This document shows positions 1 to 64,000 of a stretch of 64,000 nucleotides of DNA, piece after piece (the stretch's first letter is position 1; every line of letters starts with the position of its first letter). The stretch comes from Berberis thunbergii (lineage: Eukaryota > Streptophyta > Magnoliopsida > Ranunculales > Berberidaceae), in the NCBI GenBank assembly GCA_003290165.1, contig QNQO01000550.1:186001-250000 (forward strand), in the 5' to 3' direction. The notes under the pieces were generated by a model. That model made no database searches. It was given only the letters and a program-made list of their open reading frames with translations, and was not told the DNA's origin. The translations under genes were made by a program, and so were the position numbers.

Positions 1-288
1 TTAGTAGATTTCATAGCAAAATTTGTTCCCTCCTCAACCGGAGAAACAAAGTCAGTCAGCAAATCAGTGTCGCGTCCTTCAACAAATGATGACTCATCAA
101 CTCATACTGAAACAGGGGTAGGTCAGCCCAAAGATATGTGGCATTTATATGTGGATGGGTCATTAAATCACAAGGATGCCGGATCAGGACTTGTTTTATC
201 ATCTAAGGATGATCTTCTAGTTCGCCAAGGTCCAAGAGCCTCTAAACTTAGTATATATGACTCATACAGTAGATCAACTCATCTGTAG
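1..288 (+). pseudogene. Gypsy RNase H fragment (G1)
   Basis: Frame 1 is open from the first base. It opens with LVDFIAKFVPS, matching the conserved ALVDFIAEF tether between RT and RNase H in Tat-like gypsy elements. It then has MWHLYVDGSLNHKDAGSGLV, the first RNase H strand with its catalytic Asp in VDGS. Homology stops around base 250 and the frame closes at 288, before the other acidic residues of the RNase H site. This is a truncated relic. It is a different copy from the one at 1959-6035, which has its own RNase H. Confidence 0.8.
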
Positions 289-772
289 CAGAAACCTTTA
301 CATGCAGATCGTTTTGTCTTCAGCTGACTACATTTCAACAATAGACGAAGCCTTTACATACATACCCTCTACTTATATCAATAAAGACAGATTAGTCAGC
401 AAGATCATAGGCATTCTACTTCTATTTTTGGCGGGCTTCTCAGTGAAAATACATCTCTTCTACTTTTAAGTAAGAAGAAAATGAAAAAACGACTAGCTCA
501 AAAACATAGGAGATGGGGGCATTTGTGGGAGCAAAAAATAATCTTTAACCCAATAGGATAAGGAAACTTGAAGATTTGGGTCGTATCTGATAAGCTCAAA
601 AATTACCCATGAAAGTTACCAGTATATAAAGCCCAAGTCTGGGCCCAATACAACTTAGCAAAACACTCTTTTCTCAGCAGAGGAGTAGTGTTTGGTACAA
701 ACCACTATGCTCAGCTTAGCACACAAACTTGTAAGAGAGGTCTCTTAAAACAAGAATTTACAACCACCAATA

Positions 773-934
773 GAAGGTTACAACCATCTACGGAAGTTAC
801 AACTACTTAAGAGAAGTTACAACTACCTAAGAGAAGTTACAACCTTCCACAAGCAGATGACTCACTCATCTGCCACATGTCTCACTCATCTGCCACTTAT
901 CTCACTCATCTGCCACGTGTCTTACTCATCTGCC
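773..934 (+). repeat. Two short tandem-repeat blocks in the G1 LTR (U3)
   Basis: Block one (about 773-850) has four roughly 21-bp copies of gaagttacaactacntaagag. Block two (861-934) has 3.7 copies of a 20-bp unit, ctcactcatctgccacatgt, with changes in the last bases. Both lie upstream of the TATA box, where repeated blocks in plant LTRs often act as enhancers. That role is inferred. Confidence 0.85.
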
Positions 935-956
935 AACAATTTACTCGTTCTGCCTC

Positions 957-964
957 TATAAATA
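957..964 (+). promoter_or_regulatory. TATA box of the G1 LTR
   Basis: TATAAATA inside the LTR, just downstream of the tandem repeats, in the orientation of the element. It is the expected core promoter for plus-strand transcription. Confidence 0.6.
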
Positions 965-1177
965 GCCAAACACAAAGCCATCCGGAAGAAACTTTTTTAT
1001 TGATTCGCAATTATTTCTTCAAAAACAGTGAAATAACTTTTTTCCTGAAGGCGTTGTTCTAACTTTGGCATCGGAGTCCCCGTGGCAGGCACCACACCGA
1101 TGTCAAGAATTAATCTTCATCTTCTGCAGATTGCTCCGCGTGATCAACACGTGATCCGGTAGAAATTTGCATCCACA

Positions 1178-1957
1178 ATGTAATATTCTAACGATCTAGG
1201 ACTACATAGATCATCTATAAATTATACATTGTAAAACTTTATGAGCTCAAAACTTGAATGTCGAGATTTGTGAGTGTCGTCTCAAAACAATCTAGTCCAT
1301 TGAAAATATCCATATAGGATCATAGCGGCCTTTACCACATTTATCGTGGTTGGACTCATCCATGGTCACAAATAACAATTCAATCAACGACATAGATCAA
1401 AGTATGAATGTGTAGCATGAAAATGACATGGATGGTAGCCTCCTAGATAGCATGAAAATGTGTATCCATGCTAAAGTCCTGATCATGTCCATTTTCAATT
1501 GGTCCTACCTTATGATTCAAAATTGAATCGCTTTAATCTACTTAATTAGAGTGTATATGCGCAACCACAATTGAAAAAGTAGAAATCTATATTTCAGAAT
1601 AATCAATAAACCAAAGGTGATCACCAATGACAATTAAACATGAAAATATAGACTCTCACTGATAAGAAGCATCATAAGAACTAACCATGCTGTAAACGAG
1701 CAACATGCTCGTTGAACACCTTATGTGGTACATTCTTAATTGTCATAATGATTCATAATGTTTCTCAATTAAACCTACAACATAAAGCCTTAAAATAAAA
1801 ATGATTTACCATAATTTTTTATCAGAAGCTTTTCATCAAACAAAGAATTTTATTTTCTAGGCGGTACACTAAAACTTTAAACTGATATTTAATCCAATTG
1901 ATTTGATTTGCAGCATGTGAGCATAAACTTGTGTTCTTTTAAATATTGCAATAGCCA
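1178..1957 (-). mobile_element. Copia 3' non-coding fragment (same family as Copia-A)
   Basis: About 780 bp align closely, with small indels, to 48389-49193 inside Copia-A. Shared landmarks include attatacattgtaaaactt and catttatcgtggttggac. The fragment starts at the tip of the copia LTR (aatattctaacga at about 1183) and ends at the gypsy LTR at 1959. It is the RT-proximal non-coding tail and PPT side of a minus-strand copia element, cut on both sides by gypsy insertions. No coding frame survives. Confidence 0.75.
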
Positions 1958-1958
1958 C

Positions 1959-2500
1959 TGATGATACACCAAAACGGTTTCTCTTCCACGCCGTATACGT
2001 GTCACAATGATTTCAAGGAATAATAGACTCGAGCATTAGTCCAACACTGCTCCGGCCCAAGCCCGCACAGCGCAGTCTGCCAGACAAACCCGAAATCATT
2101 ACAACCTACTAAGCCCAGACGTCTCACAATTATCCTCAATACCCGTAACCATCTCAAGGATCAGCTTCAGACAGGCAAGATAGCAGCGCTTTGCTTCCAA
2201 CTAGGAAGCAAATTCCAGAGTATATATTACACATGGGGACTTTTATCTATGGACTACTCTCGGAACGTGAACTATCACCTGCGTATTTAGCACTATAAAT
2301 AAAACATGAGGTTGGTAAGCTAAGGTATGTTACAAATTATCTGTTTACAACATTACGCCTTCCTCAGATCCTTGTATGACTTTAGCATTGGAATGCCATC
2401 AGCCACCATAACGGTGGTCCGTGGTTCACGTGCGTTCCTTGTGCAGGTCAGCAGGTTTGCAGGTCAAGGTCAAACCAGGGAGCAAAAATCGACTGCATCA
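1959..2500 (+). repeat. 5' LTR of E0
   Basis: Starts TGATGATACA and ends GACTGCATCA (inverted ends TGATG/CATCA), 542 bp. A TATA box TATAAATA is at 2294-2301. The next bases, gtttggcgccgtccgtg (2501-2517), are the primer-binding site, with the TTGGCGCCGTC core used by Tat-lineage elements. The five bases before the LTR are gccac; the matching right copy was lost with the 3' end. Confidence 0.87.
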
Positions 2501-2574
2501 GTTTGGCGCCGTCCGTGTAGACGACAAAGTTCCTAACCTTTCACTAGCATCACCTATTTACAAAATACAAAGAG

Positions 2575-2994
2575 ATGGTGACCATCAGATCATGCAACAT
2601 AGAAGAACAAGGGGGTACGTCAAACGCTCAGCCTAGCGTTACTTCACCGCTCTCGACGGTGCAAGCAATGCACAGACAACAAGCTCATGCTCCTGGAATA
2701 GCAACAACAATGACGGACCCCGAAACAGACCCAAGATCACTTTTTATACATCAAATCCTACTGACGATGAATACGCTCAAGTCGGTGAAACAAAATCCTG
2801 ACGAGACACTGAAGGCGTACCTAAAATGCTTCAGCAGTGATTTGACATCCATCAACGTGTGCAACGACCCAACGGCCTTCCCACCCTTCATTGACAGTTT
2901 GAGTAAAGGAAAGTTCTACAACTTCTTAACTCTGGATCCACCAGCAAACATGGCGGACTTGACGAAGGAAGCACAAATATACAACTCCCTATAG
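2575..2994 (+). pseudogene. Gag remnant of E0
   Basis: The frame opens 74 bp after the primer-binding site with MVTIRSCNIEEQGG and runs 139 codons. The C-terminal half matches Retrotrans_gag: MNTLKSVKQNPDETLKAYLK, then PFIDSLSKGKFYNFLTLDPP and the closing MADLTKEAQIY. The N-terminal half of the domain is missing, so the start of gag has been joined to its middle by an internal deletion. A stop follows the domain, where intact elements continue to the zinc knuckle. Residual capsid function is unlikely. Confidence 0.75.
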
Positions 2995-3058
2995 GAAGAA
3001 TGAACATGAGTAAATCCGGGCCCAATTACAAATCCACCGACAAAAGGGGAAAAAAGAA

Positions 3059-3545
3059 TTGGTGGCAGTAATATACATGCTTCATGAGGCGCACTCCGAG
3101 TCTGAACTATCAAACATGTCCAGAAAAAGGGATCTTACGGATATGAGGGTCCAAGCAATACACAACAAACAACTAACACCGCACACCCAAAGGCATGACC
3201 ACCCCATGCCACAAGCCTTTACAAACAAAGACCTCCAGGGCATCCAATTCCCACATAATAACGCCCTAGTAATAACGATCTCCCTGGCAAACTGGGAAGT
3301 AAGGAGGTCTTTGGTGGACATTGGAAGTTCTTTGAACATCCCGTTTCTCCACACGTTGCGCAACATGCAACTAAAGGAAAAAACACTGACCCCCGATAAC
3401 CGTCCTATGATCGATTTCAACAGCGAAAAACACTTTTGGTAGTAAAAATACAATTAACAGCAGTAGCAGGAGAGAAACCGACTCAAAAAACTATATTTCA
3501 AGAGTTCACAGTGATTGATGCACCTTTAGCATATAATGTTGTCCT
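3059..3545 (+). pseudogene. Retropepsin (protease) remnant of E0
   Basis: The frame 3059-3442 carries FTNKDLQGIQFPHNNALVIT and then WEVRRSLVDIGSSLNI, the gypsy aspartic-protease segment whose active site is normally DTGSS. Here it reads DIGSS, so the Thr is lost although the Asp remains. The domain continues after a +1 shift (about 3440-3540) with a frame ending in DAPLAYNVVL, the conserved second half. One frameshift and an altered active site make it inactive. Confidence 0.75.
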
Positions 3546-3716
3546 ATGATGACCATGGATACACCAAATGGGAATGGCAGTCTCACTTTACACCAGTGCA
3601 TCAAGTATCCGTTAAACCAAATAGTCGGTACGTTAAGAGGCAACCAAGCGATCGCCAGAGAATGCTAGTGCACGACGACACTACTACCGAACGATTCTCT
3701 ATTAACAACTGGCCCC

Positions 3717-4670
3717 ATGTCTCTCAATCTCGCCCGAGATGCTGAGGGAGAACAACCTATCCCAGACAACGAAGCTTCTGTAAGCCCTCGAGGTAGGTCC
3801 AACGCTGGCCAACTGGAGGAAGAAACCATCACGGTCTACCTGGACAACCCTCTCGACAACAGGGCTATCCAGATAGGTTCCCATTTGAGCAAAAAATTGG
3901 CAGAGCAACTCACAAAACTGCTACAACGAAAAACCATGCGAGACATGGTGGGAATCAACCTGTCAATAATCACTCATTACCTGGAGGTGTACCCTACGAA
4001 GAAAAATGTACGGTAGAAGAAGAAACCGTGGCACCTGAGAGAAATGTGATCATAAATGAGGAGGTGCAACGGTTACTCAATGCGAAAATGATCAAGGAAG
4101 CACGAAACCCAGACTGGCTGGCAAACACCTTTTTGGTAAAAACGAAAAACTGGAAATGGAAAGTGTGCGTAGACAGCACAAAATTGAACAAAGCCTACTT
4201 GAAGGATAGCTTCCCCCTCCCCCGTATTGATCAGATCGTGGACGTCACATCTGGGTACAACCTACTAAGCTTCATGGACGCCTGCTCCAGCTACAATCAA
4301 ATATTAATGCACCCCGGATCAAGAAGATATATTTTTCATAACTAGGAGAGGGATATATTGTTACAGGGTGGCCTCGTTCGACTTAAAGAATGCAGGTGCT
4401 ACATACCAACGACTGGTAAACCGAATGTTCAAAGAATAAATAGGCAAGAATATGGAGGTCTACATCGATGATATGTTGGTCAAGATCTTCTGCAACCCCG
4501 ACCAGATAGAAGACCTCACTGAAGCATTCAATCAACTCAGGAAATACCCGATGAAACTCAACCTACAGAAGTTTATGTTCGGAGTTGAGTCTGAAAAATT
4601 TCTAGGCTATATAGTGAACAAGGGGGAATTGAAGCAGACCCAAAACATATTTAGGCTCTTCTCGACATGA
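3717..4670 (+). pseudogene. Reverse transcriptase remnant of E0
   Basis: The protease-RT connector is at 3717-4016 (residues near PLDNRAIQIGSHLSKKLAEQ). From 4028 the RT fingers and palm follow: EEVQRLLNAKMIKEARNP, then LNKAYLKDSFPLPRIDQIVD and LLSFMDACSSYNQILMHP with a catalytic-palm Asp. A frameshift near 4340 breaks the frame. The palm resumes at 4452 with EVYIDDMLVK, the YxDD catalytic box, and FLGYIVNKGE. Small frameshifts and a stop near 4440 break what was one polyprotein. Confidence 0.85.
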
Positions 4671-4800
4671 AAGCCCCCGCCAATATCAGAAATGTTCAGA
4701 GTCCGACTGGAAGGGTAGCAACACTCAACAGGTTTATATTTAAATATCCTGACATATGCATTCATTTCTTTAAAATACTAAGAGGAAGCAAAGGATTATC

Positions 4801-5262
4801 GTGGGATGAATAGTGCGAACAAGCCTTTCAGAGCCTGAAAGCATACATGGGGAGTCCAGAGCTACTCTCAAAATCGGCGATGAGGGAAACACTCTACTTA
4901 TACTTGTATGTTTCTAAGCACGCTGTCAGTTCAGCCCTTGTACGAGATGACCGGGGAAACCAAAGACCAGTGTATTACAATATCAAAACCTTCGTGGAAG
5001 CGAAGACACACTACTTGGACCTTGAGAAGTTAGCCATGGCACTAGTTGTATCCTTGAGGAAACTAAGGCCCTATTTTAGGCCCATTCTATAACAGTTCTA
5101 GCCAAGCACCTCCTACGCTCAGTATTGCATAAACAAGAACTATCCGGCAGGATGGTGAAATGATTAGTAGAACTCGGACTATTTGACATAAGTTATGCTC
5201 CAAGAACCGCCATCAAAGCCCAGGCACTGGTAGACTTCATCGCCGAGTTCACCGGTTGAGAA
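4801..5262 (+). pseudogene. RT-associated RNase H remnant of E0
   Basis: Translates through one stop (WDE*CEQAF) into ELLSKSAMRETLYLYLYVSK, then VYYNIKTFVEAKTHYLDLEK and ALVVSLRKLRPYF, the conserved gypsy RNase H ladder. It closes with ISYAPRTAIKAQALVDFIAE, the tether also seen at base 1. A frameshift near 5090 separates the last block. Confidence 0.82.
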
Positions 5263-5299
5263 TAACCAAAGATAGATCTTCAAACCTCGGATTCAAGCA

Positions 5300-5700
5300 T
5301 CTAGGAATGGACCTTGCGCAATGATGGATCATCGATGGGAAAAACAAGCGAAGCTGGGATCACACTCCATTCCCCAAGTCGCTTCACCCTAAAAAAATTC
5401 GTAAGATTTGGCTTTCTCGCTTCGAACAACGAGGCCGAATGCGGGGCCCTCCTATCTGACCTGAAGCTAGCCGTGGGGGATCGAGATAGATCATCTAATG
5501 GCATACAACGACTCAAGATTGGTAGTCAACCAGGTCAAAAAAGATTTCAATAGCAAGGATCCCCACATGATAGCCTACCGCGAAAAGGATCTTAGCACAA
5601 TAAGTGGGTTTAAAAGGTGTAGGCTCGTACAGTGCCCTTAAGATGACAATAAAAAAGCTGACGCGCTAGCTAGAGAAGCCTCTGCCTCTGCCTCTGCCAA
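5300..5700 (+). pseudogene. Second RNase H-like domain of E0
   Basis: After the tether, WTLRNDGSSMGKTSEAGITL and FGFLASNNEAECGALLSDLK match the additional RNase H of Tat/Retand-type gypsy elements (usual forms WTLYVDGSS and FPASNNEAEYEAL). The first Asp and the Glu of the catalytic set are visible. The C-terminal KKADALAREAS block sits near 5650-5685 after a frame change. Having two RNase H domains in a row supports Tat-lineage placement. Confidence 0.78.
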
Positions 5701-6032
5701 AGTCTCAAGCGGTCTCCTTGAATATCAAGAGTGATCAAGCCTTGACGAAGAAAAACCTAAAGATGTTTGCGCTACAGGCGCATCGCCAAATTGGATGATA
5801 CGATCCTCAAATACATCGCAACCAGAGCTCTACCGACCGAGGAAGTCGAAGCCAGAAGACTCAAGAGCAGAGCAGTGAGGTACACAATCCTAAACGACAA
5901 ATTATACAGGAGATCAGTGACATAACCCCTACTCTGATGTCTGTTACCTCCGGAGGCAAGTCAGGTCCTTGGAAGGATCCACGGCGGAATATGCAGAAAT
6001 CATCCATGGTGGTATATGCAGATTTCATCCGG

Positions 6033-6540
6033 TAACACCAAAGTTCGTTGTATGTAACGACGGAATTAGATGATAAACAAATTAAAAAATATATTATTTT
6101 TAAGTAACAATAAGTTGTTGTATGTCAGCAAAATACGACAACGATTAAAATTTAAAATGGCATTATACGTTAGTAATGAAATAAGTTGTACTTCACAACA
6201 AAACCATACTCAAAACATATTATAATAAGGCGAAGCTCAAAATTGTAAACATGCGTATAGTATGTAACACCAAAGTTCGTTGAATGTAACAACAAAATTA
6301 GATAATAAACAAAATAAAAAAAAAAAAAAAAAAATATATATTATATTTATGCAATAATAAAGGTTGTTGTATATCTGAGCGGAAGGTGGCAACAAGTACA
6401 ATTTTGAAATTGCATATTACATACTAGTAATGAAATAAGTTGTTGCATTTCACGAAAAATTTAGACTCGGAATAGATTATAATAAGGCATGTTATGTGTA
6501 AGTGAGGACATAGTTTGTTGTATATCACGAATACATATAT
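6033..6540. repeat. Two-copy direct repeat, unit about 232 bp, AT-rich
   Basis: Copy one (6033-6264) and copy two (6265 to about 6500) both open with taacaccaaagttcgttg and share taatgaaataagttgt and attataataaggc. Copy two contains a long A run (about 6308-6333). The repeat begins where E0 stops. No coding potential, terminal inverted repeats or LTR ends were seen, so its origin is unknown. Confidence 0.8.
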
Positions 6541-6922
6541 AGTGATGAGCAAACTAAGTTTTAATTAAGGTTCCTCAAGCCTATAAAATAAAATAAAATA
6601 CCAACCAATAAGTTACAAACGTTCATAAAGTTTGCCTCTCGCATCATAATACAATCTTTTTGAGACATAAATTGTGCCTAATTTAGGGATGGCCATGAAT
6701 TGTGTTTGGTTCCTTTTTTATCGAACCAAGAAATTGATTATAGTGCCTCAGCTTTGGGTGTACCTGAATCATGAGTCTCATGGGTGTTCAAAATCGACTC
6801 GCCAAAACCCATAAACTATTTTTTGACATTTTTTCACACATGTTTTTATACGTTAAATTACAAATAAGAACAAAATAAAATGTAGTTTGACTCTTAACTC
6901 CAAGAGTTTTGAATGTATAATA

Positions 6923-7986
6923 TAGGGGTGGGCATTTAGGACCGAAAACCCGAACCGAACCGACAACCGGACCGATCGGGTCGGTTCGGATCGGTTATAA
7001 TTAATTAAAAAAATTTCGGTTGTAAAAGCCCGGCCAGGCCCGAAGTTTCTGGTCCGGGCCTTGGTTTCCATTTCTGAAACCCGTCGGTTAACCGGCCCGA
7101 CCCATTTTAAATAGCTAACTTAAAATGGAAACCCATCGACTACCTCCTCCCTCTCCCTCTCACAGCGAAGTCCCTCCCTCCCTCACCTCTCCCTCTCCTC
7201 TCCTTCTCACAGCTCCCTCTCCCTCTCACAGCGAAGTCCCTCCCTCCCTCACCTCTCCCTCTCCTCTCCTCCTCACGGCTTCCTCTCCCTCTCACAGCGA
7301 AGTCCCTCCGCGAAGCATCGACCATCGACCACGAAGCATCGACCGCCGCCTCCCTCTCCTCTCCCTCTCACAGCGAATCAACGACTCGACCTCCTCCCTC
7401 TCCTCTCCCTCTCAGCTCACAGCGAAGCATCGACCACTCCTCTCCCTCTCACAGCAAAGCATCCAGTAAAGCATCCCTCAGAGAGCATCCAGCGAAGCAT
7501 CCCTCTCACAGCGAAGATCGACCGTTCCTCTCCCTCTTACAGTGAAGATCGACCACTCCTCTCCCTCTCAGATCTGATCTCATATCTGGTCTCAGATCTT
7601 GATCTTTATCAGATCTGATCTTTATCATATTTGATTTTTGATCATATCAGATCTAATTACGATGAATGTATTTTTTTTTGTAATTTTTTTTAAATTTGTT
7701 CTATTGTTTTTTTTTTTTGTAATTTTTATATTGTATTTTTTTTATTGTACGATGATCTGTAATTTTTTGTAATTTATTGTACGATGATCAGTATATATAT
7801 ATTTTTTTTACTGTAGATATTTTTTTGCTTTCAGAACCGAAACCGGCCCGTAATTCGGTTACCCGGTACCTCGGTTATCCGGTGAACTCGGTCCGGTTTC
7901 GGTTCTCATAAACACGGGCCCGAATTTTTTGGGCCAGTTTTCGGTTATTAGTTTTTGGGTCGGTTACCCGTACTTGCCCAGCCCTA
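6923..7986. mobile_element. Non-autonomous hAT-type element hAT-1
   Basis: Ends are TAGGGGTGGGCA and TGCCCAGCCCTA, 12-bp terminal inverted repeats with one mismatch. Flanking 8-mers are gtataata and atataata, an 8-bp duplication with one change. The other copy of segment R (near 21965, reverse strand) has one uninterrupted gtataata and serves as the empty site. The subterminal regions are rich in gaaccgaacc/ggttcggtt motifs. The centre is a pyrimidine-rich minisatellite and a poly-T tract. No transposase was seen; length 1064 bp. Confidence 0.9.
7143..7570. repeat. Pyrimidine-rich minisatellite inside hAT-1
   Basis: Irregular copies of ccctctcacagcgaagtccc and cctccctcacctctccctct, later drifting to agcatcgaccactcctctcc. 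The repeat is open in several frames and gives long low-complexity translations rich in Ser and Pro; these are not genes. Confidence 0.85.
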
Positions 7987-8024
7987 ATATAATACATAAG
8001 CATCACAGAGCCAACCATATAAAC

Positions 8025-8698
8025 CGATGATACATAAAAATGGTCAAATCCCTAAGCCATATATGTGTCATGATGATCTCGATGAATTACGGGCCTTAGC
8101 GTCAGTCCAATACTGATCTTGTCCAAGCGGTACTAAGCCCGCCTAATTCAGTCCGCCAGACGGACTCAAACTCTTACAACATGCTAATCCCACACGTCTA
8201 AATGTCCTCAATACCTGTAAGCCTTACTAAAGCAAGTATCTCAAGGATCAACTTCGAACGGGCAACTAAAATAGCTCTTTGCATCCAACTAGAAAGCAAA
8301 TACCAGAATACATTCCACACAGGGAAACTCCCTTCTACGGATTTCTCTTGTATTGGAAACTATCTCCCGCATATCTAGGAGCACAGAGCTAACATGAAAC
8401 TTCCCTCCTACAACACAACTCTAATTAGATAAGGACCTCCACGAAGACCTCCTTCCTAAATTACGCCTACATGGCCTGGTAGAACCAAGACTCCTGAAAT
8501 ATAAATAAGACATGAGGTTGGTAAGCTAAGGTACGCAACAAATTCCCTGCTTACAACATTATGCTTTCATCAGATCCCTGTCTGACTTTAGCATCGGAGT
8601 GTCATCGACCACCACAACGTTGGTTCGTGGCTCAAGTGTGTTACTTGTTCAGGTCAGCGGGGCTAGGTCAAAACAGGGAGCGAAAAATGACTGCATTA
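8025..8698 (+). repeat. LTR A (gypsy, Tat-like)
   Basis: Starts (c)gatgatacataaaaatgg and ends gactgcatta. It matches LTR C and LTR B over its length, with both tips carrying single changes from TGATG...CATCA. A TATA box is at 8500-8507. The primer-binding site tttggcaacgttcgtcggg follows from 8700, altered from the TTGGCGCCGTC core. Confidence 0.87.
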
Positions 8699-8771
8699 GT
8701 TTGGCAACGTTCGTCGGGATAACAAAGTTCTTCACTTTTCACTAGTGTCGTCTCCCTTCAAAATCCAGAGA

Positions 8772-9593
8772 GATGGTGACTACTAGATTACGCAACAACG
8801 AAGAAAAATAGGATATGTCAAACGCTTAGGCTGGCGCAACACCGGTTCCAGTCATGCACAGACAGCAGACTTACGCCCCTGTGCCGACAAAAGCAACAAC
8901 GGATCCTAGAATCGATATGTTGTCATCTCAAATATAGCGGACCGCCAAGGCGGTGGAGGCTCTCACAAGACAAAATCCGCCACCTACTAATGGAGACCAG
9001 GAGCAGCATAGGCCTCCGTCTCTGGAGGATGGCAGTGAGCAAACACAGGAAAGCCAAGCCCCCGCTAGTTCTCACTGGACTAAGGGAGGCTGCGCGGCTA
9101 ACGTTGAGCCCGCCGCTAGGGCATAGAGGCTCAACCCTCAGAACCCCTTCGCAGAGGGGCGCACAATCCATACATACTGTACTGCCTCTCCGTCCCACAA
9201 TTTGTGGATCGGATCATGAATGAGGCACTTTCGAGAAAGTTCAGTCCCCCGAAGCTCGACTTCTACAACCAAACCACCGATCCATTCGACCACCTGCCCT
9301 AATACCAACACCTAATGGCCCTCAAAGAAGGATTCGAGTCGGTGATGTGCAAAACTTTTCCCACTAGCCTGAATAAGTCAGCACTAACGTAGTTCAACAA
9401 CCTTCTACCGAGGTCGATCGATTCCTTCAAGACACTTGCAAAGAAGTTTCTGACACGTTTCGTTGGAAGCCAACGTTTTTGAAAAAGACCACACTACATA
9501 CTCTCTCTAAAGCAGAGGTCCCATGAGACTCTCAGAGAGTATGTAACGTGTTACAACAATGAGCTGACTCTTATTGACAAATGCAGCGATGCC
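8772..9593 (+). pseudogene. Gag, 5' part, of E1
   Basis: Translation with occasional stops gives RIMNEALSRKFSPPKLDFYN, then MALKEGFESVMCKTFPTSLN, RSIDSFKTLAKKFLTRFVGS and HETLREYVTCYNNELTLIDK. This is the whole Retrotrans_gag core, including the YDGTTDP-like stretch (YNQTTDPFDHL). Stops near 9300 and 9390 and a frameshift near 9480 disable it. The frame is cut at 9593 by the insertion of 9594-17940 and resumes at 17941 after the duplicated ATGCC. Confidence 0.8.
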
Positions 9594-11454
9594 TGATTAC
9601 GCCCAAACAATACACGCGGTCAATTGCAGTAAAGAATGGGGTGTCGATCCCACGAGGAAAAACGATCTACAAAATAAGGTTAAGGAAGACAAACTATGCG
9701 AAACTAAAATAAATTCTAACAAATTTAAAATACAGAATTGAATTTAATTTAATGAAAACTAAGTTTGAGAAAATCACAAGGTTCCAAGAATCCCTCCTAG
9801 ACTTCACACGCCAACTAGTATTGATTCGCTATGATGACTCAACTACGTGTTTCACATCCCAAACGACGTAATCGGAAAAATAATCTTTTAATCATTAATA
9901 TACCCTAATGTAAATGAATTTAAGATTTCACTTCTTCTAAGAAAACACAAAGGTTTGTCATATGTGATATCTTAAACTTAAGATATATCCGGAGACAATA
10001 CCGTAATAAATGACGATCACATATAACTAACCTACCGGAATCAATTAATCCTTAAACATTCCACACATAAGAAAAGCGTGACTAAGCTTATATGGAGAAG
10101 AAAAGATAATCACCGGAGTAATAAAAATCTACCAAGAAATCTATGAAATCTCTGTCACTAAAATAACATAAATTTCTATATTAAATAAAAGTGAGAATCA
10201 TTAAACATCATTATTCATCGTGAAAACTTAAAGCGAATCAATTACTAATTTAGTTCGTTACATCTAGGAGTTCACCTCTTCACCTTGCGTGGGGTTTAGT
10301 GACTCATGGTGGTGGTGGTCACAACATCACTGGAGGAATCCATCACTTCCTGTCCGCACACGAATCCCGAGGAAAAGAGCTGAAAAGGTTCTATGGTGGT
10401 TCTTAGAAAATCCCGGGGTGCAAATAGCGAAAACCATTTTTCAGTTTGAAAAACCGTTTTCTCCCGCGCGATTTTGCGCTCTGCAGCTCGGCCTTCGTCT
10501 CCAACGCGACGCGTCTGCTCCGCCGCTCGTTCTCCGCTCCTCGCGAGCTTCCTCTCCTCCCGATTGGCTCCTATACCTGCAAGAACAGAGAGAGAGGGTG
10601 AGGGAACAGGGATAACAACAAAATCGCAAGAGAGAGGACGAGAAACAAGGAACGAAACAGGGAGATGCCCTGTCTGTTTCGCGGCGGTAGCGAGTCTCTC
10701 GCGGTGGTGATGGCTCTAAAATAGAGAGGCGTGGAGGAGGGAAAGACTGCGGTGGTGGAGTGAGATGGAAGAGGAAGGAGGGCGGCTGCGAAACAGGGTG
10801 GCGAAACAGGGAGGTACTCCCTGTTTCTGCTGCGTGCGGTGGTGGCGATGGTGCTCGGGTGATGGTGGTTGCGAGCGGTTCGTGATGAGGGATGCTGGAC
10901 GGTGGCGAGATGGAGGGAAGACAGAGACAGAGAGAGGTTGAACGGTGGCGAGGAAGAGAAACAGGGAGGTGCCCTGTTTCACGGCGGTGTTGTGCGAGGA
11001 CGGTAGTTAGAGGGTGGCAAGGTGGTGGTTGGTTAGTGGCGAGAGAGCTCTGTTTCTGCCTGGATGGAGGTAGTGATGGCGGCAGGGAAGAAAAGAGATT
11101 GGAAAAGGGAGAGAGAGCCCTCGATGGTGGTCGAGACCCCCCTTTTATAGAAAAAGGAAGAGAACACCTAAATAGGGTTTCCCTTATTTCCTTGTTAGGC
11201 TGGGCTTAGGTTTATAGTTTTCTGGGCTTGGGCTTGGGCTTGGGCTTAGATGTGTGAACCACTCTTTTGTACCACCACTAGAATCAACAAATCAATAATT
11301 TTATCAAATTGTCGCCTTAATGCGATTTTATCGTTCACGCGTGCCGATTCCTACAAAAACATAAAAATTGAAATAATTAGAATAAAATATATTAATTGAA
11401 GCACTAACATACATAAATTAAGGGTCATAATTTGTAATAATTATGTGTATATCA
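9594..11454 (-). repeat. 3' LTR of ET1 (left copy)
   Basis: Plus-strand ends TGATTACGCCC...GTGTATATCA. It matches 16107-17940 closely; by eye a couple of dozen substitutions plus a few short indels, mainly near 10785 and 11225. The promoter TATA (CTATAAAAGG on the minus strand) is at 11142-11149. Several open frames of about 100 codons inside it recur in the other LTR only because the LTRs are copies. Confidence 0.92.
10654..10980 (-). repeat. Three GAAACAGGG stem-loops in the ET1 LTR leader
   Basis: Inverted repeats GAAACAGGG...CCCTGTTTC occur at 10654-10680 (arm interrupted), 10803-10827 (perfect 9-bp arms, 7-base loop) and 10958-10980 (perfect arms, 5-base loop). They recur in the right LTR (for example 17300-17324 and 17455-17477) and, with different loops, in the LTRs of 28786-37201. 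They lie downstream of the minus-strand TATA box, so the element RNA should carry them near its 5' end. Confidence 0.8.
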
Positions 11455-12710
11455 AATACCCCCAAACCTATATTTTGCTAGTCCTCGAGCAAAACAAAAT
11501 AAAGAATAAAATCCTAACTCACTTTCGTAGGAATCACGGTTGCACTTACCTTAACGTGCAACAAGGCTTTAAACCTCTAGATTACCTCTAGAGGACGAGT
11601 TATAGTCTCGTGAGGGTTTCCGAAAATGCTACCCCCAAACATTACTGACTCAATAAAACAAAATCTATTTTCTAAAAACATAATGCAAAAACGTGAGCAT
11701 TCTTCTTTATTTTTCTTAGAGTGATTTTCTAATTGCTTAGCATTCGAGAAAAACAACAAACTAAAACTGTCACAAAAGTATATCAATAGAGTACAATAAT
11801 TTAACAGTATCTAAAGGTTAAATGGATTTCATAATCATTCTCAACTCGAAGTGTGTGTGTGAGGAGCCTTATCAACATAACTCTTCATCTCATAGTAAAA
11901 ATGTGACAAGAAAACCTTTAGAAAAGACATTTCGACTACAATTCTCTCATGTCGCTCAGAAATGAAACGCTCAGAGATTAGGCACTCAGTTTATATGTGA
12001 GGAAAAGAATATATTATGGAAAATGCAAACGTCTCACATATAATTATCATGAAAAACGGAATTTTCAAAGAGTGAAATGAATATGATCTCATGGACCGGA
12101 ATATTGATTACTTTTGAGAATGTTGAACCAAACACCATAGTTCTTGCCTATTCAATCTCCACATCTATTAAGCCAACTTTCACTTAAGATCAATCAGGTC
12201 TTTACTGGGTTGTATTGGGGCTTGGATTATGGCAAACAATAATGGACAAAAAGGATACAAAGATTTTCTGAGAATGGATACACCCTTGAATAAAACATAG
12301 GGCATTGAAGAGCAAATCAATGTTGTACACCATTAACTTTTTCTTCATTATTTTCTTCTTCAATCACTTTCATTTTTTTATTTTTTTATTTTTTATTTTT
12401 GACATGCTTTTCTCCATTGATACAATCCAACACTTTTACTTCGAGGGCGCATGAAATATCTCTTTTTTTTATTTTTTTATTTTGCCCATTCCATAAATAT
12501 ATCTCACCGGATACATTCTCAGAAAATTGGGTAAGGATAAACTAATAGAGGTATTACTCCTTGATTGGAGTAGGTATTGGGAATGGGGATCACAAAGAAA
12601 AGGCTATCTAAAGGCTCAAAGGGCTGCAAATGAATATTTATTATTGGGTAGGCTAAAAGGCTAAGAATGGTTTAAAGAAAGAAATGCTTATATCACTTCA
12701 TAAGTTCTTG
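11455..12710 (-). other. Non-coding 3' tail of ET1, distal part
   Basis: It starts at the LTR with aatacccccaaacctat, which reads on the minus strand as the polypurine tract. Next to it is the cctcgagcaaaac block seen in Athila-like 3' ends. No coding frame was found. The same order of blocks occurs at 30606-31760 in ET2, including the CT/T-rich stretch near 12340-12500. Confidence 0.8.
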
Positions 12711-13285
12711 GACGAAACCTCCAATGGGCTGGTACAAGCTCAATTCTGATGGTTCTCTTCGTAATGATGATTCTTTGCATGGCACCAAAGGAGGATACGG
12801 AGCCATTCTGCGGGATGCAAGCGGTGAAGCAATAACAGCCTGTGCTGGGGAATGTCGGGGCCAGTCTGTAATCAAACACGAACTGCAGGGTGTTGCTGCG
12901 GGGCTAAAGCTGGCTGCAATGCACAATGCAATGCGAATAGAGCTTAGCACAGATTCTTCAACTGTTTTCTCATACCTCACATCTCATAAGTCAGCTTCTT
13001 GGGACCTGAGGCGCGTTATTGGGGAAATAAGATCTGAAATATCTAAGTTGGAAGAATTCTCGTGCAAACACGATTACAGAGAAACGAATAGGGCAGCTGA
13101 CTTCCTCGCGGGCACCTTCCCTAATTCAGACTTTATAGAATTCACTCCTAGCTCTTTTGCTGAAGATCTGAAAAAGATTGTTTATGAAGACAGAATAGGG
13201 AAGATATATTTAAGATTGTAATCTTCATTCTTTTATATGGTTTGGGGTCCATTATTAACCCCCGCTCAATTTCCAAAAAAAATAA
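12711..13285 (+). mobile_element. 5'-truncated LINE insertion (RNase H tail)
   Basis: The insertion begins inside the coding sequence and ends after a short 3' UTR in an A-rich tail (ccaaaaaaaataaa, about 13275-13288). The related sequence in ET2 near 31740-31760 (cctaagttcgggtc) lacks it and acts as an empty site. The repeated aagttct on both sides is the probable target duplication. Strong 5' truncation is typical of L1-type retrotransposons. Confidence 0.82.
12713..13221 (+). pseudogene. LINE C-terminal RNase H domain (intact frame)
   Basis: The frame is open from the truncation point (TKPP before the Met at 12724) to the stop at 13221 and matches the RNase H domain (RVT_3 type) at the C-terminus of plant L1 elements. 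Counting from that Met, the acidic catalytic residues are D9 (NSDGS), E53 (KHELQ), D77 (STDSS) and D127 (RAADFLAG). The basic HDYRETN block precedes the last. Nothing upstream encodes endonuclease or RT. Plant RNase H-like domain proteins look similar, but the A-rich end and the empty site in ET2 favour a LINE. Confidence 0.82.
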
Positions 13286-14418
13286 AGTTCTAGTTAGTAC
13301 TAGGACATCTCAACTAAATAAAGTAAGAAGTTCTAGTGTAAAGATTCAATTTTTATGTCATTCTTAAAGCAATCAATAAGAAAATCAAGAATAATGAGAT
13401 CATCAACGAAATAGTGCGGACTCAAGAAAAATCAGAGTGTAATTAATAACCCTCAAGAAATAAAGAATGGCTCAAAACTCACGTTTTATTGAGTCTCCAC
13501 TATTATTCTAAAGTTTTCTAGTTCAATACCTCACTAATCAACTTCAAATCATGTTGACTTGGCTTATAGTGCATGAATAGTCGAGTTGAAAAGTCTCACG
13601 AAATACATCTAACATAAGGATAATGTCAAATACCATGTTTTCCACTAATATAACTATGTGACACGTGCTAGTATGTGTTTTCTCAAAATTAAAGCAACAA
13701 AATCATTCTCTAAAATTAAAAAGAACTCAAAACCTAATTTAAATTTTTTTTTTTTGAATTGTTTGAATTTTTTTTTTTTTTTATTCACCAAGAGTTCGGA
13801 TTTCAAATGCATTTTCAAGAAGATTTTACACAATTACCATAATCATCTAAGTGTTCAATGGAGATTGAGTAGAACACAAAAATGACTCGGTTTAATTGTA
13901 AAATACGTTTTAAACTCAAAGATTTTTGAAAATTGCATAAAAAATCTAATAAACCACACCCCCAAACCTAAATCAAACGTTGTCCTCAATGTATAAAATA
14001 ATAATCATGACAAACAAAGGCAAAGGAAAAGAGGAGGGTTAGAGTGATATTACCATGGTGAAGCTTTACCAACTTCAAATAGACAATGTCCTCACAGTCA
14101 CCAAAATATAAGAAATTCATACCGACGGGAGAAAGGAACATATGGGATGAAGAGCTCCAAGTGACTCCAATAGCAACACCTAAAATAACCTGAGACACTA
14201 AAAGAAAAACATAAAAGCAACAACCTAAACTAAACTAAAATAATAATAATAATAAATGAAAAATAAAAACTGTTATGGAGCTAACGAGTATGAGTGAAAC
14301 ACAACTAAATAGGGTACTCGAAAATCAATCCAAACTAACAGCAAAGACACACAACTAAGGCTAGGCTGCCTCCTAGGAGCGCTTGGTTTAACGTCGTCAG
14401 CTCGACATATATTCTCCC
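13286..14418 (-). other. Non-coding 3' tail of ET1, gag-proximal part
   Basis: No coding frame was found. It contains poly-T tracts (13741-13785) and blocks shared with 31762-32676 of ET2, notably the ggtactcgaaaatcaatcca stretch (14311-14330), and agcgcttggttta (14380-14392) just before the gag stop. These shared non-coding blocks are better conserved between the two elements than their ORFs. Confidence 0.78.
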
Positions 14419-15897
14419 TCATGAAAGATATACTATGAAGTGACGAGGAAGAACATATGGAACACGCACCTCAAAACCTAGTCTATGATATAAATTAGTC
14501 AAAAGGGTGAAGGAATCGTATACCAACAACCTGAAAAGTTGAGGATCAATCCATTCAAAGATAGCAACCACCTGATGTTTCATCTTGATAGTGCATAGAT
14601 CCTTGATGACCCTCGCATAAGTTGGTTCCTGTTTAAACACATGTGGCAAAGGTGAGTTAATTTTAACCTGGTTCAAGTGTTCTAGAATCTCACCATACAT
14701 TTTTGATTTCTTTCCAGTAGGTCGTAGTGCTTGAGGAAAAGGAACTGAAACTAGAATGTTCTTGTTGGGCTCATCCTCAGGGATGCTCTCATTTGCACAT
14801 GGGGAGGTGCTTATAGTTGTGGACGAGCTTGACCCATCTAAGATCTTACCACTCTGAGTAGCCATGGCATTAACCTCTTTGACATTCTGAGAGTCTGAAG
14901 TAGAGGTTTGTGCCATAAGTTGGCCCTTCGGATTTGCTTGAGGTTGTGACGGAAATTGGCCCCAAGCTTGTATTGTTAATGAACTTGTCAACTTGCTTAT
15001 TTGGCTTTTGATCTCCTTGTTCTCTTCTGCCAACTGTGTCAATGCGACCTCAATTTTTTGATTAGTTTTACCTTGTGCCTCTATAAATGCATGTAATGTG
15101 TCTGATAAGGAACCTGTGTTAGATTGTGCATTGTATGGAGGTGCAGGGTATGACCTAGGTGGTTGTGCCTGTGAGTGTGTAGGTTGGTCGGCTTCAGACC
15201 TCCAGCCAAAGTTAGGGTGATCTCTCCAACCAGAATTGTAAGTGTTAGAGAATGGTGAATAAGGCTTCTTGTACATCCCTAAGGCGTTACATTATTCCTC
15301 ATAAACCCCTCTCATCTCAGTCAAGGTTGGGCAATCCTGTATTAAGTGTTCAACTCCCCCGCATATAAAACAGGCGTCCTGTAGCTCAATTCTGGCAACA
15401 GTATGTGCGGGCTTACCATCCTTGGTCTTAAGTGCCTCTAACTCCCTAGTTACTCTATCCAGTTGGGCTCTAAGGCTATCCTCTTCCCTAAGTTGGTAAA
15501 CTCCAGCTGGGCGTGGTCTATCTGTGCTCTCAGTAGCACGTGGACCAGTCCAAGTATGAGCCTTTTCAGCCAAGTCATTCAGGTACTCAATGGCCTCGTC
15601 AGGGTCCTTTTGCAAAAACTCTCCATTACACATCATCTCAAGGAACTGACGTTCTCTACTGGTGAGCCCCTCATAAAAATAACTGACTAAGCGCCAACTT
15701 CCATACCCATGGTGTGGGCATGTATTCAAGAGATCCTTGAACCTCTCCCACACTTGATATAATGTCTCGCTATTCTTTTGGGTGAAGGTAGAAATCTGTC
15801 TCTTTAGACTGTTGGTTTTGTGGTGAGGAAAGTATCTATTAAAAAATGCTTGGGTCATCTCCTCCCACAAACCTAAGTGGTCTCTAGTACAACTCAC
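14419..15897 (-). pseudogene. gag: Gag of ET1, one in-frame stop
   Basis: One frame of 493 codons is broken only by a TAA at codon 202 (15292-15294), after GVYEE and before CNALGMYKK; a CAA-to-TAA change would explain it. The N-terminus is Retrotrans_gag (WEEMTQAFFNRYFPHHKTNS, then ERFKDLLNTCPHHGYGSWRL, residues 10-85). A short coiled coil is at 138-163. A zinc knuckle has C176, C179, H184 and C189 in the exact CX2CX4HX4C spacing. The C-terminal part is Gln/Ser/Pro-rich and ends with a block, DPQLFRLLVYDS, also present in the ET2 ORF. The extreme N-terminus appears lost. This is the only protein the element carries. Confidence 0.88.
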
Positions 15898-16084
15898 TCC
15901 TCCAAATTTTTTTAATTTTTAATAATTTTTTTTTTAGAAATAAAATAAAATGAAAATAAAGATAAAGATAAAGATAAAAATTAAACTGGACCTACAACCT
16001 AAAAAAAATAGATTAAAATAAAATAAAATGAAAAATGAGCAAGAACTTAATACCCGAAACCTTCCTTGTAGAATGACGCTTTTT

Positions 16085-16101
16085 CCCCGGCAACGGCGCC
16101 A
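16085..16101 (-). promoter_or_regulatory. Primer-binding site of ET1
   Basis: ccccggcaacggcgcca reads TGGCGCCGTTGCCGGGG on the element strand, the primer-binding site typical of Athila-like gypsy elements. It lies 5 bp inside the 5' LTR. Confidence 0.85.
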
Positions 16102-16106
16102 AAATT

Positions 16107-17940
16107 TGATTACGCCCAAACAATACACGCGGTCAATTGCAGTAAAGAATTGGGTGTCGATCCCACGAGGAAAAACGATCTACAAAATAAGGTTAAGGAA
16201 GACAAACTATGCGAAACTAAAATAAATTCTAACAAATTTAAAATACAGAATTGAATTTAATTTAATGAAAACTAAGTTTGAGAAAATCACAAGGTTCCAA
16301 AAATCCCTCCTAGACTTCACACGCCAACTAGTATTGATTCGCTATGATGACTCAACTACGTGTTTCACATCCCAAACGACGTAATCGGAAAAATAATCTT
16401 TTAATCATTAATATACCCTAATGTAAATGAATTTAAGATTTCACTTCTTCTAAGAAAACACAAAGGTTTGTCATATGTGATATCTTAAACTTACGATATA
16501 TCCGGAGACAATACCGTAATAAATGACGATCACATATAACTAACCTACCGGAATCAATTAATCCTTAAACATTCCACACATAAGAAAAACGTGACTAAGC
16601 TTATATGGAGAAGAAAAGATAATCACCGGAGTAATAAAAATCTACGAAGAAATCTATGAAATCTCTGTCACTAAAATAACATAAATTTCTATATTAAATA
16701 AAAGTGAGAATCATTAAACATCATTATTCATCGTGAAAACTTAAAGCGAATCAATTACTAGTTTAGTTCGTTACATCTAGGAGTTCACTTCTTCACCTTG
16801 CGTGGGGTTTAGTGACTCATGGTGGTGGTGGTCACAGCATCACTGGAGGAATTCATCACTTCCTGTCTGTGCACAAATCCCGAGGAAAAGAGTTGAAAAG
16901 GTTCTGTGGTGGTTCTTAGAAAATCCCGGGGTGCAAATAGCGAAAACCGTTTTTCAGTTTGAAAAACCGTTTTCTCCCGTGCGATTTCGCGCTCTGCAGC
17001 TCGGCCTTCGTCTCCAACGCGACGCGTCTGCTCCGTCGCTCGTTCTCCGCTCCTCGCGAGCTTCCTCTCCTTCCGATTGGCTCCTATACCTGCAAGAACA
17101 GAGAGAGAGGGTGAGGGAACAGGGATAACAACAAAATCGCAAAAGAGAGGACGAGAAACAGGGAACGAAACATGGAGATGCCCTGTCTGTTTCGCGGCGG
17201 TAGCGAGTCTCTCGCGGTGGTGATGGCTCTAAAATAGAGAGGCGTGGAGGAGGGAGAGACTGCGGTGGTGGAGTGAGATGGAAGAGGAAGGAGGGTGGCG
17301 AAACAGGGAGGTACTCCCTGTTTCTGCTGCGTGCGGTGGTGGCGATGGTGCTCGGGTGATGGTGGCTGCGAGCGGTTCGTGATGAGGGATGCTGGACGGT
17401 GGCGAGATGGAGGGAAGACAGAGACAGAGAGAGGTTGAACGGTGGCGAGGAAGAGAAACAGGGAGGTGCCCTGTTTCACGGCGGTGTTGTGCGAGGACGG
17501 TAGTTAGAGGGTGGCAAGGTGGTGGTTGGTTAGTGGCGAGAGAGCTCTGTTTCTGCCTGGATGGAGGTAGTGATGGCGGTAGGGAAGAAAAGAGATTGGA
17601 AAAGGGAGAGAGAGCCCTCGATGGTGGTCGAGACCCCCCTTTTATAGAAAAAGGAAGAGAACACCTAAATAGGGTTTCCCTTATTTCCTTGTTAGGCTGG
17701 GCTTAGGTTTCTAGTTTTCTTGGGCTTGGGCTTAGATGTGTGAACCACTCTTTTGTACCACCACTAGAATCAACAAATCAATAATTTTATCAAATTGTCG
17801 CCTTAATGCGATTTTATCGTTCACGCGTGCCGATTCCTACAAAAACATAAAAATTGAAATAATTAGAATAAAATATATTAATTGAAGCACTAACATATAT
17901 AAATTAAGGGTCATAATTTGTAATAATTATGTGTATATCA
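16107..17940 (-). repeat. 5' LTR of ET1 (right copy)
   Basis: Same ends as the left LTR (TGATTACG...ATATCA on the plus strand). The minus-strand TATA is at 17639-17646. It differs from the left copy by scattered substitutions and by a shorter gggcttgggctt run near 17720. The level of difference implies an insertion that is not recent, older than ET2. Confidence 0.92.
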
Positions 17941-17945
17941 ATGCC

Positions 17946-19140
17946 ATGACCATGATAGCCTTAACTGCGAGCCTCAAGGAAGAAAAGCTCTACGAAGACA
18001 TCACCTTAGAGCCTCTCTGGACATGACAGAGCGCCTCAAGAGTGTTCAAAAACACATTTCCTTTGAGGAGCTGAGAACCATGAAAAGTGAAACCACAGGC
18101 AAGAATAAACCCTCCGCTCTTAAGGACAAGAAGGAAGGAAAGAGACGCGATAACAAATAACGGAGCAAGAAAATGCGTGGTGACAACATGTAAGACCCTA
18201 GTCGGTCTAGGCCAGAAAAAATCCAACTACGTTGGATCCAGAACTGTGACACCCCTTAATTCAGCCTGTTAGACGTACCAAACTACATGAAAACTAGGAG
18301 GATCTGAAGTGGCCTCCGAAGCAGCGCAGAGACCTCGCCAAGCATGACAATGTACCACAAGGAGGGTGAACACAATATCAACTACTGCAAGAGTCTTAGG
18401 TATGAAGTTGAGTATTGGATCCGCAGGGGCAAACTGAAATAATTTTTGAACTCTGAGAAACAACCAGAATGAACCGTGGACTAAGGGGAGTTAGTTAGAG
18501 AAATAAATAAGGAGACTCCCGGGATAATCTGTCCTTCATGAAGTCGGATCGAATGAAAACTAGTCGTACAGGTCTCGAAAGCAGACCTTACTGAATATGC
18601 GAACACAACCCGCAAATGAAGACAAACACATCTGCCACACGAGGATTCAAAACTACATTCCCACCTTGACTTTTATGGATAAAGACCTTGAGGGAGTCCG
18701 AGCGCCGCACAATGATGCACTAGTCATCTCGGTCTCCATTGCAAGGTGAGAGGTGAAGAGAGCTCTGGTGAACACATGAAGCTCACTTAACGTCCTATTC
18801 TATAGCGGGTACCACAATATGGACTTCAAGAAAGAGAACCTGATGCCCTCAAATCATCCGCTGATTGGATTTAGCGGGGAGAAATGCTTACCTCTCAGAA
18901 AGATAATGTTAGCAACATTGGCAGGGGAGCCACAACTAAGAAAGGTCATGTTTCTTGACTTCATGGTAGTGGATGCACCATCAACCTACAACCTTATCTT
19001 GGGAAGACCATGGCTCCACCAGATGGAAGCAGTAGTTTCTACCCTTCACCAGTGCGTTAAGTATATCACTAACCACTCTGAAGTGACAATACGTTGAGAC
19101 CAACCTACGACATGAGGCTGCCATTACGCCGCACTGAAAC
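17946..19140 (+). pseudogene. Gag 3' part and protease of E1
   Basis: After the duplicated ATGCC the gag frame resumes (TMIALTASLKEEKLYEDITL). It degenerates through a zinc-knuckle region whose Cys/His pattern is no longer readable (about 18330-18420). It then gives the retropepsin segment with LIGFSGEKCLPLRKIMLATL, MVVDAPSTYNLILGRPWLHQ and MEAVVSTLHQCVKYI. At the active site the frame reads VNT followed by TGA (18777-18779) and SSLNV, so DTG is lost. Copy E2 has the same TGA at the same codon. Confidence 0.82.
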
Positions 19141-20288
19141 AAATAGAATGCTCCAAAATCCAACTACATCCTGCAGAGTAGCCTAAACCAGTGCCAGGCC
19201 AAACGACGACAAAGACATCACATTTAAGCGGTACAGGAACAATAAGCTCTTCTGCCCAACGAAACAGAAAGGCCATGGTAAGCGGGAACACATCCCTTGA
19301 CATTCCGTCGATGTAGAGATTGACCCCTGCACAAGGTTTACTCTTCAGTAACCTCTACAATGCCTCGACAGTCCATCAAAATATCCACAAAAGCAACCCG
19401 AATTCACTTCAAGGCCAGGATCAATTTCTCTCCATCAACAGTCAGTCTACTTTCAATTATTTATTTTGCTTTCCATAGTCAATATAGAGTTTTAATTCTT
19501 AAAAGACTTATGTGATTTGCAATCATTTAAGAAGTAAATAAAGAATTACAAAACATATTCTATTGCTTATTTGAAAGATGTAACAATAAGTGCCTTGAGG
19601 CAGATACAAAAGACTACATACTACAAGCATCTGAAATCAATGCAACATGAAGTAAAGAATCGCTTAGATGATCTAACTACGTAAAGGTATCCGAAGAATG
19701 CCATGCAGACCCTATGATGCGAGCAATCCGCAAGTGACAGTAAAGATATGCGAACAAACTTTGCTCGACCCCTTCCTAAGATAAAGACAAAGTGTCAGAC
19801 GGGATTGAAAGGACTGAGCGTCGATTGCTCAGTCGAATCATCCCAAGAAAGTGCCCGTCCCTGTTATAGACCTTACAATGGGCTGTTGATTTCCTCAATA
19901 GACATCCCACCCGGAAACATCGCACATCGGCTAACATTTTGATCAACCATTGGTTAGCAGCAGGATCCACGAACACATGGACACAAGCGGCACAAAGTAA
20001 CACCAAGGCATCTCCCTTGGTAAGAAACCCATACTACTACGCAATATGAGAAGAAATTACGAGATCTCAGTAGATGAACTACGTGCACACCCAGAACAGG
20101 TGACCATGCATAACAACAACTATCGTCGTGCCTGATCAATGCAAATGTCATAACATTTGGAGATTCTAGATATGGAGATCCACCTTTAGCTTTTGGAGAT
20201 AAGCTCTGTGAAAGATAGTTCCTACAACGAATGGAAAACACCATTATATAGGCGTGATGGTTCACCAAACGGGCGGTCCCACATTAAC
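19141..20288 (+). other. Non-coding internal DNA of E1 downstream of protease
   Basis: Aligns with 26880-28080 in copy E2 over its whole length (for example gatgtaacaataagtgcctt). Neither copy shows RT, RNase H or integrase motifs; I looked for YxDD, LNKA and PGTPQQNG-like blocks on both strands. The stretch ends at the inversion breakpoint. Confidence 0.78.
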
Positions 20289-21356
20289 TATGTTTTCTTT
20301 GGCCTGGACCGACTAGGGTCTAACATGTTGTCACTGCACTTTTTATAGTTCCATTTTTTGTGCTCTCGTTTCTTTTCCTCATTCTTGTCTTTAGGAATGG
20401 AGAGCTTATTCTCGCCTTCAGTTTCCTTCTTCACTGTTCTCAGTTCCTTCAAGGTAATGTGTATCTGAACACTCTTGAGGAGCTCTGTCATGTCCAGAGG
20501 GGGCTCAAAGGTGAGGTCTTCGTAGAGTTTTCATTCCTTGAGGCCCTCAGTGAAGGCTATCACGGCCGTGTCGTTGCTGCATTTGTCAATAAGAGTCAGC
20601 TAGTTGTTGAAACGCGTGACATACTCTCTGGGAGTCTTGTGGGACCTTTGCTTTAGAGAGAATATGTAGTATGAGCCTTTTCGAAAATGCTAGCTTCCAA
20701 CGAAACGCGTCAGAAACTCCTTCGCTAGTGTCTTGAAGGAGTCGATCGACCTTGGTGGAAGGCTGTGGAACCACATCAGTGCTTATTTATTCAGGCTAGT
20801 GAGGAAAATTTTGCACATCACCGACTTAGATCCTTTTTTGAAGGCCATTACGTGTTGGCAATGGCGCATGTGGTCGAATGGATCGGTGGCTCCATTGTAA
20901 AGTCGAGCTTTGAGGGAGTGAACTTCCTCAGAAGGGCCTCATTCATTATCCGGCCCACAAATGGTGGGTCGGAAAGGTGGTACAACATGTCTGGATTGTG
21001 TGCCCCTTTGCGGAGTGGGTTCTGAGGCCCGAGCCCGCTGCTCTTGGTCTCCATTAGCAGGTGGAAAATTTTGTCACGTGAAAGCCTCCACTGCCTTGGT
21101 GATTCGCTATATTTGAAATGGCAGGATATCAATTATGGGATCCGTCGTTGCTGTTGTCGGCGCAGGGCGTAAGTCAGTTGCTCGTGCATGACTGGAGCTG
21201 CTGAAATCATCGGTGTTGTGCCAGCTTGAGCATTTGACCTATCTTCTTGTTCTCCATTATTGCATGACCTAGTGATCACCATCTCTCTGGGTTTTGAAAG
21301 GAGACGACGCTAATGAAAAGTTAAGAACTTTGTCATCCCCACGGACGATGCCAAAC
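20289..21356 (-). pseudogene. Gag of E2, 5' part
   Basis: Minus-strand translation, with several stops and shifts, gives DPPFVGRIMNEALLRKFTPS, the central TKVDRLLQDTSEGVSDAFRW region and EELRTVKKETEGE. It parallels E1 gag at 8772-9593 plus 17946-18240 and starts right after LTR B and a primer-binding site (tttggcatcgtccgtgggg on the minus strand). It stops at the inversion breakpoint; the collinear continuation is at 25948. Confidence 0.8.
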
Positions 21357-21931
21357 TGATGCAGTCATTTTTCGTTCTCTGGTTTGACCTAGCCCTGCTG
21401 ACCTGTTGACCTGCGCAAGTAAAGCATGTGATCCACGGACCACCGTTGTGGTGGCCGATGGCACTCCGATGCTAAAGTCAGATAGGGATCCGATGAAGGT
21501 GTAATGTTGTAAATAGGAAATTTGTAGCGTACCTTAGCTTACCAACCTCATGTCTTATTTATAGTGCAGGAGTCCTAGATATGCGAGAGATAGTTTCCAA
21601 TACAAGAGCAATTCGTAAAAGGGAGTTTCCTTGTGTGAAATGTACTCTGGTATTTGCTTCCTAGTTGTAAGCAAATAGCTGTTGTAGTTGCCCGTCTGAA
21701 GTTGATCATTGAAATACTTGCCTTAATAGGGCTTACGAAGATTGAAAACATTTGTGAGACATGTGGGCTTAGCATGTTGTAAGAGTTCGGGTTTGCCTGG
21801 TGGACTGAATTAGGCGGGCTTAGTACCGCGTGGGTCGGATCAATATTGGACTGACGCTGGGGCACGTAATTCCTCGAGATCATCATGACATGTGTATGGC
21901 TCAGAAATGTGACCATTTTTATGTATCATCA
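21357..21931 (-). repeat. LTR B (gypsy, Tat-like)
   Basis: On the minus strand it runs TGATGATACAT to GACTGCATCA with perfect TGATG/CATCA ends. It is about 100 bp shorter than LTRs A and C because of an internal deletion near the TATA region. The TATA box (TATAAATA, minus) is at 21556-21563. The adjoining gttta (21932-21936) reads TAAAC on the minus strand, the same 5-mer that borders LTRs A and C. Confidence 0.87.
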
Positions 21932-22059
21932 GTTTATATGGTTATCTTTGTGATGCTCATGTATTATACATTCAAACACTACACCAAATTTCCACATCAG
22001 CAACGGTTTGGAACCGTGGGGGTAATTGATGGCCACGGCTAAAAGGCGTGGGCTGCAGA

Positions 22060-22290
22060 GGCGTCGCGAAATCATCCGTGATGGCTATAAACCGTTGCTA
22101 AAATTTTAGCAAAGGTTTTATATTCAGGACGGTTGATGCTTTAGCCACGGTTCTAAACCGTTGCTAAAAGTTTAGCAGCGGTTTTAAGCCGTGGCAAGTA
22201 TTAGCAACGGCTTAAAACCGTGGCCAGACTTGCCATGGCTTAAAACCGTTGCTAAAATTTTAGCCACGGTTTTAAGCCGTGGCTAGTAAA
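22060..22290. repeat. Left subterminal repeats of CACTA-1
   Basis: Six to seven diverged copies of a near-palindrome of the form (a)gccacggttttaaaccgttgc, alternating orientation, for example agccacggttctaaaccgtt. The core ACGGTTTTAAACCGT is self-complementary. Subterminal repeats of En/Spm-type elements are transposase-binding sites; that function is inferred here. Confidence 0.82.
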
Positions 22291-22761
22291 AAAATTCAAT
22301 TTTTTTTGTCACGGTGTTAAGCCAATGCAGTTCTACTGACAGTGATGCAATACAGGCAATGAAGAGAAATTACAGACTAAAGAACTTGTAATTGTAATTC
22401 TGGATTGATGACAGTAAATGGAATGGATTGTATTCAATAAGAAAGCTAATTCGAGATAGCTAATCTCCTGTAGAGCAAATGCTCAAGTGTACAATTTTCT
22501 TACAAATCAAATGAATCCTTTTTTTTCTCTTATTTATAGTACTACATTTATTGACAACTTGTCTCAGTGTTGATGATTCTTTGCACTAATCAGTCGATCT
22601 AGCAGTTCGAAAGAAACAAAAATATAAATTATTCAAGTAAAGGAATACCTTGCGTAACAACATTATGAAGAAGAGATCATCACGCCAGACAACACCAATT
22701 AGTTTACAAGAACTGAAAACATGAAACCTAGGAAGAATGACCACTCAAGCAGCTTACTTAC

Positions 22762-22945
22762 CACATTTATTGCAGTGGATGAAGTTCTCTTCACCTCCGA
22801 TTCTGTAACAGCAAAAACATAAGATAAAAAACTTCAAATTATTCAAATTTTGAATAATTACTACAAAAAACATTGTATGGAACAAGGATAGAGGATTCAA
22901 CCTGCAAACTCCACATCCATCACAATGAAATTGCTTCTTTGAAAC
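22762..22945 (-). pseudogene. Captured exons of a CHY/CTCHY-RING zinc-finger (CHYR/RZFP34-like) gene
   Basis: Two exon pieces survive. Exon 22902-22945 encodes VSKKQFHCDGCGVC; the intron of about 99 bp starts with gt and ends with ag; exon 22762-22802 encodes RIGGEENFIHCNKC and is followed by a gtaagt donor. This is the CTCHY zinc-finger segment of plant CHYR E3 ubiquitin ligases (DDCGICRVGGxENFFHC in known members), with the metal-binding Cys and His intact. The flanking CHY and RING parts are absent, so it cannot make the ligase. Retained introns show capture at the DNA level. Confidence 0.82.
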
Positions 22946-23626
22946 CTGAAACCCAAACCAGATTGTCAGCTATGTAAATTGTTCATTCCTGAAAAACTAA
23001 TACTGTTTCTAAGTGAATGTCTTAAAACCAAATGTTGCCTAAAGAGTTGCAAGGTGAGTAGAGAGGCAGATTCTACAGTTTTCACAGGAGGAACAAATCT
23101 AGATTACAGAAACATAAGAGCAATCATGAGAGAAACTACACACACATTATAGAGACTTGTATAATCAATTATAGACATCTACTAAAAGAGAGGACTTTTG
23201 TTTGCTATAAAATTATATGCACTGTCCAAATTTTCATAGTTAAAATGAATTTTAAATCTTAAGAGTAGTCCACTTTTCATATTAAAATCGAAGTCTAAAG
23301 CTTAAATTTTCCCAACCCATGGATATAACATATTGCTGTTGAGGCCAATTGAGTATATGTTTCTTTGTTTCATTACCTCTTTTGCAATTAAGCTAAAAAA
23401 CATTTAAACCAATTAAGATAGAATACCCAAATGATCATGCTCATAACAATACAAACACACAAACATGGCTAAAGAATACTATTGAGTAAATCATGTTGAT
23501 GGTCTATACATAGTAGCATACTCAAATCCCTCCAATTGAAATGTTCCCTTGTACATAATAAACATTAGTGCTTAACAAAAGTCTCTAAAAAATTAAAGAA
23601 GACCCTATACTCACCAAGTAGTTCTT

Positions 23627-23732
23627 CTACTGCTTCTTCAATAATAGCAAAGGACCAACATTATCTCCAGTGTCTTTGTTGTGCTTCACATGAGTTCCAT
23701 CACATAGAGGAAATGTACCTGACCTCCAACAG
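23627..23732 (-). pseudogene. Captured last exon of a NEET (CDGSH iron-sulfur) protein gene
   Basis: After an acceptor (ggcag) the frame reads [20 protein letters not shown], then [14 protein letters not shown] and a stop. It matches the C-terminal exon of the plant NEET protein, a 2Fe-2S protein of chloroplasts and mitochondria. The CDGxH cluster motif (CDGTH) and the C-terminal KKQ are intact, with one extra Leu before KKQ. The N-terminal transit peptide and the first cluster Cys lie in exons that were not captured, so no functional protein is expected from this piece alone. Confidence 0.87.
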
Positions 23733-23950
23733 CTGCCAAACACCCCAACACCCCAATTAGAATCTCACCCATATGTTTCACAATCCAATGAGGCATTGAA
23801 CAAAGACAGAAAATGAGAGAATGTTAAATAGTTTGCCTGTTGTTTTGAGTGGTTATCTTAGTCTTTTTCTTCTCCTCTTCAAAAATCAAGCTTGAGAAAA
23901 GAAGAAAGTGAGTTCTAGGGTTTGCTTTGCTGAAAGAAGAAAAAAAATTT

Positions 23951-25114
23951 GAAACAGATCTGAAGAAGAAGAAGAGATCTAAAGAAGAAGAAGGATCTTA
24001 CCTTCAAGGAGATCTGAACCAATTTGATGCTCTTCTTCAGCTCGATTCTCTCTATTTCACTTCTTTCTTATTTTTTTGCAGTGGAATTTCAACACTATCC
24101 TCAAAAGGTATATTTACTAAATTACATTTTTAATAAAATTAATAACCAGTCATGAACATCATCCTCATTGTACTCATCTTCCTTTATATATTTCACTCAA
24201 ATCTTACCTGAACATCATCCTCATAGTTTCATTTTTACATGGGTATTCCAAATTTTGTATCGTAAATTTTCTTTCTCCTTGCTCGTAACATATTTGAATT
24301 GTATATTCTTAACATGAACAAATCTCAATATTTCGACATTACTGAAGAGTCTCTAAGGACAAAAATTAAAGCTTTCCAGCATATACATTCTAATCTTAGA
24401 ATAGCTTAAACCATCCAAGTAGCTAAACCCAGTAAATGAAGTTGTAAATTCCCAAACTACTACTCTAAATATATTCACTTTCCAAGAAAGGAAACACCTC
24501 ATATACAATATTTTAATACTGAGACTAACTAGAACCCTAAACGGATGACAACCTAATTCAATTCAAGCAAAAGTAAGGATCCTCAAATAAAAATAACTTT
24601 CCAAGACATCAAAATTTCCCAAGTTGAAAATCCACTCACAAGAATCATGATTGAAATTGAACAACAGAAGAAAAAACTCAACTTGATAGTAATGAAATAA
24701 CCGAAGATAAAACCAAGAATGAAAAAAAAAACTACCTTGTGATCTCCTCCACCAGTTGCAAACCTGATGCCACCAGGTTGAATATCAATGGAGAAAATCT
24801 GCATTCCTTCATGCCTAACCCAACCTGGCTTCTCTGCAATCATCTTTGCTTCTGGGTATCTAAAATCCCACTTATTTTTCACTTTCCTGCACTCAAAGAA
24901 CAAAAGGGTACTCAAATCCCATGGTTTGGGATCAAAATAGGAAATGGGGTCATCAGAGAAAAACTTATAAAGGTCAAATTTTGTGTGGGTTCTTGAAGGA
25001 TTTTGTTCTCTTGAAACAGATCTGAAGAAGAATAAGAGATCTAAAGAAGAAGAAGGATCTTACCTGGAAGGAGATCTGAACCAATTTGATGTTCTTCTTC
25101 AGCTCGATTTTCTC
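23951..25114. repeat. 102-bp direct duplication inside CACTA-1 (23951-24052 and 25013-25114)
   Basis: Both copies begin gaaacagatctgaagaag and end agctcgattntctc, with only a few differences over 102 bp. They flank the captured HIRA exon and its surroundings. The sequence is rich in gaagaagaag. It could be a remnant of how the HIRA piece was acquired or a duplicated untranslated exon; it has no recognisable coding content. Confidence 0.8.
24736..24843 (-). pseudogene. Captured first coding exon of HIRA (WD40 histone H3.3 chaperone)
   Basis: ATG at 24843 (minus strand) opens [20 protein letters not shown], continuing [16 protein letters not shown] for 36 codons up to a gtag donor. This is the start of plant HIRA, whose WD40 propeller begins with [20 protein letters not shown]. 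The start codon and donor site are intact. The frame runs past the donor into low-complexity sequence, and the next HIRA exon was not seen. About 130 bp upstream on the minus strand may be HIRA 5' UTR. Confidence 0.88.
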
Positions 25115-25274
25115 AAGATCTAAAGAAGAAGAAGGAGAAGAAAAGTTTGAGAATCTGCTTCGGTTCTTCATGTTCTTCTTTAGTTCGTCCTCTCCTTCTT
25201 TCGTCCTTCTCCAAAGCGGGAAACTGCTCCCTCCAAAGTGCGAAAGAATTTTCGCCAAAGCGCGAAAGTGATTG

Positions 25275-25435
25275 GTCTTATAGCTACGGTTTTAAACCGT
25301 TGGTAGTTATAGCCACGGTTTAAAACCGTAGCAATCCTTTTGGTGTAGTGTTTTTTGGCCACGGTTTTACTTTTTAGCCACGGTTTTAAACCGTTGGCCG
25401 TTATAGCCACGATTTTTAGCCGTGGCCACCTCCCC
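25275..25435. repeat. Right subterminal repeats of CACTA-1 with an internal terminus
   Basis: About five copies of the tagccacggttttaaaccgt motif. Between them, ccttttggtgtagtg ends at 25351, an exact copy of the true terminus ending at 25463. The right end therefore carries two potential cut sites 112 bp apart. Confidence 0.8.
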
Positions 25436-25463
25436 GTAGCTAAACATGCCTTTTGGTGTAGTG

Positions 25464-25813
25464 AAAACTCTTGGAGTTAAGAGTCAAACTACAATTTTTT
25501 GTTCTTATTTGTAATTTAACGTATAAAAACATGTATGAAAAAAATCAAAAATAGCTTATGGGTTTTGGCGAGTTGGGTTTGAACACCCATGCGACCCGTG
25601 ATTCAGGTACACCCATACCTAAGGCACTATAATCAATTTCTTGGTTCGATAAAAAAGGAACCGAACGCAACTCATGGCCATCTCTAAATTAGGCACAATT
25701 TATGGCTCAAAAAGATTATGTATTATGATGCGATAGGCAAATTTTATGAGTGTTTGTAACTTATTGGTTGGCATTTTATTTTATAGGGTGGAGGAACCTT
25801 AATTAAAACTTAG
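25464..25813 (-). repeat. Flanking segment R, copy 2 (inverted)
   Basis: Reverse complement of 6554-6910 with scattered substitutions; the remainder of the copy (to TAAAC) is at 21932-21976 on the other side of CACTA-1. Its outer end joins gypsy internal sequence at gatcta (about 25811-25816). This is the breakpoint of the tandem duplication. Confidence 0.87.
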
Positions 25814-25947
25814 ATCCTGTGGTAACACATGTACGACGTAGGCTGCGTGACGGTTGAGTATCGGTTACTCCTCCACAATTGATGGGGTTGCCTGCAACGC
25901 CATTAATTGAACAAACGTGGTCTACGCAGTTTTCTTGAGAACCGCCG

Positions 25948-26880
25948 TTCCAACTACGTTGGGTCCAGAACTGTGACACCCCTCAATTCCAACCTATTGG
26001 ACGTACTAAACTCCATGAAAAACTGGGAGGATTTGAAGTGGCCCCGAAGCAGCGTGCAGACCCTGCCAAGCGTGACTACGACAAATATTGCACGTACCAC
26101 AATGAGGGTGGCCACGATACCAACGATTGCAAGAGTCTGAGGTAAGAAGTTGAGTACAAGATCCATAGGGGAAAACTGAATGAACTCTTGAACTTTGAGA
26201 AACGACTAAAATGAACCGTGGATCGAGGGGAGTCAGTTATAGAAATAGAGAAGGAGACTCCTAGGATAATTTATGTTCTTCATGGAGTCGAGCCGAATGA
26301 AGATCACTCGTACAGGTCTCGCAAGTCGACCTTACTGGAGATGCGGACACAACCCGCGGATGAGGACAAACACATCTTCCACACAAGGATTCAAAGCCCC
26401 ATTCCCACCTTGACATTTATGAACAAAGACCTCGAGGGAGTTCCAGCGCCTCACAATGATGCCTTTGTCATCTCGATCTCCATTGCAAGGTGGGAGGTGA
26501 AGAGAGCTCTGGTGGACACATGAAGCTCACTTAACATCTTGTTCTACAGTGTGTGCCGCAGTATGGACTTCAAGGTTGAAAACCTAATGCCCCCGGATCA
26601 CCCGCTGATTGGATTCAGCGGGGAGAGATGCTTACCCCTCGGAAAGATAAGGTTAGCAACAGTGGCAGGGGAGCCACAGCTAAGAAAAGTCTTGTTTCTG
26701 AACTTCATGGTAGTAGATGTGCGATCAACCTACAACCTTATCTTGGAAAGACCATGGCTCCACTAGATGGAAGCAGTAGTTTCCACCCTTACCAGTGCGT
26801 TAAGTATATCTTTAACCACTCCGAAGGGACAATACGAGGAGACCAAGTTACGACACGAGGCTGCCATTACGCCGCACTGA
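25948..26880 (+). pseudogene. Gag 3' end, zinc knuckle and protease of E2
   Basis: The zinc knuckle KYCTYHNEGGHDTNDCKSLR (about 26083-26142) keeps the CX3HX4HX4C pattern of Tat-like gag. Then LHGVEPNEDHSYRSRKSTLL, FMNKDLEGVPAPHNDAFVIS and WEVKRALVDT lead to the protease active site, where TGA (26521-26523) replaces the Gly codon of DTG. After it come SSLNILFYSV, LIGFSGERCLPLGKIRLATV and VVDVRSTYNLILERPWLH. E1 has the same stop, so the protease was dead before the duplication. Confidence 0.85.
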
Positions 26881-28785
26881 CACATATAGAATGCTCCCAA
26901 ATCCAACTACATCCTGCAGAGTAGCCTGAATCATTGCCAGGTCAAACGACAGCAGAAACATCACATTTAAGCGGTACAGGAGCAATAAGCTCTTCTGCCC
27001 AGCGAAACGGAGAGGCCATGGTAAGCAGGAACACATCCCCCGACATTCCGTCGGTGTAGAGATTGATCCCTGCACAAGGTTTATTCTTCAGTAACCTATG
27101 CAATGCCTCGATAGTCCGCCGAACGATCCATAAGAGCAACCCGAATTCAATTCAAGGTCAGGAATGATTTATCTCCGTCAATAGTCAGTCTACTTTCAAT
27201 TGTTTATTTCCCTTTCCATAGTCAATGTAGAGTCTTAATTCTTAAAAGACTTATGTGATTTGCAATCATTTAAGAAGTAAAGGAAGAATTACAAAAACAG
27301 ACTCTATTGATTATTGGAAAGATGTAACAATAAGTGCCTTGAGGCGGATACAAAAGACTACATATTACAAGCATCTGAAATTATTGCAATATGAAGTAAA
27401 GACTCACTTAGATGATCTAACTCCGTAGAGGTATCTAAAGAAGGCCATGCAGACCCTCCGATGGGACCAATCCGCAAGTGATAGGAAAAATATGCGAAAA
27501 GACTTCGCTCGACCCCTTCCCAAGATAAAGACAAAGTGTTTGAGGGGATTGAAAGGACCGAGTGGTCGATTGCTCCGTCAAATCGCCCCTGGAAAGTGAC
27601 CGTACAATAATGCTGTAGACCTTACAACGGGCTACTGATTTTCTCAAGAGACATCCCATCCGAAAACATTGCACATCGGCTAACACTTTGATCAGCCATT
27701 GGTTAGCAGCGGGATCCATGAAATCACGGACACAAACGACACAAAGTAACACCAAGGCATCTCCCTTGGTAGGAAACCGGTACTACTTCTCCGCATTATG
27801 AGAAGGAATTACGAGATCTCGCAGATCAACTACATGCCCACCCAGAACAGGTGACCACGCATAACAACAACTATTATCGTGCCTGATTAGTGCAAATGTT
27901 AGAACATTTGGAGACTCCAGAGAAGGAGATCCACCTTCAGTCTTTTGAAAACCCAAAACATTTTCTTTACACAAGAACATTGCAGGAGATAAGCTCTGCA
28001 AAAGATAGTGCTATAACGATTGGAAAACACCATTATATAGGCATGATGGTTCACCAAACGGGCGGTCCAGCATTAACTGCTAAGCATTGAATACCATATG
28101 GAAAACAGGGAAATGACGGTTCCGAAGGAAACTGCGCAGACCATGTTCATTCAATCAATGGCATTGCACGCAACCCCATCAATTGAGGGGAGTAACCGAT
28201 ACTCAACCGTCACGCAGCCTACGCCGTACACGTGTTACCGCATGATCTACGCCATGCACGTAGCGTAACCATGCAGGAAACCCTAGCTCTTCCTCTGCGA
28301 GCCCATGGGATCGGCCCACCATTCAGACAATATTTTGTTATATGTTTGGCATGAGCACAAATCCAAATCAGCCTTGACGCACGGATCGTACTTATGGATC
28401 GCTTGTTTGTTTTAAGGTAATGTTGTCCACATAATGCGCAACATTGGCGGACATGGGTTCGCACGCCCTCAAACAGGTAGAACACCTCTCCAACCGGGCA
28501 AACTTAGTCAGCCAAAAGCTAATGATGACAGCTTCTGGTACATCCAGACACCTAGTCAGCCCAGTACGGATCCCAATGGTCTAGGAAGTTGCGCCTGGTG
28601 ACGACGACTTGCCAGGGATTATTACCTCCCGCGATCAATGATCGTCGAACCCTATCAGGTAAGCCTAGCTAGTGACGACTGGTAGCAAAATCTTCTGATC
28701 AAACCTCAGACCTGTAACCCCCACTGCGCGGGTGTAAATGGTTTAGAAGGTGGGAGCCTAGTCAGTCCTGAACTGATTCTGACGG
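26881..28785 (+). other. Non-coding internal DNA of E2
   Basis: The first 1.2 kb align with E1 19141-20288. The stretch 28110-28249 aligns with the inverted piece 25947-25811. After 28249 the sequence is unique in the window until the minisatellite begins near 28690. No RT, integrase or other domain was found. The last part (about 28690-28785) is one unit of the 125-bp minisatellite. Confidence 0.75.
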
Positions 28786-30605
28786 TAATTTAAATGGAAA
28801 ATAGGGGTTACAGTGTTTTTAAAAGAAAACTAAATTAAAGATAAGAAAAATAAAATAAAATGATAGAATGAAATGAGATGGATGGAATGAAATGGGTTTG
28901 GTGGGCTTGGACTCACCAATGAGTTAGCAAAATTATCTAAATCTAAATTACTGAATTTAAATACGAGAAGCTTAGGGATGAGAATCCCTTGCTTACACCG
29001 AAAATATGATCGTTAAAATCCAATTTAAATTATATCATGTTCTTTTAAACCTTAACAAATTATTTCAAGCTTGATAAAGAGTACTTCTAACTACCAAGCA
29101 TATCAAGTTTAGTTACTTGAACATGCAAGGTGAAAGCAAATTATCAGTTTCAGAAATAACTTGTAATTAGCAATAATATCTTAATTCAGTAAAATAAATT
29201 ACAATAAAATTTACAAAACTCATTCGGCTTGTCACAAGCTCGATAGGGTGTCAAACAGCAGTTGGTCCGAACACAAATCCCGAGACAAAAGGCCCAAAAC
29301 GCTCTGTGGTGGTACAGAGTGATTCTGGGGGTGGAAAATAGCCAAAATAAGTTTTTATTCAAATTTCCCTCCCTGCTACAGTACTGCTACAGTACTGCTA
29401 CAAGGAACAGTGAAGTGCGAGCTTCTTCTCCAGCGAGACGACGGCTCTCGCGGCCTGGTTTTCGATCCTCTCGGCCTGGTTTTAGCTCCTCTCGAATCCA
29501 ATTCGACTCTAGTACCTGCAAAAGACGAATTGTGGTGAAGAAAACCAAGAAAAACAGCAAACAAATCAAGGAAAAATAGGAAGGAAACTCCCTGTTTCAG
29601 GGCTGTTTCGCGACTCTGCGCGGCTCAGTCCGGCGGTTCGTCGCTCCTTCGCGGCTGGATTCGTCCTCCACGTGGTCCTAGAACCTGTAAAAGATGAGAG
29701 AGGGTGAAGAAAACCAAGTAAAACTGCAAATTCAGAAGAGAAACAGGGAGAGGACACTCCCTGTTTTTGCTCTGTTTCTGCTGTTTTTGCGAGCTCTGTT
29801 GCGGCTTCCTTCGTTCTGTTGTGGTGGTAGGATTCGTGCAGAGGTGATGATGGAGGTGATGGATGATGTGGGTTGAAGGATGCTGAAGATTCGGGCGTGA
29901 AACAGGGTTGTCACACCCCTGTTTCACGGTGGTTGGCGGTGGCGACGTGCTGTCTGGCGGTGGAGGTAGCGAGGTGACGGTGGTGGTGAGGTGATGATTG
30001 CTGGGGGGTCTGGACAGAGAATGAGTGATTGATAGATAAATGGTGGCTTGTGATGAGAATCACTTGTGAGAGAGGAGAGGTTTTGATTTGTCTCTAATTC
30101 CTTTTCCCTTCTCTCCCTCCCCCATTGCTATTCTTTTTCATTGATTTTATAGATTGAGAACAAATGAATAGCAAGTGATGTTAGGTGAAGATGGGAGAGA
30201 ACATGGGATGTTGGTGGATGGAATGATTGTGGGAGAATATGGGATTATGGGAGAACGTGGGATAGAATGTGGGATGTTGGTGGAGAATGGTGGATGTTGG
30301 TGGATGATGGGTTTGTTTTGGGTTTGGTTTGTGAGTTTGGTTTGTGGGTTTGGTTTATGGGTTTTAGGTTATGAACTAGGTGTTGGGTTTAGGTTTGGTT
30401 TATGGGTAGGTTTATGGATTTCTCTCTCTATTTTGTACCACCACCAAGTGCAATTCCTTACACAGTCGCCTTAATATGATTTCATCGTTTACGCGCAAAT
30501 TCCTGAAAAGAAATAAAAACGAAGTAATTATTATAAAATATAAGAATCGAAACACTAACATATATAAATTAAGGAGTATAAAATGTATGAATTATGTGTA
30601 TATCA
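28786..30605 (-). repeat. 3' LTR of ET2, outer end missing (left copy)
   Basis: Begins at taatttaaatggaaaatagg, which corresponds to 35380 in the complete right LTR, and runs to TATATCA at 30605. A minus-strand TATA (CTATAAAAT) is at 30144-30152. GAAACAGGG stem-loops are at 29740-29767 and 29896-29928; the second has a perfect 12-bp stem. Confidence 0.9.
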
Positions 30606-32676
30606 AATACCCCCAAACCTATATTTTGCTAGTCCTCGAGCAAAACAATAAAATTCTAACTCACTTTCGCAGGAATCATCGGTTGCACTTACCTTAAACG
30701 TGCAACAAGGCTTTAAACCCCTAGATTACCTCTAGTGGACGAGTTATAGTCTCGTGAGGGTTTCCAGAAAATGTTACCCACAAACATTACTGACTCAACA
30801 AAACTTAGTCACAAAAAACTTATTTTAAAACTTCAAGAAATGCAGGAAACCAACAATGTCATTTTAGTGTATCAACAAATCTCCAAATAATTTATTATTC
30901 TCCAAAGGTTAGAAAAAATTCATAATCATCCTCAACTCAATGTGTGTGTGTGGATAGCACTGTCAACATAACTTTTCATTTCAGAGTAAAACAATGACTA
31001 AATCTCCTGTAGAAAGTTTGTTTTGACTTCAAACCTCTTATGTCACTCACAATAAAGCACTCAGAGATTTGGTATTTCACTCAGCTTATATGTGAGGAAA
31101 AGAGTAAATAATGGAAAACAATCATCTCACATATAGTAATATGAAGAACGGACTTTTCAAGAATGGAATGAACATGATCTCATGGACAGGAATATCAATT
31201 ACTTTTGGGAATGTTGAATCAAACACCATAGGTCTTGGTTATTAAATCTCCACATCTACGAAACCAACCTTTACCTAAGATCAACTAGGACTTTGTTGGG
31301 TTGTAATGGGGGTTGGTTAATAGTTAATAAGGAAGGTCAAGGGATTCTAACAAAAATTTCTAGGAATGTATACACCCATTTAACGAACAATTAGGGCTGT
31401 CAAGAATAAATCAATGTTGCGCACCATCAATTTTTTTCTTCATTCTCACATCTTTATCCTCATTCACATTCTTCTTCTTCTTTCTTTTCTTTCTTTTTCT
31501 TTCTTTATTTCTTTTTCTTTCTTCCATAGAGGATTTATGAAATATCTCACATTTTGCTTTGTCATGCCCTTTTTACACCAAGTATATTCATCCGTACACA
31601 TTCCCAAAAAATTGGGTAAAGGTTAATGGGTTAACAAATAAAAGGTTAATCTATGGCTCAAAAGGCTACAAAAAGTTAATGTTATGGGTAAGTTAAAAGG
31701 CTAGTTAATGGTTTAAAGACAAAAAAGCCTAGATCATTTCCTAAGTTCGGGTCAGTATTATGACATCTCAATTGAATAAGCCAAGAAGTTCTAGTGTAAT
31801 AATTCAATTTTTATGTCATTTCCAAAGCAATTGATCAAAAGAATGAAAATAATGAGATCATCAACGAGTTAATGTAGACTCAAGAAAAATCAGAGTTTAT
31901 GTATAACCCTCAGAAAAATAGAAAGGCTCAAAGCTTCCAGGGTTAAGTCTCCACTATTATTCTAAGGTTTTCTAGTATATATTTCACTCATCAACTTCAA
32001 GTTATGCTACATGGCTCATGGTGCAAAGATAATTGAGTTGAAAAATCTCATGAACTAGATCTAACTTAAGGATTATACTAAACTTTCAGTCTTTATCGAT
32101 ATACCAATATGTCAAGTTAGTTTGTATTTTCTTGAGTATAAAATATTTAAAATTCATTTTCATAATCGCATAAGACCAAGTTTTCTTGACAGAAAAAGCA
32201 ATTTTTTATTTATTATTATTTTTTTTTTTTAAGATAAGAAAAGAAAATACTACAAAAAATTCACCGACTCATGAACCCTACCCCCAAACCTAATCCAAAC
32301 ATTGTCCTCAATGTTTAATAAAATAATTCTGACAAATGAATGAAGTAAGTACATGAGAGGAGGTTAGAACAATATTACCGCGGTGAAGATTTTACCAATT
32401 TCCAAGAAGTCATCCATCAATGAGGCTCACAAACATAAGAATCATGGAGTTTTCATTAGAAATCGATAAAATGCAAACTCGACACTAACAAAGAAAACTA
32501 AAAAGAAAAAGCAAGTTGGAAGTCAAAACTGTTACGGAGCTAACGAGTATGAGTGAAACACAACTAAATAGGGTACTCGAAAATCAATCCAGACTAACAG
32601 CAAAGACACACAACTAAAGCTAGGCGGCCTCCTAGGAGCGCTTGGTTTACCGTCATCAGCCCGACAAATATTCTTC
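30606..32676 (-). other. Non-coding 3' tail of ET2
   Basis: Starts with the polypurine tract and the cctcgagcaaaac block. It parallels ET1 11455-14418 block by block, but lacks the LINE insertion. The best-conserved part is 32527-32655 (gttacggagctaacgagtat ... agcgcttggttta), next to the ORF stop. No coding frame was found. Confidence 0.8.
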
Positions 32677-33825
32677 CTAAAAAAATGGTGTATCAACAAA
32701 ATGTAGAGGAAGAATATGACAAAAACTTAGTCCAAGGTCGTATATCAACAACCTGAACAGTTGAGGATCAGTCCACCAAAATATAGCAATCACATGGGGC
32801 ACCAAGTACACGAGGACATTCCAAAAGTGACTAGTAGTCATACACAACAAATGATCCTTGCGTGCTCCAAAAAGGGAACATCCCATGTCTGGTTCCAAAT
32901 CAGAAGATTGAATAATTTTCACAACAGGATGGTGAAAACTGAAATCCTCACTACAGCACAAGGGATCAGTGAAAGTAGCCTTAATAAATGGGAATGTGAT
33001 GCAAGTAGATGAGACGATGGATATATCAAGTGGTACAGGCTCATCACATGAATCACATAGAGATGTTGGTCTAGACAACTCATCACCTGAAAATGCATAC
33101 CTGAGGGTGTCAGGTAATTGTTTAAGGTCAAGCTCAGGTGGCTCAACTGATGGGACTAGTTTTGACTCACTGAGTGGAAGAGGCTTCACTTTAGACTGCC
33201 ATTTATAACTAGGATCCACAATGGGGACTGAGTCAAGCAAATCATTGACTTCCCTAATGGAATCATCAACATCAATGTCTAAACTAAATTGAGTCAAACA
33301 AGCCTCTAAACAGTCAAGGGGAGACTCTAAAAAATGTTCACAGTTTGATTCGATGCATGAGTCACTAGGGATGCATGAGTCAACACGGGAAGGAGATGTC
33401 TGTAGTGTCTCATAATTGACAGGTTCATCAATAAATGAGTCACTAGGGAATTTATCTGACTCTATCTCAGGAAGTGACTCAACTATCTGACTCACAGTCA
33501 TCTCAAGTTTCCGGATAGCTTGAGAGTTTTGTTGAAAAATAGTTGTCAAATCTGTGATAGCCTGAAAATTTTGCTCAAGCATTTCCCCTGTTCGCTGTAT
33601 AAAAATGTTCATTATAGCCTCTAACTCATTATCAGGAATGAAAGCTTGAGGAGTCTGAGGAGTGTTTTGACGGCTTTCATGGTACTGACCATGAGCCCAT
33701 GAGAAGTCAGAATGATAAGCTAGACCTTGGTAATAATCTAAATATGGATCATACTCAGGTTGTCGCATGTCATAAAATGAATTGACTTGCTCGGAAAAAT
33801 AGGCTGGATAATCCCTCGTGTTCAT
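32677..33825 (-). CDS. ET2 single ORF, diverged gag-like protein (382 aa)
   Basis: An uninterrupted frame from ATG at 33825 to the stop at 32677. The N-terminus is rich in aromatic and acidic residues (YDPYLDYYQGLAYHSDFSWA, residues 25-44). Residues 66-118 form a likely coiled coil (ELEAIMNIFIQ ... IRKLEMTVSQI), in the position of the coiled segment after the zinc knuckle in Athila-type gag. Residues 120-310 are acidic and low in complexity. The C-terminus has AIFWWTDPQLFRLLIYD, shared with ET1 gag. No capsid domain or Cys/His knuckle is visible. It is probably the gag C-terminal half kept as a separate ORF; function unknown. Confidence 0.7.
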   Translation of the reverse strand: MNTRDYPAYFSEQVNSFYDMRQPEYDPYLDYYQGLAYHSDFSWAHGQYHESRQNTPQTPQAFIPDNELEAIMNIFIQRTGEMLEQNFQAITDLTTIFQQNSQAIRKLEMTVSQIVESLPEIESDKFPSDSFIDEPVNYETLQTSPSRVDSCIPSDSCIESNCEHFLESPLDCLEACLTQFSLDIDVDDSIREVNDLLDSVPIVDPSYKWQSKVKPLPLSESKLVPSVEPPELDLKQLPDTLRYAFSGDELSRPTSLCDSCDEPVPLDISIVSSTCITFPFIKATFTDPLCCSEDFSFHHPVVKIIQSSDLEPDMGCSLFGARKDHLLCMTTSHFWNVLVYLVPHVIAIFWWTDPQLFRLLIYDLGLSFCHILPLHFVDTPFF

Positions 33826-35205
33826 TTTTTTTTTTTTTTTTTTTTTTTAAGCACTAACTCCAAAATATACACAGGCTCACATGCAATCAACAACCAATAA
33901 ATGCACAAGAAACATGCCTCCCTAAGCAATCAATGTTTTTGAGATCAATTATCTTTTTATATTTGGGGGACAATTATTTCTTATGTAATCTTTATGACAC
34001 AGCAATGGGTACTACAAGTTGATCCTAAGAGTGTACACTTTACACCGCAAAGTTCAAAATCAGTAGGCTAGAGTTTTGTTTCAAAGAAACCGGATTATCG
34101 CACAAGAGAAGGAGGTCACAATGGTCCAATTAAGTACTTCCTTGTGCTACCGCTCTGTAAGCCAATAGATGTGGGAACGATGTGATGTTAAATGCACACT
34201 TGAGGCTTGTGTTCCTAACCAAAAACTGTTGGTTACACCAATTCTTCTTGTGGATTGTAGCTTACTTATGACTCGGCGTACCGGGTAAATTACCCTTGTG
34301 GCAGTGGCCTCTCGGAGTTCATTGAATGATTAAACCCATCGTCACTTTTAGCTTGAGTCAACACAAAAATTATTAGATTCACCTTGGTCTTTGGTTGTCC
34401 TATGAACACCGTACCTAAAAGATGGCTCTATCTAACTTGCTAATTGATTTTAATTGTGTTAGGCTATTGGTTGCACACAGCTGGAGTGATGAGGTAGGGA
34501 TATCAAGTCCCACCAGTTTCTATTTAAAAGCTGGGTCTGCTTATTATGAATTACTAAAGTTTAGCATCCACAATTACAGAAATTAAACAACCAATCACAC
34601 AATTTCAACCAATTACACCAAGCACCCGGTCGCTAATACATTGCGTGTGATAGAAATACTTACAGTGTGCGTATTCCAATCTGCACAAAAAGTTAGCACA
34701 ATTCAAAAAAAATGTCCGACTTCTTTTTATCCGTTTCAATCAACACACAAGCACATGCAAATAAATTTACTGGTCTTGGTCTTAGAAGTCGAATTTTTAA
34801 ATCATAAAAAAAAATTATTGGGTAACAATTAAAATTGTTTCCCTATAATTTCTTTTGACTTGGAAAATGTGTTTTTTTTTTTTTTTAATTAAACAAAATG
34901 AAAAATAGTAAAGTTCAAAAAATTATTACACCGCACACTCGTAAAACGAGGTGAAAATAAAAGTACAACTCTCCTCACAAAATAAAAATAAAAATTTTCT
35001 TGTTGTTTTTGCAGGATCGTCAAATTCCTCGAGAAGCGTGTAATCTGCAAAATCAAACACAAAATGAGTGTAAAAAGAACAAAATAAAAATAAAATTTTT
35101 GTTTTGATTTTTTATTTTTTAAGTTTTTTTATTTTTAATTTTTTTTTTGATTTTTTTTTTATAATTAGTGAAAATAAATCTTAAATTCAATTACAACGCA
35201 ACCTT
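33826..35205 (-). other. 5' untranslated region of ET2
   Basis: Lies between the primer-binding site and the ORF on the minus strand, about 1.4 kb. It has an A/T homopolymer run just upstream of the ATG (33826-33848) and T-rich tracts near 34870 and 35110-35160. No frames of note were seen. In a gag-bearing relative this interval would hold the capsid domain. Confidence 0.7.
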
Positions 35206-35222
35206 CCCCGGCAACGGCGCCA
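35206..35222 (-). promoter_or_regulatory. Primer-binding site of ET2
   Basis: ccccggcaacggcgcca, identical to the site in ET1 (16085-16101). It lies 6 bp inside the 5' LTR, so both elements use the same primer tRNA. Confidence 0.85.
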
Positions 35223-35228
35223 AAAACT

Positions 35229-37201
35229 TGATGGGGATTTAACTAACCTAAATTAACAGGTTAATTTAACCCACTTGTTATACCGCAAGTGCACGGTGCC
35301 AAACTGGTAGACAACGGCAAGTACGGGTCGATCCCACGAAGAAGGTGAATGCAATTGATATTTAAGAAATTATCTAAACTAATTTAAATGGAAAATAGGG
35401 GTTACAGTGTTTTTAAAAGAAAACTAAATTAAAGATAAGAAAAATAAAATAAAATGATAGAATGAAATGAGATGGATGGAATGAAATGGGTTTGGTGGGC
35501 TTGGACTCACCAATGAGTTAGCAAAATTATCTAAATCTAAATTACTGAATTTAAATACGAGAAGCTTAGGGATGAGAATCCCTTGCTTACACCGAAAATA
35601 TGATCGTTAAAATCCAATTTAAATTATATCATGTTCTTTTAAACCTTAACAAATTATTTCAAGCTTGATAAAGAGTACTTCTAACTACCAAGCATATCAA
35701 GTTTAGTTACTTGAACATGCAAGGTGAAAGCAAATTATCAGTTTCAGAAATAACTTGTAATTAGCAATAATATCTTAATTCAGTAAAATAAATTACAATA
35801 AAATTTACAAAACTCATTCGGCTTGTCACAAGCTCGATAGGGTGTCAAACAGCAGTTGGTCCGAACACAAATCCCGAGACAAAAGGCCCAAAACGCTCTG
35901 TGGTGGTACAGAGTGATTCTGGGGGTGGAAAATAGCCAAAATAAGTTTTTATTCAAATTTCCCTCCCTGCTACAGTACTGCTACAGTACTGCTACAGGGA
36001 ACAGTGAAGTGCGAGCTTCTTCTCCAGCGAGACGACGGCTCTCGCGGCCTGGTTTTCGATCCTCTCGGCCTGGTTTTAGCTCCTCTCGAATCCAATTCGA
36101 CTCTAGTACCTGCAAAAGACGAATTGTGGTGAAGAAAACCAAGAAAAACAGCAAACAAATCAAGGAAAAACAGGAAGGAAAACTCCCTGTTTCAGGGCTG
36201 TTTCGCGACTCTGCCGCGGCTCAGTCCGGCGGTTCGTCGCTCCTTCGCGGCTGGATTCGTCCTCCACGTGGTCCTAGAACCTGTAAAAGATGAGAGAGGG
36301 TGAAGAAAACCAAGTAAAACTGCAAATTCAGAAGAGAAACAGGGAGAGGACACTCCCTGTTTTTGCTCTGTTTCTGCTGTTTTTGCGAGCTCTGTTGCGG
36401 CTTCCTTCGTTCTGTTGTGGTGGTAGGATTCGTGCAGAGGTGATGATGGAGGTGATGGATGATGTGGGTTGAAGGATGGTGAAGATTCGGGCGTGAAACA
36501 GGGTTGTCACACCCCTGTTTCACGGTGGTTGGCGGTGGCGACGTGCTGTCTGGCGGTGGAGGTAGCGAGGTGACGGTGGTGGTGAGGTGATGATTGCTGG
36601 GGGGTCTGGACAGAGAATGAGTGATTGATAGATAAATGGTGGCTTGTGATGAGAATCACTTGTGAGAGAGGAGAGGTTTTGATTTGTCTCTAATTCCTTT
36701 TCCCTTCTCTCCCTCCCCCATTGCTATTCTTTTTCATTGATTTTATAGATTGAGAACAAATGAATAGCAAGTGATGTTAGGTGAAGATGGGAGAGAACAT
36801 GGGATGTTGGTGGATGGAATGATTGTGGGAGAATATGGGATTATGGGAGAACGTGGGATAGAATGTGGGATGTTGGTGGAGAATGGTGGATGTTGGTGGA
36901 TGATGGGTTTGTTTTGGGTTTGGTTTGTGAGTTTGGTTTGTGGGTTTGGTTTATGGGTTTTAGGTTATGAACTAGGTGTTGGGTTTAGGTTTGGTTTATG
37001 GGTAGGTTTATGGATTTCTCTCTCTATTTTGTACCACCACCAAGTGCAATTCCTTACACAGTCGCCTTAATATGATTTCATCGTTTACGCGCAAATTCCT
37101 GAAAAGAAATAAAAACGAAGTAATTATTATAAAATATAAGAATCGAAACACTAACATATATAAATTAAGGAGTATAAAATGTATGAATTATGTGTATATC
37201 A
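35229..37201 (-). repeat. 5' LTR of ET2 (right copy, complete)
   Basis: Plus-strand ends TGATGGGGATTTA...GTGTATATCA, 1973 bp. The first 151 bp contain accgcaagtgcacggtgcc and gggtcgatcccacgaag, blocks typical of the 3' end of Athila-like LTRs. They are absent from the left copy. Open frames of 60-145 codons inside are shared with the left LTR and are not genes. Confidence 0.92.
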
Positions 37202-38005
37202 GGCCGCCAAATCAAACCCCAGATTGGTAGTCCCCACTACGCAGGCATGGATGGTTTGGAAGGTGGGAGCCTAGTCAGTCCCGAACTGATTCTGACGGCT
37301 CGCCACCTGACCACTATTTTTCAACGTGGTCGCCGAATCAAACCCTAAACCTGTAGCCCCCACTATGCGAACGTAAATGGTTTGGAAAGTCGGACCTATT
37401 TAGTCCCAAACTGATTTCGATGACTCGCCACGGGACTACTGGTTTTCAACGTGGTCGCGAAATCATAAACCCCATACTTGTAGCCTACACTACGCTGGCT
37501 TAGATGGTTTGGAAAGTTGGAGTCTAGTTAGTCCCGAACTGATTCTGACGGCTAGCCACGGGACTACTACTTTCAGCGTGGCCGTCGAAACACCAACCCT
37601 ACACTTTTAGCCCCGACTGCGCAGGTTTAGATAGTCTAGAAGGTGGGAGCCTAGTCAGTTGTGAACTGATTCTGACGGCTCGCCACCGGACCACTATTTT
37701 TCAGCATAGTCGTCGAAACTCCCAAATTTGTAGCTTGATGTACAAAGGTGTAGATGATTTGGAAGATGGAAGCCTAGTAAGTTCCGAACTTACCTCGATG
37801 GCTTGCCAAGAAACCACTGCTTTTCAGTCTAGTTGTCAAACTCCTTCGACTCAAACTTGTATCCCCCATCACGCGGGTATAGATGATTCAAAAGGTGGGA
37901 GACTAGTCAGTCGCTCTTCAGCGTAGTTGCCAAATACTTACTCCCCGAACATGTAGTCTACCTCATTAGGACATAGATGGTTTGGAAGGTGGGAGCCCCA
38001 TGCCA
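37202..38005 (+). repeat. 125-bp minisatellite, about seven units
   Basis: Units of about 125 bp (some shortened to about 95 bp) share tggtttggaaggtgggagcc, tagtcagtcccgaactgatt and ctgacggctcgccac. Unit starts are near 37202, 37331, 37456, 37583, 37711, 37832 and 37926. One more unit precedes ET2 at about 28690-28785, so ET2 sits inside the array. Tandem repeats in the internal non-coding region are common in Tat-lineage elements. Confidence 0.88.
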
Positions 38006-38474
38006 CTTGCAACGTGACCCCGCTCTCTTTCGAAACAGCAGCCGCAGAGACGAATCTAGCTGAGTCATCGTCTTCAAGCTCAAACAGACTAGCATCCTAT
38101 TACCATCAAAGGCCACTCGAACCGATACATAGATCGTACGGCCAGTGCCCAAATAAAGGCTACATACTGTGCCCGGCCGAGCCTTCGACGCTTGACTCGG
38201 CACAAACACTCTAACGCATATGCTCGGCCATCGCAACTCGCCTATAGCAGAAGCTGCAGGCGATAAATCAGACAAGCAAGGCAAGCCTTAAGCAGCTTAC
38301 CTTGGGGGCAAGACACAATTTAGGCAACCCAATCCCCAGCTAAATTATTTGCAACATGCCCACTATCGGACATGACTATGCAAACAATGATCCTGAGTCA
38401 TTTGCAATGTAAAGCGCTCAAGCTCTTTACTACAGACAGACCACTTGGCGTCCTATTGATTCAACCAGCCTATG
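38006..38474 (+). other. Internal non-coding DNA of E2 between minisatellite and antisense ORF
   Basis: Contains the ttaccttgggggcaagac block (38299-38316), a motif seen in 3' internal regions of Tat-like gypsy elements. The frames here do not match known domains. Confidence 0.6.
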
Positions 38475-39658
38475 TCAAGGCAAGACGACAAGGCGAAACA
38501 AAAAACATGCAATAGAGACAACAAACACAAAACAGATAAAATTGTTTTCATTAACGGTCGACAAAATGGGTACAAGAGTACAGAGTTCACTCCTTATCAG
38601 GAGTAGGTACAAAAATAGAGGAGCTAAGCTTAGTCGAAGAAGAAGCAATTGTCCTCCTTGTTCGACGATGCAAAGGAAACGAACAAGTCTACATACAACA
38701 TCTTCTTGCAACGACCAAGACCCCACTCCAGATGTTCCTCCTTCATTAGCGCGAGCAGTTCTAGCCTACCATGTACAACCCAACAGAACTCGTATCTGCC
38801 TTGTTCCTGCAGAAGCTCTTCCTCTCGCACTTTTGAGTTTGCGAGTTCATGCTCCAACAACTCCAATTTGCTAGTCAGCGAGTTCATGCTCCAACAACTC
38901 CAATTTGCTAGTCAGCGCGTCAACCTAAGACCACTTCATGGCCAGACTGCTCTTCACAGTGTTGAGCTCATGCCATTCTAGTTTGAGCTAGTTTTTGGCC
39001 TTCATTGCCTCTCTAGCATTGAACTCCACATCGGATTCCAGTTGCTGCTTCTGAGCAGCCCAGTCGGTCTCCTTCGAATCATTCTCTTCAGCAAGAAACA
39101 ACAGTTCAGAACACGCCTTAGCTACAACTTATTACGCAAACTCTACGTCTCAGTGGATCTGACTCAACTCCTGCTTGAGTTCGCCTCTCTCAAACACTAC
39201 CTCTACCAGATCACGCTCAAAAGCCTCAGGATGAGCCTTTTAAGTCTCAGCGACCACGTTGATTGATCCAGCCTATTCTCTTCAGCGGCTCAATTTCATA
39301 GAGGGCATCAGAATACAACGTCTGCATATGTGAAAAGACACGCTCCATGGTGTATACACTCTCTCACGATCCACCTCGACTTCTTTCCCAGCAACGACCA
39401 CCTGGCTCAAGTGAGACATACCCAACATAAAGTATATTAAACCCTTATCCATACACCTTTCCAGTGTATCCTCCTCGGGCTTCGGAGCGCAATCCATTGG
39501 CCAGTTGTGACGCCTGCTTATATGTTTTTTCGAAGCATACTCAACATCAACCTTTTGGTGCCAGACCTGAGAGCTCATCCTTACCAAGTCTGGTGCAAAC
39601 AGGTTTATCCGCGCATCCAGATGAAACATTCACGAATCAGGAATCACGCTGGCACCAA
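38475..39658 (-). pseudogene. Antisense ORF of E2, C-terminal part
   Basis: On the strand opposite to the element's own direction, 39629-39282 encodes MFHLDARINLFAPDLVRMSS and ends with MLGMSHLSQVVVAGKEVEVD and a basic tail. Downstream, 38887-38630 gives SLTSKLELLEHELANSKVRE, a coiled coil. These match the C-terminal region and coiled coil of the antisense ORF of Tat-like gypsy elements, which begins with the domain at 42830-43573. Stops and shifts are frequent. A 37-bp perfect tandem duplication (38841-38877 and 38878-38914) lies in the coiled-coil part. Confidence 0.72.
38841..38914. repeat. Perfect 37-bp tandem duplication
   Basis: The unit starting gcgagttcatgctccaacaa occurs twice without a mismatch. 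37 is not a multiple of three, so it shifts the antisense coiled-coil frame. Perfect identity makes it a recent change. Confidence 0.95.
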
Positions 39659-42140
39659 TGTCACGACCCGATCCACATGAAACAAATTGTTCGCTTTGGG
39701 CCCAACCTAACTACCTCCATGGCTTTAAAACGCGTTGTGTCATGTATATCCAAACTCGTACATATATAGCACATCTCCATGCCCCACCCAGGTGATGTGG
39801 GACTATAACATCGAGGTAGCTTGCCAGCCTCTAAGCCCGCCCACACTTGGTAGTCTGTCAGCCTTTTGAGCTCGCCCACACATGGAACTGCCAGCCTCTT
39901 GAGCCCGCCCACACAAGGTAGCCCGTCAGCCTAAGAGCCCGACCACTCAGGGTATTACAATCCACCCCCTTATGGCCCAACGTCCTCTTTGGCACACTTT
40001 CGGCAGGGTCCAGCTCTGATACCATTCTGTCATGATCCGATCCACATGAAACAATATTGTCCGCTCTAGACTCAACCTAACTACCCACACCGCTTTAAAA
40101 CACATTGTGTCATGTAGATCCAAACTCATACATATATAACACATCTTCATCCCTCATCCAGGCGATTTGAAACTATAACACCGAGGTAGCCTGCCAGCCT
40201 CTGAGCCCGCCTACACTTGGTAGTATAGCAGCCTCTTGAGCCCGCTCATACATGGAGCTGCCAACCTCAGAGCCCGCCCACACAAGGTAGCCCGTCAGCC
40301 TAAGAGCTCGCCATCTCAGGGTATTAGAATCCACCCCCTAAGGAACCAACGTTCTCGTTGTCACACTTTCGGCTGGGTCCGGCTCTGATACCATTTTTTC
40401 ATGACGCGATCCACATGAAACAATATTGTCCACTCTGGACCCAACCTAACTACCGACACGGCTTTAAAACACGTTGTGTCATGTAGATCCAAACTCGTAC
40501 ATATATAGCACATTTCCATCCCTCACCCAGGCGATGTGGGACTATAACACCGAGGTAGCCTGCCAGCCTCTGAGCCCGCCCACACTTAGTAGTCTGCTAA
40601 CCTTCTGATCTTGCCCACACATGAAACTATCAGCCTCAGATCCTGCCCACACAAGGTAGTCCGTCAGCCTAAGAGCCCACCCATTCAGAGTATTACAATC
40701 CACCCTCCTTAGGGCCCAACGTCATCGTTGGCACACTTTTGGCTGAGTCCAGCTCTGATACCATTCTATCACGACCCGATCCACATGAAACAATATTGTC
40801 CACTCTGGACCTAACATAAATATCCGCACGATTTTAAAACGCGTTGTGTTATGTAGATCCAAACTCGTACATATATAACACATCTCCATCCCTCACCCAG
40901 GCGATGTGAGACTATAACACCGAGGTAGCCTGCCAGCCTCTGAACCCGCCCACACTTGGGAGTCTACCAACCTCCTGAGCCCGCCCACACATGAATCTAC
41001 CAGCCTCAAAGCCCACATACACAAGGTAGCCCGTTAGCATAAGAGCCTGCCCACTCATGGTATTACAATCCACCCCCTTAGGGCCCAACGTCCTTGTTGG
41101 CACACTTTCGGCTGGGTTCGGCTCTGATACCATTTTCTCAGGATCCGATCCACATGTAACAATATTGTCTGCTCTGGACCCAACATAACTACCCGCACGA
41201 CTTTAAAACGCGTTGTGTCGTGTAGATCTAAACTCGTACATATATAACACATATCCATCCCTCACCCAGGCGATTTGGGAATATAACACCGAGGTAGTCT
41301 GCCAGTCTCTGAGCCCGCCGACACTGGATAGTCTGCCAGTCTCCTGATCTCGCTCACACATGAGCTGCCAGCCTCCTTAGCCCGCCCACACAAGGTAGCT
41401 TGTTAGCCTTAGAGCCCGCCCACTCAAGGTATTACAATCCACCCCCTTAGGGCCCAACGTCCTTGTTGGAACACTTTCGGTTAGGTCCGACTCTAATACA
41501 ATTCTGTCACGATCCGATCCACATAAAACAATATTGTCCGCTATTGCCCCAACCTAACTACCCACACGGCTTTAAAATGCATTGTGTCATGTAGATTCAA
41601 ACTCGTACATATATAGCACATCTTCATCCCTCACCCAGGTGATCTGGGACTATAACACCGAGGTAGCCTGCCAGCCTCTGAGCGCACCTACACTTAGTAG
41701 CCTGCTAGCCTTCTGAGTCCGCCCACACATGGAGCTGCCAGCCTCAGAGCTCGTCCACACAAGGTAGCCCGTCAGCATCAGAGCCTGTCCACTAGGGGTA
41801 TTACAATCCACCCCCTTAGGACCCAACGTCCTCGTTTGCACACTTTCGACTGGGTCCGGCTCTGATACCATTCTATCACGACCCGATCCACATGAAACAA
41901 TATTGTCCACTTTTGGCCCAACCTAATTACCCACACGACTTTAAAACGCGTTGTGTCATATAGATCCAAACTCGTACATATATAGCATATCTCCATCCCT
42001 CACCCAGGCGACATGGGACTATAACACCGAGGTAGCCTGCTAGCCTCCTGAGCCCGCCCATACATGGAGTTGTCAGCCTTAGAGCTCGCCCATACAAGGT
42101 AGCCTGCCAACCTCAGAGCCCGCCCACTCAGGATATTACA
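39659..42140 (-). mobile_element. Tandem TRIM array: seven LTRs, six 68-bp internal regions
   Basis: Seven copies of a roughly 300-bp LTR (TGTCACGACC...GTATTACA on the plus strand) alternate with a 68-69-bp internal segment holding only a polypurine tract (minus strand aagggggtgga) and a primer-binding site (minus strand tggtatcagagc, initiator-Met type). LTR starts are 39659, 40028, 40397, 40767, 41136, 41505 and 41874, a spacing of 369-370 bp. The last LTR is 267 bp. Outer flanks are accaa and accac, a 5-bp duplication with one change, so the array behaves as one insertion into the antisense ORF. No protein is encoded. Confidence 0.92.
39830..39959. repeat. Sub-repeats in the TRIM LTR (four units of about 34 bp)
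   Basis: Each LTR contains four diverged units of the form gtagcctgccagcctctgag then cccgcccacacttg. The same block recurs in all seven LTRs; the last LTR has one unit fewer, which explains its shorter length. Confidence 0.85.
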
Positions 42141-43573
42141 ACCACCCTTCGCAGTTGCCACTATAATCAGGTGCTCCTCCGCGACCTTTCCCTTGTCACG
42201 AACGACTGACCCATTCATGCGAGATGGCTTGACAGGGTCTGGATGAAGAGGAGGAAGAGAAATATCCAAAGGACCCTCTAACACTTCTAGTTGTGGCCTG
42301 AAACGAGACGGTGAACAACGCAGACTGCAAGAAACTTAGCATGTGCCATGACCACTTTCAGACGGCGCATCAATGGGACGATCAGATTCTAGAACCTCAG
42401 GCAAATCTTCACTAAATCCTTCCAAAAGAATTGTATCGCGCAAATAAACACCGGCAGAATACGCCATTGCAACCCGCACCAAACGCTCATTCAATGCTTC
42501 GGCCTACGCATCACTGAGGTTCGACCTGTCTTCAACCCCTGCAAACCGCAGGTAATCCTTCTCCCAGCCGGACACATCAATCTCCGCCCTGATAAGCCGA
42601 TCAGACTCGTGAACTTCTCACACTGGAGCGGGTCGTGTTGAAGGCAACCTAGTCCTGACACAGGACCTCTTCGAACTCACTAAAGAGGCAAGCGTTTCAA
42701 ACGACTCCTTCATGTCTCAGACGAAATGGAAGCTTTGGTCCTAGCAACCTACTTCTTCCAAGAGGGGACCCCATTTTCCTACTTAACTTGAGATGCTTGG
42801 TAAACAGTGGGGGCCACGTGCTAGTTGTCTCACAACCTACTACGGATGAAGTAGGGGACGCTTATGACATCCACCACGTCCTTCGTCAACAAGTCGGGGA
42901 ACATCTCCATGGTGTTTTGCTCCTCTAGGGTAAGGGGAATAATGGGAAACCTTTTAGCGAGGAAACACAGGCAATAATCAGTTAGCTTGCTGTCAAGCAT
43001 GTCAAAGTAAAAAAAAAATGAACTTACGAAGCGGTCTGAACTCTCGCAGAGGGGACCCCAGAAATAATTTGAATCCATAGGGGCTAAAAAACAATACTTC
43101 TTCCAGAACTTAAAATCATCTGGCAGATTCACGAAATAAGTCGACGATATCATCTTACAAACAACGTTACTATTCAGTTGAGAAGTCAACAATTGGATTA
43201 TTTGCAGAGTCACACAGACACCGACCTCCTTCGCCCTAATTAGTATGAGAAGGATGATCCTATATCCATTAGGCCCCAACTGGGCCGGAGGAATCCTCAG
43301 AAGATCCAAGAATTCCCATATCACATCCAGAACAGGAAAATGCATTCCAGTTTGAAGCATCCCTTGATCCAAGCAGATGAATCCCGCTAGTGGCGACATT
43401 GACGTCTGATCACTCTTCAGGACATACAATGGCAGGTCCTCAAGGACCCCAAACTTCATACGGATTTCAGCAAGGTCAGGCTCAAAAATCAACATGTCTT
43501 TGAAGAACTCCAGACCCTTGGCCAAGGTTGCATCATCAAGGAGGTTTTGTTGAGTCATGAAAAAGATGAACAA
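42141..43573 (-). pseudogene. Antisense ORF of E2, N-terminal part (gypsy-type transposon domain)
   Basis: From ATG at 43573 a 247-codon frame runs to 42830. Residues 62-112 (LAGFICLDQGMLQTGMHFPV, then PAQLGPNGYRIILLILI) match the plant domain called 'putative gypsy type transposon' (Pfam Transposase_28), whose signature is G(L/M)xFPL...QLxPNxW. Despite the name no transposase activity is known. Below the stop the frame goes on in degraded form (GWEKDYLRFAGVEDRSNLSD, DKGKVAEEHLIIVATAKGG) to the TRIM array at 42140 and resumes beyond it at 39653. It lies antisense to gag, just inside LTR C. Confidence 0.75.
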
Positions 43574-43828
43574 TCCTTTCTAATCAAATGATGGACAGAG
43601 CGGTAGCTTCAAAAGCAAGGAAGATAGAAGAGTCAGACTCTGCACTACGGATGACCTAAATAGGGATTAGGTTTTCGCATTTTTTTCGCTGAACCGACGC
43701 ACATATAATTAATACAGCGCACGGCTTAAGCAGCGATTCAGACTCAATCACCATCATGAGCGACATATCTTTTCAAAGAGATGACTTAGCGAACTGATGT
43801 GACGACCCACTAACTCGAGGGGAGTGGA

Positions 43829-44504
43829 TAATGATACATAAAAATGGTCATATACTTGAGCCATACACGTGTCATGATGATCTCGAGGAATTACGGGCCC
43901 CAACGTTAGTCCAACATTGATCTGGCTCAAGCAGTACTAAGCTCGTCTAATTTAATCCGCTAGGTGGACCCGAACTCTTACAGCATGCTAAGCCCACACG
44001 TCTCACAACTGTCCTCAATACCCGTAAACCCTACTAAGGTAAGTATCTTGAGGATCAGCTTTGGATGGGCAACTACAATAGCTCTTTGCTTCCAACTAGG
44101 AAGCAAATACCAGAGTATATTTCACACAACGAAACTCCCTTCTACGGATTGCTCTTGGATTGGGAATTATCTCCTGCGTATCTAGGAGCATAGGACTAAC
44201 AATGAACTTCCCTCCTACAGCACAAATCCTAATTAAAGAAGGATCTCCACGTAGATATCCTCCCTAAACTATGCCTACGATGCCCTGGTGGAACCAGAAC
44301 TCCTACATTATAAATAAGACATGAGGTTGGTACGCTATAAATTCCCTGTTTACAACATTATGCCTTCTTCGAATCGCTGTCTGACTTTAGTATCGGAGTG
44401 CCATTGGCCACCACAACGGTGGTCTATGGCTCATGTACTTTACTTGCACAAGTCAGTAGGTCAACGGGGCTAAGTCAAGCAGGGAGCGGAAAATGACTGC
44501 ATCA
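43829..44504 (+). repeat. LTR C (gypsy, Tat-like), 3' LTR
   Basis: Follows the polypurine tract cgaggggagtgga. Begins taatgatacataaaaatgg (one change from TGATGATACA) and ends GACTGCATCA. The TATA box is at 44309-44316. The next five bases are TAAAC, the same as before LTRs A and B. That identifies LTR C as the true right end of the ancestral insertion. Confidence 0.9.
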
Positions 44505-45112
44505 TAAACTATGAAAAATGGAAACCACCTTCCTGAAATTCAAACTTGGGACCGACAATGAAAGCCTTTGACGCTCACATTGTTGGAGTTATGATGAAGT
44601 TAGTCTTTGTTCCCTACCACACTCTCAATCACATTCCTGATATGTAACTAAAGTTAAAAACCAATCTACTCTAGGAATCTCAATTTTTCAGGAAAGTAAT
44701 CTGAAAAATAATTCCTAAAATTCCCTTCAATTTTTTCCTTTTTCTCTCTCTCCCTTTTCATCTTCTCTATGTAAATTCTATACTCCACAAAACAAACTCT
44801 ACAAAGAATAAAATGAATGAAGTGAAAAATATAGAGAAATTAAAATACACTTGCATTTACGTTTTTCTCCGAGCCTTCAGTCTGCAAACTAACTGAGAAT
44901 TAATAATAAAAAAAGATGACATGATAAAAAAATAATTGTGTTTGCTGATTTTTGTCATTTGTATTTCTATAAATTTTTGGTCATCTATGATTTTATATAG
45001 AGCTTTTTGTGTTCTTTGCAGATTTCTGTTGGTGTAGAGGCGAGTTTCCTAGAGATGATGAAGAAAGAAAGATAAATTGGAGAGAAAATAGGGGTAACAA
45101 ATTTGGAGAAAA
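44505..45112. other. Unique DNA between LTR C and Copia-B
   Basis: About 600 bp beyond the gypsy target site. AT-rich with a CT-rich stretch (44731-44765). I recognise no gene, repeat or terminal structure in it. It should be the original right-hand flank of the gypsy insertion. Confidence 0.55.
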
Positions 45113-45497
45113 TGTTAGAAATTATTTTTTAGATTAGTTTTCTAAAAAAAATTAAGATTCATAAAATTATTACTTTAAGTCTAGTTAGATGATCAAAACA
45201 ACCCAATGACCGAGATTGCAAGACACGCTGCGACCCTGATTTACCACAAGGTCTGCAAATTTAGATTCGTGAATATAAGAAATCTTTAGATCTCTTCAAG
45301 AAATTGTTTCCTAATATGATTCTTTATATAAATATTGTTCTTATTTTGATTCATTCATTGTGTAACAATCCTTGTAGCCTATATAAAGACGTGTTCTCTC
45401 CCATTAACACACATCAATGAGAGACCCTCATCTCTTGCTCCATTTTTCTATCTATTTTTCTAAGTTTATTATTGTTGAGCTTTTAATGTATATCACA
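45113..45497 (+). repeat. Probable 5' LTR of Copia-B
   Basis: Starts TGTTAGAAAT and ends ATATCACA, 385 bp. A TATA box TATATAAA is at 45380-45387 and a leader runs to 45497. It is followed by ttatcaatattg, resembling the ttatcagcacg primer site seen after many plant copia LTRs. The partner LTR is missing, so the boundaries rest on these motifs alone. Confidence 0.65.
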
Positions 45498-45925
45498 TTA
45501 TCAATATTGTTCAAAGGTTTGGAATTTTCCCCTCTACTTTCTTCTACCAAGTTCAAAGAAACAAAAGGTAATCTTTTTTTTTTTTGAATATTACAGTGAA
45601 TCAACCAACCATTTTGATTGATATGGACCTCTAATTAGGATGGTTCAAATTTCTACGGATATACCTTTTCGAAACACTCGAAATTCATATATTACACATA
45701 TTACTTGGACTTATATTGGATTTATTATATTTTTTTAACGTTATATTTTGTTTATGTATATATATATATATAATCACAAAAATTTATTAGTATGCTGGAA
45801 ATATTTAAATTTACTTGTGGATTAAATATGTTAAAGTTTGTATGTTTCTTGCATGCAAACAAATTATCCATTACTTTCTTGACACTTTTTTCTTCCATAA
45901 CCAATTGAGTTTATGCATATTTTTC

Positions 45926-46340
45926 AAAGTTTGGGACTTTTGTCAACTTTGAACATAAAATCTGAGATGTGTCGATTGTGTGCACAAATTTTGATACTGT
46001 CAATTTTGTGCAATCATTGGCCTAATGTGCATATACTTTGCACGTTTCTTCGAAGTTTGAGACTTTTAACAACTTTGAAACACAATTTTTAGGATTTTTT
46101 TTGGTCGATTTTGTGTGACCATTGGTTAAACGTGTACATACATTGCATGTTTCTTTGAAGCTTAGGACCTTTGTCAACTTTGAAACGTTAATTTGGGATT
46201 TCTCGTCGATTTTGTGCCACCAATGGCTTAACATGCACATACCATTTGCATATTTCTTCAAAGTTTGAGACTTTTGTTAACTTTCAAACCCAAATTGAGA
46301 CTATGTCAGTTTTGTGTTACCAAATTTTGGGAAAAGTCGT
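45926..46340. repeat. Tandem repeat of about 105 bp in the Copia-B leader, four units
   Basis: Units start near 45926, 46052, 46156 and 46261, each with (a)aagtttgngacttttgtc, aactttgaaac and gtcgattttgtg. The first unit is about 125 bp, the next two about 105 bp, and the last is cut short by hAT-2. The frame at 46022-46261 on the minus strand is only the repeat translated. Confidence 0.82.
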
Positions 46341-46348
46341 AATACAAA

Positions 46349-47144
46349 CAGGGACGAATCTACTAAGGGGCGAGGGGGGTATTTGGCCCAACTTTCAAAA
46401 TATTTTTAGTAAATAATTTTCCTTAAAAATTAATTATATAATGTATAATACAATAATAATTGTTCATTCAACTATTTGTACATGTCTTTGTTCGTGCAGT
46501 GATTGGAAGTTTAATATTTTTAGTAAACGACCCAAGTTCGATACTGTTGGAGCTCGCCTAATTTTTTTTCCCTGCAATTTTATCAGTAATTGAAAATATT
46601 AAACGGTCCGCTTGGAGCAAATAATTTCTTTATGGCGATTGACAATTACTATTGTCATTGTGATATGTCCCTACATTTTTTGTTTTCAATGCAATTTTAT
46701 ATGTAGTTGCAAACATTACAAAAACGAATTGTTTATTCACAAGTTGGTATAAAGCCTCCAACAAAAAATATTTGAAATTAATATTTAAAATAATAACTAT
46801 AAAATGCAATGAAAATATATAGCATTGGTCAACTAACACAAAATTTGAGGCTCATATATATGTACCATCTTTTTTCTATGAAAATGTAGTAAGATCTTAT
46901 TGAGTTTGCAAATTTCAAATTTTTTAAGCTTCAACTAGATACTTATCCTAATTATATCATGATTTTAGTTATATATTCTAGTTATTACGCTCATTTCTCA
47001 CTGGATTCAACTTTTCATATGCAATGCCCTTTTGATAGTTGCATTTTCTTTATTATAGTTACTAGCTCGGGCAGGAATTTGTTTTTACTCCGCTCTTGAT
47101 AACTACCCCCCCCCCCCCAGACTAAAATCCTTGGTCCGCCACTG
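46349..47144. mobile_element. Non-autonomous hAT-type element hAT-2
   Basis: Ends CAGGGACGAATC and GGTCCGCCACTG (12-bp inverted ends with three mismatches) and a perfect 8-bp target duplication aatacaaa (46341-46348 and 47145-47152). It has a C-homopolymer near the right end (47106-47118). There is no transposase, and the two 60-70-codon frames inside have no recognisable content. Confidence 0.85.
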
Positions 47145-47302
47145 AATACAAATTTGCTTTTGATTTACACACAACAAAATTTGCAATACCTAGGGTATAT
47201 GCATGGGATATAAGTAAATCTAACAATTTGATTTATTGTGAGTGTATTATTACATGTTTTGTCTTATCTTTTTGTGCTAATTTTTTTTTCTCGTAGTTAT
47301 GA

Positions 47303-47886
47303 CAAACTTGTAGAAATTGGAATTCAAACCTACTTGGGAAATTGATGCCAAATAACATCTTTTAGCCCAAGGCATGCACCTTGCTATTGAAAAAGAAAAT
47401 ATCACTACTGCTATGGAAAAAGTGAAAACTTTAAAAACTAACCTTAGTGTTCAATATAAAAATTAACCTTATGAGTATATGGTTGTCAATGACCCCCTTG
47501 TGTTATTGACTAGCCTTAGTGCTCAATATAAAAACTAATATATCCTACTAGTTCCCACATCTAATTATGAGTGGAACAATATATGTCTTCAGGAATTCAA
47601 AACCATTTCCGAATACAATTCAACACTTCATGAGATCAAATGAATTCTGACAAGTTGTGAGGAACCAGTAACTGAGCATAATAAGTTAGAAAACACATTA
47701 CAAACTTTTCATGATAACAATGTGGTTTTGCAACAACTGTATCATCAAGCAAAATACAAAAGGTATTTTGAACTCACCTGTTTTGCTTGTGGATGAAAAA
47801 TAAAATGAATTACCATGGATGAAGACCTACTTGTGTTGTTCTTATACCAAAAGAAAATGTTATTAATGTTCCACATAAGAATAATA
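47303..47886 (+). pseudogene. UBN2-type gag of Copia-B, 5' part
   Basis: Beginning at an ATG near 47300, the translation reads MTNL, stop, KLEFKPTW, then VVNDPLVLLTSL and EFKTISEYNSTLHEIK. NNVVLQQLYHQAKYKRYFEL follows. These match plant copia gag of the UBN2 type (MANLVKLEF..., KDPLVLWNNL, FKTVSEYNSALF, ASNVLLQQQYR). Several stops and a deletion after the first block disable it. The frame is cut at 47886 by Copia-A and resumes at 54005. Confidence 0.8.
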
Positions 47887-48402
47887 TGTAGGAATCAAAC
47901 ATATCCTAAACCAAGACCTCATGTCAATAATCAAGGAAGAAAAACTACAATTAATGCGTACTTGAAGTCACAATTGATGAAGAATATCCTCGCAGCAACT
48001 ATCACGAACTAGCAACACGCAGCAGAAAGATCTTCCACATCCAGAACCTTTCTCTTGTGCTTCTCAAACCAGATGGAAAAAGTAGGAGATAGAGAATTAA
48101 GTTTGGAGTGAGGACCTCAACCATATACATAGAGCCATAATTATATTATTAGCCCATCATCAATAATAGAATTATATCAGGACTTAAATTGATATCTACA
48201 CATAAATAACCTGCATACTCAATTTAGCAATACATGTCAAGACATATAAAACATGTAATTCGAAACGTGTTTATGAACCTAGTCTTGTTTCTTAATGACC
48301 ACAACTTCGGGTCTAATCAAATATCACTCACCTATAGTTCAACATTCTACAAAGTATAATAATATGAACTATGTAGACCCTCCTTAAGGGAATATTCTAA
48401 GA
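47887..48402 (-). repeat. 3' LTR of Copia-A (left copy)
   Basis: Pairs with 53486-53999, with many substitutions and a few short indels. The tip reads ...attctaaga against attctagca in the other LTR. The polypurine tract is adjacent (atctcccacttt, 48403-48414). The divergence shows an old insertion. Confidence 0.92.
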
Positions 48403-49840
48403 ATCTCCCACTTTGGCTACATAGATTATACATTGTAAAACTTTATGAGCTCAAAACTTGATTGTCGAGATTTGTGAGTGTCATCTCAAAATAATCCTTT
48501 CCATTGAAAATATTAAAATAGGATCATAGTGGCATTCACCACATTTATCGTGGTTGGACCCATCCATGATCACAAATACAAATTCAATCAACGACATAGA
48601 TCAAAGTATGGATGTGTTGCATAAAATGACATGTAATGTGATCCATGATTAGGTCCATTTTCAATTGGTCCTACCTCATGATTCAAAATTGAATCGCCTT
48701 ATTCTACTTAATCAGGCTGTATATGCGCAACAATAATTGAAAAAATAGAAATCTTTATTTTAGAATCAATAAACTAAAGGTGGTCACCAATGACAATTAA
48801 ACATGAGCATCATAAGAACTAACCATGCTGTAAACGAGCAGCATACTCGTTGAACATCGTATGTGGTACATCCTTAATTGTCATAAGGTGATTCTGAACT
48901 CTTTCTTTAACGACAAAATACTTAAGTTGACATAATTTAGAATGAACGATTGCCATTTTATGAATACAATCAGTGACTTTATTTTTTAATGTTTCTCAAT
49001 GAAACCTATAGTGTAAAGCCTTTGAAATAAAAATTCTTTACAATAACGTTTGATCACAAGATTTTTTATCAAACAAAGAATTTTATTTTCTAGGCAGTAC
49101 ATTAAAATTTTAACCTGAATATCTAATCGAATGGATTATATTTGTAGCACGTGAGCATAAACTTGTGTTATTTTAAATACTGCAATAGCTGTTGTTTAGT
49201 TAGCATTTTTCAATCCTAAGCATAGTATCCTAACACGGATAAATTTTTTTCATATACTTTCTACTCCTAAGCATGAGAGATAATTTTCATGTATTCATTT
49301 CATATATAAATCATTTTTTGGACATTACAGCAAACTCAACTTATCACTCATAACAACGAGTACGCTACCTAGTGCAAAAAAACTAACCAAGTGCCAATTC
49401 AACAATAGCTATTGTGATAGATCAATAATACTATATGATCAGTGCAATTAGTTTGCATGTTTATCACCAAAAATGTTATAGCAAAAAACTTTAATAAGAA
49501 AATTTGTTGAATGGAATAAACTTATGATATAAGTTTCAAGTAGGATTTCATCAAATATAGCACTAGAAAGTAACAAATTTGCTCCTAGTAATCTAATGAT
49601 AAAAACATTAATCAACCGAATTTTCCTCATAAAAACATTAACTCAACAAGATCCCAAATGTCTCTTCATAGACTTTAACTCATCTAGCATGACATTCATC
49701 CAATATGAAGAATGAACACTTTACTTGGTTGAAGAAAAGTGAACGAATAATTTTTCATTACAATATCAAACTCATGCTCATCGAGATAAACTACATAATC
49801 ATCCGAAATAATAAATCTTATCTCCCTATTAGATTTCCTT
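48403..49840 (-). other. Non-coding 3' region of Copia-A
   Basis: Starts at the polypurine tract. The first 790 bp are the sequence also found at 1178-1957. No RT or RNase H motif (YVDDM, KPPGF) was seen on the minus strand. The two independent copies suggest this non-coding tail is a regular part of the family, not a random deletion scar. Confidence 0.7.
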
Positions 49841-49916
49841 ATTGGTATTTGTAATTAATGAGGCCGAGGTGCTTCTGGAATCCAGCTATATCCTCGTGAT
49901 TTTCATCCGCATCCTG

Positions 49917-50880
49917 TTAAAAAACAAATATGATCACGTTAACATGTTGAATATCCATCATATGAATATCAACACGTTCTTCTTCAAAACTAATGTTTTT
50001 GGATTGTGTGCTCCCACTATTCTCAACATCCTCAATAAACTTGACATTATCTGTCTCAATTAAACTATTAGTAGAGGGACAATAGAACTTGAATCCCCTT
50101 GATATTTCTGAATATCCAATAAAGTAGCAATTAATAATGCTAGAGTCTAATTTTCCATTATGTGATCTATAAGGCCTAGCCTCAGCTGGACATCCCAAAA
50201 TATGTAAGTGTCTGATGCTAGGACGTCTACCAGTCCATAATTCATATAGGGTTTTGTGGACAGCTTTATTGGTATTCTATATAAACTACAATCTGTAAGG
50301 GTCCTATTTCATCTCTCAGATACACCATTTTGACACGGTGTCCCTGGCATGGTGTATTGAGGGACAATGCCACATTATTGTAAGTACCTCTTTTCATGTA
50401 TTAAGTATAGATAATCATAGCAAGTATAATCGTATGTAAAAGTGATAAAATACCATTCAACATTCCAAGAAGTCGTAGGGAATGGATCACAAATATCAAT
50501 ATGTATCAAATCTAAGACACCTGGGCTCCTATGAGTACCTAACTTCCTAGTATTTGTTTGTTACCCCTCTATGCATTCAATACAAATCATAAAATCTGTA
50601 AAATCAAAGGTACTAAGAACTCCAATTAACACAAGCCTTTCAATCCTCAGTCGAGAGATATGACTTAGACACTTGTACCATATAACATATACGAATTATC
50701 TTTAATTAACCTTCGCTTAATACCATAATTAATAACATGCAAAGTTTCATTAAACTGTAAGTGGGAAACATCTAAGTCTAACTTATATAGATTATCAATC
50801 AGAGATCTTGTACCAATAACTTTGGAATTTTGTATGAGACTAAAACTTCCTTTTTCAAAAAGAAAAAGTATAACCACGTT
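49917..50880 (-). pseudogene. Integrase remnant of Copia-A
   Basis: Upstream on the element is the GAG-pre-integrase region (50877-50665: LIDNLYKLDLDVSHLQFNET). The core carries IVPQYTMPGTPCQNGV (about 50320-50366), the conserved motif around the third catalytic residue. The C-terminal block 50198-49917 is GCPAEARPYRSHNGKLDSSI, then NCYFIGYSEISRGFKFYCPS. Stops and shifts separate these blocks. Confidence 0.85.
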
Positions 50881-50889
50881 TATCCAAAC

Positions 50890-51135
50890 TGGAAACCGAA
50901 ATTAATTTCCGCCTAAATGACGGTACATAAACAGTCTCATCCAAATATCCAAATAAAAATGATACTCTAATTTTAATCGAAAGACTCTAATTGCGTCCGT
51001 ATAAGCTTTATTGTCATTTCCCATGTAAATGAAACTTCCGACATATTTTGGTTTTCGACTCATTATGCAATTCACATGGAAACACTGATGTGAATAGTGG
51101 CACCTGTATCTATCCACCATGAATGGCGTGATACC
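50890..51135 (-). pseudogene. Protease remnant of Copia-A
   Basis: The active site WWIDTGATIHIS (DTG intact) lies near 51090-51125 and is followed by SVSMW and, after a shift, FYLDIWMRLFMYRHL, which corresponds to the FYLDLKETFVVPSFRRN block. A zinc knuckle with TCFFCKKK (about 51210-51260) precedes it. Frameshifts break the connection on both sides. Confidence 0.8.
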
Positions 51136-51399
51136 TCAGCTAGATTAAATTTAGAACAAACTAAAAATATCACATTTCTTTACGAGTCACTTCTGATATT
51201 TGAGAAAATCCTTTTTCACATGACACGTTTTTTTTTACAAAAGAAACATGTGGTGACCTTATCATGTTTCTGTTACACATTTGCATGTGAAGTCCCATCA
51301 GATGCAGTTCCCTTTGCTTTAACAGAAAGATTTCTTTTCCTTTTTTTGATGCCTGAATTGCCATTGGAAAATGTCGTCATATGGGCACTTTCTGTCTTT

Positions 51400-51990
51400 T
51401 CTCATTTCAGATGTTCATCATTTTGCACACACTGAGCCACGAGCTCATTAAGAATCCATTTGAGCATTATAATTGACCTTAAAGAGACCAAACTATGTAG
51501 GAAGAGAAATCAAAATGAGGTGCACAAGGAGATCATAAAAAAACTCCAACCTTAGTGTCCTCATTTTGGAAATAAGATTAGACATTTCTATTGTGTACTC
51601 CCTTATGTTTGATTTGCTAGTATATCGTTTGGTAACAAGTTTGCTAAAAAGCGTACCTATCTTCACCTTTTCTGATGCAACAAATCGGTTTGCAACCTGG
51701 CATAAAAAATCTTTAGTATTTTCCTTCTTAGGCATGGCTCCATGAAAAGTTTCAGAAACAGAGTAATTCATTATCATAAGACTAATGCATTTAGAGCACT
51801 CCCACTTTTTATAAGAAGCTTTATCTTTAGCTGAATTAGAATCAGAAGGTTTAGTGAATTAATTAACACGAAGCGCGTAATCCAAATCCATATACCCAAT
51901 AACGATTACTATATGATATTTCCATTTTTCAAAATTGGAATCATAAGTACTAAAATGCTGTTTAAATTGGCAGAAATTGAAGAAGAATTC
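51400..51990 (-). pseudogene. Gag (UBN2 type) of Copia-A
   Basis: Minus-strand translation gives FSTYDSNFEKWKYHIV, KWECSKCISLMIMNYSVSET, FLCQVANRFVASEKVKIGTL and FSKLVTKRYTSKSNIREYTI, then MSNLISKMRTLRLEFFYDLL and VHLILISLPT. This is the copia gag core (EMxNLxSKLKxLxxxxxDxxLVHxILxSLP). One stop near 51860 and one after SLPT interrupt it. Confidence 0.85.
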
Positions 51991-51999
51991 ACTAAAATA

Positions 52000-53470
52000 A
52001 CATAAAAGAACAAACTCACATCAATATATGTACTTCCCATCAACTTTATTGCATTGATATGATAACAGAGCAAAAAAAACTAGTAATCATCATCATGCAA
52101 AATTTTGTCTAATTAAGGAGCAAACACATAGAAGAAAGGCAAAAATTAATTCATATAAATTTACATCTTTAATAATGGACCCTTATGAAAAACCAAGCAC
52201 ACCATCACAATTCGAGTCTTTGGACAGTCATGGTAATGTGTAAGTGGTTATCTCAAAACAACTAAGGCTAATTAATAGAAATGAAAAAAATTAAAATCGG
52301 GCTTGACCAAACAATGACCTTCCTTTGGGCCGATCATTGAATGCATAAGTAAATACCAAAATATTTTACTTAAATTATTTACATTATACCGTCAATGAAC
52401 ATACCAAAATAATAACCTTCATTTGGGTCAATTGTTATTCGCATGGGTTATGACGCAACCATATGCAATCCACAAAAAAAAAAAAACTGAATTTCAAATT
52501 CAAATAAAATTTCATGAAAGACGCCACTTATGCAACGTAGCATAAAATTTCACCTAAATTTAAATTTTGAATTGCTAATTAAAATATACTTTAGGTGCTC
52601 CAATTTTTTTTCTTAACTTCATATAATTTTAAGCCAAATCCACGAGTGAACAATGCCAAAAAAATGCAACGGGTCCAGTCCCATATGCCAAGGGCCCAAA
52701 TAGACCTTATGGGGCCAAATAACCGAAATCGATCCAAGATTTGAACCGAACCGGTCCAGTTTAATTGAACCAAATGATTCATTGTAATTGAACCGAACCT
52801 GGTCAAAAAACCGACCCCGGCCTAGAAACTGACCTAAATCCATAACCCAGAACCCGTCATCTTCGCCCGTTTTTAAAAGAGATTTTCAACTCTTTAAAAT
52901 TGAGAATTTAGAGAATAAAAAATGGATTAAATGATCTAAAATCGACACAAAACATTACAAGATAAATAAGGGGGTGGGTTGCAATCGACAAAAAAAAACT
53001 GGATTGCTCGATCTATATGCATCAATACCGTGAGGATTCAACTTCAAAACGATGAAGACAAACAACCCATGCAATCTGTTTCTTTCTGATCGACTGAAGC
53101 CCAACGATTGAAAGAATAGATCGAACAAAAATCTAGACCACAATTTACTAGAGAGATAGACTGGTGAAAACTCCATGTTGTGGCCATGGAGAATTGGTCT
53201 AGAATCCCAACAACCACATTGATGTTTTTTTTTTTGAAAACAAACATTAAAATCAGAAAAAACATATAAAAAAATTCCGATATTGTTTTAGCTACCACCG
53301 ACCCCTAAAGAACCTTATGGGGTAGATTACGGAATGGTTAAACCACAATCAAGTCATCGGAGAATCGAATCTGGCGAAATAGATGGTTAAACCCACGTGA
53401 GGATTGATTAAATAATCAAGTAATAAGAAAACAATAAACCGTATGTTTTCTTCAATGATTCGGACAAGGA
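52000..53470 (-). other. Leader region of Copia-A
   Basis: About 1.5 kb between primer-binding site and gag. It contains a patch with gaaccgaaccggtcc motifs (52740-52800). Frames of 70-85 codons at 52591-53298 match nothing I know. No insertion boundaries were found. Confidence 0.5.
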
Positions 53471-53485
53471 GACTCTGATACCACT

Positions 53486-53999
53486 TGTAGGAATCTAACA
53501 GATCCTAAACCAAGACCTCATGTCAATAATCAATGAAGAAAAATTGTAATCAATGTTTACCTGAAGTCGCATTGATGAAGAATATTCACGCAATAACCCT
53601 CACGAACTAGCAACACACAGCGGAAAGATCTTCCACCTCCAGAATTGTTTTCTTGTGTTTCTAAAACCAGATGAGTGAAGTAGGAGATAGAATATTAGAT
53701 TTGGAGTGGGAACCTCAACCCGTATATATATAGCCCTAATTTATTATTAGTCCATCATCAATAATAGAATTATATTAGGACTTAAATTAATATCTACACA
53801 TAAATAACATCCACACTTAATTTAGTACTACATATCAAGACATAAAACATTTAATTATAAACGTGTTTATTACCCTAGTCTTGTTTCTTAATGATCACAA
53901 CTAATTGGGTCTAATCAACACCACTGACCTATAGTTTGACAGTCTACAACGTATAATAATATGAACTATGTATATCCATCTTATGGGAATATTCTAGCA
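53486..53999 (-). repeat. 5' LTR of Copia-A (right copy)
   Basis: TGTAGGAATC...CTAGCA on the plus strand. A TATA-like run on the minus strand is at 53732-53742. The primer-binding site follows immediately on the element side (aagtggtatcagagtctcc on the minus strand). Confidence 0.92.
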
Positions 54000-54004
54000 T
54001 AATA

Positions 54005-55039
54005 AAGGCTGGTTCAAAAGGAAAAAAAACCAGAGGTTTCTTTTTTCAAGCAAATCATTGTCGAACCCAAAGTAAAATTCCTAGAAAAGGGAAAAGTGAA
54101 GACAACAAGAAACAAACAAACCGGCTAGCAATTCCGAAGGGAGAAAATGCCATAGGTGTAGCAAATCAGGTTATTTTACTAAAGTCTGTCGGACTCCTAC
54201 TCAAGTGGTTGACCAATATAGAAAGACAACCAAGGTAGATGCGAACTATATTGATATTGACAATGAAGATGATGTCCAACTAGATGACTCACCTTGAGAA
54301 TAATTTCCTAAGGTTCCCATTGAAGGAATTGATTTCTCTCTTTCGACAGATGAGGAAAATCATTAAAAATCTCTAGTTTACTTTTGTTATGCTTTCGCAT
54401 GAGATTTTAGTATGTTTTCATTTTTGTAGGATTTGGTACCATAAGACATTGAAGATTTTTTGGGATAGCATTTCAAAGCAAACTCTATATTAGTATGATT
54501 GATTATTTATAGATCTCTTTAGAAAGAGTAATGGATGATTGTTATTTTAGACTAAATTTCATATTGCAGAAAGCAACCATCATTGATGGATTTGGTAAAG
54601 CAACATTGAAGTTGCTTCAAATTGGTATATAACTTGTACATGTCCAAGATTTTTAACATAGTTATTTTAATACTATGGTCGTATAGTAATTATTGCATTT
54701 ACATGGTGTTATATACATGTTTACATCTAAATTTTGCAAGGATATAAATAGTTTGAGTTTTGATTAGTCGAAGATACATGACTCACGAGTTTTATCAAAA
54801 ACATTTGATAATTATTGTTTGTCTCAAGGAATAGATGATGAACTCGTATCTTGCATTATTATTGTTTGTAGTATACTGCATCATTTCATGTCCACTTATT
54901 GAAATGATTTTAGGGTTTATTCTTATATACTTTACATTCGTACTTATGGTCATGTTATACCAGATTACAACAAAGGTAAAGTATTTGTGTTGGCTTTGAT
55001 TTAGGTATAATCATAAGTTATTAAACCGATCCTCCCAAG
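54005..55039 (+). pseudogene. Copia-B gag 3' part, zinc knuckle and protease-region fragments
   Basis: The frame resumes after the target duplication. It gives CHRCSKSGYFTKVCRTPTQV, then VDQYRKTTKVDANYIDIDNE, the zinc knuckle and tail of UBN2 gag; the knuckle His is replaced by Tyr. From about 54570, ATIIDGFGKATLKLLQIG resembles the protease-proximal TTNLIDGFGKANITL block. A YIHSYGHVIPD-like piece near 54940 may be from integrase. The rest is too decayed to assign. Confidence 0.72.
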
Positions 55040-56269
55040 TAGGGGTGGGCAAACGGGTTGGGGAACCGCGAATCCAAACCGAACCGAATCGTTTTACTCC
55101 AAACAGTTCGGTTCTTATTTTATAAATTTTGAAATGGTTCGTTTCGGTTCCGAATCCATTCTAAACTGGTTCGGTTTGGTTCCTAAATTATTGTTTAAAA
55201 CGGTTTAGTTATGATCTGATTACATAAACCTCTTATTGTTTAAAATGGGTTTCTAACCCTAACACCCATCATCTATTATATATTCATCTCATTCTCAGTC
55301 TCCAGTCTCCACTTCACTCAGCCACCCACCACGATCTCATTCTCCACAAGCAGACAACACGACGACGCACAACACAAGCAGACAAAGATATGTGCTAGCA
55401 CCCTTGTCCTCTCTCACTCTCGTCTCAAATATGATTTGTAATAACCCTAACAATTGAGTTAACTGGTCAACTGATAAATCCAAATCTTCACTGTCTCTCT
55501 TGTACCAGGTTCTCTCTCACTCTCTTATCTTATATCTTCCTCTCTTTTACATGTATTGATAATTTGACTTCATCTATTGCTTGAAAATTTTCACGAATAA
55601 AGCCAAAAAATCGTGACTTCAAGTATAACTTCTAACCCGAGATTGGAATGAATTGATTTTTAGACTACCCAATTTGGAGTTAGTGAAGATTTATTTCCAT
55701 GACTGAGCCGCCAAAATCGTAACTTTAGCCCAACGTCGAAATGAATTGATTTTTGGACAACCTAATTTGGGGTTTTCTAGATTTATTGTTATAATTGATG
55801 GGAGTGGTTTACAAGATGCAAGTATTGGGTCTTAATAGAAAATTTTCACATGTTATATAATTTGAATTGAAAATTTTAGCAACTTCTCTTTCAATATGGA
55901 TAATCGATGCCATCTGCAACAAAACGTTTCCTCCATCTGGTAGTGAAATGGCATTTGGAAAACCGTTTTTGTTATTTGTCACACCCATAACTTTGAAACA
56001 TCTGTAATCCTTCATAAAACTTTAATTCTTTGATAAAACAACTTCATTTTCTTAATGAATGAATAAGTAAAGTTTGAATCCGTTTGGAGATATATAATAC
56101 AGGAATTGTTTGGAACTGTAGGAACCGAACCGTTGTAAACGATTCGAGTTAGGTTCGGTTCCAACGTTCAAAATGAAATAACCGATCCGAATAAAAAATG
56201 ATAAAATTCAAAATGGTTCGAATTAGGTTCCTCAAAATTTGGAACAGATCCGAACCGTGCCCACCCCTA
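55040..56269. mobile_element. Non-autonomous hAT-type element hAT-3
   Basis: Perfect 12-bp terminal inverted repeats TAGGGGTGGGCA/TGCCCACCCCTA and a perfect 8-bp duplication ctcccaag (55032-55039 and 56270-56277). The termini are the same family as hAT-1, with subterminal ggttcggttcc/gaaccgaacc motifs. The interiors differ: hAT-1 has the CT-minisatellite, hAT-3 a mixed 1.2-kb filler. No transposase. Confidence 0.93.
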
Positions 56270-56277
56270 CTCCCAAG

Positions 56278-56453
56278 TGATACATTTCATGTAGACTATA
56301 ACTTAGATGAGACAAAATTCTCAACATTAGAGGGAGATAAGTCAAAGGAATGGCGTGAATTAACTTGGAATAGTCCAAGAGTATTTTCTCATCTTAATCC
56401 GTGTATCTATTTATATAAGATAGAAGTGCATTAGATACGTCATTTTGTAGAAA
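56278..56453 (+). pseudogene. Copia-B pol linker fragment between integrase and RT
   Basis: The frame gives DTFHVDYNLDETKFSTLEGD, then KSKEWRELTWNSPRVFSHLN and PCIYLYKIEVH. This resembles the copia segment (E)FPxLGG...ELSWN..LSHLDPRTxQCELEVQ that precedes RT. CACTA-2 interrupts it at 56453. A short continuation may follow at 59047. Confidence 0.65.
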
Positions 56454-59046
56454 CACTACAAGAAATGAGTCATTTACCACTGAAAATTTATCAACAAATT
56501 TTGATGTCCATGTTAATATGGTACAATATTCAACGAAATAAAATTTATTGGAAAACCCCTAAATTATTACTTTTTGTAACAAAAAATATTTTGTTGGGTA
56601 ACTTTCTTTGCTAAATAGGTGACGGGAAAAATTTCCTCCAAAACTAATTTCCCACCAAAATGATTTAACAACAAAAAAAAATTTATAGCCACAAAATATC
56701 TGTTTGTTGGTAATTGTGAAATCATTGGCAACGATTTGTTCCTGTGTTAATAAGGCTAATAACAATGACAAATATTTTTCCTAGTTATTGATATTATTTC
56801 GTCTCTTTTTAAAAAGGAAACCAAATTTTCTAGGTAATCATCACATTATTGATAACAACATGTTTTATTGTTAATTTTACTTTTTTTTTTTTTCAAGAAA
56901 ATTGATTTCGAGTTAAAGATATTTGACTTACAACAACATACCATTTCGTTGAAAATTGTTATACCATTAACAATGATTTTATATCGTTCTAAAATATAAT
57001 AAGTTTTGATGTGATCTATTTAGCAATGAAATAATGTTTTATTGTTACTAATATAATAATGTTTTATTGTTACTAATATTATATGTAAATCATTGTTTTG
57101 ATGCAAAAGAGAGATTAGTTTTCTAGAAAAAGTTTATTGTTAAAGTTTATTTTTCTCTTTATTTTAATGAAAAAATAATTTTAATAACAACTTAGAGCAA
57201 TAAAATATTACTTCATTTCATAGGTAATTAAAATATTAATGGCTTGAATTTATTTTGTTGCTAAAAATTGTTAAGATTTTTCATAAAATATTTTACTATT
57301 AAATTATACATTGCCTATATATATATATTAACTGCTATCACATTCTTGGTAATAATTTTTTGTTGTAAAATAAGGTTAATTTGATGATATAATAGTTTAT
57401 ACATTTTGCTTATAACCACATTTATTCAAATTGCTAAATTGGTAAACACTGCAGTCAGGTCAAAGGTTCAATCCCGTGTCGAGTCATCTTGGTAATTATT
57501 AGATATATTTAAGAATATACAATCAAGTAGGGATTACAATAAGGCAACAACTACTCCACACCACCAAAGTACTGTTGAGAATTCATGTCCAACACCCTCA
57601 CCAATCCCACCTACTTGCCCTTCTGATTGAGCTTGACTTTGCGATACAATTACTAGTCTAACTGCTTGTTGAGCATCTATTTGAATCCCAATTTCATCAT
57701 CTCTCATCTTCTTCTTTACTTTTTTCATTTTTTTTGTTTTCATTCTTCCGCCTGTTATTTGCCCTTTTCTGCTTTCGCCTTTCGGTGAGACGCCGTCATG
57801 GGTTGTCTTTGACATCTATCACCTCGATCATCCCCACCACCATCGCCAACACCAACACCAACAAAAGATATAATAAACCTTCAAATAAAAGGAAAAAATA
57901 AATTATATTCAAACAAATACTTCAAGTCAATTTATTTATACAATAAAATCTACTAATTTTTAACAAAAACTTTATGCGAGGGTTACCACGATTTATAACA
58001 AATTCTACTAATATACTAATAAAATCGATTTTGGATAGAAAAGTTTCTATACATATTCTATACTACATGTTCATACATTCAAGTTGATTATTAAATTTAT
58101 CCAACGCGAGGGTTATCATGATTTTGGATAGAAAAATTCAAAGGGAATACTTACCCATTCAATTTTGGGTTCAATTTGAATTCATTTTAGAGTTCTAAGG
58201 GTTTGAAATCACCTGTTGGAGAGATCATATAAACCGTTCTGAAGCAAACTTCGCAATCGAACCTGGAGAGAGTGGAGCAATCGAACCAATCGAATCGAAC
58301 CTAGAGAGAGTGGAGCAATTGAAGCAAGAGAATGGGGGAGAGCAATCGAACCAAGAGAAGGGAAGATGGAACCGGTCATGAAGTAATCGAACCAAGAGAA
58401 GGGAAGATGCGTTTTGAGTTTTGCGTTTTGCAAGAGGGAAGATTTGAATGGGGGAGACCACTGCGTTTTGCGTTTCGATTTTTATTGGGGGAGAAAAATG
58501 GTGTTTGTTTGTGTTATATAGGTGGTGTGGTGGTGTGGAAGAGTGTATTTGGTGGTGTGGAGTAGTCGTTGCCTTACAATAATGAGGTGTATAAGAGTTG
58601 ATTTGTGATCAGTTGGTGGTGCTAGACTATGACCTATTTGAGCCGAGGCGACACAATATATGTATTTTGGTATATCTATATTTTACCAACGAATATATTT
58701 CCTTTGAAAAATAATCACTTTTTTTCAACGAACATTTTGTTGGAAAATACATTACATTGTGATTGTATTTTATTTATTTTTTTAGTAAAATAAAACCTTA
58801 GTAAAAGTTTCTGAGTTTTTCCAGCAAAATTCATTTGTAATTGTTGTTATTGCCTACGATAATTTTCGTTGGTATATACATATTTTGAACAACAAAAATA
58901 TTATATTCGTTGATAAAAAAAAATTAGCAAGGGTGATTACAGCAAAAAAACTAGCAACAAATTTTCGTTAGTAAAACCATTTTGCAATGAATATTTGATT
59001 TTTTTTCCTAAGAAATAATGTCGAAAACACCATATTTCTTGTAGTG
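56454..59046. mobile_element. CACTA-like non-autonomous element CACTA-2
   Basis: Ends CACTACAAGAAAT and ATTTCTTGTAGTG, a perfect 13-bp inverted repeat. Flanking triplets are aaa and aca, a 3-bp duplication with one change. The interior (2.6 kb) is rich in repeated ttttgttggtaa/caacgaatatt-like motifs near both ends. It has a GA-rich block (58250-58420) with repeated atcgaaccaagagaagggaa. No transposase was recognised. A 93-codon minus-strand frame (57815-57534, lysine-rich then Gln/Gly-rich) is unassigned. Confidence 0.82.
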
Positions 59047-60413
59047 ACAAGAAACATATATTAAGGGTGAAAGCCAAAGTGAAAAAGGTATTGCATACTT
59101 ATTGAAAATGTTTCATAACGGCTTGATATCCTTACAAGGTTAGTGAGAAATTTCCTTGGAATTCAACTATTCAACTAAGACAACTAAAGTCACCTGTGAT
59201 TGTGAAAGCACGTAGTACGTCTACAACATATTTGAATTCTAACCAGCCTTTTTTTTATAGCATTTTCTTGGCCTTGTTTTGGTGTTTTTACACTTTTTGT
59301 CTATCTTTTTTAAAGCACAAATACTATCTATATAAGGGGTAAAAATGTAAAAAAAATCAAACAAGCCTAGAAAAGGCTAGCAAACAAGGTTGGCTAGAAT
59401 TTTTACTCAACTTCCTCTCCTATATCTTCATCATTATTCTTATTTTTAATGACAAATTTTCTTTGTGAAAATCTATATTACAATTCATAGTGGGGTTTTA
59501 CTATTCATTGCTGACTGGGACAAAGTCAAATCGAAAAAAATTAGAGATAAAAGATGGTTAAGATTAAAAGTTGGGAAATGTATTGAATGTGAGGGTTGAA
59601 ATTCATTTCCGATTTATGAAATATTTGTAAAAATAAAATAGTAGAAGGGAAAAATAATGAAAAACTTTTGAAAAAAGTTGATGGAATGTACATGTGCCCG
59701 AGAGAGAAAATATTGTGTTTTGCATTTAGCAAAATGAAAATTATCATAACTATCTACATCATTATTGGATTTTGATAAAGTTAATATCGTTAAAATGCAT
59801 TTTTTTAAGATCTTTCCAACAAAATCAATGATCAACACGAGCGCCAAAATTTAAAAAATATTTCATGTTTTTAATATTTTCATAAAAATGAGACAAACCG
59901 ATCATGACAAAAAAATGAGTCGGGCATTTTAATGCACATTTAAACAAAAATTATAAACTTTATATTTTGGTGAATTCAAATATTGGGGGAGAACTCATTC
60001 TTGGCGTTTAAATTTTTTCCCAACTGATTAAAATTCTAAAATTTATAAATATATTTTTACCTTAAAATAAATTTACACTTCAATACTGATTCATGGCTAA
60101 AATGAAGATACTGAAAGAGATGTTCAGTATAAAATATTTAACAAAAATAAAATTATATGAAATGCCAACAACACGGGGCATATTTTAGTTATTTACATAT
60201 TAAGAATATCGTCAATGTAATTCAATACTAGGTCCCCAGATCCCAACCCACCCATATCTATTCATCTTTATATACTTTTTAAACAGAAAACTAGAATTGG
60301 TTCTCATGCACGACATGGTAAGTTTTGTAATTTCATTACGAGTGTTTTGGTAATCTCTAGATGTGACACCCCTAATCTTGATTCTCAAAACCTCCAGTAC
60401 CTTCCAAAGAGTG
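59047..60413. other. AT-rich intergenic DNA upstream of the 60.5-kb gene
   Basis: The first 180 bp may be the last of Copia-B. A foldback element lies at 59236-59400. From 59401 to 60413 I see no coding frame with recognisable content, no terminal repeats and no tandem repeats. Confidence 0.55.
59236..59400. mobile_element. Foldback MITE-like element (165 bp)
   Basis: The two halves are near reverse complements: attctaaccagcctttttt at the left and aaaaggctagcaaacaagg ... tggctagaat at the right. Inner blocks such as cttgttttggtgtttttac also pair across the centre. No clear target duplication was found, so the superfamily is open. Confidence 0.6.
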
Positions 60414-60458
60414 CACGTGAGAAACACCCACGTAAAACCCTAAAACCATCCCTATATT
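60414..60458 (+). promoter_or_regulatory. Promoter elements upstream of the 60507 gene
   Basis: A G-box CACGTG (60414-60419), a telo-box AAACCCTAA (60435-60443) and a TATA-like ctatatta (60452-60459) lie within 100 bp upstream of the ATG. Telo-boxes close to the start site are common in plant genes for translation and mitochondrial functions. Having all three together supports a real promoter. Confidence 0.55.
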
Positions 60459-60506
60459 AACTCTCTAATCTTCATCTTCCCCATCCGTCAAACACAGGAA
60501 AGAAAG

Positions 60507-60794
60507 ATGTGGCGTCCAACCATGGCGGTGGCTTCAAGATTGGTGAGGCTCGTCAGCGCCTCCTCGTCACGACGCCCATTGACTCTTCTCCATAGACAAC
60601 AACATCCCACATTCACTCTCGCTGTTACAACCAATCGTCATTTCATGTTCAATCCAAGATGTTTTTGTGTCCAATTGGATGACGATAATATGTCATCGGA
60701 CTATGACGAAGACAATGACGAGTTCAGTGATTACCTTGACGAGTCTGATGAAGATGATAGTGACTATTCTGACGACGATGAAGCAATTGAGTAA
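60507..60794 (+). CDS. Small predicted mitochondrial-type protein with acidic tail (95 aa), function unknown
   Basis: The first ATG after a short CT-rich leader opens MWRPTMAVASRLVRLVSASS. The first 57 residues have many Arg, Ser and hydrophobic residues and no Asp or Glu, as in a mitochondrial presequence. From residue 58 the chain is almost all acidic: DEDNDEFSDYLDESDEDDSD and on to DDDEAIE. The family is not recognised. The stop overlaps a possible splice donor (ga|gtaaga), so it may also be the first exon of a longer gene. The sequence after it (60795-60930) looks like a 3' UTR, which favours a single-exon gene. Confidence 0.6.
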   Translation: MWRPTMAVASRLVRLVSASSSRRPLTLLHRQQHPTFTLAVTTNRHFMFNPRCFCVQLDDDNMSSDYDEDNDEFSDYLDESDEDDSDYSDDDEAIE

Positions 60795-61432
60795 GAGCAG
60801 TTGTTATGTTTTATGGTTTATAAAATTTAGTTGTGATTTGCGAAGAGAGATCTAATGGTCTAAGTGTCTGATTTTGTTCTCGTAATCCATAAATTCGTAA
60901 TTGTAATTGTAGCATTATAAAAACTTTGTTTATCTTGATGAATGGAGATCTGATTTGCTAGGAGAAAGAACATTGGATTTATTGAGGTGTTTTTATGTTT
61001 CGTTCTAGCATTGGATAATCGATTATTCTAGCATTGGATCTGAAGCGCCTCAAGTTATTTACAAATGAAATTAAATTAGTCTGTTAGGAATGCAATGCAG
61101 GCTTTGGTGAATCGAAAGCCTGAACTACACCAATTTAAGTACCCATCTAAGTGCCTAAGAAAGAGTTAATTAGAATCAATAAAGCCTAAAGTCTATACCC
61201 TAAATCAATAATTTGTTTAATAGTTTCCAAATGATAGTTCACTTAGATGGACTCGTTACCCCATGAGGTTTGAAAGTATATTATCAGCATCAAGGAATGT
61301 GATTTATCGAAATTTTACTTAATATATTTTTTTTGAGTTACTGAAATTTTGAAATATTAATTTCTTTGGTTCGGTCAATCTCAATTGTTTGAAAGGTCAT
61401 GATTCATGAGCAGCTGCAAGGATTGGTATTTA
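60795..61432. other. 3' UTR-like and intergenic DNA
   Basis: T-rich sequence follows the stop codon, with attataaaaactttg near 60912-60926 as a possible polyadenylation region. The rest, to the MITE, has no recognisable feature. Confidence 0.5.
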
Positions 61433-62126
61433 CCAATGTTCTAAAAATCGGTCTAGGCGGCGCTTAGGCGCTAGAAGGTGGAAAACCGCCCAGATTAATG
61501 GCTGGGCGGGCTGTCTGGGCGGGCTGGGCGGGTCTAGGCGGGTCTGGGCGGGCTGGGCGGGTCTAGGCGGGTCTGGGCGATTTTTTTTTTTTTTTTTTAT
61601 TTTTTAAATTTTTTTAAAAAATTTTAATATGGCTAATTGTGTTCTTATTTTATTTTATTTCCTACTTTTTAATAATAAACTATTTAATTATTTTTTATTC
61701 AGTATATGTCTAAATGTAGCAAATGATGATTACTTAATGGAATTCTCGAATGATCTGTCGGTACCAATTTTACTAATGTAGATTTTATCAAATATAACTG
61801 AGGTTATTTATGCAATTTGAAGAAAAATAAAAGAGTTCACATTCAAATTTATATAAAGTACCCATCATGACCAACTTCAGTCATTTGAGTTTTAATAAAT
61901 TTTGTTCACTATTGGTAATTTTTCATGTTTTTAAATTTTGCATATATATACTGGCATTAAATTGGATGTAATTGATAATGTATTATGCTTAACTTTTGTA
62001 AATTATTAAAGTAATAATACAAAACCTAATACCGCCTAGGCGCCCGCCTAGGCACCCGCCTAGGCCCCTGGGCGCTAGGCACCAGCTCGCCGCCCGCCCA
62101 GCGCCTAGCGATTTTTAGAACACTGG
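61433..62126. mobile_element. MITE with GC-rich subterminal arrays
   Basis: Inverted ends CCAATGTTCTAAAAATCG and CGATTTTTAGAACACTGG (one mismatch over 18 bp). Inside each end are arrays of ggcgggtctgggcgggct (61495-61580) and cgcccgcctaggcacccgcc (62035-62105). Flanking 8-mers ggtattta and actattta agree at six of eight positions, compatible with a hAT-type duplication. No protein is encoded. Elements with this gcgcctaggcgg signature are widespread in plants. Confidence 0.82.
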
Positions 62127-62541
62127 ACTATTTACATATTTCTAGCAATTGTCTGTTGCGTAATATGATTCACAAAATTTTGGCAGGCTAGTTTCAAAAT
62201 CTTCGCCCTGCAGTTCTGGAATGGGAGTGAAAGGCCATCAGAGTGGTTCATGTTATTAAAATGTAGATATTATGTTAGTCACATATTACATATCTGCTGG
62301 AACTGTCTCGGTGATCTGACATTCAACCCTGTTAGATATGGTCACCACAACATATGATTTTATTTTCAGTTCAGTCTACACAAATAAAGTAAGATTTTTC
62401 GAAATGAGAAAATCATTTGATCACTTAAAATATTACTTGACACATGTACTAATCAAAGGCCTTTTCTCATCCAGGTTCCTTGATCTTTGATTGACATTGT
62501 CTACTTCATCTATCCAGCAATGGCTTGTTGGCAAAATCCAA
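62127..62541. other. Intergenic DNA, no feature seen
   Basis: Between the MITE and the thioesterase exon. No repeat or coding signal was recognised. Confidence 0.5.
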
Positions 62542-62682
62542 TCAGTTCAAGTAAGGCACGATATACTTGTGCATATCGCTAAGGGAGATGTTAAGATGAT
62601 TCCCAGGCACACTAATGTAATGGACTTTTCCAGCGTCATCCAAAGTTTTCAAACCAATCCAGTCTTCGATATACAATTTTGT
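62542..62682 (-). pseudogene. Last exon of a palmitoyl-protein thioesterase gene (isolated)
   Basis: After an acceptor (ttctgcag) the minus-strand frame reads TKLYIEDWIGLKTLDDAGKV, then HYISVPGNHLNISLSDMHKY and IVPYLN, then a stop. This is the C-terminus of plant palmitoyl-protein thioesterase 1-like hydrolases; the His of VPGNH is the catalytic-triad His. No upstream exon (with the GxSxG nucleophile) was found to the end of the window. Either those exons lie beyond 64000 with a long intron that swallowed other DNA, or this is an orphan fragment. The exon itself has no lesion. Confidence 0.8.
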
Positions 62683-63100
62683 CTGCAGAACATAGTATCT
62701 TATAGCAAAAGATGTATTGCAACAAAATCTGAAAATAAAAGAAAACATACTAATGAAATAATGGACATCACTTTGATCTGATGCCGGTATAATGGAATAA
62801 TATGTCACCAATGAAAGAAAACATTATAGTTTTTTCTCTCTACAAAGTAGTACAGCAATGTTAATATATTGGTTCTACGAATATCCTTCTATGCCATTAA
62901 TAAGATCTATTTCTCAGGACTTGAATCTTCTCTTACATATAAGATGATGTATTATATGCATTTCAATATGCAGAAATAAGTTACTGTTTCTCATATTGCA
63001 TGTTCACTGAGAACATGATTTCATTACGAAGTTTAGTTTTAATCACACAAAGTTAAAATCAATGGGATAAAAAAAATTCCTAAAACAAGAAAAAATTAAA

Positions 63101-63386
63101 TTACATTGAATGTATGGTGTAACAAAAAATATGTTGAAGCACGTAAACATCAAGGATATCCTCGATTTCAAATGCTACCCGCCTTAGCTCTTTCAACCAA
63201 ACTTTGACCATGTCTCCTTGCTCCATTTCTCCTTGTCTTTCGGCATCCTTCAAACGAGCTTTGATGCTCTCGAATTCATACCTGGTGCATATAACCTCTC
63301 TGCGAACATTTTTCATCAATTCAACTTCCTGCTCAAACAGCTGATGTGACTCTTTGAATTACAAAGCTCACAACACTCTCTGCCAT
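63101..63386 (-). pseudogene. Rx N-terminal (CC) domain of an NLR resistance gene, truncated
   Basis: ATG at 63386 (minus) opens MAESVVSFVIQRVTSA. After a one-base frame change it continues QLFEQEVELMKNVRREVICT, then ESIKARLKDAERQGEMEQGD and VKVWLKELRRVAFEIEDILD. This is the Rx_N four-helix coiled-coil domain of CC-NBS-LRR proteins, ending in the EDVID-type motif (here FEIEDILD). The homology stops about 25 residues after it and no P-loop or LRR follows. The early frameshift and the truncation mark it as a pseudogene or relic. Confidence 0.82.
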
Positions 63387-64000
63387 TGCTTTATCTCAGG
63401 TGTTTCGTTCGTTTGAATTAGATTGAAAATTATGAGCGTGAATTGAAGGCTTTCGCGGCTCAGTATTTATCTACAATTCAAAATTTTTAGACAAAGTTAA
63501 AGAGACAGAATAAAGCGGTTGAGTGATTACCTCTCAGTCTTTCATTAAAAAAGCAATATTCTCATGTTTCATTCCAAAAGTTCCCTTAACATATATTTCT
63601 TTAAGACAATATGATTCTTTTCTCTTCCCTTAATTTATATTTAGTACATAAGAACAAGAGTTTTTGACATCACCATCCAAAGTTGAACTCTTTCCATAGC
63701 AACCCATACCAATGCTTCAATTCCACTATGAAGGTCATATCATCACTTCAAAACCAGCCCAAGTAACCGTACTCTCTCATTTAAAACAAAAATTTCATCT
63801 TTCCCTGATTGATAAAATCATAATCTCAAAAACTATATTCTCATTAACAATGGCAGAACAAAATAAAAACTAGGCATTTGAATATTTCATATTTACTGAT
63901 GGAGGGTTTGATTCTTACTTCATTATAAAAAAAAAAAGGGCTTGATTCTTATAAAAAATAGTACTTATTTTTCAATATGCAAAAGTGACGGGCGATATTT
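63387..64000. other. Right-edge DNA, no feature seen
   Basis: AT-rich sequence upstream of the NLR relic (on its strand). Part of it could be the NLR promoter. No coding or repeat signal was recognised. Confidence 0.45.

Follow-up and report, generated by a model that had tools for sequence, protein, structure and literature searches.

Within a 64,000-bp stretch of the Berberis thunbergii genome (the window; C550:186001-250000), we identified a non-autonomous CACTA-type element that carries pieces of the host genes HIRA, NEET and CHYR. The best explanation overall, which we consider very probable, is serial capture: host-gene fragments would have been acquired one after another by such an element, and successive versions of it would have been amplified through transposition. 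A sequence-only reading of the window had proposed one CACTA element with this cargo. The element itself proved to be real, but it does not stand as a single case, since on sequence comparison it belongs to a family that is present in many copies and carries further cargo.

The element begins with CACTACACCAAATT and ends with TTTTGGTGTAGTG (Table 1). Its termini are the inverted repeats CACTA...TAGTG of the CACTA superfamily, as are those of a 14.2-kb relative on C37, and short subterminal repeats are present in both orientations. AAA flanks the element on each side, and a diverged copy of the flank, located on the minus strand at approximately 6901-6915 of the same window, carries the empty site CATTCAAAACTC with one AAA, in agreement with the CACTA ends and 3-bp duplication reported from the letters. 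The 3-bp duplications matched in all three copies with both ends located (window, AAA; C4912, ATC; C37, TAG); for two further copies, L043 and L044, no left end was located within the sequence stretches examined. The left end of the C4912 copy (L042) starts with TACTACACC and not CACTACACC, a mutated first base, and the ATC duplication is retained. This insertion was also detected, with matching flanks, on C8322 (99.5% over 6.5 kb), which is most likely the other haplotype of the window locus; the 2.24-Gb assembly often holds two near-identical contigs per locus, as seen in the four pairs compared. Close to the empty CACTA site, at a distance of a few bases, an insertion of about 1,064 bp (TAGGGCTGGGCA...TGCCCACCCCTA, window 6923-7986), which we take to be hAT-like, sits in a copy of the flank repeat with the flank duplication TATTATAT/TATTATAC (7 of 8 positions matching).

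In six-frame Pfam scans (E up to 0.05), neither the window element nor the 14.2-kb copy matched any transposase family. A CACTA element of this kind would be mobilised by a TNP2-type transposase from an autonomous relative sharing its ends. PF02992 matched at 150 of 150 scored candidates, out of 7809, and an autonomous partner was not found by this route among the two of these 150 loci that were fetched, neither of which matched the element ends or the window. The gene-capturing Helitrons of maize hold several gene fragments and show stepwise capture, as is likely for the window element, but Helitrons are not known to have inverted terminal repeats or a target-site duplication, whereas both are present in the window element, the duplication being 3 bp long.

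Table 1. Features of the CACTA-type element and its unoccupied target site, in window positions
Feature	Position	Strand	Remarks
Non-autonomous CACTA-type element	21977..25463	.	3,487 bp; terminal CACTACACC/GGTGTAGTG and subterminal repeats
Target-site duplication, left copy AAA	21974..21976	.	single AAA in empty site
Target-site duplication, right copy AAA	25464..25466	.	compared with empty site
Paralogous unoccupied target site CATTCAAAACTCTTG	6901..6915	-	within same window
Left terminal and subterminal region	21977..22559	.	related (77%) to left end of 14.2-kb copy on C37
Captured CHYR (RCHY1-type) fragment, exons and introns	22647..22985	-	92-93% to L028/L029 (C1039/C2649), 342 bp
CHYR exon b	22762..22802	-	AG...GT
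CHYR exon a	22902..22945	-	AG...GT
Captured NEET fragment	22980..23806	-	87% to C645 (L068+L050), two pieces (714 bp, 133 bp)
NEET last coding exon (CDGSH C-terminus, stop, 3'UTR start)	23615..23732	-	AG...GT; protein comparison
104-bp repeat, left copy	23949..24052	.	95% to 25011-25114; minus-strand GGTAAG, splice-donor-like
Captured HIRA fragment	24046..25016	-	exon 1 with about 174 bp upstream of ATG and about 690 bp of intron 1
HIRA exon 1, ATG to splice donor	24736..24843	-	36/36 residues identical to C649 exon 1
104-bp repeat, right copy	25011..25114	.	one element segment present twice, flanking HIRA
Right subterminal repeats and end	25207..25463	.	second end-like motif inside, ending at 25350

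The cargo, on the minus strand of the element, comprises the first exon of HIRA, the final coding exon of NEET and a pair of CHYR exons, introns included. The HIRA start was located exactly where the sequence-only reading had put it, with its ATG and donor GT kept. The CDGSH C-terminus given there (23627-23732) is the coding part of a slightly longer NEET exon, and the CHY/CTCHY group (22762-22945), correctly placed, was resolved into two exons. In the window copy, the NEET exon and both CHYR exons are preceded by AG and followed by GT, and the HIRA exon is followed by GT. The NEET and CHYR fragments overlap by about 6 bp (element 1004-1009), with no element sequence between them. When joined, the CHYR exons of the window matched RCHY1 structures (best E 1.2e-8), and one CHYR gene locus (L029) carries PF14599. 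The window element itself gave a zf-CDGSH match (E 0.00068) under the curated Pfam cut-off, and the corresponding exon of the closest NEET gene, one leucine shorter than that of the window, matched the Arabidopsis NEET protein At5g51720 (E 1.3e-18). The structure search with the HIRA peptide gave no informative match (best ERB1, E 0.045), so the identity of this exon rests on the locus on C649, where HIRA WD40 exons and, above cut-off, the Hira domain PF07569 are likewise present.

The closest genes were located on three different contigs. The closest HIRA gene found (L048 on C649) matched over 973 bp at 96.5% (element 2070-3040), covering exon 1 and part of intron 1, while two other HIRA-like loci, L047 and L049, matched the exon alone (123 bp, 83.7 and 84.6%) and a further one, L046, showed no HIRA match in the upstream stretch fetched; this comparison used the exon-1 region of four HIRA-like loci, with C2, C240, C316 and C2306 among those left out. 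Among 20 CHYR-family loci fetched, the closest gene, on C1039/C2649, matched over 342 bp at 92-93% (element 671-1009) and the next gene at 81%, together accounting for four of the 20. A CDGSH-domain family search of the genome gave two places only, both of them element copies, and a protein query was therefore used for NEET. In the comparison of two NEET gene contigs, the closest gene found (C645/C4301) matched at 87% over 847 bp, split into 714 and 133 bp (element 1004-1830), and in the gene the preceding exon adjoins the matched region. The C645 gene has about 360 bp extra between the matched pieces, absent from all three elements compared (window, L044 and L041), which was perhaps inserted after capture. 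Chance does not account for gene matches as long as these (342 to 973 bp). The closest genes found may not be the true donors. Because the fragments include introns, capture took place at the DNA level. As is typical of Pack-CACTA elements, the host sequence captured by the element has gene relatives at other places in the genome. The claim of three unrelated host genes was upheld when intact genes were searched for and compared in exons and introns. Neither of the outcomes named as speaking against it was seen: the exons fitted no other protein family better, and the closest genes did not lie together on one contig.

Copies with matching cargo, for which the sequence-only reading had suggested a search, were found at 40 of 40 scored places (of 10838 first-look candidates), 22 with and 18 without a HIRA match, allelic pairs being counted separately. 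Of 480 candidates for the NEET exon, 150 were scored and all of them matched, the NEET gene being one. Expressed as means corrected for copy-to-copy divergence, the approximate noncoding distances (K) from founder to gene were 0.017 for HIRA (7 copies), 0.045 for CHYR (19 copies) and 0.077 for NEET (19 copies). Copy-to-copy distances were similar among the fragments (0.0255 to 0.0276) and look as they would after one burst. We then placed 19 copies, known allelic partners left out, on a tree of element positions 639-1972 with the NEET gene as outgroup. The seven copies with HIRA formed a single clade (97/98) beside 12 HIRA-less rows, which represent 11 loci because L044 and L053 proved to be alleles. 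The first-branching copy, L043, is without HIRA, and the split setting it apart was supported at 85/84; two of the 17 inner branches were starred. These distances and the tree indicate that HIRA was most likely acquired last, and once, by an element already holding NEET and CHYR, and that the three gene pieces were most likely captured at different times. Serial capture, one of two routes offered by the sequence-only reading, is supported by the three contigs, the differing distances and the single addition of HIRA on the tree.

One segment of the element, 104 bp in length, flanks the HIRA fragment on both sides. This segment is single in all 12 HIRA-less rows of the tree set and double in six of the seven rows with HIRA, three of the six left copies being shortened to 80-81 bp; the remaining HIRA-bearing copy, L019, has lost its left repeat. 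The repeat copies of HIRA-bearing elements carry GATT (13/13) where HIRA-less elements carry GGTT (12/12), and GATG (12/13) where HIRA-less elements carry CATG (12/12). Based on alignment with the HIRA gene and the HIRA-less copies, the junctions share TTGAAA (6 bp) at the right and about two bases at the left. In these comparisons, the HIRA piece looks to have been inserted into an intact element, a short part of which was duplicated, and the before-state of this recipient is kept in the HIRA-less copies. The GGTAAG site of the 104-bp segment is perhaps a putative donor of the element's own first exon.

The scar at HIRA would be explained most simply by break repair with template switching, which we regard as the probable capture step. 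The HIRA piece would have been copied in while a break inside the element was repaired, with template switching to the HIRA gene at short microhomology (6 bp at one junction and about 2 bp at the other), and the broken ends would have been extended about 104 bp past each other. The published Pack-CACTA model (Catoni et al. 2019, as described in parts of PMC13317346 and PMC8903248) would instead have two sibling elements on either side of HIRA exon 1, with the inner ends lost and the outer ends moved as a unit. This fusion, which we consider a rather unlikely but serious competitor, predicts host DNA between two parts of one element family, as observed around HIRA, and the inner end-like motif at 25350 together with an inner CACTA left end in the C37 copy (L045:7000) suggests that fusions may occur in the family. 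However, the recipient is retained on both sides of HIRA except for the 104-bp overlap, and so small an offset is expected in only about 1.5 to 6% of cases, as estimated for independent uniform breakpoints over 3.5 to 14 kb. The fused elements would also need to be close siblings, because the repeat copies share states absent from HIRA-less copies, and the abutment of CHYR and NEET, with no element sequence between, is likewise unfavourable to fusion.

The remaining alternatives concern the order of events. That HIRA, NEET and CHYR lie side by side in one orientation could reflect a single event taking all three from a pre-existing chimeric locus, such as a Helitron or a rearranged cluster; we consider this very unlikely, and the least credible of the readings, given closest genes on three contigs at three distances, and HIRA missing from copies with NEET and CHYR and confined to one clade. 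It is also very unlikely, if marginally less so, that the HIRA-less copies are secondary deletions produced by recombination between the 104-bp repeats. Direct repeats can recombine, and L019 did lose one repeat copy, but the single repeats in 12 of 12 HIRA-less rows are without the states common to both repeat copies of HIRA-bearing elements, and the latter form one clade, both of which are opposed to deletion.

The cargo would be a passenger under no selection for function, from which chimeric RNAs might arise by splicing. As a first exon, HIRA exon 1 is assumed to have no working acceptor, and so could only start a transcript. As read from the letters, the end of HIRA exon 1 is in phase 0; when joined to CHYR exon a the frame is kept, and when joined to the NEET exon the frame shifts and a stop follows after ten residues. 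The in-frame join would suit a chimeric protein or transcript under selection, as would the conservation of splice donors in 19/19 copies (CHYR a, CHYR b and NEET) and 7/7 copies (HIRA) and a nominally lower diversity of the HIRA exon than of noncoding sequence (0.018 versus 0.027). Such a selected product is nevertheless very unlikely: the CHYR exons (0.034 versus 0.026) and the NEET exon (0.038 versus 0.025) are nominally more diverse than noncoding sequence, acceptors are kept in only 16/19 (CHYR a), 18/19 (CHYR b) and 18/19 (NEET) copies, and the HIRA-to-NEET join breaks the frame. In permutations of exon versus noncoding diversity across copies (19 for CHYR and NEET, 7 for HIRA), the fractions as low as observed were 0.85 for CHYR, 0.93 for NEET and 0.16 for HIRA; no difference was significant and thus no exon constraint was detected.

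The copy on C37 (L045) measures 14,193 bp between its ends and is flanked by TAG duplications. Of this structure, the window element retains the right half together with a left end that is related at 77%; it may be a shortened form from which most left-hand cargo has disappeared. In six-frame Pfam scans (E up to 0.05), the minus strand of the C37 copy showed GDSL lipase, Ras, CDGSH, SOSEKI and DOG1 domains, with Ras, CDGSH and one of two GDSL models under the curated cut-off, and its plus strand showed no domain. The left 760 bp of L003 gave a HECT match just below cut-off, on the minus strand only of six frames, so that all six fragments scanned on both strands (GDSL, Ras, CDGSH, SOSEKI, DOG1 and HECT) lie on one strand. 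Four further matches come from minus-strand translations only and were kept out of this count: SEC14-like (E 1.2e-12), Rab2 (E 4.1e-10, the same piece as Ras), a HECT piece of L041 (E 0.011) and a weak ribosomal protein L1 (E 0.088). For the SOSEKI/DOG1 part, 40 of 3958 candidates were scored, and these gave matches on 40 contigs. Two below-cut-off minus-strand matches, DUF3325 in the C37 scan (E 0.036) and Ni_hydr_CYTB in L042 (E 0.029; only minus frames scanned), were dropped as chance.

Other traces of rearrangement were observed in the family. The second CACTA left end inside the C37 copy (L045:7000) has the flank ATA, with no matching right end found, and may be what is left of an element that was fused or nested. 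In positions 1-760, L003 retains a longer piece of the HECT gene, where L041-type copies switch to Rab2, and this difference suggests that the HECT fragment later underwent a replacement or a capture within it. No structure match was obtained with a peptide of the left part of L003; Pfam has HECT on either side of the break. A 73-bp direct repeat (98.6%) surrounds the SOSEKI segment of the C37 copy (element positions 1286-1358 and 3150-3222). It was considered as a second capture scar and rejected, as it sits within a DOG1-type coding piece that continues on one side, and is more likely a templated copy.

Elements rich in gene fragments are already known in the CACTA superfamily (Tgm-Express1, Pack-CACTA), and the window element is of that kind. 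Tgm-Express1 of soybean, as portrayed in parts of PMC1947982, likewise carries unrelated host gene fragments, five in number, with exonic and intronic sequence usable as cassette exons, and chimeric transcripts starting at the host F3H promoter were observed. The Berberis element differs from Tgm-Express1 in that its capture order and one scar are resolved across many copies. Pack-CACTA and other Pack-TYPE elements resemble it in being non-autonomous, in carrying coding DNA from several loci and in occurring as versions with and without an insert within a family (PMC8903248, section 9; PMC13317346, in part), but the mechanism proposed there is fusion of neighbouring copies, whereas our element has the recipient kept on both sides and a 104-bp duplication. 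The CACTA-like Jozin elements of Chenopodium share the capture of host gene fragments, described in parts of PMC8978399 as 80-bp AP2 fragments outside coding sequence; these elements have transposase domains, unlike the window element, in which no transposase match was found.

How DNA transposons capture pieces of unlinked genes remains an unsettled question, and section 7 of a 2026 review (PMC13317346) leaves room for a mechanism not yet discovered, in addition to the fusion of neighbouring elements. The HIRA event bears on this question, as it can be read base by base, from the closest gene and the recipient without and with the insert to both junctions and the place on the tree. The useful part is this scar with its preserved before-state, the kind of element being known already. 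With cargo at 40 of 40 scored places and several layers of cargo, the family could yield a series of captures in one genome. We give even weight for and against a general proposal: that transposons capture unlinked genes by template-switching break repair, leaving a recipient duplication of about 100 bp around the insert, with the fragments in one orientation, perhaps owing to the element's transcription. If true, template-switch capture with its before and after states would show a route to gene capture other than the fusion of neighbours.
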